Positions 1 to 64,000 of a DNA stretch of 64,000 nucleotides are shown one piece after another; the first letter of the stretch is position 1; every line of letters begins with the position of its first letter. Location: contig JAFGXQ010000128.1 in assembly GCA_016936575.1 (NCBI GenBank), forward strand, positions 1 through 64,000. Reading direction: 5' to 3'. The notes under the pieces are model-generated. The model saw only the letters and a program-made list of their open reading frames with translations, did not search any database and was not told where the DNA came from. The translations under genes were made by a program, and so were the position numbers. Source of the stretch: Deltaproteobacteria bacterium (GTDB lineage: Bacteria > Myxococcota_A > Polyangia > JAAYKL01).

Positions 1-96
1 GAATCGGCGTCGCTGTCCGTATCCGAATCGGCGTCGCTGTCCGTATCTGAATCGGCGTCGCTGTCCGTATCTGAATCGGCGTCGCTGTCCGTATCT
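1..96 (-). repeat. 24-bp tandem repeat encoding the Asp/Ser/Ala linker
   Basis: Four head-to-tail copies of a 24-base unit (starts at 1, 25, 49 and 73). They are identical except for one base (atcc versus atct) in the first copy. On the minus strand each unit encodes eight residues of the Asp-Ser/Asp-Ala/Asp-Thr linker. The array continues beyond the window edge and degenerates after about 96. Near-identity at synonymous positions suggests recent expansion. Confidence 0.85.
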
Positions 97-236
97 GAAT
101 CGCTGTCGGCGTCTGTATCGGCATCGGTGTCAGCGCTGGACTCCGAATCATCGGCCCCGCTACCGGCCTTATCGGTACACCCCGCCAGCAAAACAATCAG
201 CCCAATACCGATTAGTATTCGAACCCAAAAATGCAT
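1..236 (-). CDS. Asp/Ser-repeat lipoprotein, N-terminal part (cut by window edge)
   Basis: Predicted surface lipoprotein of unknown function; only the first 78 or so residues lie in the window. The ATG at 236 follows a purine-rich ribosome site (GAGAGGAG) and opens a short signal peptide ending in a lipobox (LLAGC, Cys about residue 20). After a short Gly/Ser/Asp stretch the protein runs into a pure Asp-Ser-Asp-Ala-Asp-Thr linker built from 24-base DNA repeats and leaves the window still in the linker. At least five other genes in the window share this architecture (lipid anchor or signal peptide, acidic stalk, then a functional domain). The folded domain is not visible, so no function is proposed. 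Confidence 0.75.
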   Translation of the reverse strand, partial: MHFWVRILIGIGLIVLLAGCTDKAGSGADDSESSADTDADTDADSDSDTDSDADSDTDSDADSDTDSDADSDTDSDAD

Positions 237-365
237 CGCACACTCCTCTCGATTTACAGATTCCATGTTCCGGTGGAATATTCAAATTAGAGCACAGCAT
301 TCACCTCGGCGTCAAATGAACTCGAGGGCTGTAGAATAAATAAATGCATCATTGCGTTTGTAAGA

Positions 366-381
366 TACATATTGATATGTA
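366..381. promoter_or_regulatory. Perfect inverted repeat upstream of lipoprotein gene
   Basis: TACATAT-TG-ATATGTA is a perfect 7-bp inverted repeat with a 2-base centre, about 40 bases before the ATG at 421. It lies in the short divergent gap between two lipoprotein genes. It could be an operator for a dimeric regulator. No regulator gene is adjacent, so the role is inference. Confidence 0.4.
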
Positions 382-420
382 AAATTTCAGTAACCCGATT
401 GGCTTGATAAAGGACTTTTC

Positions 421-1923
421 ATGAAAAAATTGGCTCTATTTCGACTGTTGGTTGTGTGTTTCACGTTCTGCGTCGGCTGCGGCAGCGCCCCGAAAGTTCC
501 CAAAGACGCGCGTTCCCAAAATTTTCAGGTCACCTCGAACTATCTCGATTTGGGTGGAGAAGTATACTCGTATATGGACATTGAAGGCGACGTTGAAAAA
601 GCCGCCGAACTCGTCAACGAGCTCATCGCGGCGGTCAATGAAATTCCGCAGAAATACAAGGCGCGTTTCGACGCGGTGAAAATCGCCAGGGCGCTCGGCA
701 TGACCGATGTGCAGGCGGTGGGAATGAGCTCGTACGCCCTCGAAGGTCGCTACATAAACAAATCATTTATGAAAACCGCTTATCCTCGCACCGGCGCAAT
801 GCAGTTTTTCGGCGGCGACCCGCATCCCCTTGAAATCCTGCAGCTGGCACCCAAAGATGCGGTCATCGCCTATGAGTACGATGCCAATCTGGCGGCGGTA
901 CTCGAAAGCGTTTATATGGTGTTGACCGATATTCTCGATGAAGGAGAACTGCAGAAACTCAACGACCATCTGGATTCTGAAATTCTTCCGGGCACGCTCA
1001 CCTACCGGGCGCTGGCGGAACAGCTGAAAACCAAAATCATGGCCACAATGGTGGTTCACCCCACACGCACGATGAAAATTCCCGACTCCGACATCGAATT
1101 ACCCTACATGGAAGGGTTCATCTGCGCCGACAACATGGGGTTCCTGATGGATATTCTGGTAGAAAAGTCCAAAGCGCTGCCCCTGTTTTCAATCTGGGAG
1201 GACCAAACCTGGCAGCGGCTTGGGGTGGCGGAATTCCTGACCGAAGAGCTGCTCGATTATCGACCGGTGGTGTGGCGAAATAAAGAAACGCAGCGGGTGT
1301 ATATCGCCACCAGCGCGCCATTTCTGGAAGAACGCATCATGGGCCGGGACGGACTCGAAACCGACGACACATTCACTGCTCTGGCGGCGCCCCTGCCCAT
1401 CGAATCCGGGAACAGTCTGGTGTATGTGTCGCCGAAAGTGTTCGAATACATCGTAACGTCGGTTGATGCGTCGCTGGCCAAAGAACCCAAGGCGGCATCC
1501 ATTCGAAAGGTAATCGATATTCTCTTCAAACAGGTCTCCCCCGGGCAGGTGTGGATGAGCCAGAATACCCCGGACGGCATATATCAGATTTCAAACTCAC
1601 CGTTCTCCCACAAGGCAACGTTGCTCGGCTCCATGTACATCAACCAGTTTTACTGGATTTCAGCGCTGGCGGGAATGGTCTCGTTTGTGGCCGAAGAAGC
1701 GTTCCGCGACGCATTTCAGATGGGCCGGGAATCGCCGCCCCTTCAGATGGAGGAGGTTCCGCCCGACACCACCCAGCCGGACGAAAATCTGCAGCAGGAA
1801 CTGGAGCGACAACTCGAAGAAGAGCTGCATCGCCAATACCCCGACGAGCCGGAAAAAGTGCCTGAATACTTTAAAGAGTTCATGGAACGCTGGAAGGCGG
1901 AGCAGGAAGAGAACAAAATATAG
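421..1923 (+). CDS. Predicted lipoprotein of unknown function
   Basis: 500 residues, not recognised as a known family. It starts with a lipoprotein-type signal peptide (hydrophobic stretch at residues 8-18, then CVGC with Cys near residue 20; the -3 position is Cys, which is unusual). An AAGGA ribosome site precedes the ATG. The body is a mixed alpha/beta globular domain without obvious catalytic motifs. The last 70 or so residues are rich in Glu, Gln and Pro and look like a charged, partly coiled-coil tail. The stop codon overlaps the GTG start of the downstream Nudix gene by one base, so the two are probably translated from one message. Expected location is the periplasmic face of a membrane. 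Confidence 0.85.
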   Translation: MKKLALFRLLVVCFTFCVGCGSAPKVPKDARSQNFQVTSNYLDLGGEVYSYMDIEGDVEKAAELVNELIAAVNEIPQKYKARFDAVKIARALGMTDVQAVGMSSYALEGRYINKSFMKTAYPRTGAMQFFGGDPHPLEILQLAPKDAVIAYEYDANLAAVLESVYMVLTDILDEGELQKLNDHLDSEILPGTLTYRALAEQLKTKIMATMVVHPTRTMKIPDSDIELPYMEGFICADNMGFLMDILVEKSKALPLFSIWEDQTWQRLGVAEFLTEELLDYRPVVWRNKETQRVYIATSAPFLEERIMGRDGLETDDTFTALAAPLPIESGNSLVYVSPKVFEYIVTSVDASLAKEPKAASIRKVIDILFKQVSPGQVWMSQNTPDGIYQISNSPFSHKATLLGSMYINQFYWISALAGMVSFVAEEAFRDAFQMGRESPPLQMEEVPPDTTQPDENLQQELERQLEEELHRQYPDEPEKVPEYFKEFMERWKAEQEENKI

Positions 1924-2378
1924 TGGGCGTTATGTACCAGTATAAGTATCCGAGACCGATGGTGTGTGTGGATGTGGCGCTGTTCGGCAAAACAGATGCC
2001 GGGCAACGCACGGTGCTGCTGATTCAACGGGGCAAGCCGCCTTTTGAAGGCCGCTGGGCGCTTCCCGGCGGATTCGTGGAGATGGATGAAGATTTGCAGA
2101 CCGCGGCCGCAAGGGAACTGGCGGAAGAAACCCAGGTGAGGGTAAATGAATTGCTGCAGGTGGGCGCGTTCGGTGATCCGAAAAGAGATCCGCGGGGACG
2201 AAACATATCCGTGGCGTATACAGCAATCATCGAAACGCCGCTCTCCCCTTATGCCGGAGACGACGCCAAGGCGACCCGGGTGTTTCCGCTGGATGAGTTG
2301 CCGCCACTGGCATTTGATCACGATACAATTATTAAATCGGCGATCAATACACTCAAATTGCATCAAAAATGGGGCTGA
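1923..2378 (+). CDS. Nudix hydrolase (ADP-ribose pyrophosphatase-like)
   Basis: 151 residues. Nudix enzymes hydrolyse nucleoside diphosphates linked to another moiety, using divalent metal held by the Nudix box. The box is clear at about residues 50-72: GG-FVE, then REL-EE (REUxEE); the usual Gly after EEx is Gln. The N-terminal pattern (YPRP-V-VDVALF, then RG-PPFEG-WALPGGFVE) is typical of the bacterial ADP-ribose pyrophosphatase/NrtR-type branch; no C-terminal winged helix follows, so it is an enzyme rather than a regulator. The GTG at 1923 overlaps the upstream stop; an ATG at 1932 is an alternative start. The substrate cannot be told from sequence. Confidence 0.88.
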   Translation: MGVMYQYKYPRPMVCVDVALFGKTDAGQRTVLLIQRGKPPFEGRWALPGGFVEMDEDLQTAAARELAEETQVRVNELLQVGAFGDPKRDPRGRNISVAYTAIIETPLSPYAGDDAKATRVFPLDELPPLAFDHDTIIKSAINTLKLHQKWG

Positions 2379-2481
2379 ACCGTCTTTTTTTTCAATTGTG
2401 GGGCACTAAATTGTTGCCTAGGTAGATGAATGATGGTATTTGCCTCGCTCGATTTGTACTTTAACTGCTAGGAGGACTGGC

Positions 2482-2676
2482 ATGTCAAATAAATGTGAAA
2501 TCTGTGGAAAAGGGCCCTTGGCCGGAAACTTGGTAAGTCACTCGAACCGCAAAACGCGCAAAGTGGCGAAGCCGAACATTCAGAAGGTAAAAACCATTGT
2601 AGACGGCACGCCCAAACGAGTTCGCGTTTGCACCCGTTGCCTGCGTTCCGGAAAAATCGAGAAGCGCCCCGCTTAA
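2482..2676 (+). CDS. rpmB: 50S ribosomal protein L28
   Basis: 64 residues, the usual length for bacterial L28, a component of the large ribosomal subunit. The ATG at 2482 is preceded by a strong AGGAGG site; a longer in-frame extension upstream is not needed. The protein opens with CEICGKGP and closes with a CTRCLRSG motif, so both CxxC pairs of the zinc-binding form of L28 are kept. That implies zinc-replete dependence. It stands alone here, without L33 or other ribosomal genes next to it, which is common for rpmB. Confidence 0.95.
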   Translation: MSNKCEICGKGPLAGNLVSHSNRKTRKVAKPNIQKVKTIVDGTPKRVRVCTRCLRSGKIEKRPA

Positions 2677-2765
2677 TTCCGATTTTCCCTGCTACCCAGT
2701 TTACCTGACTTTTTCTACAACATCGTTTGCCCATTCGCAAAATGCCGGTTTGCGCCGAAGTACGC

Positions 2766-3398
2766 TCAATTCCAATCCCGGTGGCAGATATACCAGTTGG
2801 GTTCCAGTTGCATCACCACCTTCCCGCCCATTCCGCACGTATCGTAAACATTCTCCGGATGGTCATCGGAAACAAACACGATGGGCCAGTTGAAATGAAC
2901 CGGTGCGTATTCGCGATATACAGCGTTGGACCGGGTGGCATCTGACGCTGACGACAATACCTGGGCTTTTACCTGCGCGGGGTTTTGGGCGAAATGACGC
3001 GCGGTCAAAAACGCCCACCGATTCGGGGTCAGCCAGAACGCACCCACACTGAACCCCAGCAGCAGCACAGCGTACAACGTCGGCAGCCACCGCTTCTGGA
3101 ATATCAGCCGCGCCGCAACTCCCAGGCCGCCGAGCAGCAGCAGCGGCAGATATATGAACAGCACAAAAAGTGACGCCAGATACGACCCGACCGTAAAATC
3201 AAAAAACCATTCCTTACAGAACAGCACCAGCGCTGTATAAATCACCACGTATCCGAACGCTGCGCCAATCTGTTTTTTATGTCTGAATACCCAGCGATGC
3301 CCGGTGGGTATGGAGTCAGCCGTCGTCCCCTGTGTGTCATCTCTCATTACCGAATAAACGAACAGCGCCGGAATACTATTTCCGCATACGCAGTCCAT
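2766..3398 (-). CDS. Small membrane protein of unknown function
   Basis: Up to 210 residues, unrecognised. Three hydrophobic segments (about residues 46-65, 72-95 and 108-125 in the long form) predict an inner-membrane protein, followed by a soluble C-terminal part of about 85 residues that contains two cysteines and ends in a Trp/Tyr-rich stretch. The ATG at 3398 has a GGTGGGGG sequence upstream; a second in-frame ATG at 3347 would shorten the N-terminus by 17 residues. The C-terminal part is probably on the outer face. Neighbours give no functional clue. Confidence 0.65.
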   Translation of the reverse strand: MDCVCGNSIPALFVYSVMRDDTQGTTADSIPTGHRWVFRHKKQIGAAFGYVVIYTALVLFCKEWFFDFTVGSYLASLFVLFIYLPLLLLGGLGVAARLIFQKRWLPTLYAVLLLGFSVGAFWLTPNRWAFLTARHFAQNPAQVKAQVLSSASDATRSNAVYREYAPVHFNWPIVFVSDDHPENVYDTCGMGGKVVMQLEPNWYICHRDWN

Positions 3399-3595
3399 CG
3401 CGAACCCCCACCGGTATTTTGGGGGGGTACAAGGGGAAATATGGACCTCTACCCCGTCCCTCTACCCTCCTGAATGAAATTTGCGACTATCTGGCCGCCA
3501 ACCGCGGCCGCAATTCGGTTGATGACTCTATCTCCGTTGCCCAACCGGACCCACTGGACCAACTCGACGATTCGATGAACACCGCCCAATCCGCC

Positions 3596-4945
3596 TTAGT
3601 AGCACATATCGACCGAGCCTCCGATGATGTTTTCGGCACGGTTATTTTGATCGCCGATTCCATTCCAGTCGCAGTAGGCCTCATGGACCCAAGCGCCGTT
3701 GGAGAGGGTAATATTGGCGAGGGTGACATCGTGGGAGGGCGCATAGGTGCCGTCTTCGGTGTTTTCCGAATCATTGGTCAGGTAGACGTCTGCGTTGGAC
3801 ACGGTTCCCGACACGGCGGCAATGGTCGTGTTATAGGCGTTTTGCAGCAGGATGCCGTTGCTGCCGGTATCGGCAATATCGATATGATCGATGGTGAGCC
3901 CGCCGCTGCCGGAAACCGAGAAAATACCGCGTCCTCCGCCGCGAGCATAGACGCTGCCGACATGAATGTTCCCCGGGGGAAAACTCAATCCGTCATCGGG
4001 GTAGTTCTGTCCATCCCATCCATTGAGATTGGCCACCCGAAACGCGGCGTACCCCGTGCCGGTGGCGCAATCGGTGCAGGTAACCGAACCGACTTCGGCG
4101 TTGAGCGAGCGATTCAGAATCAGCCCGCACCCACCGGTGCCCACGCCCACAAACTCGGCGATGTTGATGCCGTCCACGCCATAGGTCTCCACGCCGTGGG
4201 ACCCCGATGAATGGACCTCGATATAGTCAATGGTCAAATTCCGCACCCGCTCGGGATAGTCGGGCCACGAGGGATTGTTATCCATGCGGACACCGAGCCA
4301 CGACGCCGACTCCAGCTCCATGACAATGTGCCCCAGGTGAATGTTGTTGGACTGCCGAATGAACATCCCGTAGGCGGGGGTGCCGGTCATGTGAACATTG
4401 GGAATGTCCACATCGGTCTGATTGCGAATATAAAATGGAGACATATCGCTTGCGGGGCTTCCCTGAACATCGATGGTGCCGCAAACGTTCAGGATGATAT
4501 AACTCGGAATGGACAATCGAGCGCTCGCCGACATGGTGCCGTCGCCGCGCACAACCATGCTTTCTTTGGTGGTACGTCCCGAACTCAGCGCACCAAACCC
4601 CTGTTCCATGGCGGTCATCATATCGCTCCCGCTCCAGATCTGTTGGCCCGCGCTGTTGGTAACTGTCCACGTATCCCCGCTTTTCGTGACCGATACATCA
4701 TACGCAATGCTTTCGTCGTCACATGAATACCAGTCCGCATCGGTGTCGGTATCTAAATCTGCATCGCTTTCGCTGTCCCCATCGGCATCGCTGTCCGTAT
4801 CAGTGTCGCTATCCCCATCGGCATCGCTGTCCGTATCGGTGTCGCTGTCCCCATCAGAGCTGTCCCCATCACCGGTATCGGTTGAATTGGACTCAGAACA
4901 AGCCAATCCAAAGATTAGCCCCCAAATAATCCACATATATTTCAT
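3596..4945 (-). CDS. Asp/Ser-stalk lipoprotein with right-handed beta-helix
   Basis: 449 residues. The signal peptide ends in GLAC (lipid-anchored Cys16). Residues 21-71 are an acidic Asp-Ser/Thr/Ala linker, and the remaining 370 or so residues show repeated short beta-strand/turn motifs (N-I-x-V-G-S-V, I-D-H-I-D-I-A-D, N-x-T-I-A-A-V) typical of parallel beta-helix (PbH1/pectate-lyase-like) folds. Such folds occur in polysaccharide lyases, glycosidases and adhesins; no catalytic set can be assigned with confidence. The likely form is a cell-surface lipoprotein displayed on a flexible, calcium-binding-type stalk. A similar architecture recurs in the gene ending at 59124. Confidence 0.82.
   Translation of the reverse strand: MKYMWIIWGLIFGLACSESNSTDTGDGDSSDGDSDTDTDSDADGDSDTDTDSDADGDSESDADLDTDTDADWYSCDDESIAYDVSVTKSGDTWTVTNSAGQQIWSGSDMMTAMEQGFGALSSGRTTKESMVVRGDGTMSASARLSIPSYIILNVCGTIDVQGSPASDMSPFYIRNQTDVDIPNVHMTGTPAYGMFIRQSNNIHLGHIVMELESASWLGVRMDNNPSWPDYPERVRNLTIDYIEVHSSGSHGVETYGVDGINIAEFVGVGTGGCGLILNRSLNAEVGSVTCTDCATGTGYAAFRVANLNGWDGQNYPDDGLSFPPGNIHVGSVYARGGGRGIFSVSGSGGLTIDHIDIADTGSNGILLQNAYNTTIAAVSGTVSNADVYLTNDSENTEDGTYAPSHDVTLANITLSNGAWVHEAYCDWNGIGDQNNRAENIIGGSVDMCY
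4733..4885 (-). repeat. Asp/Ser linker-coding repeat tract
   Basis: Low-complexity tract encoding Asp-Ser-Asp-Thr-Asp-Ala repeats in the beta-helix lipoprotein. It contains a 36-base unit (ccccatcggcatcgctgtcc...) present twice with few changes. Codon pattern is GAY alternating with AGY/ACY/GCY. Confidence 0.75.
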
Positions 4946-5046
4946 TGAATTCTCCTCATCTTTTTTGACACTTTCACACCAGTGAAGCGCCAGTACCGGC
5001 TTTCCTGAAAAATGTTCATTTTTTTTATATTCTATAGCGCGGGATG

Positions 5047-5997
5047 CTAAAAGGACAGGATCAGACGCAACAGAGAGGAGTCTCCCGCGCCCGGGTTCAC
5101 AACGTTGCAGGAATCGCTGTCAGTGCTGTCGCCGTCAGCACGGGTCGTATCGGTCGCCTGACCCGTGCTGTCGCTGTTTTCTTCATCCAGTGTCACGGTA
5201 CCGTCATCTGAACCGCCGAAGTAGGTGTCTTCACATTCCATCGCTCCTTCACAGTCGGTCGATTCAATCCGGGACAGGCACTCAAACAGATTGCCCAGCT
5301 CGTCCACATACTCCGTGTCGCCGCTGTCCAAATCCCGGCAGCATTCCACGACCATCCACACGTTGGCTTCATCAGCGAGCCCCACCATGGGCGCACCGTT
5401 CAACTCGGGAGCGTCCATATCGGTATCAGCGACACCGTCGGTCGAGGTTTCACCGGTCTGAACCGAAACATCATCCCCATGTTCCTGAAAATACGTTTCG
5501 CAGTTCGTCTCAATTTCCTGAAGCAGCAGCACCCAGTCGGTACAAGTGACCAGCGATTCCGCGCTGCATTCCTCACTGGGAACCGGCACTTCGTCACCGC
5601 ACTCCATTGAAACGGCCGCCACGCACTGGACGTACAGCTCGTCGCCGGAGACTTCTGGAACCTCACCGGAAGACGACGCCGAACTTGACCCGTATCCGGA
5701 ACCGCTGGCACACATCACTGACTCCATTGTTGCCGATATCACTGCCGTGCCGGTTTCCGACGAACAGGCCACGCCGTCGGGTTTACACACCCCGCCGTCA
5801 CAAATCTCATCGTAATCGCACTCCGCGCCGTCTCCTGCGTCATCACAAACCGTTTGCGGCTCGCTGCTGTCCTGGCACTGTGTATCCATGCAAATCTGAT
5901 TTCCATCGCATTCCGTGCTGAAGTAACAGGTTTGCGCCATGACTGAGCCCCCCATCAAAAAAACCCCCGCACTCACTATATATTGAATCCATCTCAT
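5047..5997 (-). CDS. Secreted Cys-rich protein with acidic linker and Cys-containing C-terminal tail
   Basis: 316 residues. A signal peptide ends at VMAQ (about residue 22), so the protein is secreted but not N-terminally lipidated. The N-terminal 80 residues hold many cysteines in a disulphide-rich 'C-x5-C-x5-C-x-C' pattern like the short Cys modules of myxobacterial surface proteins (…C-D-G-N-Q-I-C…). The middle is rich in Ser and acidic residues. Near the end an Asp/Ser/Thr linker is followed by Cys297 and a short tail ending LLRLILSF. This end resembles that of the gene ending at 53183 and may be a sorting signal (see findings). The start is supported by AAGGAGA upstream. No enzymatic motif is seen. 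Confidence 0.78.
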   Translation of the reverse strand: MRWIQYIVSAGVFLMGGSVMAQTCYFSTECDGNQICMDTQCQDSSEPQTVCDDAGDGAECDYDEICDGGVCKPDGVACSSETGTAVISATMESVMCASGSGYGSSSASSSGEVPEVSGDELYVQCVAAVSMECGDEVPVPSEECSAESLVTCTDWVLLLQEIETNCETYFQEHGDDVSVQTGETSTDGVADTDMDAPELNGAPMVGLADEANVWMVVECCRDLDSGDTEYVDELGNLFECLSRIESTDCEGAMECEDTYFGGSDDGTVTLDEENSDSTGQATDTTRADGDSTDSDSCNVVNPGAGDSSLLRLILSF

Positions 5998-6234
5998 TGT
6001 TCATTCTCCTTAATGCGTTAATGCGTTGCAGTTGATCACAACCCCTTTGCCCATTGAAACACATCACAGAACAAAAATGGGAAATTATTCACTCGTTTTT
6101 CAGTAGGGTTGTATGCGCACACGAAGCGCCGGTAGACTTTTGTTTAAAATGAATTAAAAAATGAAACACCTGTGAAATCTTTCACCCGACTTGGGTCTTG
6201 TACACCATGGATGCCAACAACCAAGGAGACCGGC

Positions 6235-9200
6235 ATGAACCATTCTGTTTTTTCTGTTCGAGCGCTTGGGGCGCTGATGATTGTTACGGCGGCCTGGTGC
6301 CTGATTTCGTGCGGCGCTGCCGATGGCGACAAAAAAAACGCCGACCTTCACGTGGTATCTTCTTCCCCGGAACAAACCATATCGAATAACCGCGAACCGT
6401 TTCAGCTCAAGTTCGACAAACCGGTAGTCGACGCCGCGCACGTGGGAAAAATAGAACCTGAAGTACCGGTTTCGATAAACCCGGCGATTCCCCTGGAAGC
6501 CCGCTGGATTGATCGGCATACACTGTCTGTCACCCCCAAAAAGGCGTACACCGCATCCACCCGATACGAGATTGAAGTGCTCGCTCCCCTGGCGGACCGC
6601 ATTTCCGAGCAGGAGCGCACCCACGCTTTTGTGCATGACCCCATTCGGTTCGGCAGTGTGAGCGGACTGGATGTCGATGCGGCGCCGGTGAATCCGCAAT
6701 TCACGCTGCGTTTTTCGCAAGCAGTGAACACCAAAGACGTATTGGCGGCCTGCGCGATATACGACAGTAAAACCGCAAAGCAAATCCGCCTGAAAACCAC
6801 GGCTTCGCATCGTGCCGACACCGCAATCCCGGTGGCGCCCGCATCACAACTGAAACAGGGAACCGCGTACGCCGTTCGATGCAAAAACCTGGAACCAGCC
6901 ACCGGCAACTGGCCCCTCGAGCAAAGCGATGTATCCTTTTTCACGTATCCGGATTTCAGCATTGCGGAAGCGCTCCCCAAAGAAAAAAACATTCCACCCG
7001 AAGCCGACAAAGTGAAAATCCAGTTCGCCACACCGGTTTCCAGGGAGCTGTTTGAAAAGCATGTTAGCGTCAAAGTGAACGGGCAGCGCGTGTCGAACAG
7101 CCACTGGGACCGAACCGGCAACGGAAAAGTGTACAAGTGGGACACCTATCTGGAAGCCGTTTCAACGTACGAGATTTGGATTCAGAAGGGGTTGGCCGAC
7201 ATTTACAACCAGACCCTGAAAAAAACCAAAGTAATTAAATTCGATACGACGGACGCGCCCCCCGCCATCAGTACCGAAACCGGTATTTCGACCATTGAAT
7301 CCCAAATGGAAGGGTTTCAGGTGTGGACGCGAAACGTGACCGACCTCGAAGTGGCGTGCGCCAAGGTTCCCACCAGCCGCATCGCCAAGGTGGTGGCATC
7401 GGGTGATTTGGAACTGTATCCGTGGGTGGGCAGCGACAACCGCGACCTTGACTGGAAAGCGCTCTCACTGCGCCCCAAAAAGGAAACGCTTCAAATCAGC
7501 GGTACCAAAAACAAATGGGTGAACCACCAGGTGGATTTCGGCAAGGTGTGCGGCAGCGGTGCCCCCGGCGGTGTATACCTGGCGGAGTTCACATCGACCG
7601 AAGTTCAGCGCGAACGGGAAAAACAGGGCTTTGGGCACTATCCGTATCGGGTGCTCGGCAATATCACCGACCTGGGCGTGGTCATGAAAATCGGCCCGGC
7701 GTCCGGTGTGGTATGGGTCACATCGATGTCTACCGGTGACGCGGTTAGCGGCGCCCGGGTGACCCTGTTTGATTTGGATGGAAAAACACTGCACACCGGA
7801 ACCACCGACAATAACGGTCTGCTGATTGTTCCGGGCAGTGGGGAGCTGAAAAAACAGCGGAAGCACGACCCGAACGAATACTATGATTACTACAGCGCCC
7901 AGCGGTTTGTAGCGGTGGTCGAAAACGGCGCGGATGCCGCCGTTGTGGATGGGGACTGGAACAGCGGAATCGCCTTGTGGAACTACAGCGTGAAATCGGA
8001 CCGCAAAGGCGACGCCAAACGGATTCGCGGGTTCATTCAATCCGATCGCGGTATCTATAAACCGGGAGAGACAGTGCACTTCAAAGCGCTGATACGCGAG
8101 GTATCTCTGGGCAAACCACCCATGGTTCCATTGGGAAAGGCCCACATTATGATTGACGACCCGGGTGGGGTCACTCTGTTCGATAAAAAACAATCGCTCA
8201 GTGAATTCGGCAGCGTGGATTTTCAACTGACGCTCAATTCAGCGGCGAGACTCGGTGACTACTACGCCAAAGTGACGGTCAATGACCAGATATTTACAGA
8301 ACGGTTCAGCGTGGAAGAATTTCGACCGGTATCATTCGAAGTGAAAAAAGATTTCGACGCGGCCGACCAACTCGTGGGCGACAACATCCGATTCAAATTC
8401 GATGCCGATTATCTGTTCGGGGCGCCGGTTCAGGACGCCCAGGTCATGTGGAGTGTGAACCAGCGACGACGGTACGCATCGTTCTCAAAATATCCACGAT
8501 ACTCTTTTTCAGAAAATGATTCCTACTACTATTGGGACTGGTACTACGATGATATGTACGGGTCCCGAGAGGGGCAGTCCTTTGTATCGAGCGGTGAGAC
8601 CCGCACCAACCGCAACGGCGAATTTTCGTTCACCGCGCAGGACCGATACGCCAAGGAAATCAACTATCCGGTGGATTATATCGGACGGGCCACAGTGACA
8701 GATGAAACCGATCAAAGCGTCACCAAAACCGTGGTGGTGAAGGCCCACCCCACAGACGTTTACCTGGGTATCAAATCGAAATCCTGGATACAACGGGTCA
8801 GCGCCCCCATTGAGCTTGATCTGGTGGCTGTGGATACCGAAGGAAATTCAATTTCCCGCACTGCCACAGTGGAACTGCACCGGGAAAGCTGGACATGCGG
8901 CAGCAGCCCCAACACCGGATATCGCTGCGAACACAACACCGAAAAGGTTTCGTCCCAAAGCATCTCGATTGAAAAAAACGGGAGCGTTTTATCTATGCCG
9001 GTGAAGGCGCCGGGCGACTATATTGTGAAGCTTTTGGGCAAAGACAACCGTGGAAAGAAAGTGTCCAGCGCCACTTCGGTCTGGGTGACCGGCCGAGGAT
9101 ATTTCTTCTGGGGAGGTGAAGACAACCACAAAATGACACTGATTCCCTCCGAAGAAAAATATGCGCCGGGGGACGTGGCGCGAATCATTCCGAAAGGCGG

Positions 9201-11775
9201 CACCGAGAACAGCACATTGCTGGTAACCGTGGAGCGAAACGGCATTATTGACACATTCACCATGCCGGGCAAGGAAACAGGCGGCGCCATCGAGATACCC
9301 ATCAAGGAGGACTACGCCCCCAATGTGTATGTGTCGGTCAGCGCGGTGACGCCCCGTTCCGGAAAAAAAGACAGTGAGCGTCCCACATTCATGATGGGCA
9401 TTGTGGACCTGAAGGTGTCTGCCCGGGAAAAAGAGCTGAAGGTGGTCATCAACACCGATAAGTCCGAGTATGAACCGGGCGAGACTGTCCGTGGAAAGAT
9501 CACCGTCACCTCGAAGGGCGCCCCTGTAAAAAGTGAGCTATCCGTGTCTGTGGCTGATGAAGGCGTACTGCAGCTCATCAATTATCAGACACCGAATCCA
9601 ATGAATGCCATCTATGCGCCGTTCGGTCTGGGTGTGGACAGCTCGAGCAATCTGTTGCGACTGGCCCGATTCCGAAACCCGGTCGATGATTCTGAAGAAG
9701 GCGCGGACGGAGGAGACAATACCGGGCCGACGGTACGCAGCAAATTTGTTTCATCGGCGTTCTGGATTCCCGACTTGGTTACCGACGAAAACGGTGTGGC
9801 CGATTTTGAATTCACCGCCCCCGACAATTTGACCGCGTTCCGGGTGATGACGGTGGCTGCCGATACCAAAGACAAATTCGGCGCATCCGATGAGCGGATT
9901 GTAATTAACAAAAAACTGCTGGTAACACCGGTACTGCCGCGTTTCTTCGGTTCGGGAGACTGGGTGAATATCGGCGCTGTGGTTCACAACTATTCGAAAA
10001 CCGGCGGTGAGGTGCAGGTCAACTGGAAGTTGCGGGGGCTTTGGACCAAAACCAGCGGAGAAACCATTACCCTGCAAAGCGGCGAATCCAAACGGGTCGG
10101 CTTCAATGTGAAAGTCGGCAAACAGAAACAGGCCACTGTTCAAATATCGGCATCAATGAAAAACCAGGACGATGCGTTTTCAGTGACCGTGCCCATTCGG
10201 CGCAACATCACCACATCGCAAAAGCTGATATTCGAATCGAAAACCACCGATACCAAAGAGGTTGCGCTGGAATGGCCCGATGATGTGGATGAAAAATTCA
10301 GCGAAGTAGGAATCAGTGTCGACCGATTCGGATTGGGAATGCTCAGTGAAAGTTTGAAATATCTGATTCAGTATCCGTACGGCTGCCTGGAACAGACGCT
10401 GTCGAGATTGCTTCCGATGTTCAAAGTGCGTGATTTGGCCGCCAGCATGAAACTCGACGAACTGCAGGGCCCGAAACTGAAGCAATTCATTTCATTCGGA
10501 GTCGACAAAGTTCTGAAGCATCAGCACGACGACGGTCACTTCAGTTTGTGGCCCGGGTCCCATGCGGAGCCCCACCTGACCGCCTACGCCATGTGGGGGT
10601 TGAGCGAAGCCGAAAAAGCCGGAATCAAAGTCAGCAGGCATCATATGGAAAAAGGAATCGCCGCGCTGCAACAGTGGATTAACCAGCAGCAAATTCCCGC
10701 CGATGAAGGCCGGGCCGGCGAAGCGGCCATGACGGCATTTGTACTTGCCCATTACGGAAAGCCCGATGCCGGGCTGAACGCGCGCCTGTTTGAAGCGCGA
10801 AACATCATGCCTGTTTACGGAAAAGCCTTTTTACTGCGCGCCATGGTGTTCGCGGACGACGGTAAAGAAATGCAGACGCAACTGGTCGCCGAAATACTCG
10901 AAGCCGCAAAACTCGAAAACGGAAAACGATTTATCGAGGAACACACTTCACTGCCGTATTATATGAGCTCGAACGTACGCAGCACAGCGATGGCCATCAG
11001 TGCGCTCATCGCCTACGATGCATCGATGCCTGAGATCGAGGAGCTGGTGGAAGGGCTCAAATCCCGGCGGGACAGCAGCGGACGCTGGTCAAACACCCAG
11101 GAAAATATCTACAGTCTGATTGCCCTTTCAGACTATATTCGCGCCCAGGGCCCGGGGGAGGCATCGGTCACCATATTGCTGAATGAAAAAGAGTGGCAGA
11201 CATTCAAAGTGACCGGAAGCAAAATTGTTCGGTTTCAACGCCCGTTACACAAACTGTCGAAAGGTACACTTCAGGTGGTTTCAGATTCCCCCGTGTACGT
11301 ACATGTCAATATGGGGTTGGCCAGAGAAGCTGCCGACAATAAAGGTGAAAACCAGGGCTTCACGGTGACGCGCGAATATCTGAACCCGAAAACCGGCGCG
11401 CCGGTCGAAAACGTGAAAGCGGGTACGCTGGTGAAGGTCCGGTTGACGGTGGAATCGACATCGTCGCGCGCGTACGTGGCCGTCGCCGATCCGCTGCCGG
11501 GCGGGTGTGAAGCGGTGAACACGAATCTTGCCACCGAAGATACCTCGCTGCAGACCAGCACCCATAGTCGATACTTCTGGGATTACGTGGAGCTGCGGGA
11601 TGATGAGATACTGGCCTTCGCCGACAAGATGTACAGTGGCAGTCGAACCATTGAATACCTGATGCGGGCGACGATTCCCGGTACGTTCAGCGTTCCCGGC
11701 ACGTTGGTTGAAGAAATGTATGCACCTGCTCATTTCGGCACATCAGATGAGCGCACATTCAAAGTGCTCAAGTGA
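6235..11775 (+). CDS. Bacterial alpha-2-macroglobulin-like lipoprotein
   Basis: 1846 residues, the usual size of bacterial alpha-2-macroglobulins, periplasmic lipoproteins thought to trap foreign proteases after envelope damage. The ATG at 6235 follows AAGGAGA; its signal peptide ends in LISC (lipidated Cys). Recognisable parts in order: Ig-like macroglobulin domains at the N-terminus, the MG2-type 'SDRGIYKPGETVHFKA' near residue 600, a bait-region-type domain near 960, the A2M central segment with 'TDENGVADFEF' near 1180, and the thioester motif GCLEQ with Cys1384, so it is the covalent-trapping form. A 14-base gap separates it from pbpC, the classical partner that repairs peptidoglycan. Confidence 0.95.
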   Translation: MNHSVFSVRALGALMIVTAAWCLISCGAADGDKKNADLHVVSSSPEQTISNNREPFQLKFDKPVVDAAHVGKIEPEVPVSINPAIPLEARWIDRHTLSVTPKKAYTASTRYEIEVLAPLADRISEQERTHAFVHDPIRFGSVSGLDVDAAPVNPQFTLRFSQAVNTKDVLAACAIYDSKTAKQIRLKTTASHRADTAIPVAPASQLKQGTAYAVRCKNLEPATGNWPLEQSDVSFFTYPDFSIAEALPKEKNIPPEADKVKIQFATPVSRELFEKHVSVKVNGQRVSNSHWDRTGNGKVYKWDTYLEAVSTYEIWIQKGLADIYNQTLKKTKVIKFDTTDAPPAISTETGISTIESQMEGFQVWTRNVTDLEVACAKVPTSRIAKVVASGDLELYPWVGSDNRDLDWKALSLRPKKETLQISGTKNKWVNHQVDFGKVCGSGAPGGVYLAEFTSTEVQREREKQGFGHYPYRVLGNITDLGVVMKIGPASGVVWVTSMSTGDAVSGARVTLFDLDGKTLHTGTTDNNGLLIVPGSGELKKQRKHDPNEYYDYYSAQRFVAVVENGADAAVVDGDWNSGIALWNYSVKSDRKGDAKRIRGFIQSDRGIYKPGETVHFKALIREVSLGKPPMVPLGKAHIMIDDPGGVTLFDKKQSLSEFGSVDFQLTLNSAARLGDYYAKVTVNDQIFTERFSVEEFRPVSFEVKKDFDAADQLVGDNIRFKFDADYLFGAPVQDAQVMWSVNQRRRYASFSKYPRYSFSENDSYYYWDWYYDDMYGSREGQSFVSSGETRTNRNGEFSFTAQDRYAKEINYPVDYIGRATVTDETDQSVTKTVVVKAHPTDVYLGIKSKSWIQRVSAPIELDLVAVDTEGNSISRTATVELHRESWTCGSSPNTGYRCEHNTEKVSSQSISIEKNGSVLSMPVKAPGDYIVKLLGKDNRGKKVSSATSVWVTGRGYFFWGGEDNHKMTLIPSEEKYAPGDVARIIPKGGTENSTLLVTVERNGIIDTFTMPGKETGGAIEIPIKEDYAPNVYVSVSAVTPRSGKKDSERPTFMMGIVDLKVSAREKELKVVINTDKSEYEPGETVRGKITVTSKGAPVKSELSVSVADEGVLQLINYQTPNPMNAIYAPFGLGVDSSSNLLRLARFRNPVDDSEEGADGGDNTGPTVRSKFVSSAFWIPDLVTDENGVADFEFTAPDNLTAFRVMTVAADTKDKFGASDERIVINKKLLVTPVLPRFFGSGDWVNIGAVVHNYSKTGGEVQVNWKLRGLWTKTSGETITLQSGESKRVGFNVKVGKQKQATVQISASMKNQDDAFSVTVPIRRNITTSQKLIFESKTTDTKEVALEWPDDVDEKFSEVGISVDRFGLGMLSESLKYLIQYPYGCLEQTLSRLLPMFKVRDLAASMKLDELQGPKLKQFISFGVDKVLKHQHDDGHFSLWPGSHAEPHLTAYAMWGLSEAEKAGIKVSRHHMEKGIAALQQWINQQQIPADEGRAGEAAMTAFVLAHYGKPDAGLNARLFEARNIMPVYGKAFLLRAMVFADDGKEMQTQLVAEILEAAKLENGKRFIEEHTSLPYYMSSNVRSTAMAISALIAYDASMPEIEELVEGLKSRRDSSGRWSNTQENIYSLIALSDYIRAQGPGEASVTILLNEKEWQTFKVTGSKIVRFQRPLHKLSKGTLQVVSDSPVYVHVNMGLAREAADNKGENQGFTVTREYLNPKTGAPVENVKAGTLVKVRLTVESTSSRAYVAVADPLPGGCEAVNTNLATEDTSLQTSTHSRYFWDYVELRDDEILAFADKMYSGSRTIEYLMRATIPGTFSVPGTLVEEMYAPAHFGTSDERTFKVLK

Positions 11776-11788
11776 TGGAGTGAATTGC

Positions 11789-13711
11789 ATGAAAACCGCG
11801 TTTCGCAGAATCGGTGTAGGAATATTGGGAATCCTGATTGCGATGTCCATCGGCCTCATCGTTTCCGTGTATGGCGTGGAGTACCCGGTGGAAACCCTGA
11901 CAAACGAAAACTACGGTTCATTGGTTATCATCGATCGAAACGGCATTCCACTGCGCCGCGTGAATGTTCACGGCAACGAACAGTTCTCGCCCCGGCACAG
12001 ATTCGTCAAGCTGAACGAAATCGATTCACAGGTGATTTCAACCCTGCTCGCATCTGAAGACAAAAATTTCTTTCAGCATTCAGGAGTGGATGTTACGGCG
12101 ATTTTGCGCGCCCTGTATCTGAACATCAGAGAGGGCGGTGCACAATACGGCGCATCCACCATTACAATGCAATTGATGCGCATGGTGCACTCGCGGGGCG
12201 AGTCAAGAACCTTCTGGAACAAAATCAAAGAAACCATATTGGCGCTGCGCCTGGAGCGACAGGTCAGCAAATCGTTCATTCTGGAGCAATATCTGAATCG
12301 CGCCTATTTCGGCAATCAGGCATTCGGCATCGAGGCAGCGGCCAGGCGATATTTTGGAAAAAGCGCGTCCGCCCTGAGCACAGCGGAAGCCACCTATCTG
12401 GCGGTGTTGCCGCGGGGCCCCTCGTACTACAACCCGTTCCGGCACCATCAGCGCGTGCTAGCACGCCGCGCGCATATTTTTCAGTTGCTGACGGCCCAGG
12501 GACGACTCAGCACGGCAGAGGCGAAACGCGCCGGCAGCGAGCGCATCTCACCGTCATTTCACCCCTTCGCCTACAAGGCGCCTCATTTCGTGGACTGGGT
12601 ATTGAATTCCATCGATGAACCCACCGCACGTTCCGGAGGGGTCATTACCACAACGCTCGATTCCTATCTGCAGAAAGAAGTCGAACACAGTGTTCGGGAG
12701 CATGTGGCACGGCTTCGCCCCCGGGGTGTGGAACAGGCGGGCGTCGTGGTTCTCGATACGCGTACCGGCAAGGTGCTGGCAATGGTCGGTGCGACCTCCG
12801 GGCAGAAAACCGGCAATAGCGCAGTGAATATCACCACACGCAGACGCCACCCCGGATCGGCCCTGAAACCGTTTGTGTATGCCACAGCGATTGAACTGGG
12901 AGATTCACCCGCGTCTATTGTGATGGACCGCATGGATGTGTCCTCTGAATACAGAGTGACGGGTCGCCCGCCGAAAGAACGCGGCGCGGTATCGTACCGG
13001 GAGGCGCTGGCCGGTTCGTACAATATTGCGGCGATTCACGTGTTGGAAAAAGTAGGTGTGACCCGCGTCATGGAAAAACTTCGCGCCGCCGGCGTATCCG
13101 CGCTGCCGCAGCACTCGGCAGATTACGGGCTTCGTCTGGCGCTGGGAGATACCAAAGTACGGCTGGTGGATTTAGCCGCGGGATATGGTTTTCTGGTACG
13201 GGAAGGAAAAGTGGCGTTGCCGCGAAACATTGAAACGGTTACCGACCCGGACGGGAATGTTCATTCGTTCAGCATGCAGGAACGCACTGTGTTTTCACCG
13301 CAGGCGGCCTGGCTCACCATGGATATGCTGAGCGACCCCGATGCGCGCAGAAAAGTATTCGGAGACGAGCTGCCGGCGGACTTACCTTATCGGGTCACTG
13401 TAAAAACCGGTACGGCGCGGGGGTTTTCCGATACCGTGGCCGTTTTTGCCACCCGGGAATTCGTTGTTGCCGCGTGGACCGGACGTTTTGACGGAAAGCC
13501 CACCAAAGGCGTACTGGGAATGAGCGGCGCCGCCCCATTGGCCCGCGATGCGTTGCTCCTCGCGTCAGACGGAAAAATGCTGACATTGCCCAAAATGCCA
13601 CCGGGCGTGGAGCGCGCCACAATATGCGCCACCACCGGAAAGCCCGCGTCCGTGGATTGCCCAAGAAGAAAATTGGAATATTTTGTGGAAGGCACTGTTC
13701 CCGCCGAATAG
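11789..13711 (+). CDS. pbpC: Penicillin-binding protein 1C
   Basis: 640 residues; a bifunctional peptidoglycan polymerase anchored in the inner membrane by a helix at about residues 9-30. The glycosyltransferase domain has the catalytic Glu90 in SEDKNFFQH and the GASTITMQL motif. The transpeptidase domain has the nucleophile Ser357 (SALK), the SYN triad at 410-412 and KTG at 539-541. The C-terminus stops soon after the transpeptidase domain, so it lacks the roughly 100-residue BiPBP_C extension of Escherichia coli PBP1C. The start at 11789 lies 14 bases after the alpha-2-macroglobulin stop, which supports co-expression; a longer in-frame extension would overlap that gene and is unlikely. Confidence 0.94.
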   Translation: MKTAFRRIGVGILGILIAMSIGLIVSVYGVEYPVETLTNENYGSLVIIDRNGIPLRRVNVHGNEQFSPRHRFVKLNEIDSQVISTLLASEDKNFFQHSGVDVTAILRALYLNIREGGAQYGASTITMQLMRMVHSRGESRTFWNKIKETILALRLERQVSKSFILEQYLNRAYFGNQAFGIEAAARRYFGKSASALSTAEATYLAVLPRGPSYYNPFRHHQRVLARRAHIFQLLTAQGRLSTAEAKRAGSERISPSFHPFAYKAPHFVDWVLNSIDEPTARSGGVITTTLDSYLQKEVEHSVREHVARLRPRGVEQAGVVVLDTRTGKVLAMVGATSGQKTGNSAVNITTRRRHPGSALKPFVYATAIELGDSPASIVMDRMDVSSEYRVTGRPPKERGAVSYREALAGSYNIAAIHVLEKVGVTRVMEKLRAAGVSALPQHSADYGLRLALGDTKVRLVDLAAGYGFLVREGKVALPRNIETVTDPDGNVHSFSMQERTVFSPQAAWLTMDMLSDPDARRKVFGDELPADLPYRVTVKTGTARGFSDTVAVFATREFVVAAWTGRFDGKPTKGVLGMSGAAPLARDALLLASDGKMLTLPKMPPGVERATICATTGKPASVDCPRRKLEYFVEGTVPAE

Positions 13712-13734
13712 CGCGGCAATCCCAAAGTGCCGCG
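13712..13734 (+). terminator. Hairpin after pbpC
   Basis: CGCGGCA (712-718 of this kb) pairs perfectly with TGCCGCG (728-734) across a 9-base loop, starting directly at the pbpC stop codon. No U-run follows, so it is either a weak intrinsic terminator or an RNA-stabilising stem. Confidence 0.4.
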
Positions 13735-13805
13735 GGATATATAAACACAACACCCTTTACATTTTTACAGATCAGTGTAGAAGGCGGCCCTAAGGAACGC
13801 GAGCC

Positions 13806-15854
13806 ATGAGTTATCATTCGTCCCGACCCGCAGAAAAAATCAGTATCCGCCTGGAGCGCTTTTTGGGAGAAAACGTATATTTGTTGATCCTCGCCGCAGT
13901 GATCGGTGTACTGGGCGGTTTCGGCGCCGTACTTTTTCGGGAACTCATCGACATTATTCGTACTACCGCGTTCGCCGGAGGGTCTTCGACAGACGCATTG
14001 GCGCAGACCCCCTGGTACTGGATTGTACTGCCGCCCGCAGCCGGCGGATTGGTGGTGGGGCCGCTCATTTATTTTTTTGCACGGGAAGCCAAGGGGCACG
14101 GCATTCCTGAGGTGATGAACGCGGTCTCCAATCGGGGCGGCAAAATACGCAAACGGGTGATGACCGTAAAAACCATCGCATCGGCTATCACCATCGGTTC
14201 CGGCGGTTCGGTGGGACGGGAAGGCCCCATCGTTCAAATCGGCGCGGGTGTCGGCTCCGCCATCGGACAATTGCTCGGTTTTGATGGAAACAAATTAATC
14301 ATTTTGTTGGGGTGCGGTGCGGCCGCCGGAATGGCCGCAACGTTCAATGCGCCCATTGCCGGTGTGATTCTCGCGGTGGAGGTCATCATCGGTTCCGCCA
14401 CCATCAGCGTGTTCAGCCCCCTCGTCGTGGCATCGGTCAGCGGAACAGTGGTCACCCGACTGATTTACGGCGACGAAACATTTATCGAGGTACCCGACTA
14501 CACATTGCTCAATCCCGCACTGGAGCTTCCGCTCTACCTGGCGCTGGGGGTTGCCGCCGGTGTGACCGCTATGCTATTCACCCGCGGAATCGTACTGTTC
14601 GAAGATTTGTGGGACAAAGCCAAAATCCCGCAGTGGCTTTCACCCGCTATCGGCGGTGCGATGGTCGGCGGTGTGGCGCTGTTTTTTCCACAGGTACTCG
14701 GTGTGGGGTACGAAACTGTATTCAAGGCGGTTCACGGACAGGAAGTGCTGTGGGTGCTGGTCGCACTCATTTTTCTGAAAATCTTCGCGGCGGGGACATC
14801 GCTCGGTTCAGGCGGATCCGGTGGGGTATTTGCGCCGTCGCTCTTTGTCGGCGCCTGTCTGGGCGGCGCTTTCGGTCTGGTGGTGGAACAGGTATTCCCC
14901 GGCCAGACAGCTCATTCCGGTGCCTATGCGCTGGTGGGCATGGGTGCAGTTCTGGCGGGTACCACCCATGCGCCGATTACCGCAATTCTCATGTTGTTTG
15001 AAATCACGACCACCTATACCATTATTCTGCCGTTAATGTTTTCATGCATCATTTCACTGGTGCTTTCCACCAAGCTGTTTTCCACCTCCATTTTCACCAC
15101 CCGTCTGAAGCGACGCGGCGTGCGTTTGCGCAGTTCCGCAGAAAGTGAACTGATGCGCTCCACCAAGGTACGTCGTCTGCTGCGACCGTTCCCGGAAACC
15201 ATGCTGCCGGTCACCCCCGCCAGCAAAGTGGTGGAAGGCGCGCTGCTCAGCCCCATGGGGCACCAGTATGTAGTGGACAGCAACAATAAGCTGCTCGGTG
15301 AAATCAGTCTCAACAGAATTAAAAATATATTGAGAGAACAATCCCTCGATGACGCGTTGATGCTGGCCGTTGACATGATGGATTCCGAGGTTACGGCGGT
15401 ACGCCTCGACGATACACTCGACATGGCCATGGGACACATTTCCAGGCAGGATACTGAAATGCTCCCGGTGGTCGATGAAAACGATCAATTAATGGGAAGT
15501 ATCACCCGGCATGACATCATGGTTTTCTTTGAACATGAAATCCTCAGAAATGAAGCCGCAACTATGAAATTTCTGCCCGAAAGCTCGAAAGAAGATTTTT
15601 CATTGGTGGAACTTCCCAAAGGGGAAACCATTGCAGAAATACTGGTCGGCGATTCACTGAATGGAGAGACCCTGAAGACGTTGGATATGAGAGCCACATT
15701 CGGTTTAAACGTAATCGGCATTCAACGAAAAAGCAGCTCCGGCATAGTTCGATTGTCTCCCGAGCCGCACATTCCGTTCCAAGTCGGAGATCAGCTTTCG
15801 GTGGTGGGTCAGTCCGACGCCATCGATGTATTCAAACAGAAATTTCAGCTGTAA
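13806..15854 (+). CDS. CLC-family chloride channel/antiporter with CBS pair and RCK_C domain
   Basis: 682 residues. The transmembrane CLC domain (about residues 25-435) has the three selectivity signatures: GHGIPE, GREGP with the gating Glu139, and GGVFAPSLF. The retained gating Glu and its context are compatible with Cl-/H+ exchange, though channel activity cannot be excluded. A cytoplasmic CBS pair (about 450-575), usually nucleotide-sensing, follows, and the last 75 or so residues resemble an RCK_C/TrkA-C ligand-binding domain. This CLC-CBS-RCK_C fusion is known in several bacteria. The ATG at 13806 has AAGGA upstream. It is probably a separate transcript from pbpC. Confidence 0.93.
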   Translation: MSYHSSRPAEKISIRLERFLGENVYLLILAAVIGVLGGFGAVLFRELIDIIRTTAFAGGSSTDALAQTPWYWIVLPPAAGGLVVGPLIYFFAREAKGHGIPEVMNAVSNRGGKIRKRVMTVKTIASAITIGSGGSVGREGPIVQIGAGVGSAIGQLLGFDGNKLIILLGCGAAAGMAATFNAPIAGVILAVEVIIGSATISVFSPLVVASVSGTVVTRLIYGDETFIEVPDYTLLNPALELPLYLALGVAAGVTAMLFTRGIVLFEDLWDKAKIPQWLSPAIGGAMVGGVALFFPQVLGVGYETVFKAVHGQEVLWVLVALIFLKIFAAGTSLGSGGSGGVFAPSLFVGACLGGAFGLVVEQVFPGQTAHSGAYALVGMGAVLAGTTHAPITAILMLFEITTTYTIILPLMFSCIISLVLSTKLFSTSIFTTRLKRRGVRLRSSAESELMRSTKVRRLLRPFPETMLPVTPASKVVEGALLSPMGHQYVVDSNNKLLGEISLNRIKNILREQSLDDALMLAVDMMDSEVTAVRLDDTLDMAMGHISRQDTEMLPVVDENDQLMGSITRHDIMVFFEHEILRNEAATMKFLPESSKEDFSLVELPKGETIAEILVGDSLNGETLKTLDMRATFGLNVIGIQRKSSSGIVRLSPEPHIPFQVGDQLSVVGQSDAIDVFKQKFQL

Positions 15855-16036
15855 CCTTTCGTTTGAGCCAGATATCCTCTGCCACTCACAGTCGTCCAAT
15901 AGACTGATAATTCGAAGTTTTCTCCGTTTTTCACCCCGAATGATTAATTTTTTCGAGGGTGGGTCGTTACCATAGCTGAACGCAGCAGTTTTTATCGCTA
16001 CAAACGAATATTTGTTTTGATTTTGATGAGGATATC

Positions 16037-17119
16037 ATGGCCAAGGAAAAAACCGAACAGTCAGAAAACACTCCTATCCAAGCCGCCGTTGATGCATTGA
16101 CCGGTGCGTTGTACGGAATTGCACAGGGAATGGTTCCGGAATCCATTTCTCTTGGTAAGGGAGAGGGACTTGCGGAACTGGGGGCGGCGTTTGCTGCCGC
16201 CGTTACGTATATCAAGGGTCTGCAAACTGCCAAACCCCTCGAACTGGATGTTCGAACCGAGGCCCAGGCGTTCCACGACCTGCTCATACAGACCGAAGCG
16301 GAAACGGTCAAATTAAGCGACATCACCCGCAGTGTGATGGAGGGCATCGAAGGGGTGGAGGCGGCAGCCAGTATTCTGGATACCACTATACAGGAAGTCA
16401 CCAGCGCCACGTCGCGAACTGGAGAAAACGTCACATCTGTCGCGGTATCCACAGAGGAGATGACCTCCACCGTATCGGAAATCGCGCAAAGTGCCGAACA
16501 GGCGCGCGGGGTTGCCGACAATGCGGTTCGCAGTGTGGAAAGCGCTTCTCAAAAAGTGGATTCCCTGGGCATTGCAGCCAAACAAATCAGCAATGTGACA
16601 GAAACCATCGTGGAAATCGCCGAACAAACCAAACTTCTGGCACTCAACGCCACCATCGAAGCGGCGCGGGCCGGCGAAGCCGGAAAGGGATTTGCCGTTG
16701 TGGCCAACGAAGTGAAGGAGCTGGCGCAGCAAACCAATAGTGCAACATCAGATATTCGTGAAAAAATCAGTGCCATTCAGGAAGCAACCCAGGGAACCAT
16801 CGATGAGATAAACGGGATTACCAAAGTGATTGCCGAAGTGAGCGACTATGTAAGCGCCATTGCGACGGCCACCGAAGAGCAGAGTGTGACAACGCGGGAG
16901 ATTACAGAAATGATTACCAATGCATCCAGTGAAATTAACGACGTAACCAGCGCGGTAAGCGAAACGAGCTCCGCCACGCAACAGATGTCCCTGTTTGTGC
17001 ATGAAGCCAAAACCAGTGCGGAAGGCGTTGTCCCATCGTTGGATGCGTTAAAATCTCTTCACGACAGTATCTCCCATCAAGCCGAAAAACTCCGTGAAAA
17101 ACTCGCCGCACTGCAATAA
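16037..17119 (+). CDS. Soluble methyl-accepting chemotaxis-like protein
   Basis: 360 residues without any transmembrane segment or HAMP domain. The C-terminal 240 or so residues form the MCP signalling coiled coil; the CheA/CheW-contacting hairpin tip is canonical ([18 protein letters not shown], then FAVVA-EVKELA). The N-terminal 90 residues are a small helical region of unknown sensing role. The expected location is the cytoplasm, working with CheA/CheW, although no che genes are in the window. GAGGAT before the ATG supports the start. A role in a non-flagellar pathway such as gliding or pili is possible. Confidence 0.9.
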
Positions 17120-17378
17120 CCAATTCAACACACATATGTAAGGGGGGGCATGCCCTGTCCCTACGTACCACCTCACCAAAGAGACATTGTCTCTCGTATA
17201 TGCAAATCGTTACAAAATATGCTCCGAGGCCAGAGTAATCGGGGCAGAGTAATCATATCCATGTAAACGAATAGAACGGCGATGATGATTATTGGGATCA
17301 TATGTCATGTCCCCTTGTCGGTCGATTTGAACAATTGTTGCAAAAAATTGTACGAGCGGGTCCCCGAGAGGTCTGCCC
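17120..17378. other. Intergenic region with GC-rich inverted segments at both ends
   Basis: 259 bases between convergent genes without a convincing ORF. Near the left end is a GGGCATGCCC palindrome within a run ending CTGTCCCTACGTACC; near the right end is GTCCCCGAGAGG followed by CTGCCCCTAC. These GGGCA/TGCCC-CTAC segments resemble small palindromic intergenic repeats found in many bacteria, but no second copy was found in the window. No U-tract terminator is visible. Confidence 0.35.
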
Positions 17379-18137
17379 CTACTTTCGATTTACGAGCAAT
17401 GAGACAAGACGTTTTATGGGGAGGTCGGAGGAGACGGCGTAAATCATATCGCCGTCTTTGGCCAGGGCCACATTGTAGCCGTTGCGGCGACCGGTCAGAA
17501 TCTGTTTGCCTCTCACAGTAAGCAAATCTCCCCCCTGAATGGCTAATTGATTGGCGGGAAACACCATAAATGTTACCTTTTTGCCGTCCACTCGGTACAC
17601 CATCTGGGCGGCTTGATTTTCCCGGACATTGGATACCCTCGCCCCCTGGAATGTGGCGTTGCGGATACCGGTTCCCAGCGGCCGGACGGGAAAATCGATT
17701 TTCCCCTGAAACCAGGAGGCCGCAGTATTCTGATTGGCATTCTGAATTTCCATGGGAAGCTCCCGAACGTGCCGGTCCACCACATCCTGAACCAGCAGCG
17801 CCACTTCGTCTTTCGGAAGCGTGGTTTGCGGAGTACTATGGCTCCACATCAACAGCATAAACGCTGCCGCGGCGGCGACAGGAGCGGCAACCACCGGCCG
17901 CTGCCACCACACCCGGGGCGAGCCGCTCGAAATCATTTCAATCTGACGCCGCAGATGTTCCGGCGCTGCGGCATTGCCTCGCTTCGCCAGTTCGGTCTTC
18001 ATATCCCGTTTCAGGCATAAAACACCGGCGCATTCTTCACAGGATTCCAGATGAGTCTCAATCTCCAGCATCATGCCGGCTTCCAATTCCCCATCCAGAT
18101 ACGCATCGACAAATTTTTTACTACTGATGCAATTCAT
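17379..18137 (-). CDS. Zinc-binding anti-sigma factor, membrane-anchored, RsrA-like ligand spacing
   Basis: 252 residues. The N-terminal domain carries Cys3, His29, Cys33 and Cys36. The intervals (26, 4 and 3 residues) match the zinc ligands Cys11-His37-Cys41-Cys44 of the redox anti-sigma factor RsrA. Unlike soluble RsrA, a hydrophobic segment at about 81-98 predicts one membrane span, followed by a 150-residue extracytoplasmic domain with the 'W-F-x-G-K-I-D-F-P-V' pattern common in zinc anti-sigma factors. It should hold the ECF sigma factor encoded just upstream, inactive at the membrane. The ATG overlaps the sigma stop by 4 bases, which means translational coupling. Whether thiol oxidation, envelope stress or both release sigma is unknown. 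Confidence 0.88.
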   Translation of the reverse strand: MNCISSKKFVDAYLDGELEAGMMLEIETHLESCEECAGVLCLKRDMKTELAKRGNAAAPEHLRRQIEMISSGSPRVWWQRPVVAAPVAAAAAFMLLMWSHSTPQTTLPKDEVALLVQDVVDRHVRELPMEIQNANQNTAASWFQGKIDFPVRPLGTGIRNATFQGARVSNVRENQAAQMVYRVDGKKVTFMVFPANQLAIQGGDLLTVRGKQILTGRRNGYNVALAKDGDMIYAVSSDLPIKRLVSLLVNRK

Positions 18138-18790
18138 GGTGTCGCCTCCCTTTTGCGACGGAATTCCGAAAGGTCCGTAGTGCTTTGCTGCTCATCACTT
18201 TTATCTCCGACCGACGGTGGTGCGATGACCCCCGCCTCCACGGCGTAATCCACAAGTCCGTGCTGAAGCAGTTTTCGCCCTCGGTGCAATCGAGACATCA
18301 CGGTCCCCATGGGAGTTTCCAGGATTTCCGAAATTTCCTTATACGAAAATCCTTCCACGTCGCTCAGAACCACAACGGTTCTAAAGTCGTCGGGTAATTC
18401 CTCTAAGGCACTATCCAGCTTCTCCTTGAAATACTTCGAAAATACGTGATTCTCAGGATTAGACGCGTATTTTACCGCCTGCTGATTCAGCACCTGGTCG
18501 TACAACGGCTCCACCGCCGCCCGCTCGATATAACGCTGCTCGTGCTTTTTATGCCGGTAGTCGTTAATGAATGTATTTGTCAGAATCCGAAACAGCCATG
18601 CCTTCAGGTTCGTTCCCCATTCAAAATTCTTTTTAAACCGAAAGGCGCGAACAAATGTATCCTGAACCAGCTCCTCCGCCTCCACCTGATTTCGAGTCAT
18701 CTTCAACGCCGATGCGTACAGGCTGTCCAAGTGCTCCATACACGCTCTTTCAAATTGCTGATCTTTTTCTTTTCTTCGACTTGCAAACAT
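18134..18790 (-). CDS. ECF RNA polymerase sigma factor, SigR/ECF12-like
   Basis: 218 residues. Region 2 (about 15-80) contains LVQDTFVRAFR and the hallmark NLKAWLFRILTNTFIN; region 4 (about 130-180) contains DVEGFSYKEIS and TPMGTVMSRLHRGRKLL, the helix-turn-helix that reads the -35 element. These segments closely follow the SigR/SigH-type (ECF12) thiol-stress sigma factors of actinobacteria. It is co-transcribed with, and overlaps by 4 bases, a zinc anti-sigma gene. A GGGAAT-N17-GTTG element lies about 35 bases upstream, which fits autoregulation. It is divergent from grpE-dnaK-dnaJ. About 35 extra residues at the C-terminus are charged and without known role. Confidence 0.92.
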   Translation of the reverse strand: MFASRRKEKDQQFERACMEHLDSLYASALKMTRNQVEAEELVQDTFVRAFRFKKNFEWGTNLKAWLFRILTNTFINDYRHKKHEQRYIERAAVEPLYDQVLNQQAVKYASNPENHVFSKYFKEKLDSALEELPDDFRTVVVLSDVEGFSYKEISEILETPMGTVMSRLHRGRKLLQHGLVDYAVEAGVIAPPSVGDKSDEQQSTTDLSEFRRKREATP

Positions 18791-18824
18791 TTTCTCACCG
18801 TGTACCTGCTCGGTTCATGGGGTT

Positions 18825-18851
18825 CAACCGTGCGGCATCTAATTTATTCCC
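18825..18851 (-). promoter_or_regulatory. SigR-type promoter of the ECF sigma gene
   Basis: On the minus strand, GGGAAT (18851-18846) and GTTG (18828-18825) are separated by 17 bases. The published consensus for SigR/SigH-type ECF sigma factors is GGAAT or GGGAAY, about 16-18 bases, then GTT, so the match is full. It sits about 35 bases before the sigma-factor ATG, the position expected for an autoregulated promoter. Confidence 0.65.
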
Positions 18852-18985
18852 AATTTTTAGCACTTTTTCACGATTTTGGACGAAATTTAAGCGATAGCAG
18901 ATCAGGCCGTCTCAAGATTCCGTTCATGAGGCGGATTTTACCTTTATTTATGATATATTTTGTGAAAAACAAACTTCCCCCTTTT

Positions 18986-19001
18986 ACAATTAGTCAATTG
19001 T
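18986..19001. promoter_or_regulatory. Inverted repeat upstream of grpE
   Basis: ACAATT-AGTC-AATTGT is a perfect 6-bp inverted repeat with a 4-base centre, about 70 bases before the likely grpE start. It could be an operator or part of the leader. It is not a CIRCE element. Confidence 0.3.
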
Positions 19002-19073
19002 GATTATGTAGAGGGACGCTTTTAAGGAGGGCTTATTTTCAAGCCCGTGAATAATATTTCAGGAGTAAAACCA

Positions 19074-19805
19074 TTGAGCGATCAAGACAGAAATAAGCCG
19101 AATGAACCAACACCGGACGCGCCAAACACTTCAGAACAGAACAACAATGAGGAAGTCATTGAAGTGGTTTCCGATAAAACCGGAGATGACGCTGAACAGG
19201 AAATACTCGACCCGGAACAACAAATCGACAAACTGACGCAGGACCTGGCGACGGAGCGGGAAAAGTACCTTCGCGCACTGGCCGACATGGACAATCTGCG
19301 CAAACGCTGTCGGCGCGATATTGAAGAAGCGCGAATCAATGGGCGAGCAAACGTTCTGGAGGAACTGTTGCCGGCGCTCGACAGTATAGACATGGCGCTG
19401 AAATCCATTGAGCCGACAGAAGCCAACCAGGCGGTATTCGACGGAATGGTTATGGTGCGAAAGCAGTTCATGGCGTCAATGGACCGGTTCGAGCTGAAAG
19501 CGGTTCAGTCCAAAGGACAGAAGTTCGACCCCGCTGTCCACGAAGCGGTCTCCTATATTCCTTCGCCTGATCACGAAGCGGGTGAAATAATCGATGAGAT
19601 GCGGGCAGGATATATGCTGGGAACTCGGTTGCTGCGCGCTGCCATGGTAGTGGTTTCATCCGGGCAGCCGGCCGACACGGCCGCTACTGAAATGAATGCG
19701 TCTTCAGATGATGCGTCTTCAACAGATGACGCGTCTACGGATGCCGGAACTCAAGATGACGAAACCGGCAACAAAGAGGATGCGGCTACCTCCGAGGATA
19801 GCTGA
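19074..19805 (+). CDS. grpE: Nucleotide exchange factor GrpE
   Basis: 243 residues with the TTG start at 19074. GrpE dimers release ADP from DnaK. A coiled-coil segment ([18 protein letters not shown], about residues 60-85) and the C-terminal beta domain (LPALDSID…, G[11 protein letters not shown]) are recognisable. TTG is chosen because AGGAG ends eight bases before it, whereas a GTG nine codons earlier has its AAGGAGGG too far upstream. A weak start may limit GrpE relative to DnaK. The acidic N-terminus and an unusual Asp/Ser/Thr-rich C-terminal tail (last 35 or so residues) are probably disordered. dnaK follows after 20 bases. Confidence 0.93.
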
Positions 19806-19825
19806 TTTACGAAGGGGGACAGTGT

Positions 19826-21754
19826 ATGTCTGACGAATGCATAATTGGAATCGACCTGGGAACGACAAACTCGTGTGTGGCGGTAGTGGAAGGTCAAGAT
19901 GCGGTTGTGATTCCGAACGCCGAAGGAAGCCGCACCACACCTTCGATTATCGGTTTCACTCAAAATGGCGAGCGCCTGGTGGGCCATGTGGCCAAACGTC
20001 AGGCCGTAACGAATGCGGAAAATACCATCAACGCCGTGAAACGATTAATGGGACGTCCGTATGAATCTGAGGAATCCGTACGACAGCGGGAAATGTGCCC
20101 GTATAAAATTATCGCACATCAGAACGGTGACGCCTGGGTGGAAGTTCGCGGAAAAAAAATGAGTCCCCCAGAATTGTCATCCATGATTCTCACCGAAATG
20201 CGTTCCGTGGCCGAATCGTATCTCGGAAAAAAAGTGACCCAGGCGGTGGTGACGGTACCCGCGTATTTCAATGACGCGCAACGTCAGGCCACCAAAGATG
20301 CCGGAAAAATTGCGGGACTGGATGTACAGCGAATCATCAACGAGCCGACGGCTGCCGCGCTGGCATACGGCGTTGACTTAGAACCCGGCGCCAAGAGACG
20401 ACTGGCGGTATATGACCTGGGGGGCGGCACATTCGACATATCCATTCTCGAGATGGAAGACGGTGTCTTTTCAGTGAAAAGTACCAGCGGTGACACCTTC
20501 CTGGGCGGAGAAGACTTTGACCAGAAAATCATTCAATACCTGGCCGCAAAATTCAAACAGGAAAACAACTACGATCTGCTGAACGACAACATGGCGTTGC
20601 AACGGTTGAAAGAAGCCGCGGAGCGGGCCAAACATGAACTGTCGTCGAGCCTGGAAACCGAAATCAACCTTCCGTTCATTGCTGCGGACGCATCCGGTCC
20701 CAAGCACCTGGTTCATACCATGGAACGGGGTGAGCTCGAAGATTTGGTTGAAGACTTAATCATCCGCTCATTCGGCCCCTGCGAGCAGGCGCTGACCGAT
20801 GCCGGTTTGAATAAGTCAGACCTGGACGACATTCTGCTGGTGGGTGGCATGACCCGAATGCCGCTGGTGCAGAAGCTGGTGGAAGAATTCTTCGAGCAAC
20901 CGCCCCTCAGAGGTGTGAACCCCGATGAAGTGGTCGCAGTGGGTGCGGCGGTGCAAGGTGCCGTGCTGAGCGGACAGGTTGATGAAGTGCTGCTGCTCGA
21001 CGTGACACCGCTAAGTCTTGGTGTGGAAACCGGCGGCGGTGTGTTCACCAAACTCATTGAACGCAATACAACGGTTCCCACTCAGAAACGACAGGTATTC
21101 ACCACCAGTGTCGACAATCAGAATTTTGTTCCCATTCACGTTCTCCAGGGAGAACGTCAGATGGCCGCCGATAACACCACCTTGGCCAAGTTCGAATTGA
21201 CCGGCATTCCGCCGGCACCCAGAGGGGTTCCACAGGTCCAGGTAACCTTTGATATTGATTCCAACGGTATCGTATCTGTCTCTGCGCGAGACCTCGGTAC
21301 CGGCCGGGAACAGGTGGTACGGGTTACAGCAGCGGGCGGTCTGAAGGACGGCGACATCGAGCGCATCATTGAAGAAGCCGAGTTGCAGCGACGGGAAGAC
21401 GCGGCGAGAAAAGAGGTCGCGGAAGCCAAAGTACAAGCCGAGTCACTGATTTACACCTCCCAGAGAGCCGTCGATGAATACGGAGAAGCCGTTTCAAAAG
21501 AAGATTTAGACATCATTCGCGCAGATATTGCGGAGTTACAGATGAGAATTCAAGGAAATGACATCCATGCGATCAACGAAGCGCGCATGCGCCTGGAGGA
21601 ATCTGCATATCGCATTGCAGAAGCCATGTATGCCGGCGTATCTCCGACAACAAATATGGCGATGAGTGAACCTTCAAACGAAATACCAAACGACGCGCTG
21701 TCCGATGCCATCGCAGATACACTTGGGGGCTCCAACGACCCTGGCGAGGCGTAA
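19826..21754 (+). CDS. dnaK: Chaperone DnaK (Hsp70)
   Basis: 642 residues, full length. The ATPase domain starts with [14 protein letters not shown] and contains the phosphate loop [13 protein letters not shown]; the substrate-binding domain contains [19 protein letters not shown]. It refolds proteins in the cytoplasm with DnaJ and GrpE. The helical lid is present, and the C-terminus is Asn/Asp/Ser-rich rather than ending in the classic EEV-type acidic tail. A GGGGGAC site precedes the ATG. It lies in the grpE-dnaK-dnaJ operon, six bases before dnaJ. Confidence 0.97.
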
Positions 21755-21760
21755 TTTTTC

Positions 21761-22870
21761 ATGCCAGAAAAGCGAGATTACTACGAAGTGCTCGGTGTCG
21801 AAAAAAACGCCGATGCACAGGAACTGAAAAAGGCGTACCGCAAACTGGCGATGAAGTATCATCCCGACCAGAACCCTGATGATGATCAGGCTGCGGAAAA
21901 ATTTAAAGAATTGACCGAAGCGTACAAGGTTCTTTCAAACGAGGAATCCCGGGCGCGGTACGATAGATTCGGCCACCAGGGTGCGTCTTCTGGAAACGGT
22001 TATCCAGGTATGGACTTCGACATGGATTTGGGGTCGATGACCGATTTCTTTGAATCGATTTTCGGATCCATGTTTGGCGGCGCACAGAGACGTCGGACAA
22101 GACGGGGAAGTGACCTGCAGTACGATTTGACAGTCACCCTGGAGCAGGTGGTATCCGGCGCGGATCTGCGTATCACCATTCCTAGAGCAATGCCGTGTGA
22201 TGACTGCGGCGGGAGCGGCGCCCAAAAGGGCACCACGCCCACGCAATGCCCCCGCTGCAACGGCCATGGTCAGGTTCGACTGCAACAGGGCATTTTCGTG
22301 ATGAATTCACCGTGCCCCACCTGCAGCGGCGCGGGAAAAGTAATTCAGGAGCCCTGCCCCCATTGCGACAGCGGTCTGGTTGAAAAAGAAGAAGAATTCA
22401 ACATAACTATTCCTCCGGGCATTGAGGACGGAAAAGTCAAAGTGATTCGCGGTGCCGGAGATCACGGTCGAAATGGAGTTCCTCCCGGAGATCTGAACAT
22501 TCATGTTCAGGTAGCGCGTCACGAAATATTTGAACGCGCCGGAGATGACCTGCTGTGTGAGCGTTCCATCACGTTCCCCCAGGCCGCGTTAGGTGATGAC
22601 ATCGAAATCGAAACCATCGACTCAAAAGTGAAAATGAAAGTGAAACCCGCTACCCGCGCCGGTCAGGTCTATGTGTTGCGCGGCAAAGGCGTGCCTCATT
22701 TTCATGGAAACGGTCGGGGTGACCTGCGAGTCCGCATGGATATAGATGTCCCTGCCAAACTTACCGATGCGCAGGTGGATCTCATCGAAAAACTGGGAAC
22801 AGAGCTGGGAACAGTCGTGCATCAGAAGCGCCATTCTCTGGTAGATAAAGTAAAAAGCCTCTTCGACTGA
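21761..22870 (+). CDS. dnaJ: Chaperone DnaJ (Hsp40)
   Basis: 369 residues. The J domain (about 5-70) has the HPD motif at 34-36 that stimulates DnaK. A Gly/Phe/Met region with G-Y-P-G-M-D-F follows, then a zinc domain from Cys146 with [24 protein letters not shown] and CPHCDSGL; the fourth repeat lacks the usual final Gly-x-Gly. The C-terminal peptide-binding domains are complete, with about 25 extra residues at the end instead of the usual short tail. It is the last gene of the operon and converges on the next gene with 21 bases between stops and no clear terminator. Confidence 0.96.
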
Positions 22871-22891
22871 ACCGAACAGAAAATGGGGTAT

Positions 22892-25240
22892 CTACGCGAA
22901 CCGGCGGGCGGAGTAGTAGACCCCCGCGGCCAGGGCGTAGCCCAATCCTCCCGCAATAATGATGGTGGAGAACCCAAAATTGATAATCAGGGTGGCGGCG
23001 GCGGACGAACCGAGCACGGAAGACAGTGTTGCCGCGCCGTAGGTGACCGGAATGGTTTTTTCTTTGCCCTTATCGACAAGTGTCTGAACGCCCAACGGGT
23101 AATACATTCCCAGGCACACTCCACTGGGTACCACCGCCACAAAAACCAGCAACACCTTCAGGGCGATATGAACCGACAACATGTACGTATTGAGCAGTTC
23201 CACCATGGCGACACCCCATGCGATGCTAATTGCGGTATACAGTAGCAAGGTCAACGGCCCCTTCATTACATGGTACTTGTCCTGCAGCATCGCACCGATG
23301 CCGTTGGACATTAGAAATGATGCGAGAATAATAGCCACCGCATACAGGGGGTTTCCGGTAAACAATTCGGTTTTGGCAATCAATCCGATTTCAACCCCCA
23401 TGTAGGAAATCCCGGATACGAAAAAGTAAGTCAGCCAGAGCAGCGGCAACCGCCCCTCCCTGGGACCAAGGAATCGCGCCACACCAATCACCAGCAGCGA
23501 GACCAGCGCGAACATGATCACCGTGAACACTTTTATCCAGTTGGATGCATACCGCTGATCGTGAAGTTGCTGTTCACTCGGGAACAGCCGGAACCCGGCA
23601 AAATCAATGGTGCGAATAAACGGCTTGTCATCGGTAATCAGATCACCGTCGCGCTTCTCCACCGGAATCTCAATCCACTTTTTGAAAATCTCTCGTTTCG
23701 GTCCATAGGGGTCGTAATGAATCTGCCACCGGGGCTCCAACCGCCGATGATGGTTACGGATAATCTCCACATCTTTTTCGGACAGCCCGCCCAGTTTGAT
23801 ATAGGCGGTTTGAATCGCATCCGCGTTGGGTACCCCAGCCGAATACACCGATTTCGAAAAGTCTCCCAGATTGCGTTCTTTAAACAACCTGGCAAAGCTC
23901 TCCAACTTTCGTTCCACCGGCTGGTTGGTGAAAACAATCAGACCGTCTTCTTTCATATGGTCGAGATACGCCGCGCAAGCTTGGTAGGTATCCAGGTACT
24001 TCCTTGTATGCCCGGTACGATTGGCATACACCGACCCGTTGGTGGCCACAAAAATCACGTCGTATAATCGCTTATCAGCGTTCAGAAAGTCGCGTCCCTC
24101 ACGAATTACATAGTGAATATTCGGTTTTTCAAAGAACCGCTTCAGGTTCATTCCAAAGGCGCCCGGGGTCAGCGCCATCTCGCGCACCAAATCATTCAGT
24201 TCCACCCCCGTGATGTCGGCTTTCCCGTCGTGCAGCGCATCCAGTTGCACCATGTCCTTCCCCGCTCCGGCGAACATTACCAGAATTTTTTCCGGATTGT
24301 ACCCAAGTAGTTTAGCAATGGGCTGCTGAACCCGCCGTTTAATATAATAATTTGCATCCAATTCAGGATTGTAGGGAATCACGCCCACATTGCTGACACC
24401 GTCATCCTGCACAATTACCATGGGAGCCAAATCCGGCGCGAGACCGGGCAAATCCAATCGATAAATACCGGTACGCGCCAAATGATTCCACTTCGCAGCC
24501 ATCTCCACAACTTCGGCGTTCGCCGCCTTTTTGTGCAGGGTTCGCGCCAACCGTTTGGTATTGGGATGCTCATCAAAAATCACCCCGTTGGCGCTAAGGG
24601 CCAGCAACAGCATCATACTGGCCAATGCGCCGGCAACCAGATACGGGCGAAACTGCGACTCCGTATTCAACATCAGTCCCAAACATGCCATCAGCAGCAC
24701 CAGAACCACGATGGGTAAATCGGTATATGTGAACAACATAGATGTCACCAGGCATCCGAGCGCTGCTCCGGTCAAATCGAAGAAGTACAGTTTTCCGATC
24801 TGGTCCGCCGCAATGGAAAAATATGTTGTCAGCAACACCCCGCACACAAAATACCCCGGCAGAAACATGGCTGAATAGGTGAACAATTTCGCCGCGTCCT
24901 CCGGGGGCGAGGCGAATGCAATATGAATATCGGGAAACAACGTGTTGGCGACCATAAAAAACAGAATAAACGTGGCGGCAAGCACCGGAAACAGTGCATT
25001 GGAAGCCACGCGAATCAGCTTTTGATTATCTCCGTGATAGAAGAAATGACAAAACAGAGACCCCAGCGCCAGACCGAACAGCGCAATGGGAATCGCGATA
25101 AAATTGCTGATACTGCCGATAAAAAAGGAAAGCATCTTCACCTGAATGAGCTCCATCATCAGGCAAATGAAACCAAGCAGAAAAATAGCAATGAACATTT
25201 CCTTTTCAGACTGTTTAGAGGAAGTTACCGAATCGTTCAC
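22892..25240 (-). CDS. Polytopic membrane protein with spermidine-synthase-like domain
   Basis: 782 residues from the GTG at 25240, chosen because AAAGGA lies six bases upstream; longer in-frame starts (ATG 25288, TTG 25303) lack a ribosome site. Roughly six hydrophobic helices (about residues 15-215) precede a cytosolic Rossmann domain with a glycine-rich loop (VMFAGAGKDM) and an acidic strand end (GVELND) as in spermidine synthase-type aminopropyl- or methyltransferases. A second helical block of about six spans ends the protein. Such fused membrane versions are widespread in deltaproteobacteria; their substrates are unknown, so polyamine synthesis should not be assumed. It stands alone on its strand. 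Confidence 0.8.
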   Translation of the reverse strand: MNDSVTSSKQSEKEMFIAIFLLGFICLMMELIQVKMLSFFIGSISNFIAIPIALFGLALGSLFCHFFYHGDNQKLIRVASNALFPVLAATFILFFMVANTLFPDIHIAFASPPEDAAKLFTYSAMFLPGYFVCGVLLTTYFSIAADQIGKLYFFDLTGAALGCLVTSMLFTYTDLPIVVLVLLMACLGLMLNTESQFRPYLVAGALASMMLLLALSANGVIFDEHPNTKRLARTLHKKAANAEVVEMAAKWNHLARTGIYRLDLPGLAPDLAPMVIVQDDGVSNVGVIPYNPELDANYYIKRRVQQPIAKLLGYNPEKILVMFAGAGKDMVQLDALHDGKADITGVELNDLVREMALTPGAFGMNLKRFFEKPNIHYVIREGRDFLNADKRLYDVIFVATNGSVYANRTGHTRKYLDTYQACAAYLDHMKEDGLIVFTNQPVERKLESFARLFKERNLGDFSKSVYSAGVPNADAIQTAYIKLGGLSEKDVEIIRNHHRRLEPRWQIHYDPYGPKREIFKKWIEIPVEKRDGDLITDDKPFIRTIDFAGFRLFPSEQQLHDQRYASNWIKVFTVIMFALVSLLVIGVARFLGPREGRLPLLWLTYFFVSGISYMGVEIGLIAKTELFTGNPLYAVAIILASFLMSNGIGAMLQDKYHVMKGPLTLLLYTAISIAWGVAMVELLNTYMLSVHIALKVLLVFVAVVPSGVCLGMYYPLGVQTLVDKGKEKTIPVTYGAATLSSVLGSSAAATLIINFGFSTIIIAGGLGYALAAGVYYSARRFA

Positions 25241-25474
25241 GTTGTATCCTTTCAAATTTAAATCACGCGCTCGGACTATACGCATCATGGACTGCAGATT
25301 CAATCATCAACAACCGTCAAACGAATGTATCTTTGCACTTATTAATCGAGAGAGATTTCCTTAAAAACCCTTTCCCGTAAAAAATTGGTGCTCGACAATA
25401 GGGGATCTTGGAATCCATTTCAAATAAAAAGGCACGATGCCGACGCTCTCATCGTATTCCATTCGGCTACGTCA

Positions 25475-26464
25475 TCAGGCGTCCGGGTCCCATCCCGCGA
25501 GGCGCGCGAACAGGTGCCAGGCGGCGGCGGCTTTCTGAACACAATTGATATTGGCTTCGGTCGGGTCGTCGGAGTGGGCGCATCCGCCGGTACCGTCAAA
25601 GCCGTCGATGCCCTGACCGGTGGTCAACAAGCTGTAATCGTGAGCGGGATTGGCGGCAATCCACTCCACTCCCCAGTTGCCGCCGTCATAGTTCAGGTTG
25701 TCGTACATATTGGCGCTCCAGTAATAATTGCCGTCCGGATTATGGGCTTCAATGTCGGCAAAATCGAAAAGCCACCGGTTGTTGGTTCTGCAGTGGTCGC
25801 GAATCAGCTGATTGTTATAATGCACACCGTTTTCAGTCATATCTTCGCCGGTTCCTTCAGCGTGTCCGGTCATGAAAATGAAGTGCACTGCGGGGTACTC
25901 CGCAATCAGCTTTTCCATATTGTTCACATACCGCTGCGCGTCATGACCGGCAATGGAGCACCACGACCAAATGACCACATTGACATGCGCATTGGCCGGG
26001 TCGTCCAGCAGCGCACGAGTGCCCACCACCCAGGGGGTATCGCCGTTTCCATCCACAGAATCTCCGGTGCTTAGGTCGCTGCAGTCGGCGGGAATGCCGT
26101 AGTCGTCCAAATCAAGTCCCCCGCTGCCGTCATCGCTCCACCCATACGTATCGCCGTAGTCTGGATACATCGCCAGCGAGTTCATTCCGGTAATCAATTG
26201 ACTTCCGTGGGATGTGTGCTGGTAAACAATATGCAGATTCTGTTTGGCCGCTTCGATGGCGGTTTCCGGAATATCGGTCAATAGAGCGTCTTCATGCGCC
26301 ACAAAAGACGGCCCCTCCTCATATGATGCGGTTCCTTCCCACGGCGGATTTGTATCGTTTTCGTTATTGTTCTCATCTCCACCCCCGGACGCGTCATCGC
26401 CGCACCCGGCAGCCGCCAGCGCCGCCACACATCCGATTACCCATAAAAACGTAAAGTTTCTCAT
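25475..26464 (-). CDS. Predicted lipoprotein of unknown family (His-x-Ser-His-Gly motif)
   Basis: 329 residues from the ATG at 26464, which follows GGAGGAAAC. The signal peptide ends in AAAGC (lipidated Cys), followed by an Asn/Asp/Glu-rich spacer. The globular part contains YQHTSHGSQL near its start, an NVVIWSWCSIAGHD segment, and FIFMTGHAEG further on. The strand order and small conserved-looking His, Ser and Cys residues suggest a hydrolase-like alpha/beta fold, possibly distant from SGNH hydrolases, but I do not recognise the family. Six or more cysteines suggest disulphides. The likely location is the cell surface or outer-membrane face. Confidence 0.75.
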   Translation of the reverse strand: MRNFTFLWVIGCVAALAAAGCGDDASGGGDENNNENDTNPPWEGTASYEEGPSFVAHEDALLTDIPETAIEAAKQNLHIVYQHTSHGSQLITGMNSLAMYPDYGDTYGWSDDGSGGLDLDDYGIPADCSDLSTGDSVDGNGDTPWVVGTRALLDDPANAHVNVVIWSWCSIAGHDAQRYVNNMEKLIAEYPAVHFIFMTGHAEGTGEDMTENGVHYNNQLIRDHCRTNNRWLFDFADIEAHNPDGNYYWSANMYDNLNYDGGNWGVEWIAANPAHDYSLLTTGQGIDGFDGTGGCAHSDDPTEANINCVQKAAAAWHLFARLAGWDPDA

Positions 26465-26536
26465 GTTTCCTCCGATAATTCTTTTGGTTACCTGACAAGT
26501 GTAGCACAAATTGGGATAGCCACGGGGAATAAAAAA

Positions 26537-27706
26537 ATGCGACCGAACGCTGAAAAAATAACACTGATAGCAAAAAAATATGATATTATTAAATGCGTGA
26601 TTTGCTTACCACATCTACCACACCTGTTTATTCGTGCAATCTATCCCATTTTACTTGCATCATTCGCGGTGTACGGCGGCTGCACCGAATCGTCGGGCGA
26701 AGAAAAACCGCTGTTATTTGTTGCCCCCAATGAAATCGGTGCCAACGATGACGGTCAGATAGAGTTTGTGGCTGAATACGAAACCATCGTGTACCAGGAT
26801 GTGGGTTGCGGTGAAGGCAACTTGTACGTGGAAGACAGCTACGATGTATACGTCAGACCCAATTCGTTGAATCCCGAAAACAAAGACTGGCGTTTTTTCT
26901 GCACCGGAACTCTCGACCTGGAGAGCGGCCGGGTACGCTGCGACGCGTCAGAACTGAATTTCGAGCAGTTGGTTGCATACACGGAATACGATGTGCAGTT
27001 GGAAGGAGCCGATCACTCCAGATACACCGGTCTGAAGAAACTGCTGATTAAATGGATTCCCGACTTCGGCAATGACTCCGACGAAAACAGAGACAGCGAT
27101 TCGAACGTCGATACCGAAACGGACCGCCCTGACGGCGTGAATCAGATGGTTGCATCGAGAACCGCCACTACCCCCGATTTCAACGGTGCCCTTGAAATTC
27201 TGTGGAGCCTGCAGGAGACCATCGACAACGAAGAAGGTTGTGCCACCGGACAGCAGGGTGGCGATCAGTTGTTCGATGCGTTATGGAACGAAGAGGGTCT
27301 TTTTGTGGGTGTCCGGGTGCCCGATTCAGTGCAGACCTGGACCAACCTCGATGATATTCGCGACTACGACAGCGTCACCCTCTTTTTCGATGTACCGCCC
27401 CTCGGCGGCCAATTCGATGAAAACGATAATTGGATCGCCTTCGGCAGTCAGGGGAGTCGAACACTGATGAAAACCGATGTGGCGCTGCTCGGCTGGGGCA
27501 CATTGGTAACAACCACTACATACGAGCTTGAAATGGGCATATCCTGGGAAGCGCTCGGTGTTCAACCCTCCTCCGGAATGGCCATCGGATTCGACTTGCT
27601 CATTCACGACAACGACAATCTGAACAACGACTGCAACCTGTATTGGAATGAAAATCAGACCGATGCTATCGACGCCAACACATACGGCCGAATTGTCCTC
27701 GAGTAA
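26537..27706 (+). CDS. Surface protein with CBM9-like C-terminal domain
   Basis: 389 residues. After an unusually long basic leader comes a hydrophobic segment ending at YGGC (about Cys49), a possible but poor lipobox (-3 is Tyr). An internal GTG at 26597 would give a normal-length signal peptide, but GGGGA precedes the ATG at 26537. The middle has a Ca-stalk-like acidic linker (DSDENRDSDSNVDTET). The last 180 residues resemble family 9 carbohydrate-binding modules/DOMON-like beta sandwiches (LFDALWNEEGLFVGVRV, YDSVTLFFD, YELEMGISWEALG). It may bind surface glycans. A larger protein with the same fold is encoded at 56683. Confidence 0.75.
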   Translation: MRPNAEKITLIAKKYDIIKCVICLPHLPHLFIRAIYPILLASFAVYGGCTESSGEEKPLLFVAPNEIGANDDGQIEFVAEYETIVYQDVGCGEGNLYVEDSYDVYVRPNSLNPENKDWRFFCTGTLDLESGRVRCDASELNFEQLVAYTEYDVQLEGADHSRYTGLKKLLIKWIPDFGNDSDENRDSDSNVDTETDRPDGVNQMVASRTATTPDFNGALEILWSLQETIDNEEGCATGQQGGDQLFDALWNEEGLFVGVRVPDSVQTWTNLDDIRDYDSVTLFFDVPPLGGQFDENDNWIAFGSQGSRTLMKTDVALLGWGTLVTTTTYELEMGISWEALGVQPSSGMAIGFDLLIHDNDNLNNDCNLYWNENQTDAIDANTYGRIVLE

Positions 27707-27788
27707 CAGCGTTCACATACGACAAAATTTGTCACCCCCTCAAAAAAGAAAGTAGCCCCCCGAAGCCTGATGAGGTACACCAGCCGGT

Positions 27789-29009
27789 ATGAAAACCGCA
27801 ATACTCAGCACCGGAAGTGAACTGTTACGCGGCACCATCGCGGATACCAACGCCCAGTGGATGGCCGCTCGCCTGTTTGAAATGAGTGCCCCGCCCGAGC
27901 AGATACTCACCGTGGGAGATTCCATTCACGACGTTGCCGCGGCGCTGAGTGCATTGTGGGCAAGGGCCAATCTGGTAGTCTGCACCGGCGGTCTCGGACC
28001 GACAACAGACGACATCACCGCCGCCGCTGTCGCCCGCGCCCTCGGGGTATCGCTGGTGAGGAATCCGGTCGCGCAACAGCAGGTGGAGCAACGGTTTGCC
28101 GCACGGGCATTCGACATGCCGGAAATCAACCTGAAGCAGGCGGACCTGCCGCACGGCGCCGAAATTCTCGAAAACCGCACCGGCACCGCACCCGGGTTTA
28201 TGGTATCGAAAAACGATCGTGTCGCGCTTTTCCTGCCCGGTGTACCCGCTGAAATGACAGAAATGTTTCAGCGGCATGTGGTGCCGCTGGTTCGGCAGAA
28301 GGCCACGCCTCGAACAAGTAAAATGGTTCGCACATTCGGCATCGGAGAATCAAAACTGCAGGAGCGGATTCTGCCGCTCGAACAATTGTTCCCGGAATTG
28401 ACATTTTCGTATCGTGCGGCATTCCCGACGGTCACCACAACGATTTGGGGAGAAAACGCGCAGACGGTATCGCGCGCCCATTCAGAATTGCATGCGCTGC
28501 TTGAGACCCACGCGTTCACCACCGACGACAAGACCCTTGCCCAGGTGCTGGCCGATGCGCTGACTGAACGCCACCTGACCATCGCATCGGCGGAATCGTG
28601 CACCGGGGGCCAGATTGGGCATGAGCTGACGCAAATACACGGTTCGTCCGCATTCTACCTGGGCGGTGTGATTGCGTACGATAATGCGGTCAAAACGTCA
28701 CTGCTGAATGTATCGCCTGAACTGCTCAGCGAGCATGGGGCGGTCAGCGAGTCAGTTGTGTGTCAGATGGCGCGCGGTGTGCAACAAAAACTGGGCGCAG
28801 ACATCGGTGTGGCCACATCAGGCATTGCCGGGCCGGGTGGCGGCAGTACGGAAAAACCGGTGGGAACCGTACATATCGCCGTTGCTGTCGCAGAGCGCAT
28901 TTTCCACAAAAAATGCTTGTTTAAAGGCTATAGTCGTACAAAGGTAAAAACCGCGTCCACGTGGACGGCGATGAACCTGGTGCACCAGCAGTTATTGGAG
29001 AAACAATGA
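27789..29009 (+). CDS. cinA: CinA-family protein / nicotinamide-nucleotide amidase
   Basis: 406 residues, two domains. The N-terminal molybdopterin-binding-like domain (MoCF/COG1058; GSELLRG, TGGLGPTTDD) is associated with ADP-ribose pyrophosphatase activity, and the C-terminal CinA domain (SAESCTGG, GGVIAYDN, TSGIAGPGGG) with deamidation of NMN to nicotinate mononucleotide in NAD salvage. The catalytic Ser-Lys/Tyr pocket motifs are kept. It heads a run with thpR, recA and a TPR gene; cinA-recA adjacency is widely conserved. The stop codon overlaps the next ATG (ATGA). Confidence 0.94.
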   Translation: MKTAILSTGSELLRGTIADTNAQWMAARLFEMSAPPEQILTVGDSIHDVAAALSALWARANLVVCTGGLGPTTDDITAAAVARALGVSLVRNPVAQQQVEQRFAARAFDMPEINLKQADLPHGAEILENRTGTAPGFMVSKNDRVALFLPGVPAEMTEMFQRHVVPLVRQKATPRTSKMVRTFGIGESKLQERILPLEQLFPELTFSYRAAFPTVTTTIWGENAQTVSRAHSELHALLETHAFTTDDKTLAQVLADALTERHLTIASAESCTGGQIGHELTQIHGSSAFYLGGVIAYDNAVKTSLLNVSPELLSEHGAVSESVVCQMARGVQQKLGADIGVATSGIAGPGGGSTEKPVGTVHIAVAVAERIFHKKCLFKGYSRTKVKTASTWTAMNLVHQQLLEKQ

Positions 29010-29710
29010 AAACCGTTCGATGCTTTCTGGCTGTGAATCTCGAATTGAAAGCGGCCAAAAAAATATCTGAATTACAACAGCAGTTAATCGGAAAGAGCAG
29101 CGAGTTCAAATCAACATTGAAATGGGTTCCCCCACAGAACATGCATGTGACTGTTCGCTTCCTGGGCAACATTACGGAACCGATGATTCAGGCCATCAAA
29201 GACGGCCTGGAACCGATTACCCAATCCAGCGCGCCATTTTTAATGGAGACCGCATCGGTCGGTGTGTTCGACGCTGACGCATTGCGGGTGCTGCATATGA
29301 AAATTGCCGACCCCTCCGGCGGGATGACACAACTGGTCACCCAATGCCACGAGCTCTTGGAAAACATCGGTTTTAAAAAAATTGACCGTACATACACCCC
29401 ACATGTGACACTGGCGAGAATCAAAGACGGTATTGCCGACGAAATCGAACAGCTGATTGCCGACCACGCCGATGTTGCGTGCGGCAGTTCATTGGTTCGC
29501 GACCTGGCCTGTTACGAAAGCAAAGTGTCTCAATCAGGCGTTGACTATCATCTGCTGTGGAAACTTCCGCTGCAGAAAAGAATGCCCAAAGAGGCAACCC
29601 CGCAGGAAGAGTCCAGTGAAGATGAACCTCCCACAGAAAATGAACCATCGAAACCGTGTGACGTGAGCGAATCAAGCGACGTCCGTGAACCTTCAGTACA
29701 AGGAGAATAA
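29006..29710 (+). CDS. thpR: RNA 2',3'-cyclic phosphodiesterase (LigT/2H family)
   Basis: 234 residues from the ATG at 29006, translationally coupled to cinA through ATGA. It opens 2',3'-cyclic phosphates on RNA ends. Both catalytic HxT motifs are present: His47-Val-Thr (HVTVRFLGN) and His133-Val-Thr (HVTLARIKD). The enzyme core ends near residue 190; the last 42 residues are a Glu/Pro/Ser-rich acidic tail not typical of the family, probably disordered. recA starts six bases after the stop. Confidence 0.93.
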
Positions 29711-29715
29711 CCGCA

Positions 29716-30774
29716 ATGAGCGCAAGCCAAGATCAGAATAAAATGAAAGCGTTAAACCTGGCCATCAGTTCAATCGAGAAAAATTACGGCAAGGGTTCCA
29801 TTATGCGATTGGGCGACGAAACATCACTGGCCAAAGGGGTCGGAATCATCCCCTCCGGTTCTGTGGGAATTGACATTGCGCTGGGAATCGGCGGATATCC
29901 CAAAGGCCGCATCATCGAAATCTACGGGCCGGAGTCTTCCGGTAAAACAACGCTGACCCTCCATGCGGTGGCAGAATCTCAAAAACAGGGCGGCGTTTGC
30001 GCCTTCATCGATGCGGAGCACGCGCTCGATGTTTCTTATGCCAAAAAACTCGGTATCAATACGGCGGAGCTGCTGGTTTCACAACCGGACTGCGGTGAGC
30101 AGGCGCTGGAAATCGCCGACATGCTGATTCGCTCCGGTGCGGTTGACCTCATTGTTGTGGACTCGGTGGCCGCGCTGACCCCCCGCGCCGAACTCGAAGG
30201 AGAAATGGGCGATTCCCACGTGGGATTGCAGGCACGCCTGATGAGTCAGGCACTTCGAAAATTGACCGGCACGCTGGCCAAATCAAATACCGCTATCATT
30301 TTTATCAACCAGATTCGTATGAAAATCGGTGTGATGTTCGGCAGCCCCGAAACCACCACCGGTGGAAATGCTTTGAAGTTCTACGCTTCGCAGCGCCTGG
30401 ATATTCGACGAATCGGCGGAATTAAAAAAGGTGATGAAGTAGTAGGCAACCGCACGCGGGTGAAAGTTGTGAAGAACAAACTGGCGCCGCCTTTCAGGGA
30501 AGTCGAATTTGATATTATGTACGGAGAAGGTATCAGTATGGAAGGATCGCTGGTCGATATGGGCGTGGAGAACGATGTGGTTGAGAAAAGTGGTTCGTGG
30601 TACTCGTTCGACGGCACGCGAATCGGGCAGGGACGCGAAAACGTGAAACAGTTCCTGAAAGAAAACCCCGACATTGCGAAGAAAATCGATTTGCAGTTGC
30701 GCGCCAAAGTTGGACTCAACGAACTTACTGAAGCAGCTGTCGAAAGCGAACCGGCCAAGGTCGCGGAGAAATAG
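29716..30774 (+). CDS. recA: Recombinase RecA
   Basis: 352 residues, normal length. It forms filaments on single-stranded DNA, performs strand exchange and activates LexA cleavage. Walker A is GPESSGKTT at residues 71-79; the Walker B strand [10 protein letters not shown] and the L2 loop region [15 protein letters not shown] are intact. No intein. No typical SOS box was recognised before it; it lies downstream of cinA-thpR, so part of its transcription probably comes from that operon. It should load on DNA processed by the RecBCD enzyme encoded 5 kb away. Confidence 0.98.
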
Positions 30775-30782
30775 AAGACGCT

Positions 30783-31538
30783 GTGTTCTGGAAGCTGATT
30801 GAAATCATTGTTCGTGTTTTGTATTGGCGGCGATTTGCCAAAGCCAAAAAAATCGGCGAAGCCGCCGCGATGCTCACCGACGGAAAACCTCAGGAAGCGC
30901 TGGCTCATCTGGAGCGTCACGGGACCTCGGTTCACCAGACGTTGATTCCGTTGTTTGCACTGACTCAAGCCAAAATTTATCAGGCTCTGGGGCGTCTGGA
31001 AGAGGCCGAAAACAGTTTCAAAGCCGTGGTGCTCACCAATCCCCGAGACAGCCGGGCAGATCTGGAACTGGCCGTTTTGACGGGCCGGCAGTTTCGTTTC
31101 GACGACTGCCGCACATGGTTGAATCGGGCCATCGAAAAAAAAAACCCCGAAATCAAAGCACAGGCGAAAGGATTCCTGCAGCATTTAGATGCAATAGAAG
31201 ATGGTTCCAAACAACGGGAGTACGAGACCCGTGCCAAAAAAATGGCGGACCAACCACTGCCCGATGGACAAACACTCGGGCTTCCCCCGAACCGTTCTCT
31301 GATGAACCAATGGCTTGGAACCACCGCCGATGCGATGAAGGCTATCGATGATTTGGCGCTGCTGCTGGCCTACGCTGAAGTTGTGCAAGGCGGGCAATGG
31401 AAAATCGGCCTGGCGATAGAAGATGTGACGGTTATTCGTCCCGATGGCGAAACGTTTCTCCCCTATGAGGTGCTGGCGCCCATGCTTCCTTCGCAGCCCA
31501 CCTCAGCCACCGCCCTTGTCTCCTCAGAGAATTTGTGA
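30783..31538 (+). CDS. TPR-like protein downstream of recA
   Basis: 251 residues starting at GTG 30783, eight bases after recA. An N-terminal amphipathic/hydrophobic helix (MFWKLIEIIVRVLYW) may attach it to the membrane. Residues 25-150 contain two or three TPR-like helical pairs (AKIYQALGRLEEAENSFKAV). The C-terminal 100 residues include a helical segment and a beta hairpin with no recognised fold. TPR pairs bind proteins. The tight spacing suggests co-transcription with recA, but a role in recombination is only inferred from position. Confidence 0.8.
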   Translation: MFWKLIEIIVRVLYWRRFAKAKKIGEAAAMLTDGKPQEALAHLERHGTSVHQTLIPLFALTQAKIYQALGRLEEAENSFKAVVLTNPRDSRADLELAVLTGRQFRFDDCRTWLNRAIEKKNPEIKAQAKGFLQHLDAIEDGSKQREYETRAKKMADQPLPDGQTLGLPPNRSLMNQWLGTTADAMKAIDDLALLLAYAEVVQGGQWKIGLAIEDVTVIRPDGETFLPYEVLAPMLPSQPTSATALVSSENL

Positions 31539-31777
31539 ATATCTGTGTTTGACCACAGCCTGTCTGAATATTTTTCGCCACTTTCAAAAAAAAACGGGGC
31601 CTAGCTCTCCACAAAACATGAAAAATAGTGTACATGACCCAAAGTCGCTGATTTATTCTAAAAAATCATCACATCCTCCCCAGCTTTGTGCTTTATGCTT
31701 CGCTGGATAAACAACGATTCACTCGTAACTGGAAAACAAAAAACGGACATTGGCCGTAGGAATGTGGAGTTTGAAAT

Positions 31778-33118
31778 ATGGAAAATTTTTTTAAAGCACT
31801 CAGCAGTGAGGTCATGCAGAACGATTCCATCTCTGATGAAATGTTTAAAAAATACAACGTAAAACGCGGCCTCCGAAATGAAAACGGAAGCGGTGTACTC
31901 GTTGGGCTGACCGAGATTTCCAGCGTTATGGGATATACCAAGTACGATGAGGAAATCATCCCCTGTGAAGGCAAGTTGTATTATCGCGGCTTCGATGTGA
32001 ATGACCTGATTAGCGACGGACACTGTGAAAAGCATGTACTGTTTGAAGAAACCGCGTACCTCCTGCTCGCCGGGAAACTGCCGACCCAAAAAGAACTCAA
32101 ATTTTTCAGGGAACTGCTGGCGCAAAACCGTGAGTTGCCGAAAAACTTTGTCCGTGACAATTTGTCTACTTTCAGAACACGAGACATCATGAATGCGCTG
32201 GCGCGTTCGGTGCTTACATTCTATTCAAATGATAAAAACCCCGACGATATTTCATTGGACAATCTGTTGCGACAGTCCGTGGAGCTGGTCGCTAAAGTGC
32301 CGAGTGTCGTGGCCTACGCATATCGCGTGTATCTCGAAGCATATCGGGGAAAGAGCCTGATTATCCACCGGCCGAATATAGAATACACCACCGCCGAAGA
32401 CTTCCTGAGTCTGATTCGCGATGATGGACAATTCACCGATACTGAGGCCCGTGTGCTGGATGCGGCACTGGTGCTCCACGCAGATCACGGTGGTGGTAAC
32501 AACTCCACATTCACAACCCGCGTTGTCACTTCAAGCGGCACCGATACGTACTCGGCGATTGCGGCTGCAATGGGGTCGCTGAAAGGCCCGCTCCACGGCG
32601 GTGCCAACCTATACGTCATGAAAATGATGGATGACATCAAGCAGAACGTGAAGGACTGGACGGATAAAGAACAGTTACGCTCGTATGTGTTAAAAATTCT
32701 GAACAAAGAAGTGGGAGACGGTTCCGGCAAGATATTCGGTTTCGGACACGCGGTTTACACGATGAGCGATCCACGCGCTGTTATTTTAAAACAATATGCA
32801 CAGCAGCTGGCAGAAGAAAAAAATCGTCGTGATGAATTCGCGCTGTACACATTGATGGAAGAAGTCGTTCCCGAGGCGTTCGCCGAATTCAAGGGCGGCA
32901 GTAAAATCGTTGCCCCGAACGTGGACTTCTTCAGCGGCTTTGTATACGACTGCCTGGGCATTCCCAGAGAGGTATACACGCCGCTGTTTGCCATGGCGCG
33001 AACAGCGGGTTGGGTATCTCATCGTATTGAAGAAATTCTAGTGCAAAAACGAATTATGCGCCCGGCCTATAAAAACGTTACGACCATTCGAAACTATGTT
33101 CCGATAGAACAGCGCTGA
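31778..33118 (+). CDS. Citrate synthase
   Basis: 446 residues. It condenses acetyl-CoA with oxaloacetate. The catalytic triad residues are recognisable: His273 (PLHGGAN), His324 (GFGHAVY) and Asp383 (NVDFFSG); oxaloacetate-binding HADHGGG is at 234-240. The N-terminus has about 60 residues before the core. Overall it resembles the roughly 450-residue citrate synthases common in anaerobic Firmicutes/Bacteroidetes more than the E. coli hexameric type, which would fit anaerobic metabolism; 2-methylcitrate synthase activity cannot be excluded. It is monocistronic, with 239 bases of AT-rich DNA upstream in which I see no other gene. Confidence 0.92.
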   Translation: MENFFKALSSEVMQNDSISDEMFKKYNVKRGLRNENGSGVLVGLTEISSVMGYTKYDEEIIPCEGKLYYRGFDVNDLISDGHCEKHVLFEETAYLLLAGKLPTQKELKFFRELLAQNRELPKNFVRDNLSTFRTRDIMNALARSVLTFYSNDKNPDDISLDNLLRQSVELVAKVPSVVAYAYRVYLEAYRGKSLIIHRPNIEYTTAEDFLSLIRDDGQFTDTEARVLDAALVLHADHGGGNNSTFTTRVVTSSGTDTYSAIAAAMGSLKGPLHGGANLYVMKMMDDIKQNVKDWTDKEQLRSYVLKILNKEVGDGSGKIFGFGHAVYTMSDPRAVILKQYAQQLAEEKNRRDEFALYTLMEEVVPEAFAEFKGGSKIVAPNVDFFSGFVYDCLGIPREVYTPLFAMARTAGWVSHRIEEILVQKRIMRPAYKNVTTIRNYVPIEQR

Positions 33119-33218
33119 GTAATCACTTCGTTTCCCATCTTTTTTTAAGACGAACTACATTTTGTCGCCGCGCCCATCTGAATCGGGTCACAAGAGTGTC
33201 CGCCGTCCAACACACGGA

Positions 33219-33235
33219 GAAAATCGTTGATTTTC
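33219..33235 (-). terminator. Small hairpin at the end of the rec operon
   Basis: GAAAATC-GTT-GATTTTC is a perfect 7-bp stem with a 3-base loop, one base beyond the stop codon of the phosphatase gene on the minus strand. It is AT-rich and lacks a U-run, so termination is uncertain. Confidence 0.3.
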
Positions 33236-33236
33236 G

Positions 33237-34139
33237 TTACACATCATCCTGAAACCGGTCCTTGAACGTGTCTAGTACAGCCGCAGCAATGTTAGATTCC
33301 GTCGCAAAAAGAATACCGCGGTGGTTTAAAAATGTTGAATCAATACGATTCAAATCCAACGAATGACCAAACATATCCGACACCCAGCTTCCCCTTTCCC
33401 GATATATGCATGCAGAAGCCGCGTAGTCCCAAATACTGCCGCCACTGTCCGATTTGCGCGGAAACTTGAAGTAACATGCGTGAGGGTACGTCAATGTCGT
33501 CATTGCATTCATCGCCGCCCCTCCGTAACAAAACGCATTTACGTGGGCATAGCCCAGTCTTGCGGTCATTTTGTTCAATTCAGATAAAATCATCGGAAAC
33601 GAGGAATGTTCAAGTGTGCTTCGGTCGAACACTGCAGTCAACATCGGCAAAGAAACAGGAGAACAATTGGGTTTGTATCTCCACGGCGTGTCATTGCGAT
33701 AGCACCCATGTCCGATCATCGCAGTATAACTTGTGTTGTTGTACGCATCGAAAATCACGCCGATTTGGGGTTCGCCCAAACGATTAACCAGAGAAATCAC
33801 GACAGACCAACCTTTTGATTTTTCAATAAACGGCAAAGTGCCGTCTAACGGATCAATGCACCAGAAATACTCTTTTTCAAACCGCGCGCCGTCGTCAGGA
33901 GCCTCCTCGGAAAGCAATGCGATGTCATATCGCTGCGAAACGGAACGCAATCCATCAATAATGACTCGCTGAGAGTGAATATCCGCTTCGGTAACAACTG
34001 TTGAGGCGATAGAACCACTTTGTTTTCTGCGCACAGTCAAATTCATATCCACGTAATTCATCAACACTTTCCCTGCGGCGCGGGACACATCTACAGCCGT
34101 GTGAAGTAAAACGCTCATTTGCGTTGAAGTGAGACCCAT
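33237..34139 (-). CDS. Inositol monophosphatase-superfamily phosphatase, CysQ-like
   Basis: 300 residues. Metal-binding motifs of the family are complete: LLSEE (Glu pair), DPLDGT followed by L-P-F-I, and the late WDYAAS. The DPLDGTxxFI form is closer to CysQ/bisphosphate nucleotidases (removing the 3'-phosphate of PAP) than to the DxIDGTxNF of inositol phosphatases, but the substrate is not proven. The ATG at 34139 shares a base with the stop of the kinase gene upstream (TGATG), so the kinase and phosphatase are coupled. It is the last gene of the seven-gene run containing recCBD. Confidence 0.85.
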   Translation of the reverse strand: MGLTSTQMSVLLHTAVDVSRAAGKVLMNYVDMNLTVRRKQSGSIASTVVTEADIHSQRVIIDGLRSVSQRYDIALLSEEAPDDGARFEKEYFWCIDPLDGTLPFIEKSKGWSVVISLVNRLGEPQIGVIFDAYNNTSYTAMIGHGCYRNDTPWRYKPNCSPVSLPMLTAVFDRSTLEHSSFPMILSELNKMTARLGYAHVNAFCYGGAAMNAMTTLTYPHACYFKFPRKSDSGGSIWDYAASACIYRERGSWVSDMFGHSLDLNRIDSTFLNHRGILFATESNIAAAVLDTFKDRFQDDV

Positions 34140-35131
34140 CACTCCACCTTTTGCCCGTGAATACTATCCAGAACTCGCTTTGCCAGCCGCTCACTGTAAT
34201 CTTCAGGCGACCAACAATCATTGCTCCACCCTTTCATGAACCGATGAAAATCCACCCAGGCCCAATGATACAATTCCCGCCATTCCCGCTCGATGGCATC
34301 ACTTGAAAACAAGGAGCGTTTTTGCGCCAGCGCGCTCCGTAAATATCCGAAATATTCTTCCAGTTTTTCAGATTCCCGGCGCTCGCATTCATCTTCGTGC
34401 ATGCAGCTTCCCAAAAAATAGGCCACATCTTTCATTCCACAGCCGCCGCCCACATATTGAAAATCCACTGCAGCAACATCTTGTCCCCGCTTCGAATAAC
34501 AAAAGTTCGCTACCTTCGCATCACCATGCACCAGGGTCTGATACTCTGCCTTGTTTAATTTTTCATCGATACTTGCAGCGGCATTCCGCAACGCAGCATC
34601 TGACATGTTTGCCAGCTCATCGGGACGAGTATCCAAATGCCAATAGGTACCTATGGGCCAAAGACCTTCAGGCGTGGTTCCCATAAATGTGGCGTGAAAA
34701 TTGGCCAGCCACCTCAGCGTTACAGATACCTCTCTTTCGGCCAAACGATATTTTCGAACGCTGAATCCAGCGGCATCAAGGTCCCCAAGAATCATCAGCA
34801 AATCATCGTCGTGATTCTCGATGCGCACGCATTCCGGCACCCGGCACAGTGAATCACAGCGATGGCTGTATTGTGTGTACCATACTGTTTCCACCTGATA
34901 AGAGCGCACTTTTCTGCGATGAGAGAGGTCTGACTGCCATCCCAGCGGATGATCCTGTACAGTTGGATAACGCACATGCTTCACTACCACGTCTTTGGGC
35001 ATCGCACCCGGCAGCTTTACGCGTATAATTTGCCCGTATCCGCTCCACAACCGTTGAATATTTTCAAGAAAAATAACATCTGTCGCACCCGTCATTCGTT
35101 TCAGCGGTTGTTTCAATTCGGAATCACGCAT
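34139..35131 (-). CDS. Small-molecule kinase (aminoglycoside/choline kinase-like fold)
   Basis: 330 residues. It has the protein-kinase-like fold of small-molecule kinases: a catalytic loop VHGDAKVANF (Asp base, Asn metal ligand) and a metal-binding VDFQ instead of the protein-kinase DFG. The DFQ and the following 'GGGCGMKDVAYFLGSC' resemble the CHK/EcKinase-like group as well as choline kinases. The substrate is unknown; antibiotic resistance should not be assumed. It begins 31 bases after recD and its stop overlaps the phosphatase start, so it sits between a nuclease complex and a phosphatase. Confidence 0.82.
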   Translation of the reverse strand: MRDSELKQPLKRMTGATDVIFLENIQRLWSGYGQIIRVKLPGAMPKDVVVKHVRYPTVQDHPLGWQSDLSHRRKVRSYQVETVWYTQYSHRCDSLCRVPECVRIENHDDDLLMILGDLDAAGFSVRKYRLAEREVSVTLRWLANFHATFMGTTPEGLWPIGTYWHLDTRPDELANMSDAALRNAAASIDEKLNKAEYQTLVHGDAKVANFCYSKRGQDVAAVDFQYVGGGCGMKDVAYFLGSCMHEDECERRESEKLEEYFGYLRSALAQKRSLFSSDAIEREWRELYHWAWVDFHRFMKGWSNDCWSPEDYSERLAKRVLDSIHGQKVE

Positions 35132-35162
35132 TATTGCCTCTTGTGTGTATGATGAATCTTTC

Positions 35163-36896
35163 TCAGCACGTAAAATAATATTTCAGTCGCTCCTGCAAAC
35201 TGGAGCTGCGTTCCGAAGAGTGTTCAATGCAATAGCGAATGACCTCTTCCGTCGCAAAAAGTGTTACGCGTTTTTGCGCACGTGTAACTGCTGTGTACAA
35301 CAATTCCCGCGATAAAATCGGAGATACACGAGACCCAAGCACAATAACAGCGTGTCCGTATTCGCTCCCTTGCGATTTGTGTATGGTCATCGACAAAGCA
35401 TCTTGATACTCGCCGAGCATCGATATCGGCACCAGACGAACCCCCTGTTGCCCACTGCTGAACGCCACGTGAATGGCACCCTCCTCACTTTGAAAAACCA
35501 TACCTGTATCGCCATTAAACAGCATACTGGCGTAATTATTTCGCGTAATCAAAAGTGCCCGGTTTTCGTAATATGCGCTGTTTCCAGGCACCATACCGGT
35601 TGAAACCTGAAGCGCATTTGCCAGCTGCGTATTCAACCGCGTTACACCGAATGGCCCCCGGTTGACGGCACAAAGCACCCGCCCTCGGTCAAACAACGCG
35701 ATTTTCTCCTCCACATCAATAGCGTGCCAGTACGGGAGATACAGCTCTTTTCCCATTTCAATCAGTTGATTCAGGGAATCCCGCTTTGCAGTATCAATCC
35801 AGCGCACATCGTCTGCGGTGTTATCCATCAACACAGACATCGATTCTGACACAGCACCGGAATTCACCGCTTGTGCGAGCCGACCGATACCGCTGTCCTT
35901 ACCAAAACGATAACTGTGCGTCAGCGTGACAATATTATTTCGAACATTCGTTGTTGCAGCTTGAATATCGCTTTGCACCCTACATACATCTTTAAAAAAC
36001 CGTCCTGCCTCGATAGAACTCAGCTGATGCTGGTCACCCACCAGAATTATCTTTGCGGTAGCGGGAACTACGCTGAACAGGTCGCTCATTAACGCCATAT
36101 CAACCATTGAGGCCTCGTCTACGACCAGGACATCAACCGGAAGAAGGGTTTCCTCATACGATTGACGTGCACGACGACGTCGATACGGCATGAGCAATTT
36201 GTGAACGGTTACCACGTCGTCTGGTATGTGCTCCAGAATCTGCGACGAAAACGCTTTCACGATATCTGGATTACGCTTCGATTGCCGTATTGCCTGCTTG
36301 AGTCTCGCGGCGGCTTTCCCCGTTGGTGCGCAAACCACGATTTTGATTGTGGGTGCATCCTGAATTAAAGACGCCAAAATTCGCGATACCAATGTTGTCT
36401 TTCCGGTACCCGGGCCCCCGGTAATCGCTGAAAACCCGAATTGACGAACTGTCTGCAACGCCTGTTCTGCAACGTCATTCGCTTCCTGCCCATTTTGTAG
36501 TTGCACAGATGGCATGCTTCGAAAGACAATCTGCTTCACCAGAAACTCCTGCGCCTCCCAGAGCCGATGCAAATAGCAATACCCCTCATTATCGACAACT
36601 ATCGGCGTCACGGTTTTGCCATCGCCGACCAATGCGCAATTGTCAAGGGACTGACGCAACGTATCAAATGAAAAAAATTCGCGACTTTGCGATGTGTCAA
36701 TAATAGAAAACCCTTGTTTCAAAGGTATTGACGAATTCCCTCTCTGACTCTCTGCACTCAGTATGCGCAGCAGCCATTGCAATGCCTTGTCACTAGTGCC
36801 TACCATTCCCATCAGCGTTTTCGAAAAATGAATATCTAAGGCTGAAAATTCATCCTCTGTATATTGCAAACCTGAATTCAATCGCGTCATCATCAT
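35163..36896 (-). CDS. recD: Exodeoxyribonuclease V subunit alpha (RecD helicase)
   Basis: 577 residues, near the length of E. coli RecD (608). The 5'-3' helicase has Walker A GGPGTGKTT (160-168), the DEAS Walker B (VLVVDEASMVD) and late motifs VGDQHQL, TIHKSQGSEY and YTAVTRAQKRV. It starts with three Met codons, the first overlapping the recB stop (ATGA). It works with RecB and RecC to unwind and degrade double-stranded DNA ends and load RecA. Confidence 0.95.
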   Translation of the reverse strand: MMMTRLNSGLQYTEDEFSALDIHFSKTLMGMVGTSDKALQWLLRILSAESQRGNSSIPLKQGFSIIDTSQSREFFSFDTLRQSLDNCALVGDGKTVTPIVVDNEGYCYLHRLWEAQEFLVKQIVFRSMPSVQLQNGQEANDVAEQALQTVRQFGFSAITGGPGTGKTTLVSRILASLIQDAPTIKIVVCAPTGKAAARLKQAIRQSKRNPDIVKAFSSQILEHIPDDVVTVHKLLMPYRRRRARQSYEETLLPVDVLVVDEASMVDMALMSDLFSVVPATAKIILVGDQHQLSSIEAGRFFKDVCRVQSDIQAATTNVRNNIVTLTHSYRFGKDSGIGRLAQAVNSGAVSESMSVLMDNTADDVRWIDTAKRDSLNQLIEMGKELYLPYWHAIDVEEKIALFDRGRVLCAVNRGPFGVTRLNTQLANALQVSTGMVPGNSAYYENRALLITRNNYASMLFNGDTGMVFQSEEGAIHVAFSSGQQGVRLVPISMLGEYQDALSMTIHKSQGSEYGHAVIVLGSRVSPILSRELLYTAVTRAQKRVTLFATEEVIRYCIEHSSERSSSLQERLKYYFTC

Positions 36897-39800
36897 TGGT
36901 TGTCGTTCCTTGCCAATAATCTATCCAGGGCCAAAATTCGGTTTTCCGTCGGGCGGTCGAAAAAGACGCCGTATTTGTTATCGTGTAACGACGTCATTCC
37001 CCTCACATACAAATAAAAAACACCGCCGACATGACTGTCGTAGCGATAATCGGGAACAGTCGATTGCAAATATCGATGTAACGCCACGAGGTATATATGG
37101 TACTGCAGAAAGTAATGATGGCGCGACATGTCAGCATGCAAATTTTCGGAGAGATAGTTTTCCGAATTTTTCCCCAGGTCGTTGGTCTTGTAGTCAGCTA
37201 TAAAATATTTGCCTTCATGAACGAATATGAGATCAATGAACCCTTTCAAGTATCCATAAAAAGAATGAAACGACATGGATTGCAGGTGCATCGAATAATC
37301 GAGAAAAAAGCCGGTCGCATCCTCTTGCATGGCACGTTGCAAAGACGCCACCGAAAACGCCTGCTGTTCGTTTACCGGAACCACAAATTCCATTTCTGGT
37401 ATGCAATTTGCGGCAACAGTCTGCAGACAAAAAGAATGCGATGCATCCAGGAAACATCTGATAACATCTGAAAACCACGTTTCCACATGGGATGCCCAGT
37501 GTTCGGTCTCAAATCCGTATTTAGGCAGCAACTGCGACACAAGTCGTGAAATATTTCCGGACTCCGCACCATGTCTGAAATAATTTTCAAATACATCATG
37601 GACAAAGCTACCGAACGAAGTTCCGCGTCCGAAATCATGAATCAACCCTTTCCATGCTGAACCGGTACCTGATAAGCGTTCGTCGATATCGACAAAATCT
37701 TCGTTTACATTCCGTTCGTTTTCTTCAATTCGCTCTCCCTCGGCAACTTTATCGAAAAACGCGTTCTGGTCCATATGAACCAATGCCGAAAAGCTGAGTA
37801 CTTTTTTTGTCGATTGCAATTCTGGAACAAACTCCCGAAACGACAACGCTCGAGAATTTTTTTGATACCGCTCATCCAAAATTGCATCGACCTTGCTGCG
37901 ATCGCCGTCATCGATGGTCGCCCCGCACCTGCTGCAAAAACGTTCAAGCGGCAACAGAAGCTGACTATCGGAATATGTTTTTATCGACTGTTCAGAATCT
38001 TCATAAAGCAGATAGCCGAGTGATGATTCCTGTACTCCCGAAAATCCCCCCCATACTATTTTACACACATGTTTTGCGCGCGTCAGCGCCACGTACAATA
38101 GTCTTAGCTGTTCCGATTTCTGTTCACGCTGATGCAAAGACACCGCTTCATCATCCGGTGAAACGCGTAAATCGCATACTTCGTCCGCGTCAATTTCCGT
38201 TGGGCCGCTTTGTGCCGCTCTTTCTATACTCACGGAGCCCGTCGGGAAGCCATCATGTCCATGTCTGTGATACACAATAAAATCGTTCGAAGACCTATAA
38301 CCGTCGTTCCATGCATACGGAAGATACACAACCGGATACTGAAGCCCTTTACTTTTATGAATAGTAACAATCTGTACGCCGCCGGTATTCTGAATCGGAC
38401 GCCGCATACATTCGTCCGTTTCCGTTGGGTCACCCAATCGTCGTTCAAACCCATCAACAATCTGTTCAAATGGAATACCGATTTTGCTGTATTCCTTTTG
38501 TTGCAGCTCTATCAAGTGCATAAAATCCACAAGATACCGTGCGTCAGATACTTCGGACAACACCCGAGCCTTCATCCCCCCGTCTCCTTCGACTGACTCC
38601 TTTAAAATCAGCTTCGTTGACATCGCGACCAATCCGTTTTCCGAATACGTGTTTTTCAATTCTAAGAAAAAGGCTTCCCACTCACCTTGCACTGCTGTAT
38701 CTGCGGCAAATTCAACCAATCGGTCTCCTTTTATACCGAATGCATAAGTGGAAACCGCCGCTTTGATAGAAGAAATTTCACAACTGTCGATTGCGCACAA
38801 AATCTGAAAAAATTCCGTTGCCGCCACTGTCGAATATACCGACTCTGTTCCGCTGACCACTGACAACACGTTCCGCCGCGCAAGTGCGTTGTGGATTTCA
38901 CGTCCATGCGAATTCTTTCGCACCAGTACAGCAATATCAGACGGTTCTACCCGTTTGCCGTCAATAGTATATCGGCCTGACAACATATCTACAATGTCGC
39001 TGCAGGTTCGCTCAATATGAATATTTTTATTCGCAGCTATCTGTTTCACACCTTTGGTCTTTGTGCTCCCGTTCTGTAGCCCGCTTCTTCGACAGAATAG
39101 AAACTGAAATCCCGAAGTGTCCTCGCCTTCCAATTGAAAGCCACTGCCGCTCCGGACAGACGCAGATACCGGATGAAACCGCAACATTTCGAATAGGAAA
39201 GGATTGTCGCGCAATTTGAACAGTTCGTTCACCGCCGTTACCAACGTTTCAGTGGAGCGCCAGTTGGTATCAAGCGAAACTGTTGACTCAGCAACCGCCG
39301 CAGAAGCATTCATATAGGTAAAAATATCTCCGCCACGAAACGAATAAATGGCCTGCTTCGGATCTCCAATCATAAAAAAAGGAATGCCCACATCCATGAA
39401 CAATTGTTTGAAGATGCGATACTGTACTGCGTCGGTATCCTGAAACTCATCAATGAGCGCAGCGCGATATTTGCGCGAAACCGATTGAACCAATAGATTG
39501 CGACTATTTCCCTGAAGTGCCGAATCCAAACGCTGCAGCAAATCATCAAAAAACAGCAGTCCGTTTTTCTGTTTTCGCTCGGGCAATACCGTTCGCACAA
39601 ACTCCACAAATATGCGACGCGCCTTTTCAACTTCACCTTGCATCTGCTGTGCCGCGTCATGAAGTCGGTCGACCGCAGCAAACAGGGGAATCTGTTCTAT
39701 CACAACCGTATCTTTCGCATTTTCCCAAATCCGTCTGGTTGAAAAGCGAAACACTTCATGTTCTTTATCGGGCACGAATGTCGGCGTTTCATCCAAAAAC

Positions 39801-40582
39801 AAATCGTTTGCTTTGTCTATCCACTTGGGAATATACGTCTTTTTATAACTATTTCTGTTGATTCCTTTCGACGCTGCAAAAATATCCGACAACTCATCTT
39901 TATATTTGAAAAACAGTTCGCGGCAACGCGTATATATTGTCAGAAATGTCTCTTGGGCATCCTCCGCGTAGACACCGGTAACAATTTGCAGTTTTGGCGT
40001 AGCGTATACTTTCTTTGCTAGAGCGGCGAACGAACTGACGGAAACGTGATTATTTAAAAAATAAGAAACCATGAAAGGAGGAAGCCCATAGCAATATGCC
40101 AGCCAGAAATCTTTCGCCAGCGTTAAAAAGAAAGGATCATTTTTCGGCGTCAGCTCGATTCCCATCTCCATACCGGTTTCAAATGCGTTCTCCCCAAGTA
40201 CTCGCTGGCAGAACCCATGTATGGTGAACACCCTTGCCCGATCAAAATTACGTATTGCTTGTTTGAGACAAGTTATAACCGATTGTTTTTCGTGTCGTTC
40301 GAATAGTTTCCGATAGACCTCTGCTTCATCCACAGACACAGAATCATCAACAGAAACTGCAACTTCATACGCATCGATCAATCGACGAAAAATTTTTTCC
40401 TTCAGCTCATGGGTGGCCGCTTCTGTGAATGTTACGACGAGCAGTTCATCGATTGAAATGCCCTGCTCCACAATGAGACGCAATACCAATAAAGTAATAT
40501 TGTAGGTTTTACCGGTTCCCGCACTTGCCTCAATCAGATGGGCACCGTGTAGGGGATGAGAAAACGCATCAAACCGTTTCAT
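36893..40582 (-). CDS. recB: Exodeoxyribonuclease V subunit beta (RecB helicase-nuclease)
   Basis: 1229 residues. The UvrD-type 3'-5' helicase has Walker A ASAGTGKT at 19-26, IDEFQDTD and TIHKSKGLQYPVV. The C-terminal nuclease domain keeps Asp1117, Asp1130 and Lys1132; the intervals (13 and 2) equal those of the E. coli RecB nuclease residues Asp1067, Asp1080 and Lys1082. It should therefore be an active end-resecting nuclease. Start and stop overlap recC and recD by 4 bases each (ATGA), so the three subunits are made in strict order. Confidence 0.96.
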   Translation of the reverse strand: MKRFDAFSHPLHGAHLIEASAGTGKTYNITLLVLRLIVEQGISIDELLVVTFTEAATHELKEKIFRRLIDAYEVAVSVDDSVSVDEAEVYRKLFERHEKQSVITCLKQAIRNFDRARVFTIHGFCQRVLGENAFETGMEMGIELTPKNDPFFLTLAKDFWLAYCYGLPPFMVSYFLNNHVSVSSFAALAKKVYATPKLQIVTGVYAEDAQETFLTIYTRCRELFFKYKDELSDIFAASKGINRNSYKKTYIPKWIDKANDLFLDETPTFVPDKEHEVFRFSTRRIWENAKDTVVIEQIPLFAAVDRLHDAAQQMQGEVEKARRIFVEFVRTVLPERKQKNGLLFFDDLLQRLDSALQGNSRNLLVQSVSRKYRAALIDEFQDTDAVQYRIFKQLFMDVGIPFFMIGDPKQAIYSFRGGDIFTYMNASAAVAESTVSLDTNWRSTETLVTAVNELFKLRDNPFLFEMLRFHPVSASVRSGSGFQLEGEDTSGFQFLFCRRSGLQNGSTKTKGVKQIAANKNIHIERTCSDIVDMLSGRYTIDGKRVEPSDIAVLVRKNSHGREIHNALARRNVLSVVSGTESVYSTVAATEFFQILCAIDSCEISSIKAAVSTYAFGIKGDRLVEFAADTAVQGEWEAFFLELKNTYSENGLVAMSTKLILKESVEGDGGMKARVLSEVSDARYLVDFMHLIELQQKEYSKIGIPFEQIVDGFERRLGDPTETDECMRRPIQNTGGVQIVTIHKSKGLQYPVVYLPYAWNDGYRSSNDFIVYHRHGHDGFPTGSVSIERAAQSGPTEIDADEVCDLRVSPDDEAVSLHQREQKSEQLRLLYVALTRAKHVCKIVWGGFSGVQESSLGYLLYEDSEQSIKTYSDSQLLLPLERFCSRCGATIDDGDRSKVDAILDERYQKNSRALSFREFVPELQSTKKVLSFSALVHMDQNAFFDKVAEGERIEENERNVNEDFVDIDERLSGTGSAWKGLIHDFGRGTSFGSFVHDVFENYFRHGAESGNISRLVSQLLPKYGFETEHWASHVETWFSDVIRCFLDASHSFCLQTVAANCIPEMEFVVPVNEQQAFSVASLQRAMQEDATGFFLDYSMHLQSMSFHSFYGYLKGFIDLIFVHEGKYFIADYKTNDLGKNSENYLSENLHADMSRHHYFLQYHIYLVALHRYLQSTVPDYRYDSHVGGVFYLYVRGMTSLHDNKYGVFFDRPTENRILALDRLLARNDNQ

Positions 40583-43500
40583 TCCCCACCCCGTTTCATC
40601 TCCGCGAACAACGGTTCAAAAATATCATAGGCGATTTGTTGAAACCGCTCTGCCTGATCGGGTATCACATGCATATCGACCAGCGCTCGTGATTCCGGTT
40701 CAGATGCTTTAGAAATGTAATCCACAAATGCCGACATTTCTATATCTCGAATTTCACGAATTTCTTCAGCAGAATGTGCTTTTTGCGCCTTACTGAAAAA
40801 TGAAGCGGAACACTCCGGAACAAACGGCAGGGGGCGCTCCATTCCCCGCAGCGTGTGCTGAACCACTTTTGCGAATACCGATTCAACATTCTCAACGTCG
40901 TGTCTGAACCGAATCACCGCTTCCCCATTTTGGTTTCTTCCGACTCGCACTGTTTCGAACGGATTTCTGATATCAGGCAATTGAAGCGCTATCAGGTGGC
41001 GCAGCCAACTTTGAAGCTGCGTCGCCGGCTTTATCTTACTGTAGCTACAGTCGAACAGCACATTGTCAACAACATTCAATGTACCCAAAATCCGAAGTGC
41101 ACCCGCACCACTGCGTATGGTGACATCCACCGGATATGACACCCGGTTTTTATTGTGAACATATGGCTTCGCGCTGACAGCGATTCTCTCAGCCCGTTGT
41201 ATGACCTTCTGAGAATAATACTTTCCAACGTTTCCCGCCGGAAGAATTCCCTGGCTGAACAGAAACGGCTGTATATCGTCTACAGCGAGATCTCTTATCA
41301 CGCCATCAATCAATTGCTGTCCGAGTTTCCACTCACCCAGCCCCGACACCGATACAGGCTCTTCATCTTCAGGTTGTTCCTCTACCTTCGGGAATTTAAT
41401 ACCCAGCTTCTGTTCCAGATAAAACAGCGGCGGGTTATTCCAAAACTGTAGCAAAGTGGCGAGCGAAATTGTTTGCAAATCAGTTCCGTCAATTTCATCA
41501 GTCTCTCTGTTTTGCTGTTCTGTAGTCGTTTGCTCAGCCAGCGAAACAACCGAACGCGCTTGGGGGTTCTGTTCAACCAATGCCGCACGAAAATCACTTT
41601 TGCTGTAGCTGTACAACCACGGAACCGAGTCATCAAAATACAGCGGGTCATAACTTGTGGCAGGATGCACATTCCGCAAAGTGCTTGGCAAACGCACCGT
41701 TTCTGTGTTTTTTACAGTGCGAACCATCTGATTCAACAATTCCCTCGCAGGCATACACGGCGCAGCAACGCCCACATCGGTTTCTTTTGAATACAACACC
41801 CAGAGAGTTTGTCCCGCACACATCAGTGCATCCAGGAACATATGATAACTATCCTGTTTGGCATCGCGATCCAACGGCGCCGGATGCGACGAAATCATAT
41901 CAAAGGATTGCGCACGGGTTTCCCGTGGAAACTTCTTCTCCGTCATTCCCAACAAAACAACAAATTTCGGTCGCTCTCCGCGTAAAAACCGAAACGAAGA
42001 AAACCGGATTCCTCCGGCAACACCCAACCGCGTTGATGGTAGCTGCAGCTTACCCTTGATCAGTGTACGAAACGCCGCGTAGTCAATCTCTCGCTGATAT
42101 CCGGCTCTTTTCACAGAATCGGAAAGCTTCGAAAATACCGATGAAACGCATTCCCATTGCTCTGAATCAACATGAACATCGACCAGACAAAGCAACTGTT
42201 CGCGAACCGCTGAAATCCAATCCTGGACGGACCGCACTGCTTCGACACTAGACGACAGTACGAACAACTGATCCATAAATGCGGCAAACTTTCCCAGAAC
42301 CGGAGCATCTGTCCCCACAAAGCCGCAAACCGGTGATACCGACTGAAACATGTATCCCTCATTCACCGCAACCCCCAGAAACAATCGATCCAGTCCGAAC
42401 CGCCAGGTATTTTCAGTAAATGAAACAAGGCCATGCCGCTTTCGGTGTTCCGCGTCAATACACGAACGAACGCCCGCTTCCTTACACCACGTGTAGCAGT
42501 TTCGAATATCGTCGTCAGACAATCGAAATTTTTGCTTTACCGAATTATTGTGCAGCAGGGTGAAAACCTCTTTCAACCCCATTCGTCCATCTGCCACATC
42601 AAGTACATGAATCACCGCCTCCACCAATCCCCCGTCTCCGGACGTACGCTGGTCAGAAATTGAATACGGCACACCGGAATTCATCAACGAGGCATGAATC
42701 ATTGTCGCGTAGTCATTTATATCCGGTGCCATCACCACAATGTCGTGAGGTTGAATGTGGTTTTTATCCATTGCATTCCATATACCGTTTTTGAGTACAT
42801 CAACTTCGCGGGAAGGTGTCGGGCATTCGTGAAACTGTAAGGTTCCATCATCGAGTCTTTCCTCAGATATCTGTATCGGCACATTTTGAAGTACCGATGA
42901 CTGAATTTCACCGAGCAGGGAATCATGCGTTGCAGGCACAAACCGCTCCTGCTCAATCAGAGATACCTGTCCAGTCAAATCGAGCAAGGCGCTCTGAAAC
43001 TGCGCCGGTTGTCTTCCCAACATCTTCAGCAGCGGATTCGCGGTTTCCTCTTTGTCGTCATCTGCGATAAACGCAAAATATTCTTCACAGGGAGCGAGCA
43101 CAAAAAAATGTACTTCTGTATAAGTGGAAACCGCCGCGAACAATTGGGTCAACAAAGACGGAAGACTTGATACCCCGAATACGACAATTCGTCTCGGCAG
43201 CATGGATTTATCGAATTTCCCGGCAGCAAGAAGCCCCAATGCATCAAGAGCTACACGCCCCAAATGATTGTCACCAAGTATCGCAACGGCTTCGCGGAAC
43301 AAAACCGGCTGCCAGTCAGTTCCCTCTGTCATCCATTTTTTGAGCATATAAGGACGATACATCATATACTCACTGAACACCTCAGCTACGGCTGAAGCGA
43401 ACCCCACCAATTTCGAATCCGTCACGGGTTTTCCGAAATAGGTTCTCAGCGCATCAAAAGACGGATCATCCGGCTTTTCATGCAGCACCCGACAGATGGC

Positions 43501-43770
43501 AAACGCAATCTCATTGTTGCTGTATCCCCCCATTGCGGTTTCGCTTCGCGCAAGCTTCGCAATGAGCTGTTCCGCACCATGCCTCGGCGTTTCGATGGTT
43601 CCCGCAAAGATCCCTAAGGCGTCACTGATTGCCATCTTCAGCTGTTCGTGAATACCGTCGGGGGCACAAATCATATCAAAACAGAACGGCTCAGTCGGAT
43701 GCTGCGTCAACACGTCGTGAAGCATTTCGTACAATGCGCTGGTTTCATTGCTTTTATGCACATACAACAT
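40579..43770 (-). CDS. recC: Exodeoxyribonuclease V subunit gamma (RecC)
   Basis: 1063 residues, close to E. coli RecC (1122). RecC is an inactivated helicase/nuclease fold that holds RecB and RecD and recognises Chi. Family segments visible are the N-terminal YVHKSNETSALYEML, the middle 'VLDVADGRMGLKEVFTLL' and 'RGERPKFVVLLGMTEKKFPR'. No Walker A is seen, as expected. The Chi sequence it would recognise cannot be predicted here. It lies 21 bases after the uracil-DNA glycosylase gene and overlaps recB, giving recC-recB-recD order. Confidence 0.94.
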   Translation of the reverse strand: MLYVHKSNETSALYEMLHDVLTQHPTEPFCFDMICAPDGIHEQLKMAISDALGIFAGTIETPRHGAEQLIAKLARSETAMGGYSNNEIAFAICRVLHEKPDDPSFDALRTYFGKPVTDSKLVGFASAVAEVFSEYMMYRPYMLKKWMTEGTDWQPVLFREAVAILGDNHLGRVALDALGLLAAGKFDKSMLPRRIVVFGVSSLPSLLTQLFAAVSTYTEVHFFVLAPCEEYFAFIADDDKEETANPLLKMLGRQPAQFQSALLDLTGQVSLIEQERFVPATHDSLLGEIQSSVLQNVPIQISEERLDDGTLQFHECPTPSREVDVLKNGIWNAMDKNHIQPHDIVVMAPDINDYATMIHASLMNSGVPYSISDQRTSGDGGLVEAVIHVLDVADGRMGLKEVFTLLHNNSVKQKFRLSDDDIRNCYTWCKEAGVRSCIDAEHRKRHGLVSFTENTWRFGLDRLFLGVAVNEGYMFQSVSPVCGFVGTDAPVLGKFAAFMDQLFVLSSSVEAVRSVQDWISAVREQLLCLVDVHVDSEQWECVSSVFSKLSDSVKRAGYQREIDYAAFRTLIKGKLQLPSTRLGVAGGIRFSSFRFLRGERPKFVVLLGMTEKKFPRETRAQSFDMISSHPAPLDRDAKQDSYHMFLDALMCAGQTLWVLYSKETDVGVAAPCMPARELLNQMVRTVKNTETVRLPSTLRNVHPATSYDPLYFDDSVPWLYSYSKSDFRAALVEQNPQARSVVSLAEQTTTEQQNRETDEIDGTDLQTISLATLLQFWNNPPLFYLEQKLGIKFPKVEEQPEDEEPVSVSGLGEWKLGQQLIDGVIRDLAVDDIQPFLFSQGILPAGNVGKYYSQKVIQRAERIAVSAKPYVHNKNRVSYPVDVTIRSGAGALRILGTLNVVDNVLFDCSYSKIKPATQLQSWLRHLIALQLPDIRNPFETVRVGRNQNGEAVIRFRHDVENVESVFAKVVQHTLRGMERPLPFVPECSASFFSKAQKAHSAEEIREIRDIEMSAFVDYISKASEPESRALVDMHVIPDQAERFQQIAYDIFEPLFAEMKRGGE

Positions 43771-43791
43771 GAAAATTACAGCTCCGTTCGA

Positions 43792-44511
43792 TTACAGCAG
43801 TTTCATCTGTTTCAGCTGCTTTTCCGCAGCAGCCGCCCATCCGCGATTTGCAGCAGGACTTGCCGGAGACGGATGAAGCAGCTGTCCAACCGGAATATTC
43901 AACCCGTCCAGGGATCGCTCGCATACTCCCCGGGCAAATGCCCCAACCCCAATAACCATCGGCGACTTCATAGCGATTGCAGTGCGACGCAATGCCTCGT
44001 CGCACGCATCAAACAACGCTTCCTTTTCAACTGCGGGTAACTTGTCGGGCGTGATATTCTTTCCGGTTTCCCCCATAAACACCAAGGGACAATAATTCAC
44101 GACAAAAAAATTTGAAAAGAACGATTCAGGGGTTTTAAATTTCTCCCGGGCGAACCCCCACAGGCGCGTACCGCTCACTTCACTTCGGGCGCAATCAAAT
44201 CCTTCAATGGGACGTTTGGGGTGCTGCAGCGGCAGATCGCGCAACCGACCTTGTATCTGTAAAAAATCGCGGACCATCGAAATATCACCAAACGGCACCC
44301 CAGTCTGGGCCATGCCGAACGGCCCGGGATTCATTCCCACCCACAGCACGGTTTTGACAACCGCATATTTTTGAATGTATTGAACGAGTGGTTCGCGCGC
44401 GTATTGCAGCGGATTATACACGTAGTGGACCGGCCGCTGAAACGCAAGCGCACCCACCTTTTTTGATAAGTCATCCGAGATGGCCACCAATTCAGTCGCT
44501 CGTTTTTTCAT
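43792..44511 (-). CDS. Single-strand-selective uracil-DNA glycosylase (SMUG1-like)
   Basis: 239 residues. It removes uracil and related oxidised bases from DNA. The active-site motif at 59-75 (GMNPGPFGMAQTGVPFG) and the later HPSP motif from His213 (HPSPASPAAN) match SMUG1 (family 3 UDG), found in vertebrates and scattered in bacteria. Asn61 of GMNPGPFGMAQ is the catalytic-type Asn. The ATG overlaps the upstream stop (ATGA) and recC follows after 21 bases, so base excision and end resection enzymes are co-expressed. Specificity for single strands is known from the family, not shown here. Confidence 0.9.
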   Translation of the reverse strand: MKKRATELVAISDDLSKKVGALAFQRPVHYVYNPLQYAREPLVQYIQKYAVVKTVLWVGMNPGPFGMAQTGVPFGDISMVRDFLQIQGRLRDLPLQHPKRPIEGFDCARSEVSGTRLWGFAREKFKTPESFFSNFFVVNYCPLVFMGETGKNITPDKLPAVEKEALFDACDEALRRTAIAMKSPMVIGVGAFARGVCERSLDGLNIPVGQLLHPSPASPAANRGWAAAAEKQLKQMKLL

Positions 44512-44855
44512 GAATTCCTCTGAATCGTTACCTGCGTCAATGAATGCGAGTTCAATTGTTCTGCGCCGTCACCACTGATAGTACCGATATGCTCCACCGG
44601 CCAGGCAGGATCCTGCCCAAAAAAAATGCAAAAATACGAACCGCGCTCAGTGTACGCGAGTCCGCCCACCGGAATTTTCGAAACCGGGTTGAAACTGCCG
44701 TGATTTCCCCGAACGCTTCCATACAGCTCCCGCCCCCATCCGGTCAAATCCACCGTCTGTGGGAGCGAGTCGTACAGTCGCTGGGCCACAGGCGTATCGA
44801 AAAAAGTCGCATCCAACGTAAATGGTCCAAAATCCAACCGAATTCGCATGTTCAT
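44508..44855 (-). CDS. Cyclophilin-like-fold protein (TM1367/DUF3830-type)
   Basis: 115 residues. The pattern A-T-F-F-D-T-P-V-A, then W-G-x-E-L-Y-G-S-V, then G-G-L-A-Y-x-E-R-G-S-Y-F-C-I-F-F-G fits the small bacterial cyclophilin-like family (TM1367-like, DUF3830 region). The catalytic Arg/His pocket of true prolyl isomerases is not evident and the biochemical role is unknown. The ATG at 44855 has GAGGG upstream and opens the seven-gene rec run; its stop overlaps the glycosylase start. Confidence 0.72.
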   Translation of the reverse strand: MNMRIRLDFGPFTLDATFFDTPVAQRLYDSLPQTVDLTGWGRELYGSVRGNHGSFNPVSKIPVGGLAYTERGSYFCIFFGQDPAWPVEHIGTISGDGAEQLNSHSLTQVTIQRNS

Positions 44856-44994
44856 ATCCGCCCTCGATATTCATCGCGGTAAATCGTTACTGTTCATTCA
44901 ATCCACTTTCGAGTCTTACAAAAAAATGATGCAAAACAGTACAAAAACCGACTTCACTCTTTAAAAATTCACGCAGCGCTGCTACATCAGCGAC

Positions 44995-45249
44995 ATGAAT
45001 AACCCTGATTCTCCCGGTTTTTTGATACCAGATGCCGAAGAATTAAAAACGTTGGCCAATATGCCGATGCCGTTCGGAAAATATAAAGGCGTGCTGTTGA
45101 TTGATCTTCCCGAACCCTATGTGGTGTGGTTCAAGCGGCAGGGTTTTCCCGGTGGGAAACTGGGCCGACTGCTCGAAACGCTGTATGAGATTAAAGTGAA
45201 CGGACTGGAAAAACTGATTCGCCCTCTGCGAAGCAATTCCTCCTCATAA
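44995..45249 (+). CDS. DUF3820-family small protein
   Basis: 84 residues. The core 'MPFGKYKGVLLIDLPEPYVVWF' region and 'GKLGRLLETLYEIKVNGLE' segment are characteristic of DUF3820 (YpeB-like; labelled putative quorum-sensing-regulated factor in some databases). The family resembles a helical DNA- or exonuclease-associated module, but no activity is established. It is divergent from the recCBD run with a 139-base gap that should hold both promoters. Confidence 0.85.
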   Translation: MNNPDSPGFLIPDAEELKTLANMPMPFGKYKGVLLIDLPEPYVVWFKRQGFPGGKLGRLLETLYEIKVNGLEKLIRPLRSNSSS

Positions 45250-45280
45250 TACTGACCCAAGAAAAACCAATCCGTTTAAA

Positions 45281-46063
45281 CTAAATCCATTGCTCGGACA
45301 GCTGTTCGCCTTTCAAACTGACCACAATTTTTTTAATCGGTATTTTGCGCGACGCGTTCGCAACAGCCTGCTGTGCAAGCGTCACCAATCCGGTACAGCA
45401 AGGCACTTCCATTACCATCACCGTAAATGTGTTTATTTCGGCATCATCAATCATGGCAACCAGTTTTTCAGCATATGACTCTTTGCCCGTGTCCAATTTC
45501 GGGCAAGCAATGGCCAGCGCTTTTCCCCGCAAATAAGAGCGATGAAAGTCTCCTACCGAAAAAGCCACACAATCTGCGGCCAGCAGCACATCCGCCCGTT
45601 GAAAATAAGGCGCCAGCGGACTTACCAGATGCATCTGCACCGGCCATTGACGCAGCTCAGACGCAACCTCGCCCTCCGCATCAGCAGCCTTGGAAGATGT
45701 TGATTCCGTGCGGTCGAATGTAAGCATTCGTGACCCCGGACACCCCCCACCATGCGCACCGTGGTCACTGTGGGGTCGAGGCGACGCCATCGCATGTTGC
45801 GCTGACGCCCCGCGGGGCCCATCTTTTTTCAAGTGAACACCTACCGCTGCTTCGTCAAACTCATCTGCGTCCCGCTCCTCAATCGTAATCGCATCCTCCG
45901 GGCAATCCCCAAGGCACGCGCCCAATCCGTCGCACAGATTGTCCGCAACCAGCTTTGCTTTGCCGTCAATAATCTGAATCGCACCCTCTGCGCAGGAGGG
46001 CACACACAATCCGCAACCAGTGCACTTTTCCTCGTCAATTTTGATAATTTTACGTTTTGCCAT
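45281..46063 (-). CDS. Hcp-associated 4Fe-4S ferredoxin-type protein
   Basis: 260 residues. An N-terminal bacterial ferredoxin domain has CTGCGLCVPSC for one 4Fe-4S cluster; the second half-site (CDGLGACLGDC) and the adjacent CPE fill the second. A Gly/His/Pro-rich linker with HGAHGGGCPGSRM leads to a C-terminal alpha/beta domain (roughly residues 135-260) that contains a CPKLD and a CCTG motif and may bind another cofactor. It begins just three bases after the hcp stop and probably supplies electrons to Hcp. This ferredoxin-C-terminal-domain fusion accompanies hcp in several anaerobes. Confidence 0.86.
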   Translation of the reverse strand: MAKRKIIKIDEEKCTGCGLCVPSCAEGAIQIIDGKAKLVADNLCDGLGACLGDCPEDAITIEERDADEFDEAAVGVHLKKDGPRGASAQHAMASPRPHSDHGAHGGGCPGSRMLTFDRTESTSSKAADAEGEVASELRQWPVQMHLVSPLAPYFQRADVLLAADCVAFSVGDFHRSYLRGKALAIACPKLDTGKESYAEKLVAMIDDAEINTFTVMVMEVPCCTGLVTLAQQAVANASRKIPIKKIVVSLKGEQLSEQWI

Positions 46064-46066
46064 GGT

Positions 46067-47707
46067 CTACCCCATCATCGCAGCAACATCGTCTTTCACT
46101 GTTCCTGTCGGCTGGATATTAAAGTTCTCGACCAGCACCTTGGCCACATTCGGAGACAGAAATGCGGGCAACGTGGGCCCCAATCGAATTCCTTTCACAC
46201 CGAGATACAGCAATGCCAACAATACGGTCACCGCCTTCTGCTCATACCAGGCAATGTCGAACTCGATAGGCAAATCGTTGATGTCTTCCAGCCCGAACAC
46301 TTCTTTCAGTTTAAGCGCCACCACTGCCAGCGAGTAGCTGTCATTGCACTGTCCGGCATCCAGAATTCTCGGAATGCCGCCGATTTCTCCCAACGGAAGT
46401 TTGTTGTACCGGAACTTGGCGCATCCCGCTGTCAGAATAATGGTATTCTCCGGTAACGCATTGGCCACATCGGTAAAATACTCGCGCTCGTTCTGACGAC
46501 CATCACATCCGGCCATCACCACAAATTTTTTCACGGCACCGCTTTTCACCGCGGCTACCACCTTATCTGCCAGAGCCAACACCTGCGCATGGGCAAAACC
46601 GCCCACCAAAGTACCGTCCTCCAACGACTGCGGAGGCGCACACTGTTTCGCTTTGGCAATAACCGCTGAAAAATCTTTCTGCCCAAGTGCATTTCGCTCC
46701 GAAATATGGGTCAATCCTGCAAAGCCCGCCACACCGGTTGTGTAGACGCGTTCCTTGTAGCTAGACGACGGAGGTACCAGACAATTCGTGGTCATCAGCA
46801 CCGGCCCCTGAAACGCTTCGAAATCCTTTTTCTGGTCATACCAGGCGCCGCCGTAGTTTCCCGCAAAATGAGGGTATTTCTTAAACGCCGGGTAATAATG
46901 GGCCGGCAACATCTCCCCATGGGTGTACACATCAATACCGGTATCTTTTGTTTGGCTCAGTAAATCGGCCAAATCCTTCAAGTCGTGACCTGAAATCAAA
47001 ATCCCGGGATTATTCCTCACCCCCAAAGAGACCTCCGTAATTTCCGGATTGCCGTAGGCGGAGGTATTGGCTTCATCCAGCAGCGCCATTGTAGTCACGG
47101 CAACCTCCCCGGCTTTCAATACCAGACCGACCATTTCGTCCTGCGACAACTCCTGCGTGGTCGACGCCATCGCGTCCGCCATAAATGAATAAATCGAATC
47201 GTCCGTTTTTCCCAGTGCCGCCGCGTGACTGGCGTATGCGGCGATGCCTTTTACGCCATAAATGAGCAACTCTCGCAGTGACCGAACGTCCTCGTCCTTC
47301 TGACTCAGTACCCCCACACTGGCCCCCTTAGTTTCATAGGTATCTGCGCCGCCCGACCACGTCGCACTGTCATGAGTGATGCCCGACACATCGATTCCTG
47401 CCGATTCCAACGCGGACTTCAATTCATCTCGTTTCACCAGAACCGCACTCACCCATTCCCGAATCGCAGCCGCATCAAAGTTCACATTGGTTACCGTAAC
47501 AAACAACGCGTCTTGAATCAGTGTCGCCGCGTCGCCCGAGTTCACATTGTGCTGACGAGCCCTCTGCACATACAGACTCAACCCTTTCACTGCATGTACC
47601 AGCATATCCTGCAGATTCGCGGTGTCATCGCTCTTTCCGCACACACCCTTCTTGGTGCAGCCCACATTTTTAAGTGCTTCCTGACACTGATAACAAAACA
47701 TACTCAT
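46067..47707 (-). CDS. hcp: Hybrid cluster protein / hydroxylamine reductase, class I
   Basis: 546 residues from the ATG at 47707 (AGGTGA upstream; a GTG at 47716 is less likely). N-terminal Cys5-x2-Cys8-x8-Cys17-x5-Cys23 is the class I pattern found in anaerobes such as Desulfovibrio, unlike the enterobacterial class II. The hybrid 4Fe-2S-2O cluster ligands are recognisable (GHDLKDL with His and the GVRNNPG region, [33 protein letters not shown]). The enzyme reduces hydroxylamine or nitric oxide and protects against nitrosative stress. It is followed by the ferredoxin gene and preceded by a TTGACA promoter with two palindromes and an Rrf2 regulator gene. Confidence 0.95.
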
Positions 47708-47755
47708 TGAATTCACCTGGTCCTTTCGTGGCCGTAGTTATTGGCCAAATAAATT

Positions 47756-47797
47756 GGTATTCAAATACCTGTTTACCAGTAAAACATTACTTGTCAA
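47756..47797 (-). promoter_or_regulatory. hcp promoter with two adjacent palindromes
   Basis: On the minus strand a perfect -35 TTGACA (47797-47792) is followed after 16 bases by TAAACA, a poor -10. Two palindromes overlap the region: TTTAC-CA-GTAAA (47772-47783), covering the -10 and part of the spacer, and GGTATT-CA-AATACC (47756-47769) just downstream, centres 15 bp apart. This is the layout of a repressor-controlled promoter; the adjacent Rrf2 protein is the obvious candidate. Confidence 0.5.
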
Positions 47798-47866
47798 TAA
47801 TATTTTTTTCGAATTTTTTTTCCCGGCCTGTCCGCGGCACGTTCACCGCGAAAGGGGAGATGACGT

Positions 47867-48277
47867 TTATCGATTGATTACATCGGCAAGCGTTACCGAT
47901 GAAAAATGATCAGTCACCCGATGCTGCACTTCGTCAACCAGATTCCCGAACACGCAGTGGGCCACACCGCAATGCTTGGTTCCCAGAATGCAGGCATCTT
48001 CTTTGGTGACGATGCCATCAATTGCTTCGTACACGTCGCGCAGGGTAATTTCTTTGGGCGACTTGGCCAACACAAACCCTCCTTTGGGACCGCGCACAGA
48101 CTTAACCAATCCAGCGCGGGTCAACCGCTGAAGTACTTTACTCAGATGATTGGCCGACACGTCAAACGCATCTGCCGCTTCAGCCGTGGCAATGGGGCGT
48201 TGAGATTCAAATTGTTCGGCCATATACGCCAAAGCGTGTATGCCCAAGTTGGCGGCATCAGATATTTTTAAAAACAA
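47867..48277 (-). CDS. Rrf2-family iron-sulphur transcriptional regulator
   Basis: 136 residues from the TTG at 48277, chosen because AAGGAGG lies five bases upstream; a longer frame without ribosome site exists. The winged helix has the Rrf2 pattern (ISDAANLGIHAL…, NHLSKVLQRLTRAGLVKSVRG). Cys96, Cys103 and Cys108 match the three-Cys pattern used by NsrR/IscR-type proteins for a 2Fe-2S or 4Fe-4S cluster. With hcp directly downstream on the same strand, an NsrR-like NO-responsive repressor is the best reading, not proven. Confidence 0.9.
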   Translation of the reverse strand: MFLKISDAANLGIHALAYMAEQFESQRPIATAEAADAFDVSANHLSKVLQRLTRAGLVKSVRGPKGGFVLAKSPKEITLRDVYEAIDGIVTKEDACILGTKHCGVAHCVFGNLVDEVQHRVTDHFSSVTLADVINR

Positions 48278-48348
48278 GGGACCCTCCTTAAAACAGGCAT
48301 AACAGTACCACAAAGACCACTAATAAAAATAGAATATTATGAAAAAAA

Positions 48349-48358
48349 GAAACGTTTC
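48349..48358. promoter_or_regulatory. GAAACGTTTC palindrome upstream of the Rrf2 gene
   Basis: Perfect 10-base palindrome in the 221-base divergent gap between the Rrf2 regulator and thioredoxin. Possible operator; no similarity to the hcp palindromes, so autoregulation by the same protein is not supported by sequence. Confidence 0.25.
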
Positions 48359-48498
48359 ATGCTTCAGCGTCAGAAAGATACCGAACAGCGAAATCAATAC
48401 CTGTAATTATTTTTGACACCTCACCGCAAGCACGGGGCTCCTCTTGGCAGAAACCAACACAATATGCCGCAACCCGGCAAGTGATAAAGGAGATTGCC

Positions 48499-48828
48499 AT
48501 GAGTAATGTGAAACATGTGACCGATTCTGAATTTGAAAGCCAGGTAACAAATAGTGATGTTCCGGTGCTTGTTGATTTCTGGGCCCCCTGGTGTGCACCT
48601 TGCCGCATGGTGGGACCGGTGCTGGAACAAATCGCTCAGGAATACGACGGCCGTGCCAAGGTAGTCAAAGTGAATGTGGATGAAGAACAAATGGTGGCGG
48701 GCTCTCTCGGCGTACGCTCTATTCCGACCATCGCGCTTTTTCAGGGGGGGAAAGTAAAAGATACGATTATCGGCGCGCGCCCCAAAGAAGATTTTAAAGA
48801 CCTCCTCGACCGTCATATCCTCAACTGA
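48499..48828 (+). CDS. Thioredoxin with WCAPC active site
   Basis: 109 residues; reduces protein disulphides in the cytoplasm. The active site is Trp-Cys32-Ala-Pro-Cys35 instead of the usual WCGPC; an Ala at this position is known in some bacterial thioredoxins and shifts redox potential modestly. The cis-Pro segment SIPTIALF is intact. AAGGAG precedes the ATG at 48499; an in-frame GTG upstream is not preferred. It shares a divergent region with the Rrf2 regulator. No SigR-type promoter was seen upstream. Confidence 0.94.
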   Translation: MSNVKHVTDSEFESQVTNSDVPVLVDFWAPWCAPCRMVGPVLEQIAQEYDGRAKVVKVNVDEEQMVAGSLGVRSIPTIALFQGGKVKDTIIGARPKEDFKDLLDRHILN

Positions 48829-48834
48829 CGTCTG

Positions 48835-49596
48835 CTACTGAAACTGCTGCGTCGATTCTATCAGTTCTCCAGTTTCAAATCCATCCAGGGGTTCTTCAAT
48901 CACCTGACCGTCCATTGCGGTAATCCGAAGCGTGAACGGCCCCTCACCAAATCCGGCCCCATCTGTCAGAGTACCGTCGCTACCGCGTGTCAGCTCGACA
49001 AACTCCGGGTGATTCGCACTCTGCACCTCAACCGATACAATCGGAACCTTCGCATTTCGAACCCACAAACTGGTCCACCACACATTCGCCTCGGTCTGAA
49101 ATTCATAGTACAGGGGCCCCGTATCCGGACACGAGGTGAACTCCCATGTCATATTTCTGGGGTATTCATCCTGATTCAATGCTTCATACACAGACGGGCT
49201 CACGTCAATGTCTCCCGGCTCATTAGTCACTCCATATGTCACCACTCGGGCAACAATGGATTGTCCCTCTCCGGTTTCAATCAGAATACATGCATCACAC
49301 ACGCCGCCACCCAGATTGTAGCTATTACTCACACCGGCCAGATACTCTCCGCCCAACCCGGTAGACTCCCATAACACACCGCGATATCCCCCGCCGGGTG
49401 CGCAGGCATTATGCCATTCGGACTCGGCGAAATCCACAGGCCCTAAATGATACTGACCGCTGTGCACTTCTCCGTATTGTTCCGTCGAAGTCACGGTGGG
49501 GTCGCTGTCGCCAATATCTCCCCCCGGCCCATCATCGCCGCATGCCGACGCCAGCCACCCACACATTACAATCAATAATACGAATCGAGCGTTCAT
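48835..49596 (-). CDS. Expansin-like lipoprotein (double-psi barrel plus CBM63-type domain)
   Basis: 253 residues. The signal peptide ends in LASAC (Cys19), so the protein is lipid-anchored. Residues 40-150 show a six-stranded double-psi barrel pattern as in expansins (GVCDACILIETGEGQSIVARV, then a DVSPSVYEAL segment where expansins have the Asp of HFDLS). The last 100 residues match the expansin D2 carbohydrate-binding domain (NVWWTSLWVRNAKVPIVSVEV, GPFTLRITAMDG). Expansins loosen polysaccharide networks without hydrolysis. Microbial expansins mostly come from plant- or algae-associated bacteria; a lipid-anchored form on this organism suggests contact with plant, algal or peptidoglycan material. 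It converges on thioredoxin with six bases between stops. Confidence 0.8.
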   Translation of the reverse strand: MNARFVLLIVMCGWLASACGDDGPGGDIGDSDPTVTSTEQYGEVHSGQYHLGPVDFAESEWHNACAPGGGYRGVLWESTGLGGEYLAGVSNSYNLGGGVCDACILIETGEGQSIVARVVTYGVTNEPGDIDVSPSVYEALNQDEYPRNMTWEFTSCPDTGPLYYEFQTEANVWWTSLWVRNAKVPIVSVEVQSANHPEFVELTRGSDGTLTDGAGFGEGPFTLRITAMDGQVIEEPLDGFETGELIESTQQFQ

Positions 49597-49712
49597 TTCT
49601 CCCCCCTTTCGGTTTCATTTTCCAGAAACGAAAACTGTAAAGAATGATATATGCAAAAACAATTACACACTAATCCGTTGCTCTCCAAACAAAAACCGAT
49701 CATACTTTTCCA

Positions 49713-49898
49713 ATGACCTTTTCCTGCCCCAACAACCAAGCCGAGAACCAACAATGTTCATTGCTGCGAACGCTATGTGTTCCAGGAAGGCCCGGCTGTA
49801 TTCAGGAAGACAGCGCCACCTTCGCGGAAGACGTTCAAACCAGAATCAAACGAGCCGAAGAAGCCGCGCAACGTCGCTCTCGACAACCCAAACGATAA
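49713..49898 (+). CDS. Small four-Cys protein
   Basis: 61 residues: four cysteines in a C-x9-C-x6-C-x6-C pattern in the first half (CPNNQ…QQC…TLC…PGC), then an amphipathic, Arg/Lys/Glu-rich helix. The Cys spacing suggests a small metal-binding or disulphide knuckle. No clear ribosome site precedes the ATG at 49713, and the gene lies alone between two minus-strand genes. Not recognised as a named family; the residue composition looks coding. Confidence 0.45.
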   Translation: MTFSCPNNQAENQQCSLLRTLCVPGRPGCIQEDSATFAEDVQTRIKRAEEAAQRRSRQPKR

Positions 49899-49924
49899 GC
49901 ACATGTATCCAAAATTGTTTGTAT

Positions 49925-52024
49925 TTAGTTCGATCGCGTCAGCAGCGCCCGGCGAGCCGCCAACCTTTCGGCTTCGACCGCATCCCCCATCGTTCGACAG
50001 ACCCCTTCCAGCGCCGCGATATATTCCAAGTCGTCGGGAACCAGCGTAACCGCCTGCGACAAGGTTGTGCGCGCATCTGAAAGCCTTCCGTGATCGCGAT
50101 ATGCGACACCGAGACTATATAGATATGGTGCCTTGTTGATTGCCGACTGTACCGCTTTTTGAATATACCGAACCCCCAGCTCAAATTGACCATCCACCTG
50201 TATCGCAATGTAGCCCAAATTGTTGAACGCAGCGGCATCCCGCCGAATCGTAACCGCCTTTTTCAAGTGCTGTTTCGCAAGGGCATATTCTTTTTGCGCA
50301 AGATATACAGAAGCCAGGTGAAAATGAGGAAGGAAATCATCATTGTTTTCATTCAGCGCACGTTGGTAAAATTCAATCGCTTTTCCCGGCTTGTGCCAAA
50401 GACGATACAGCGTTCCCACCAGCGTCAGCAGACGAATATGATGAGGCTCAATCTGCACCGCACGAAGGTACATCTTTTCTGCGGCGTCGTAGTCCTCATT
50501 GTTCACATGAAGATTCGCCAGCTCCATAAGAAATCGAACGTTCTTCGGGTCATTTTCCACAAGTTGCGCATACACCTGGAGCGCTTCCGCAATGCGGCCT
50601 TCCTCTGCGAAATTGTTGGCTCGCTGATGTGCATTAAACGCTGCAATCCGTTCCTTCGGATCAGGTAACAGCTCGGTGGTATCTTCAAACGGGCCATCCT
50701 CCGCAACGAAGTAACCCAACGCCTCAAGCCGTTTCGCCATCTCGTCGCTCATGGCAACCTTCCCGGTTTTCACCGACGCCACATCAACTGTCATGTTGCG
50801 TAAACGTTTTGCAATCTGCTTTGCGGACTCGGTTTCCTCACTGTATCGGTTCTCTTTTTCAAACGGATCCGCATCCAGATGGTAGTACTCCGGACCGGGC
50901 GCCTGAATATAAAAATCGTCTTTAGTGCGAAGTCCGTGAAGTTCACTCCAATGAAAACTTCTTGGAATGTATACTTCTGAATAGGTATCCCGATGACTTT
51001 TCTCTTCCCCCCGAATCAGCGGCTGCAACGAACGGCCGTCTATTTCATCGCTTCCTTTCAATGACAACTCAGACAAGATGGTCGGAAAAATATCGACCTG
51101 ACTGACGCGATATGGCACACGCGTGCCGGCGTATTCTCCGGCGGGAAATTTCATCACCATCGGCACATGGGTGGTCGCACGATAAATGAACATACCATGC
51201 GTACTTTCACCATGATCCCCAAACCCCTCCCCGTGGTCGCCCACCAGCACCACCATAGTGTTGTCCCACTTGCCCCGTTTCTTCAACTCATCAAAAAAAT
51301 ACCCCAGCCAATCATCCATATACGCAATTTCACCGTCATATGGATTGCCGTAAGCCGTTTTGTACGGATGGGGCGGATTATAGTCTGCATGAGGATCGTA
51401 ATAATGCAGCCATAAAAAAAACGGCCGGTGATTCAGTTCTGTATTCATCTCCCGAAGCCATTCGGTCGCCAGAAAGCTCACTTCGCTGGCGCGGCGGTCC
51501 ACAGGCAACCGCCCTTTCTGTTTCGGCTTCACAAATCGATCATTATAAAAATGAAACCCCTGCGACAATCCGAACCGATGGTTCAAAATATACGATGCCA
51601 CAAATGCGGTGGAAAGGTACCCCCGAGCGCTGAGCACTTCGGCCAGGGTTTGGTTCTGCTTTGACAATTCATAAATATTGTTGTCACGTACACCATGACG
51701 AAACGGATACTTGCCGGTATGAATGCTACAGTGGGCCGGGAGCGTCACCGGCTGCGCGGCAAAGGCCTCTTCAAACAGCACACCTTCATCGGCCAACCCG
51801 TCAATGGCCGGCGTTTTTACATGTGAATACCCATAGCATCCCAGATGGTCCGCACGAGTCGTGTCAACGGTAATCAACAAGACATTCGGTGCCATATCGG
51901 AGGACTTCCCGGGCACAGAAGAAGCGGAGGATTGGCGATGCGGCGCGACTTCCTTCGGCCTGTCGCCGCAGGACACGCACAGCAAACTCCCCGCACATGC
52001 AATAATCAGAAATAGTCGCGTCAC
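49925..52024 (-). CDS. Alkaline phosphatase-superfamily (sulfatase-like) lipoprotein with TPR repeats
   Basis: 699 residues. A lipobox (CVSC, Cys19) is followed by a sulfatase-like domain (about 45-430) with metal-binding TVDTTRADHLG (Asp54), GDHGEGFGDHGE, and then TPR repeats (about 455-690; AEKMYLRAVQIEPHHIRLL, KAIEFYQRALNENNDDFLPH). The nucleophile motif is T94-L-P-A-H, with Thr in place of the Cys/Ser that becomes formylglycine and no following Arg, so it is not a standard sulfatase and may be a phosphodiesterase or phosphotransferase. Its start overlaps the upstream TPR gene by 4 bases. It is probably outer-membrane- or periplasm-anchored. Confidence 0.88.
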   Translation of the reverse strand: MTRLFLIIACAGSLLCVSCGDRPKEVAPHRQSSASSVPGKSSDMAPNVLLITVDTTRADHLGCYGYSHVKTPAIDGLADEGVLFEEAFAAQPVTLPAHCSIHTGKYPFRHGVRDNNIYELSKQNQTLAEVLSARGYLSTAFVASYILNHRFGLSQGFHFYNDRFVKPKQKGRLPVDRRASEVSFLATEWLREMNTELNHRPFFLWLHYYDPHADYNPPHPYKTAYGNPYDGEIAYMDDWLGYFFDELKKRGKWDNTMVVLVGDHGEGFGDHGESTHGMFIYRATTHVPMVMKFPAGEYAGTRVPYRVSQVDIFPTILSELSLKGSDEIDGRSLQPLIRGEEKSHRDTYSEVYIPRSFHWSELHGLRTKDDFYIQAPGPEYYHLDADPFEKENRYSEETESAKQIAKRLRNMTVDVASVKTGKVAMSDEMAKRLEALGYFVAEDGPFEDTTELLPDPKERIAAFNAHQRANNFAEEGRIAEALQVYAQLVENDPKNVRFLMELANLHVNNEDYDAAEKMYLRAVQIEPHHIRLLTLVGTLYRLWHKPGKAIEFYQRALNENNDDFLPHFHLASVYLAQKEYALAKQHLKKAVTIRRDAAAFNNLGYIAIQVDGQFELGVRYIQKAVQSAINKAPYLYSLGVAYRDHGRLSDARTTLSQAVTLVPDDLEYIAALEGVCRTMGDAVEAERLAARRALLTRSN

Positions 52025-53121
52025 TCGTCACCTTTTCTGTGTCTTGCGATAAACAATCGCAACTCCGCCGCATGGGGCGCAGACGGAAAAACATCGAGAT
52101 ATGCGGCATACGATGCCGCCGCGTCTGAAAGCGCACCCTCCCGCAAATACACATCCCCTCTTACCCTCGCCAATTTCGCTTTATCGACCGCACCGGCATT
52201 GAAAATACCAGCATCGAGAATTTGAGCCGCAACGTTAAGCTTGCCGTTTTCCAGGTACAGCTTTGCCAGCTCCAGGCGCAGAGACAGCAGTTCCGGATGT
52301 GCGGAAACACCCGCCGCCAGAACCGCCACAATGGCATCGACCTTGCGTACGTATCTAAAAATTCGCGCCAGGTTCAAATACGCTTCCTCGTTGCTATCAT
52401 CCGATTGCACGACGTCTATCAGCATCTGAATAGACCGTTCCACCTCTCCCATTCCCGATAGCGCCATGGCCAAGCCAATGCGACTCGATGCATCACCCTT
52501 CTTTGCAACCTGTTCGGAGAATACCCGTTTCGCCTTCTCAAAATCTCTTTGTTCAAGATACAACGCTCCCAATTCAAGCGCCGAGCGGCTGTTCCGGGCT
52601 GCCGCTTTCCGCAGTCTGGATTCTGCATCTTTCAAATTTGCCAATGTTTCTTTCGCGCTGCCTGGCGCAGTCGCTGCAAACGCCCCAGTCCCGAGCAGCA
52701 CCAGATTTCCTCGCGCCATTTTGTGACGCGCAACCGCTCCGGCTCGAAGACACAGCATGGCAATCACCGGCTTCTCAAATCCATGAAAAAAATTGTCATC
52801 GAGTGTTTCCAGAATACCGCGCACCTGACCGTCCGAATCGATAAACAACACATCAAGCGGAGCATCCTGCGAGGCAACAATCCCCGTATACCGCGCGTTG
52901 GGATACCTCACTAGGACCGCATCAAGCTGCGGTTGCTCCTTCAGCATCGCTGCTGCGAGAGGCCATTGTTCGGGCGTTGTAAGCTCCGCGGTTCTCAGTT
53001 TCACGCTGCCGGACGCGGACACCACGGTGACATTCGGTTCTGCAGATTCACCACTGAACGCTGTCGCGGCGTATAATCCCACGCTGACTAATACCCCGAA
53101 AACTGTTTTCCAATTTTTCAT
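52021..53121 (-). CDS. Exported DUF192-like protein with TPR repeats
   Basis: 366 residues from the ATG at 53121 (a GTG three bases earlier is possible). An N-terminal signal peptide ends near residue 25. Residues 30-150 resemble DUF192 (SQDAPLDVLFIDSDGQVRGI, PVIAMLCLRAGAVARHKMARG), a small secreted domain of unknown function. Residues 155-360 are TPR-like helices, including a bipartite SRIGLAMALSGMGEVERSIQ repeat. Its stop overlaps the start of the sulfatase-like TPR lipoprotein, so the two are likely partners. DUF192 plus TPR is not a combination I can name. Confidence 0.82.
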   Translation of the reverse strand: MKNWKTVFGVLVSVGLYAATAFSGESAEPNVTVVSASGSVKLRTAELTTPEQWPLAAAMLKEQPQLDAVLVRYPNARYTGIVASQDAPLDVLFIDSDGQVRGILETLDDNFFHGFEKPVIAMLCLRAGAVARHKMARGNLVLLGTGAFAATAPGSAKETLANLKDAESRLRKAAARNSRSALELGALYLEQRDFEKAKRVFSEQVAKKGDASSRIGLAMALSGMGEVERSIQMLIDVVQSDDSNEEAYLNLARIFRYVRKVDAIVAVLAAGVSAHPELLSLRLELAKLYLENGKLNVAAQILDAGIFNAGAVDKAKLARVRGDVYLREGALSDAAASYAAYLDVFPSAPHAAELRLFIARHRKGDE

Positions 53122-53182
53122 CACAATGAAAAAACCGACCTTATGAATGCTTGTTTGAGGTTACGTGAGATACGCGCAACGG

Positions 53183-54085
53183 CTAGAACAGGAGTTTAAA
53201 AATTGAAGACATCGCAGATACTCCCGCTTCACTACAACTGCATTTCACAGTATCGCCGTCAATGTCATGATCGTTGTCGTCGCTATCGTCTTCATCATAG
53301 TACCATGAATCGGTATCGCCGGTATCGGTGTCCATATCGCTGTCGCTGTCGCTATCGGCATCGGCATCGCCATCCACATCACCGTCACTGTCCGCATCGG
53401 TATCTGCGTCAGTATCGGCATCCGCATCGGCGTCTACCAGATTAATTTCGACAACTGCATTTTCCGCCGCAAACGACACAAATCCGGTTCCTCCGGTAGC
53501 CACCAGAATAAATCCCGACGACGGATCCTCTGCACCGTCACCGAACAGATCACGACGGAGTTGTTCGGTCACATCAATTCCCTCTTCTCCGAACTGCCCA
53601 TTGACCGCCGGGTCCGCGTTCACAGAGACCGCTCCTTCCTCGTCAATGTAGTAATCCGCCTCATCAATCAGCAAATCTTCCTGGTCATCCGCCATGTCGA
53701 AAAGGTCGATGCTCAGCGAGGTAATGCTGCTGTTATTGATGGCGGCACCGCTTAACCCCAACAATCTGGCGCTGAAGTTGCTGGCGGTCAGATACGTGGG
53801 AAGTTCCACTCCGGACAGGGAAAATTCCAATGCACCCCGCTGGCGACGGATATTAAATGACAACGAATTACTATCGGCAACGGTTGAACTTTCACCAACC
53901 ACACAGGTATTCGCTTCAGCCACATAGGTCGATCCGACAATGGACGCCTGCGTGTCGCTGCTGCTCTGTCTTGCTTCTGTGGCCAGAAAGGAGACAGTTC
54001 CGTATTCCGGCGTGAGAACGACCACTTGGGCCGCAGCCGAACTCCCGATTAACGTTAATACCAAAATAGAAAATAATGTTCTCAT
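53183..54085 (-). CDS. Secreted protein with acidic stalk and Cys-containing C-terminal tail
   Basis: 300 residues from the ATG at 54085 (GGAGAT upstream). The signal peptide ends in SSAAAQ. Residues 21-215 form a beta-rich domain resembling DNRLRE-type/CBM96-like surface modules (V-S-F-A-A-E-N-A-V-V-E-I-N), not assigned with certainty. Residues 218-260 are Asp-Ala/Ser/Thr repeats, followed by a Tyr/Asp stretch and a tail with Cys282 and Cys284 that ends IFKLLF. This tail resembles the end of the gene at 5047. It is probably exported and may be anchored through the tail. Confidence 0.78.
   Translation of the reverse strand: MRTLFSILVLTLIGSSAAAQVVVLTPEYGTVSFLATEARQSSSDTQASIVGSTYVAEANTCVVGESSTVADSNSLSFNIRRQRGALEFSLSGVELPTYLTASNFSARLLGLSGAAINNSSITSLSIDLFDMADDQEDLLIDEADYYIDEEGAVSVNADPAVNGQFGEEGIDVTEQLRRDLFGDGAEDPSSGFILVATGGTGFVSFAAENAVVEINLVDADADADTDADTDADSDGDVDGDADADSDSDSDMDTDTGDTDSWYYDEDDSDDNDHDIDGDTVKCSCSEAGVSAMSSIFKLLF
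53306..53434 (-). repeat. Asp/Ala/Ser/Thr linker-coding repeat tract
   Basis: Low-complexity tract encoding an alternating Asp linker (residues 218-260 of the protein). It is made of short GAY-GCY/ACY/AGY units and shares hexamers with the other Asp/Ser tracts in the window. Confidence 0.7.
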
Positions 54086-54277
54086 AGAAATATCTCCAAT
54101 TATTGATGTGCACACATATTATTACTACGACATCATACAACGTGCATATATTCAACGGTAAAATGATTCAAAACCGGATTCCGCCCGTCGCTCTGCTTCG
54201 ATATACGATTATTAGACCCTATTTTCACTGAATTGCAGGTTATTCCAAGGGCAAACAAAAAATCGCAGCGTACGCAC

Positions 54278-56395
54278 TTATTCCACGATGAGAATATACT
54301 CTCCGCAGTAATTCGACGAAAATCCCTCGTACATATAGTAGCTGTCCTCGTACCCATCGGCACCGATGAAGACCAATTGGTCCTCGGCGGAACTGTTGGT
54401 ATAAGTGACCAACGGGCTGCCGTCCCAGGTGGAACTGCCGGAAACACATGTGGTCAGAGAATAGTCTTCACAAGATTGAGTCACAAACAGGGCCGGTCCC
54501 TGCAATCCGCCGCCGATGGGCGCAAGTACTGCGGTAATGGTTTCCCCCGCGGGCACAACAATGCGGTACACCTGCTCGTTCCCGCCGTTGTTCTGAACAC
54601 AGGTGTCCATGCCCCCTACAAAGAAATCGGTTCCGGAGCAGGTATTCCCGTGAGCGATAATCGACTCTCCGGAATAGATCCCCAAATCCCAAACCCCACA
54701 GTCCCAGGGAATACACGAATAACTGTCGTCATCCCAAACAGTTGCACCGATGCAAGACGGCGTCGCCCATACTTCGAGCGACAAATCAACATTGTAGTAC
54801 GGCGCCTCCACAACAAGATAGTAGGTTCCGGGCCCCAATGGTGTCTGCGTCAGTCGGGCATTTGAATAGCTGTCCCACACCACCGCGCAGGAATGCTCGT
54901 TCTCGGAACAATCATGCCCAGCGCCGGCTTCAAACAGCAACCCGGCGGAGTATTCGACATAATCGTTGCCGGCATACGAAATATACAAATCGCTGGTCAC
55001 GTCCAAACTGAACGAAATCACGGTTTCGTTTCCGCCCCAGCCATACCAGTACTCCGAGCAACTCAAATCAAATTTGTCATTCAACCCCGAAGAATCGGGC
55101 GTAATCTCAACAGGATACTCCTGGTTGGGTACCAGCGTGCCGAGCGCCATATCGGTTTCACAGGTTCCGCCCTGGCATTCCGTCAGTCCCACACAGGCCG
55201 CATCTGCGCAATCTGCCTCACCGTCGTAATTGTCGTCTTCACCGTTGTTGCAGATTTCCTCATACAACCCCAAATGATAGGTTACCGGATTGGCATATCC
55301 CCACAGATCCGATGCCACCAGCAGGTAGTCACCCGGGGGCACCTGACCGAAGAGAATATTCCCGCTGCCTGACCCGGGATAATCGAAATCGTAGTAATAG
55401 TAGGGCATGTAATACTGGCATCCCAGTTCAGCGGAAGGATTCGGGCATTCCGACGCCGTCGGGGAGTAAGCGAACAAGGCGAACAGAATTTCGTCCCAAT
55501 AGTCGGTTTCAACCTCAACCACCAGATCCCCCTGCTCCTGTACCTGCACGTGCACAATATAATCTTTTCCGGAATCCTGTTCGTAGTAGTAGTCACAGCT
55601 GGTATTCAACCAGTTCATCTGATTGTTTATCTGTGCGTATTGCTTCACGGTATCGCCCAGTGCCAGAGAAACGGTCGAGTTGATGCCACACGAATCCGCG
55701 TCCGAATCGGTATCGGCATCGCTGTCCGCATCGCTGTCACTGTCCGCATCGCTGTCACTGTCCGCATCGCTGTCACTGTCCCCATCACTGTCACTGTCCC
55801 CATCCGCATCCCCGTCCGCATCGCTGTCACTGTCCGCATCGCTGTCACTGTCCGCATCGCTGTCCGTATCCGCATCGGTGTCGGTATCGGCATCACCATC
55901 CACCGAGCCGCAGAACTCCTCATCTTCATCCTCTGCATACGTACAGTCGGTAATGCCGTCGCAAAGCCACCAGTTGGGAATACATTCACCGTCAAAACAG
56001 GTGAAGTATCCGTTGGGACAATCCGAGTCCGAATCGGAGTCACTGTCGGAATCCGCGTCGCTGTCCGAATCTGAGTCGCTGTCCGAATCGCTATCTGTAT
56101 CCCCATCCGCGTCGCTGTCTGTATCCCCATCCACATCCCCATCGCTGTCGCTGTCGCCGTCCGCATCACCGTCCACGTCACTGTCGCTGTCCCCATCCGC
56201 ATCCCCGTCCGCATCGCTGTCAGAATCGCCATCGGCATCGCCATCACTGTCCGAATCGCTGTCGCTGTCCCCGTCCACTGTTCCCACCGGCTCCGTATCT
56301 GTCTCCAATGCGTTCGATATTTCATAACAACCGGTTGCTGCCGCTACTGCGAAAACAACTACGAGCAAATGCAGTCGATTTATTTTATTCACCAT
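54278..56395 (-). CDS. Large surface lipoprotein with two acidic stalks and an LDL-receptor class A repeat
   Basis: 705 residues. The lipobox is ATGC (Cys23). Residues 41-125 and 165-235 are two Asp/Ser stalks, and between them (126-162) lies an LDL-receptor class A module with six cysteines and the calcium cage acidic end (CDGITDC…DEDEEFC). The C-terminal 470 residues include several beta-sandwich-like domains (PPC-like; YYIVVEAP…, [11 protein letters not shown]) and the '[20 protein letters not shown]' motif typical of myxobacterial-type surface proteins. It probably is a calcium-dependent adhesin or receptor. LDLa modules are uncommon in bacteria. Enzyme activity is not evident. Confidence 0.85.
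55691..55903 (-). repeat. Second Asp/Ser linker-coding tract of the LDLa lipoprotein
   Basis: Contains an 18-base unit (tccgcatcgctgtcactg) repeated at least five times, some in tandem and identical. It encodes Asp-Ser-Asp-Ala-Asp repeats (residues 165-235). Confidence 0.8.
56021..56275 (-). repeat. First Asp/Ser linker-coding tract of the LDLa lipoprotein
   Basis: Tract of GAY-AGY/GCY/GGY codon pairs encoding residues 41-125. Units are more varied than in the second tract, so it may be older. Confidence 0.75.
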
Positions 56396-56487
56396 ATTTC
56401 TCCTAAAATTAAGCTCCCCCGGTATTCCAACGCTATCATATCATTTTCAACTGTGCTTGTTCTATTTCTTCCACTCTTTTAAACCCC

Positions 56488-56694
56488 TCACACCGCAATT
56501 TTGGTAACTTTTTTATCTGACCTGGTACTTCCCCACTGTACATCCTTCCAGCAGATATCATAAATACCTGAACTCGGTATCAGGAACATTTCCCAAGAGC
56601 CGTCTTCGTCGGTCGCGTCCACTATACTGACGATACTCGTACTCCAGCGAAATTCGACACGAGAAAGAATCGTTGACTCCACATGAATACTCAA
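56488..56694 (-). pseudogene. Possible relic of a carboxypeptidase-regulatory-like domain gene
   Basis: Open frame of 68 codons. Residues about 25-55 (VDATDEDGSWEMFLIP, then G-x-Y-x-I-C-W) resemble the end of a carboxypeptidase-regulatory/Ig-like module. A stop codon lies just before its first Met, no ribosome site is visible, and the start overlaps the divergent DUF5916-type gene by 12 bases. It could be a remnant C-terminus or a chance frame. Confidence 0.3.
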
Positions 56695-59103
56695 ATAGCA
56701 CCACCCGTAATGATACGATTCACGCCCATCTTCGTATTGCTGTTATTGAGCGCATTTCCCGGCCGGGCGGCAGCGCAGGTTCGCTCTATTCCGATACTCG
56801 CAGCCGAACAGGCCCCCCACATTGATGGAAAGTTGGACGATGCCATATGGCAGCGCACACCATTTTTCAGCGACTTTACTCAGCAATCTCCAAATCCGCT
56901 CTCCGCACCCGATGAACAGACAGAAGTTTCTGCGGCGTACACGCACTCGCACCTGTATGTAGGTGTCCGGTGCCACATTCCTTCCAGACATACCATTCAG
57001 TCACGATACACAAGAAGGGACAGGGATGGAGACTTCGACAAACTCGAGATTGCACTGAGCCCAACCAACGACGGGAAAACCGGATTCAGCTTTATCGTGA
57101 ATCCTTCCGGAATTCAGCAGGACGGTGCCTGGAGTGACGATACCATCTTCGACCGAAACTGGGATGCGACGTGGGAGGTGGCAACAACCGTAACCGACAC
57201 ATCATGGACGGCTGAATTTGCCATACCGCTTGATCAGCTGCGTTTCACGAGCCGTACTCGTCAGTTCGGATTTCAGGTCAAACGCTGGATTGCACACAGG
57301 CACCAGCTGGTTGTCCTTCAACCGAAGCACCCGGAAGAAACCGGCGAAATGTCTCGAATGGCAAGGCTTACCGGCACGCAACGGATTTCGCCCAAGCTGC
57401 CGCTCGCCGTCATTCAGGAAATCCACTCTTCGTATACCACCAAAGTCGCCGGAAGCGACAGCACCTCACCTGAGGGATTTGCTATCGGTGCCGGCGGATA
57501 TATCAAAGCCGGCCTTGCTCCCGGATGGACACTCGATATGGCGCTTTCCCCGGATTTCGGCGAAATCGAAATTGACAACGCAGTGGTGAATCTCAGCAAC
57601 ATCGAAACCTTGTACGCAGAAAAAAGGCCCTTCTTTCTGGAAAACCGCCAGCTGTTCATCACCCCCATTCAGTTATTCTATAGTCGACGCCTGGGCGAAG
57701 CACCTGCCGCGCCTGGTGTGGCCGATAATGAATCGGTTTCAGAGGGGCCGCTATACACGCCTTTGTTGCTCGCCACGAAATTCTCCGGAACCAGCGCAAG
57801 CGGCATTTCTGTCGGTGCACTCCACGTACTCTCGGAACCCACACGTGTCGCCGTTGAAACCAATAGAACCCAGGAACAAACGTTTGTCGACACGTCGCCA
57901 TGGACCCACGATGCCGTGCTGCGCGCGAGCAAACAATACAAAAACGGAAACAACATCGGCATACTCTCCACCCATCATCTTCCCGAAGACAATTTCGACG
58001 ACGCACACACCGGCGGCGTGGACTGGAATATTTTCTGGAGCGACAAAGAATACGCATTGAAAGGACAGGTCGCCGCTTCTGCAACGCAGGATAAAGACAA
58101 CAGTGATGCGCCGCGCAGCTATGACACCGGGCTGGCAGCGTGGACCTGGATAGGCCGTCAGGGGGGACGACATTTTCGAACCTCAGCCCAGTACGACTAT
58201 CGAAGCCTCTCGTTCAACCCCAATCACCTCGGGTATATTGATCGCAACGACCTGCACAAACTGACGTATCACGCACAATTCCTTATCAATGAGCAACGAA
58301 ATGCCATCTATGAACTGTATACGGGGCTGCAAACATTTTTCGAGTGGAACACCGACGGCCTTCAACTTCAGAAACAGAGCAATCTGTATCTGAGTGTCAA
58401 GTGGAGAAACCGAATGTGGACACACCTGGGTGGTTACGGGAAACTCTCGGCATATGACGACATGGAGTTTGCAGACGGCCCCCCGTTGAAGCGAATTCCA
58501 GGGGGGGGCATGTGGGTCGGACTGCTCACCCCTGAGGACGAGCCGTTCGGTTTTCAATTTGATGGCAACCTGGGCACCGATGATACCGGATACTATTTCA
58601 TTTTAAAACCGACTTTTACCCTGCGCACCGGCCGATTCGAGCTGGAACTGAGCAATCGAATCGTTCGGGCGAAAAATCGCGAGTCCTACGGGGACACGGT
58701 GGAGCGGGACACTTACGATGAATACATTCTTGCCAAACGGAATCTGATAGAATTGGAAACCGGACTGAAAAGCACCGTCGTTATTTTCAGACAGCTCACG
58801 TTGGAGATGACCTCGCAACTCCTCAGCAGCAAAGCGCACTACCACGACTTTCGGGAGTTGCATCCGAACAGTCGGATAACCGCTGCCACATATACTGACT
58901 CACCCGATTTCGGCAAGACCGTGCTGAATCTGCAAGGGCTGCTGCGGTACGAGTTTCGACCGCAATCGGTGGTGTATCTATCTTATACAAGGAGAGGACT
59001 CGGTGAAGTCTCCCATGGGCCATATACCCAATACCGCACCTTTCAAACCATCGACCAATATCCCGAGCAACGCTTTCTGATGAAACTCAGCTACCTTTTT
59101 TAG
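56683..59103 (+). CDS. Outer-membrane protein with N-terminal CBM9-like domain (DUF5916-type)
   Basis: 806 residues. The signal peptide ends at AAAQ; an ATG at 56710 would give a tighter start. Residues 35-235 form a CBM9-like sugar-binding domain (IDGKLDDAIWQRTPFFSDF, SHLYVGVRC, WTAEFAIPLDQLRF), followed by a membrane barrel of about 500 residues made of alternating amphipathic strands and ending in Phe (KLSYLF), the usual outer-membrane insertion signal. The family (DUF5916) is common in Bacteroidetes, deltaproteobacteria and related groups; its function is unknown, though association with glycan or lipid handling is suspected. It stands beside surface lipoproteins. Confidence 0.9.
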   Translation: MNTQIAPPVMIRFTPIFVLLLLSAFPGRAAAQVRSIPILAAEQAPHIDGKLDDAIWQRTPFFSDFTQQSPNPLSAPDEQTEVSAAYTHSHLYVGVRCHIPSRHTIQSRYTRRDRDGDFDKLEIALSPTNDGKTGFSFIVNPSGIQQDGAWSDDTIFDRNWDATWEVATTVTDTSWTAEFAIPLDQLRFTSRTRQFGFQVKRWIAHRHQLVVLQPKHPEETGEMSRMARLTGTQRISPKLPLAVIQEIHSSYTTKVAGSDSTSPEGFAIGAGGYIKAGLAPGWTLDMALSPDFGEIEIDNAVVNLSNIETLYAEKRPFFLENRQLFITPIQLFYSRRLGEAPAAPGVADNESVSEGPLYTPLLLATKFSGTSASGISVGALHVLSEPTRVAVETNRTQEQTFVDTSPWTHDAVLRASKQYKNGNNIGILSTHHLPEDNFDDAHTGGVDWNIFWSDKEYALKGQVAASATQDKDNSDAPRSYDTGLAAWTWIGRQGGRHFRTSAQYDYRSLSFNPNHLGYIDRNDLHKLTYHAQFLINEQRNAIYELYTGLQTFFEWNTDGLQLQKQSNLYLSVKWRNRMWTHLGGYGKLSAYDDMEFADGPPLKRIPGGGMWVGLLTPEDEPFGFQFDGNLGTDDTGYYFILKPTFTLRTGRFELELSNRIVRAKNRESYGDTVERDTYDEYILAKRNLIELETGLKSTVVIFRQLTLEMTSQLLSSKAHYHDFRELHPNSRITAATYTDSPDFGKTVLNLQGLLRYEFRPQSVVYLSYTRRGLGEVSHGPYTQYRTFQTIDQYPEQRFLMKLSYLF

Positions 59104-59123
59104 CCATCCGAAAAAAGAATGCG

Positions 59124-60941
59124 CTATTCAAACCCCTCACGAATATAGTTATTCAAAGCCGTGGCGGTATAGGCGTCATTCCAGTTCAACCGCGTACGCT
59201 CCACCGCCTCCGCCATAAATGCCTCCAGGGTACCATCCAGCCCCAATGTGGCGGCGTATGAACCCACGGTTCTATCGGGATCACGAAACGCCGGTGTGAA
59301 CTCAGCGGCACCTGTTTCCGACGAAGCCAAATTCCATGCGTTCAGGTCACCATCAATATCCCCGCAAAACCAGTCCACGCCCTGCTGCCCCGAATACTCA
59401 TTGTCCGCATATGAAAAGGACGCGAATCCGCCGCTGTGATCCACCAGACAGGTGTCGAGCCCCGGGTCGACAAATCGATTCTCACGAATCTGAACATTCT
59501 CCCACGCTGAAACAGCCTGCACACGCAGCGAACGCGCCATCAGATTGTAGAACAGATTATCCACAATCGAGATATCGGTCTGTGTGCCGCCGCCAAGTGC
59601 GATGCCATACGCATTTCCATACCATGGTTGATGCAGAAAATAGTTACCGGTCACCAGGGCGGTATCGATATCGGACATATCCAGCATCCATGCGAAGTTG
59701 CGCTCTGTAGGATTGTTCAATCCGATTTGCGTAAAAACATTGTTTTCAATCGTCACATCAGAAAACCGGTGCGGTTCCTCGGTATTTCCACCGATACCGA
59801 GGCCGATTTCGCCGTCCACAAATAGGTTATTTTCAAACAGTAGGGTATTGCTGTCGCCGGTTTCATCAGAGCGCATCTTGATTCCCATGCTCGACGCCCG
59901 GGCAATGATGTTTTCGCGCACAACGAGATTATCATTGCCGCTCAGGTACATGTTGTGATTGTACATGGTGGCGCACGCGCTTTCCACCTCCTCGTTCCAC
60001 CCGTTGTGATCGAAAATATTCCCTTCAATCAGCATCCCATCCACGTGCGACGTGTATATTCCCGATGGACGATACGTGCTGTTCTGTCCGCAGGTGTCCA
60101 CATGATAATTCAGTTCTACTACATTGCGCCGCACTTCCACATTCTCGTAATGCCCTACGTCGTAGGACTGCACCACCAACTCGCAATGGGTCAGCCGACA
60201 TCCTTCTATCAGCAAATCACTGCCGCCGCCCACATATCGAAAGCCTCCCCCCGTGCTTCCGTCATACTCAGCGTCACCAACGATTTTCGGATAGGCCACG
60301 ATTTCCAATCCCACTATCGACACATAGCTGCGCTCCTGACCGTTATGATCGATAAAATTTGTATTCACCTCAACCCGGGGCAATGCGACAGAATCCCCGT
60401 ACGATGCGATCACCATCGGGTGCGCCGCGTCTCGACCGGAAATAAATCGACCGAGAGACTCACCGCGCCATACGTCACCCCGCTTGAGTAACATGAAATC
60501 GTTTTCGCCATCCCTCAACAGCGAAGCGCCCTGTGCAATCGTCTGTACCGGTGTTTCGGGGGTCAATCCGTCATTGGTGTCGACGCCGTCCGATGCACTC
60601 ACATATATCACCCGGCTATCTGCGCTCACGTCAAATGTGGTGAAGCCCTGCTCTTCTGCGCGGCTTCCCGACGTCTCATCGTCGTCGGCATGAACGCATC
60701 CCAAATCAAACTGCCAGTCAGTGTACCCGTCACTGTCATTGTCGATGCCGTCGTTGCAATCCGATATGGTCGGCAGTTCCGTACCGGTGTCCAAATCAGA
60801 ATCATTTCCGGTGTCGCTGTCAGAATCGGTATCTCCTTCGAGGTCACCATTTGAATCGGACGAATCATCCGCTGACTTGTCAGCTCCGCACGCGGCTACA
60901 CTGAGCCCAAAAACAAACAAGAAAATAACCAACCAACGCAT
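59124..60941 (-). CDS. Asp/Ser-stalk lipoprotein with right-handed beta-helix
   Basis: 605 residues from the ATG at 60941; the longer frame upstream is not needed. The lipobox is VAAC (Cys18). A short acidic linker with Ser, Gly and Thr follows, then a 'DCNDGIDNDSDGYTDW' surface motif. Residues 100-600 contain a PbH1-type parallel beta-helix, with repeats such as N-V-E-V-R-R-N-V-V and V-T-I-E-N-N-V-F-T, and a starting segment (SASDGVDTNDGLTPETPVQT) typical of bacterial pectate-lyase-like secreted proteins. It may bind or cut polysaccharides. It ends 21 bases from the stop of the DUF5916-type gene on the other strand. Confidence 0.87.
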   Translation of the reverse strand: MRWLVIFLFVFGLSVAACGADKSADDSSDSNGDLEGDTDSDSDTGNDSDLDTGTELPTISDCNDGIDNDSDGYTDWQFDLGCVHADDDETSGSRAEEQGFTTFDVSADSRVIYVSASDGVDTNDGLTPETPVQTIAQGASLLRDGENDFMLLKRGDVWRGESLGRFISGRDAAHPMVIASYGDSVALPRVEVNTNFIDHNGQERSYVSIVGLEIVAYPKIVGDAEYDGSTGGGFRYVGGGSDLLIEGCRLTHCELVVQSYDVGHYENVEVRRNVVELNYHVDTCGQNSTYRPSGIYTSHVDGMLIEGNIFDHNGWNEEVESACATMYNHNMYLSGNDNLVVRENIIARASSMGIKMRSDETGDSNTLLFENNLFVDGEIGLGIGGNTEEPHRFSDVTIENNVFTQIGLNNPTERNFAWMLDMSDIDTALVTGNYFLHQPWYGNAYGIALGGGTQTDISIVDNLFYNLMARSLRVQAVSAWENVQIRENRFVDPGLDTCLVDHSGGFASFSYADNEYSGQQGVDWFCGDIDGDLNAWNLASSETGAAEFTPAFRDPDRTVGSYAATLGLDGTLEAFMAEAVERTRLNWNDAYTATALNNYIREGFE

Positions 60942-61072
60942 TCCATTTCCCTTTCCACGAGTGTCAATTCGCCTTTCAATACAATCACGAAAGAGACACA
61001 TGCTTACTGCAGTAATAAACAATAGATGAAAAGACGCGGAAATATTACGACTCGGACGTTGCGGTTACACCG

Positions 61073-63103
61073 CTATCCGTCGATATACCCGAGGGCACGC
61101 AACGACTCTTCCACGTCTTTACTCAATGGAACCGCCTGCTCGCCATCCTTGAAATTTTCCGCCTTCTGCTGCAATGCGGTGCGATAGGTGGTCGCCACAG
61201 AGTAGAGTTTACGATACATGGGGTGGGAGGTATCCAGTTTTTCTTTTTCAAACGGATCGGCCTGCAAATCATACACAAACGGCTTGGCTTTCCCATCCAG
61301 TGGATAGACCAACTTGTACCGTTTACCATCGTACCACGCGAACTGTTCCCCCCAATACAAATTGAACTCCATATACGCGGGTCTGGCCGGTGGCGGATTC
61401 AAGATCAACGACAGCAGGCTGGTTCCCTCAGAGATTGGCGGCGGTGTCTGCCCGAAAATATCCAAGATGGTAGGCAGCACATCTACCTGGCCGATGGAAT
61501 CGGACAATCGCACGCCCGCATTCCATTTTCCACCGGGAGCGCGAATAATAAATGGAATGCGCACCACTTCCTCCTCATACCGATGCCCATGGTCGATTCC
61601 CCCGTGATCAAAAATCTCCTCGCCGTGGTCAGCTGTGAAGATCACCCAGGTATTGTCAAGCAACCCACGTTGTTCCATTCGTTTAAGCAGCCGCCCGATT
61701 TCGTCATCGGTGTACCGCACTTCCGCATCGTACAACGCGCGGATTTGAAGCTGCTCCATTTTATCCACTTTCATTGTGCCGTTGCGCACCGGAGTAACCT
61801 GAGAAAAGCGCTCGGCAAACCGGGGCGTATCAAACGTGGCAAACTGCTCGCGATATTTTTCAGGCGCATCGTACGCCACGTGCGGATCAAAATAATGCAC
61901 CATCATGAAGAACGGCGAATCATTCTGCGCGAAAATCCACCGCATCGCGGTATCGGTAACTTCAGTGGCTTCCCGTGGTCCAGAGAAACCGTTGGCGCGC
62001 TTTTGCCCTTTTCCATAGGGGATAACCAAATCATAAAAATCAAATCCCTGACCCAGCCCGGTGTCCTTATGAAGAAAACCGTTATTCACAATGGCACCGG
62101 TTTTCAGTTCAATCGGTTTCAGCAGTTGAGCAATCGTCGGAATATTCGGAGAAAGCCGTGTAATACGCATTTTCCCCACCGTAGCGACTTCTGAATCATC
62201 CACGTCGGTGTCGGACTTGAACAGGCGGGTTCCCATCTGATGCACTGTGGGCGATACACCGGTTAAAATCGAAGCGAACGACGGCGCTGTCCACGGAGAT
62301 GAAGAATGCGCATTTTCGAACACAATTCCTTCTTCGGCCAATTCGGCAATAGCCGGGCTGGTGGGCTTCGAATAGCCGTATGGTGTAAGGCCGTCCGCGC
62401 GCAACGCATCCACCACAATCAGCAACACGTTCTGTCCCTTGGGCGGAGGAGTCTTCTGCAGCGGCTTTGAAGTCAACGTCGCCGCAACTTTTTTCGGAGT
62501 CGGATACGTTCTCTTTTTTTTCAAGCGCCCCGATTCATCCCACCATGACCATTGACCAACACGCATATCCTGAACACAGTTGCCTTTGCTCTCCAGCTTG
62601 CCGTTGGGATAATAGCGTTCCCATACGCCATCTTTTTTCGCATCTGTCAGATACACTTTCTCGCGTAGCGTGCCATCGGAATTCCAAACCTGCCACAGGT
62701 CTGAATTGATCCCGTTTTTGCGATATCCCTGCCGTTGCAGGTTCCCGTTTGGGTACCAATAGGTCCATTTGCCATCCGGAACGCCGTCTTTCCACGTACC
62801 TTCATATCGACGTTTTCCGTTTTTGTACCAGGCCTGCCACACCCCGTCGCGCATATCATTTTTATAGAACCCGGATTCCTTTTTATTTCCCGGCTCAAAC
62901 CATTCGTCATACGGACCGGAGCGGACCATTTTGCCCGCGTCATTTTTGTTCACGCACCATTTTCGCCCGCCATTCGCGGCCCCCGCTCCCTCGAGTTTTC
63001 CCCCGTCCGGACAAGGACACCCCGGACCGCAACCGACAAAACTCACAGATAAAAGAAGTGCAATAAAGAAATCCGATAAATTTAATTGTGGTCGAGTATG
63101 CAT
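61073..63103 (-). CDS. MORN/YwqK-repeat fusion to alkaline phosphatase-superfamily (sulfatase-like) lipoprotein
   Basis: 676 residues. The lipobox is FVGC (Cys25), followed by a Cys/Gly-rich stretch. Residues 75-200 contain about six MORN-like/YwqK repeats (G-x-W-x-x-W-Y-x-N-G-x), often antitoxin- or membrane-associated. A sulfatase-like domain follows (about 222-640) with metal motifs VDALRADGL (Asp232), FTADHGEEIFDHGG and the catalytic segment T272-A-P-S-F, where sulfatases have Cys/Ser-x-Pro-x-Arg. So it lacks the formylglycine signature and probably acts on phosphoesters or is non-enzymatic. The MORN-sulfatase-like fusion is not one I know as a named family. The nearby TPR fusion at 49925 makes a pair. 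Confidence 0.86.
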   Translation of the reverse strand: MHTRPQLNLSDFFIALLLSVSFVGCGPGCPCPDGGKLEGAGAANGGRKWCVNKNDAGKMVRSGPYDEWFEPGNKKESGFYKNDMRDGVWQAWYKNGKRRYEGTWKDGVPDGKWTYWYPNGNLQRQGYRKNGINSDLWQVWNSDGTLREKVYLTDAKKDGVWERYYPNGKLESKGNCVQDMRVGQWSWWDESGRLKKKRTYPTPKKVAATLTSKPLQKTPPPKGQNVLLIVVDALRADGLTPYGYSKPTSPAIAELAEEGIVFENAHSSSPWTAPSFASILTGVSPTVHQMGTRLFKSDTDVDDSEVATVGKMRITRLSPNIPTIAQLLKPIELKTGAIVNNGFLHKDTGLGQGFDFYDLVIPYGKGQKRANGFSGPREATEVTDTAMRWIFAQNDSPFFMMVHYFDPHVAYDAPEKYREQFATFDTPRFAERFSQVTPVRNGTMKVDKMEQLQIRALYDAEVRYTDDEIGRLLKRMEQRGLLDNTWVIFTADHGEEIFDHGGIDHGHRYEEEVVRIPFIIRAPGGKWNAGVRLSDSIGQVDVLPTILDIFGQTPPPISEGTSLLSLILNPPPARPAYMEFNLYWGEQFAWYDGKRYKLVYPLDGKAKPFVYDLQADPFEKEKLDTSHPMYRKLYSVATTYRTALQQKAENFKDGEQAVPLSKDVEESLRALGYIDG

Positions 63104-63278
63104 ATCTTTTCCATTTCGTACAAATTACAAAAAAGCTGACTATATGATCTGCGACGCGTAATGTACACGCTTAAAAAATGAGTACACCGATCAAATCTGA
63201 ATTGTTCATTCGGCTTGCGCAGGGACGGAGGCGCCCGGACTGAACGAACTCCGCCGGCCTTTGATTCTTCAAGCGATT

Positions 63279-64000
63279 TTAAAAAGCACTTCCGATGGAG
63301 AAATACCATGCCCACAGGGGCTCATCGAATTCCCGTTTTCGTTTCAGATTGACTCCCACATCAAAGGCCAGGGGACCAACCGGTGTATTGTAGTGCAGGC
63401 CGACACCAGCGACCGGACGCAGCAGGAACGGAGTGAAATCGCCGCTTTCCGTTTTACGCAGGAAGTTCTTTTCATCTCTCCACAAATTTCCGGCTTCTCC
63501 GAACAACACACCTACAATGTTCTTTCCGAAATCGTGTCGAAGCTCCATACGCGCCAGAATCATTGCCTGACCGCCGTAGTCCGGCTGTACATCCCCTTTG
63601 TCATCGTACGTCGGCTGAACATCTTCGGGGAACAGCGTATCGGATTTAAACCCTCTCAAGGTAGAAACACCACCCATATAAAATCGTCTGTCGGCCCATG
63701 TAATCGAATTCTCAATCAGATGAAAAATATATCCCACACTGGTCGACAGCGCCAACACGTTTCCCTTGCCCGCAAATGGGATATAGCCCGACAGCGTGCC
63801 GGAGAAACGTATATACCGTGACCGCTGCATAACCCCTTCTTCCTGTTGTTCAGTGTACTTGTCGAGAGAATGAACGTAATCTCCCCTCAAGTGAAGAAAC
63901 ACCCCTTTGCGAGGATCCAGCGGATTGTCACGAAAATCCAACCCCACGCTCAATCCGGTTACCCAGAACACCGCCCGTCCCGATGGAAGCCGCCCGAAGC
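63279..64000 (-). CDS. Omp85-family outer-membrane protein, C-terminal part (cut by window edge)
   Basis: About 240 residues are visible; the N-terminus, presumably with POTRA domains, lies beyond the window. The frame continues through 64000 without a stop. Strand motifs GGVSTLRGF (the conserved VRGY/F loop of BamA/TamA), LGLDFRDNPLDPRKG-like starts and the final Phe (FSIGSAF) identify the surface-antigen D15 barrel. It could be BamA or a TamA-like paralogue; the missing part decides. It inserts or transports outer-membrane proteins. Confidence 0.88.
   Translation of the reverse strand, partial: FGRLPSGRAVFWVTGLSVGLDFRDNPLDPRKGVFLHLRGDYVHSLDKYTEQQEEGVMQRSRYIRFSGTLSGYIPFAGKGNVLALSTSVGYIFHLIENSITWADRRFYMGGVSTLRGFKSDTLFPEDVQPTYDDKGDVQPDYGGQAMILARMELRHDFGKNIVGVLFGEAGNLWRDEKNFLRKTESGDFTPFLLRPVAGVGLHYNTPVGPLAFDVGVNLKRKREFDEPLWAWYFSIGSAF

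Follow-up and report, generated by a model that had tools for sequence, protein, structure and literature searches.

The window analysed here, a stretch of 64,000 nucleotides from an uncultured deltaproteobacterium, carries on its minus strand a gene for an ECF sigma factor of 218 amino acids (18134..18790), followed by a gene for a membrane-anchored zinc anti-sigma factor of 252 amino acids (17379..18137). The two reading frames overlap by 4 bp. Divergent from this pair lies the grpE-dnaK-dnaJ operon (19047..22870, plus strand), identified by profiles and by comparison of the neighbourhood. The divergent arrangement was found in eight host-family genomes, that of the host included, and was not found in the other families examined. 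Direct control of grpE-dnaK-dnaJ by the sigma factor was rejected, since neither a promoter motif of the type described below, before grpE or dnaK, nor a CIRCE element was detected in eight genomes; any heat-shock coupling would run through rpoH. The anti-sigma gene is adjoined by a gene (16037-17119) for an MCPsignal-domain protein of the methyl-accepting type (360 amino acids, no obvious membrane span), which is kept in G002, a genome of the same genus that also carries the sigma/anti-sigma locus.

The SigR/SigH family is known for the control of thiol stress in actinobacteria, where its members are paired with soluble, thiol-sensing anti-sigma factors. The sigma factor of the window was assigned to this lineage (ECF12-like) from its reading frame, profiles, relatives of solved structure and a phylogenetic tree. 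TIGR02947 (SigH_actino) was the top profile with 197.2 bits, the next ECF model giving 125 bits, although the curated cut-off of TIGR02947 is higher, at 251.55 bits. The nearest solved relatives were the SigH structures of M. tuberculosis (E 5e-43), in agreement with an earlier sequence-only reading of the locus, which had likened the protein to SigR and ECF12. A sigma factor of Acidimicrobiaceae (actinobacteria), with a short frame for an RsrA-like product of 90 residues beside it, showed 50% identity to the window sigma factor and clustered in the tree with the deltaproteobacterial orthologues (support 99/99). The host genome contains at least 15 ECF sigma genes, whose products, the window sigma factor aside, do not exceed 37% identity to it over the matched part; in the same tree, eight of nine of these fell outside the orthologue clade, the remaining one being a long-branch paralogue inside it. 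Judged from these comparisons, the sigma factor is by descent nearest to SigR/SigH. An ECF group number for its clade may already exist.

The cytoplasmic domain of the anti-sigma factor (residues 1-71; 17925..18137, minus strand) was delimited by profile, conservation and model. It matches the zf-HC2 profile (5e-8), and the top NCBIfam model for the whole protein is that of RsrA, TIGR03988 (35.5 bits, E 7.7e-9, below the cut-off of 62.5). The predicted zinc ligands are Cys3 (18129-18131), His29 (18051-18053), Cys33 (18039-18041) and Cys36 (18030-18032), all on the minus strand. Alignment settled their spacing as 26-4-3, identical to that of the RsrA ligands C11/H37/C41/C44 (PMC4960319), as had been proposed from the letters of the sequence. 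Conservation of the four residues also held up across the class: His29, Cys33 and Cys36 are kept in all 28 orthologues aligned, and Cys3 in all 27 rows with a residue at that position. In the AlphaFold2 model the N-terminal domain is helical and is joined through a membrane helix to an outer domain that is compact and all-beta, in line with the membrane span and added outer domain of the sequence-only reading. The helix, also predicted from hydrophobicity, spans about residues 81-99 (17841..17897, minus strand), its start at residue 81 being that of the best 19-residue window.

This hydrophobic helix, followed by a domain of 149 amino acids, separates the protein from soluble RsrA. Its other features, namely the Hx3Cx2C motif, the helical domain, at least one membrane helix and a gene next to that of an ECF sigma factor, are those of the membrane class I anti-sigma factors. 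The zinc site had been taken as a peculiarity on a membrane anti-sigma factor, but it is no oddity there: RsiW and RslA are precedents, and among class I anti-sigma factors of the membrane type about 48% carry the zinc motif (PMC7406223). The 26-4-3 or a near-identical spacing is common to other CHCC zinc anti-sigma domains. The pair was not filed under TIGR02947 or TIGR03988, because both scores lie below the curated cut-offs, the anti-sigma factor is not of the soluble type and the thioredoxin targets are absent (see below).

The outer, presumably periplasmic, domain (residues 104-252; 17382..17828, minus strand) was modelled with a pLDDT of 89.5. Its residues P128, G165, R167, Y181 and Y233 are invariant across the class, and it is devoid of cysteine throughout the host family. 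In the fold search with Foldseek, the nearest structures were TM1622 and RseB/MucB, with probabilities of 0.99-1.00, E values of only 0.002-0.05 (0.0034-0.053 for RseB/MucB) and query-normalised TM scores of 0.40-0.48; RseB or MucB accounted for 10 of the 11 fold matches with a probability of at least 0.99. Sequence and profile searches of the domain against PDB and Pfam gave no usable match and no support for RseB homology. The model thus suggests an RseB/MucB-like fold and not membership of that family, since the sequence profiles show no link.

The sigma gene is preceded by a promoter, GGGAATAAATTAGATGCCGCACGGTTG, that is located at 18825..18851 (minus strand) and can be written as GGGAATAA-N15-GTTG. 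It reads GGGAAT-N17-GTTG, exactly as noted in the sequence-only reading, and agrees with the SigH consensus of C. glutamicum, GGAAT-N17/18-GTT (PMC10012870). Within 200 bp upstream of the 28 orthologous sigma genes, GGAAT[AG]-N16-18-GTT was present in 24 cases, while each of six wrong spacings was found in 0-1 of 28, indicating that the motif is a conserved feature of the sigma gene. Neither of the two findings that would have told against the sequence-only reading, unconserved ligands or a motif missing before the orthologous sigma genes, was made. A search of the host genome for GGGAAT-N16-18-GTTG, which had been proposed for listing targets, did return matches, 88 of them in 5.9 Mb, but proved too loose for that purpose; the bare pattern in a single genome is weak evidence. 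A related sequence in the window, GGAATA-N16-GTT at 13675-13699, lies about 107 bp before a ClC channel/CBS gene (13806) and inside the end of the preceding reading frame, and is probably there by chance.

Because the bare pattern is too loose in a single genome, orthology across genomes was used for the prediction of targets. Nine genomes of the host family were scanned without bias for GGAATAA-N15/16-GTT, giving 135 sites, of which about 100 contexts were inspected. More than half of the sites examined (54/101) fell inside reading frames, and certain genes were preceded by a site in more than one genome. For the recurring genes, orthologues were collected from up to 14 genomes and 250 bp upstream of each was read. 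The motif was found before MoxR AAA+ ATPase in 10 of 12 upstream regions, the remaining two carrying the variant GGAAATAA, and before an ABC exporter ATPase in 16 of 20; for signal peptidase I (LepB, 6/13) and rpoH (3/12) it was present in a minority. Together these four genes gave 35 of 57, whereas five controls with wrong spacing gave 2, 6, 7, 11 and 5 of 57; the count of 35 is partly circular since the seed genes came from the motif scan. The motif was also present at orthologues whose genome or exact sequence took no part in the discovery, namely those of MoxR (G003, G004, G010, G011, G012), ABC exporter ATPase (G004, G009, G010) and LepB (G003, G012, G013).

In the host genome, MoxR is followed by DUF58 and vWA (BatA/B-type) genes, and behind the ABC ATPase lies the gene for a permease/auxiliary protein. 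Two paralogous ABC exporter genes with the motif occur in the host family (L285-L304), for example in each of the two copies of G003 and of G012. The rpoH site was located at the same distance of 118-120 bp in three relatives, whereas rpoH of the host itself has only a decayed site, GTGAATAA...GTC. Most host-family genomes encode two RpoH-like sigma factors (L148-L177), with the SigR-type site only at the first and only in three genomes; the second paralogue showed no convincing site except for a GGAAC variant in G006. In E. coli, rpoH is a classic target of RpoE, through rpoH P3 (PMC8103513). An OmpA-domain (Pal-like) lipoprotein together with a CpoB-like TPR protein carried the motif in two genera, and further candidates, seen once or twice each, were DsbA-like and GILT/DsbA-like exported oxidoreductases, CarD and a methyltransferase. 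In the two genera a thioredoxin gene is divergent from the Pal/CpoB-like operon, and the motif (L371, 2194-2219; L372, 1329-1354) faces the Pal-like gene and not the thioredoxin gene. The hallmark targets of SigH/SigR, trxA and trxB, served as a negative control, and the motif was absent from all 51 of their upstream regions (trxA, 0/29; trxB, 0/22).

Based on the predicted regulon and the architecture of the anti-sigma factor, we can also consider the signal to which the pair responds. The sequence-only reading had proposed a combination of thiol-redox and envelope sensing. Its envelope half is strengthened by the predicted regulon and by an outer domain modelled with an RseB/MucB-like fold, while its redox half is weakened by the trxA/trxB result and by the lack of conservation of the flanking residues said to make RsrA redox-sensitive: the equivalents of E39, E40, L45 and E46 are E31, S32, A37 and G38, at positions that vary among the orthologues. 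The zinc motif alone would be no argument for redox sensing, because about half of the membrane class I proteins carry it and because RsiW, a redox-insensitive membrane protein with the ligands C3/H30/C34/C37 (27-4-3), forms a disulfide yet retains its sigma factor (PMC5358783). A redox input is nevertheless possible, though not the best reading, because Cys3, the equivalent of the essential redox cysteine Cys11 of RsrA (PMC4960319), is present in every orthologue covering it, and because RslA, a membrane ZAS protein, is redox-sensitive in vitro (PMC2877774). The hydrophobic positions of the RsrA core are likewise kept, position 13 being aromatic in 24 and position 46 bulky and hydrophobic in all 28 orthologues, and some predicted targets are thiol oxidoreductases. 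On such grounds the CHCC site might sense cytoplasmic disulfide stress, through loss of zinc and a disulfide between Cys3 and Cys33 or Cys36, with the outer domain sensing the envelope and either signal freeing the sigma factor. Given the unconserved flanking determinants, the behaviour of RsiW and thiol targets that seem exported rather than cytoplasmic, we consider such a double input fairly unlikely. Somewhat more doubtful still is its extended form, a single polypeptide joining an RsrA-type thiol/zinc switch to an RseB/MucB-like periplasmic sensor, by which a SigR-lineage sigma factor would integrate disulfide stress with envelope damage and control an envelope/heat-shock regulon including rpoH. 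A purely thiol-redox switch resembling soluble RsrA, in which the membrane anchor would fix the protein in place and take no part in sensing, would fit the SigR-type promoter, the SigH-like sigma factor and the exact RsrA ligand spacing; it is highly improbable, as the strong class-wide conservation of the outer domain would not be needed in a mere anchor, and no thioredoxin targets emerged. The trxA/trxB result and the unconserved flanking residues are evidence against a role in thiol stress, even though a Cys3 kept in every orthologue covering it could equally serve redox sensing.

Another question is whether the regulon belongs to this sigma factor. The motif could be real and yet the regulon be partly that of another ECF paralogue, the pair controlling little beyond itself. 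With so many ECF genes in the host genome, some could share the motif, and in G006 the only site of the form GGGAATAA-N15/16-GTT is that of the sigma gene itself. Within the same genomes, however, the same extended motif (GGAATA and GTT with the same spacer) stands before both the sigma gene and the targets, and the other host ECF sigma factors show only the limited identity given above, so that we regard this explanation as quite improbable.

We therefore favour, as the probable reading, an autoregulated switch of a SigR-lineage sigma factor and a membrane anti-sigma factor that works like sigmaE with RseA or SigW with RsiW, as an envelope/proteostasis regulator in which zinc is mainly structural; the envelope role gains support from the predicted regulon and from the RseB/MucB-like fold. 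At rest, the cytoplasmic zinc-containing helical domain would hold the sigma factor at the membrane, as can be expected from the family. Perception of an envelope signal by the RseB/MucB-like outer domain would cause the anti-sigma factor to be removed, with regulated intramembrane proteolysis of the kind seen in RseA and RsiW as the most likely route. The sigma factor set free would then direct transcription, a step that comparative genomics supports, from GGAATA-N16-17-GTT promoters of its own operon, the MoxR-DUF58-BatA/B operon, the ABC exporter operon and signal peptidase I; rpoH, CarD, Pal/CpoB-like and Dsb-like genes would be added in some relatives. Zinc would be mainly structural, as it is in RsiW.

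Among the known systems, SigR-RsrA of Streptomyces, SigH-RshA of Mycobacterium and Corynebacterium and ECF12 represent the family to which the sigma factor comes nearest in profile and in solved structure, sharing the GGAAT-N17/18-GTT promoter and the CHCC spacing of RsrA. The window pair differs from them in the membrane anchor and outer domain, in the absence of trxA/trxB sites, in scores under both curated cut-offs and in its deltaproteobacterial host. SigW-RsiW of Bacillus subtilis likewise has a membrane CHCC zinc anti-sigma factor with an extracytoplasmic part, and the redox determinants of RsrA are kept in neither; RsiW, however, has its ligands spaced 27-4-3, SigW stands further off as a sigma factor (86 versus 151 bits), and proteolysis was shown for RsiW while it is only supposed for the window protein. 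SigL-RslA of Mycobacterium tuberculosis also includes a membrane-associated zinc anti-sigma factor with HxxxCxxC, one that responds to oxidation in vitro (PMC2877774), but RslA is of the HHCC type (PMC4960319) and SigL is more distant (38 bits). RpoE-RseA-RseB of E. coli and AlgU-MucA-MucB control an envelope/proteostasis regulon including rpoH, similar to the one predicted for the window pair, and the fold modelled for the window outer domain suggests a resemblance to RseB and MucB; RseA is without a zinc site and the sigma lineage differs. RseB and MucB occur as proteins of their own in the periplasm, whereas in the window system the similar fold is predicted within the anti-sigma polypeptide.

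In the literature consulted, the group of anti-sigma factors that goes with ECF12 was placed only in actinobacteria (PMC7406223). What appears to be new, as far as the sequences indicate, is the pairing of a zinc anti-sigma factor of the membrane type with a sigma factor of the SigR lineage and with a predicted regulon for envelope and proteostasis. This suggests that, in a deltaproteobacterial class, the SigR/SigH lineage has been joined to an anti-sigma factor of the membrane type and to a regulon like that of sigmaE. The system offers a testable case of regulatory rewiring, in which the promoter code is the same and the zinc site similar while signal and targets would differ, and, for a lineage that is uncultured, it supplies a concrete candidate regulon and a promoter.
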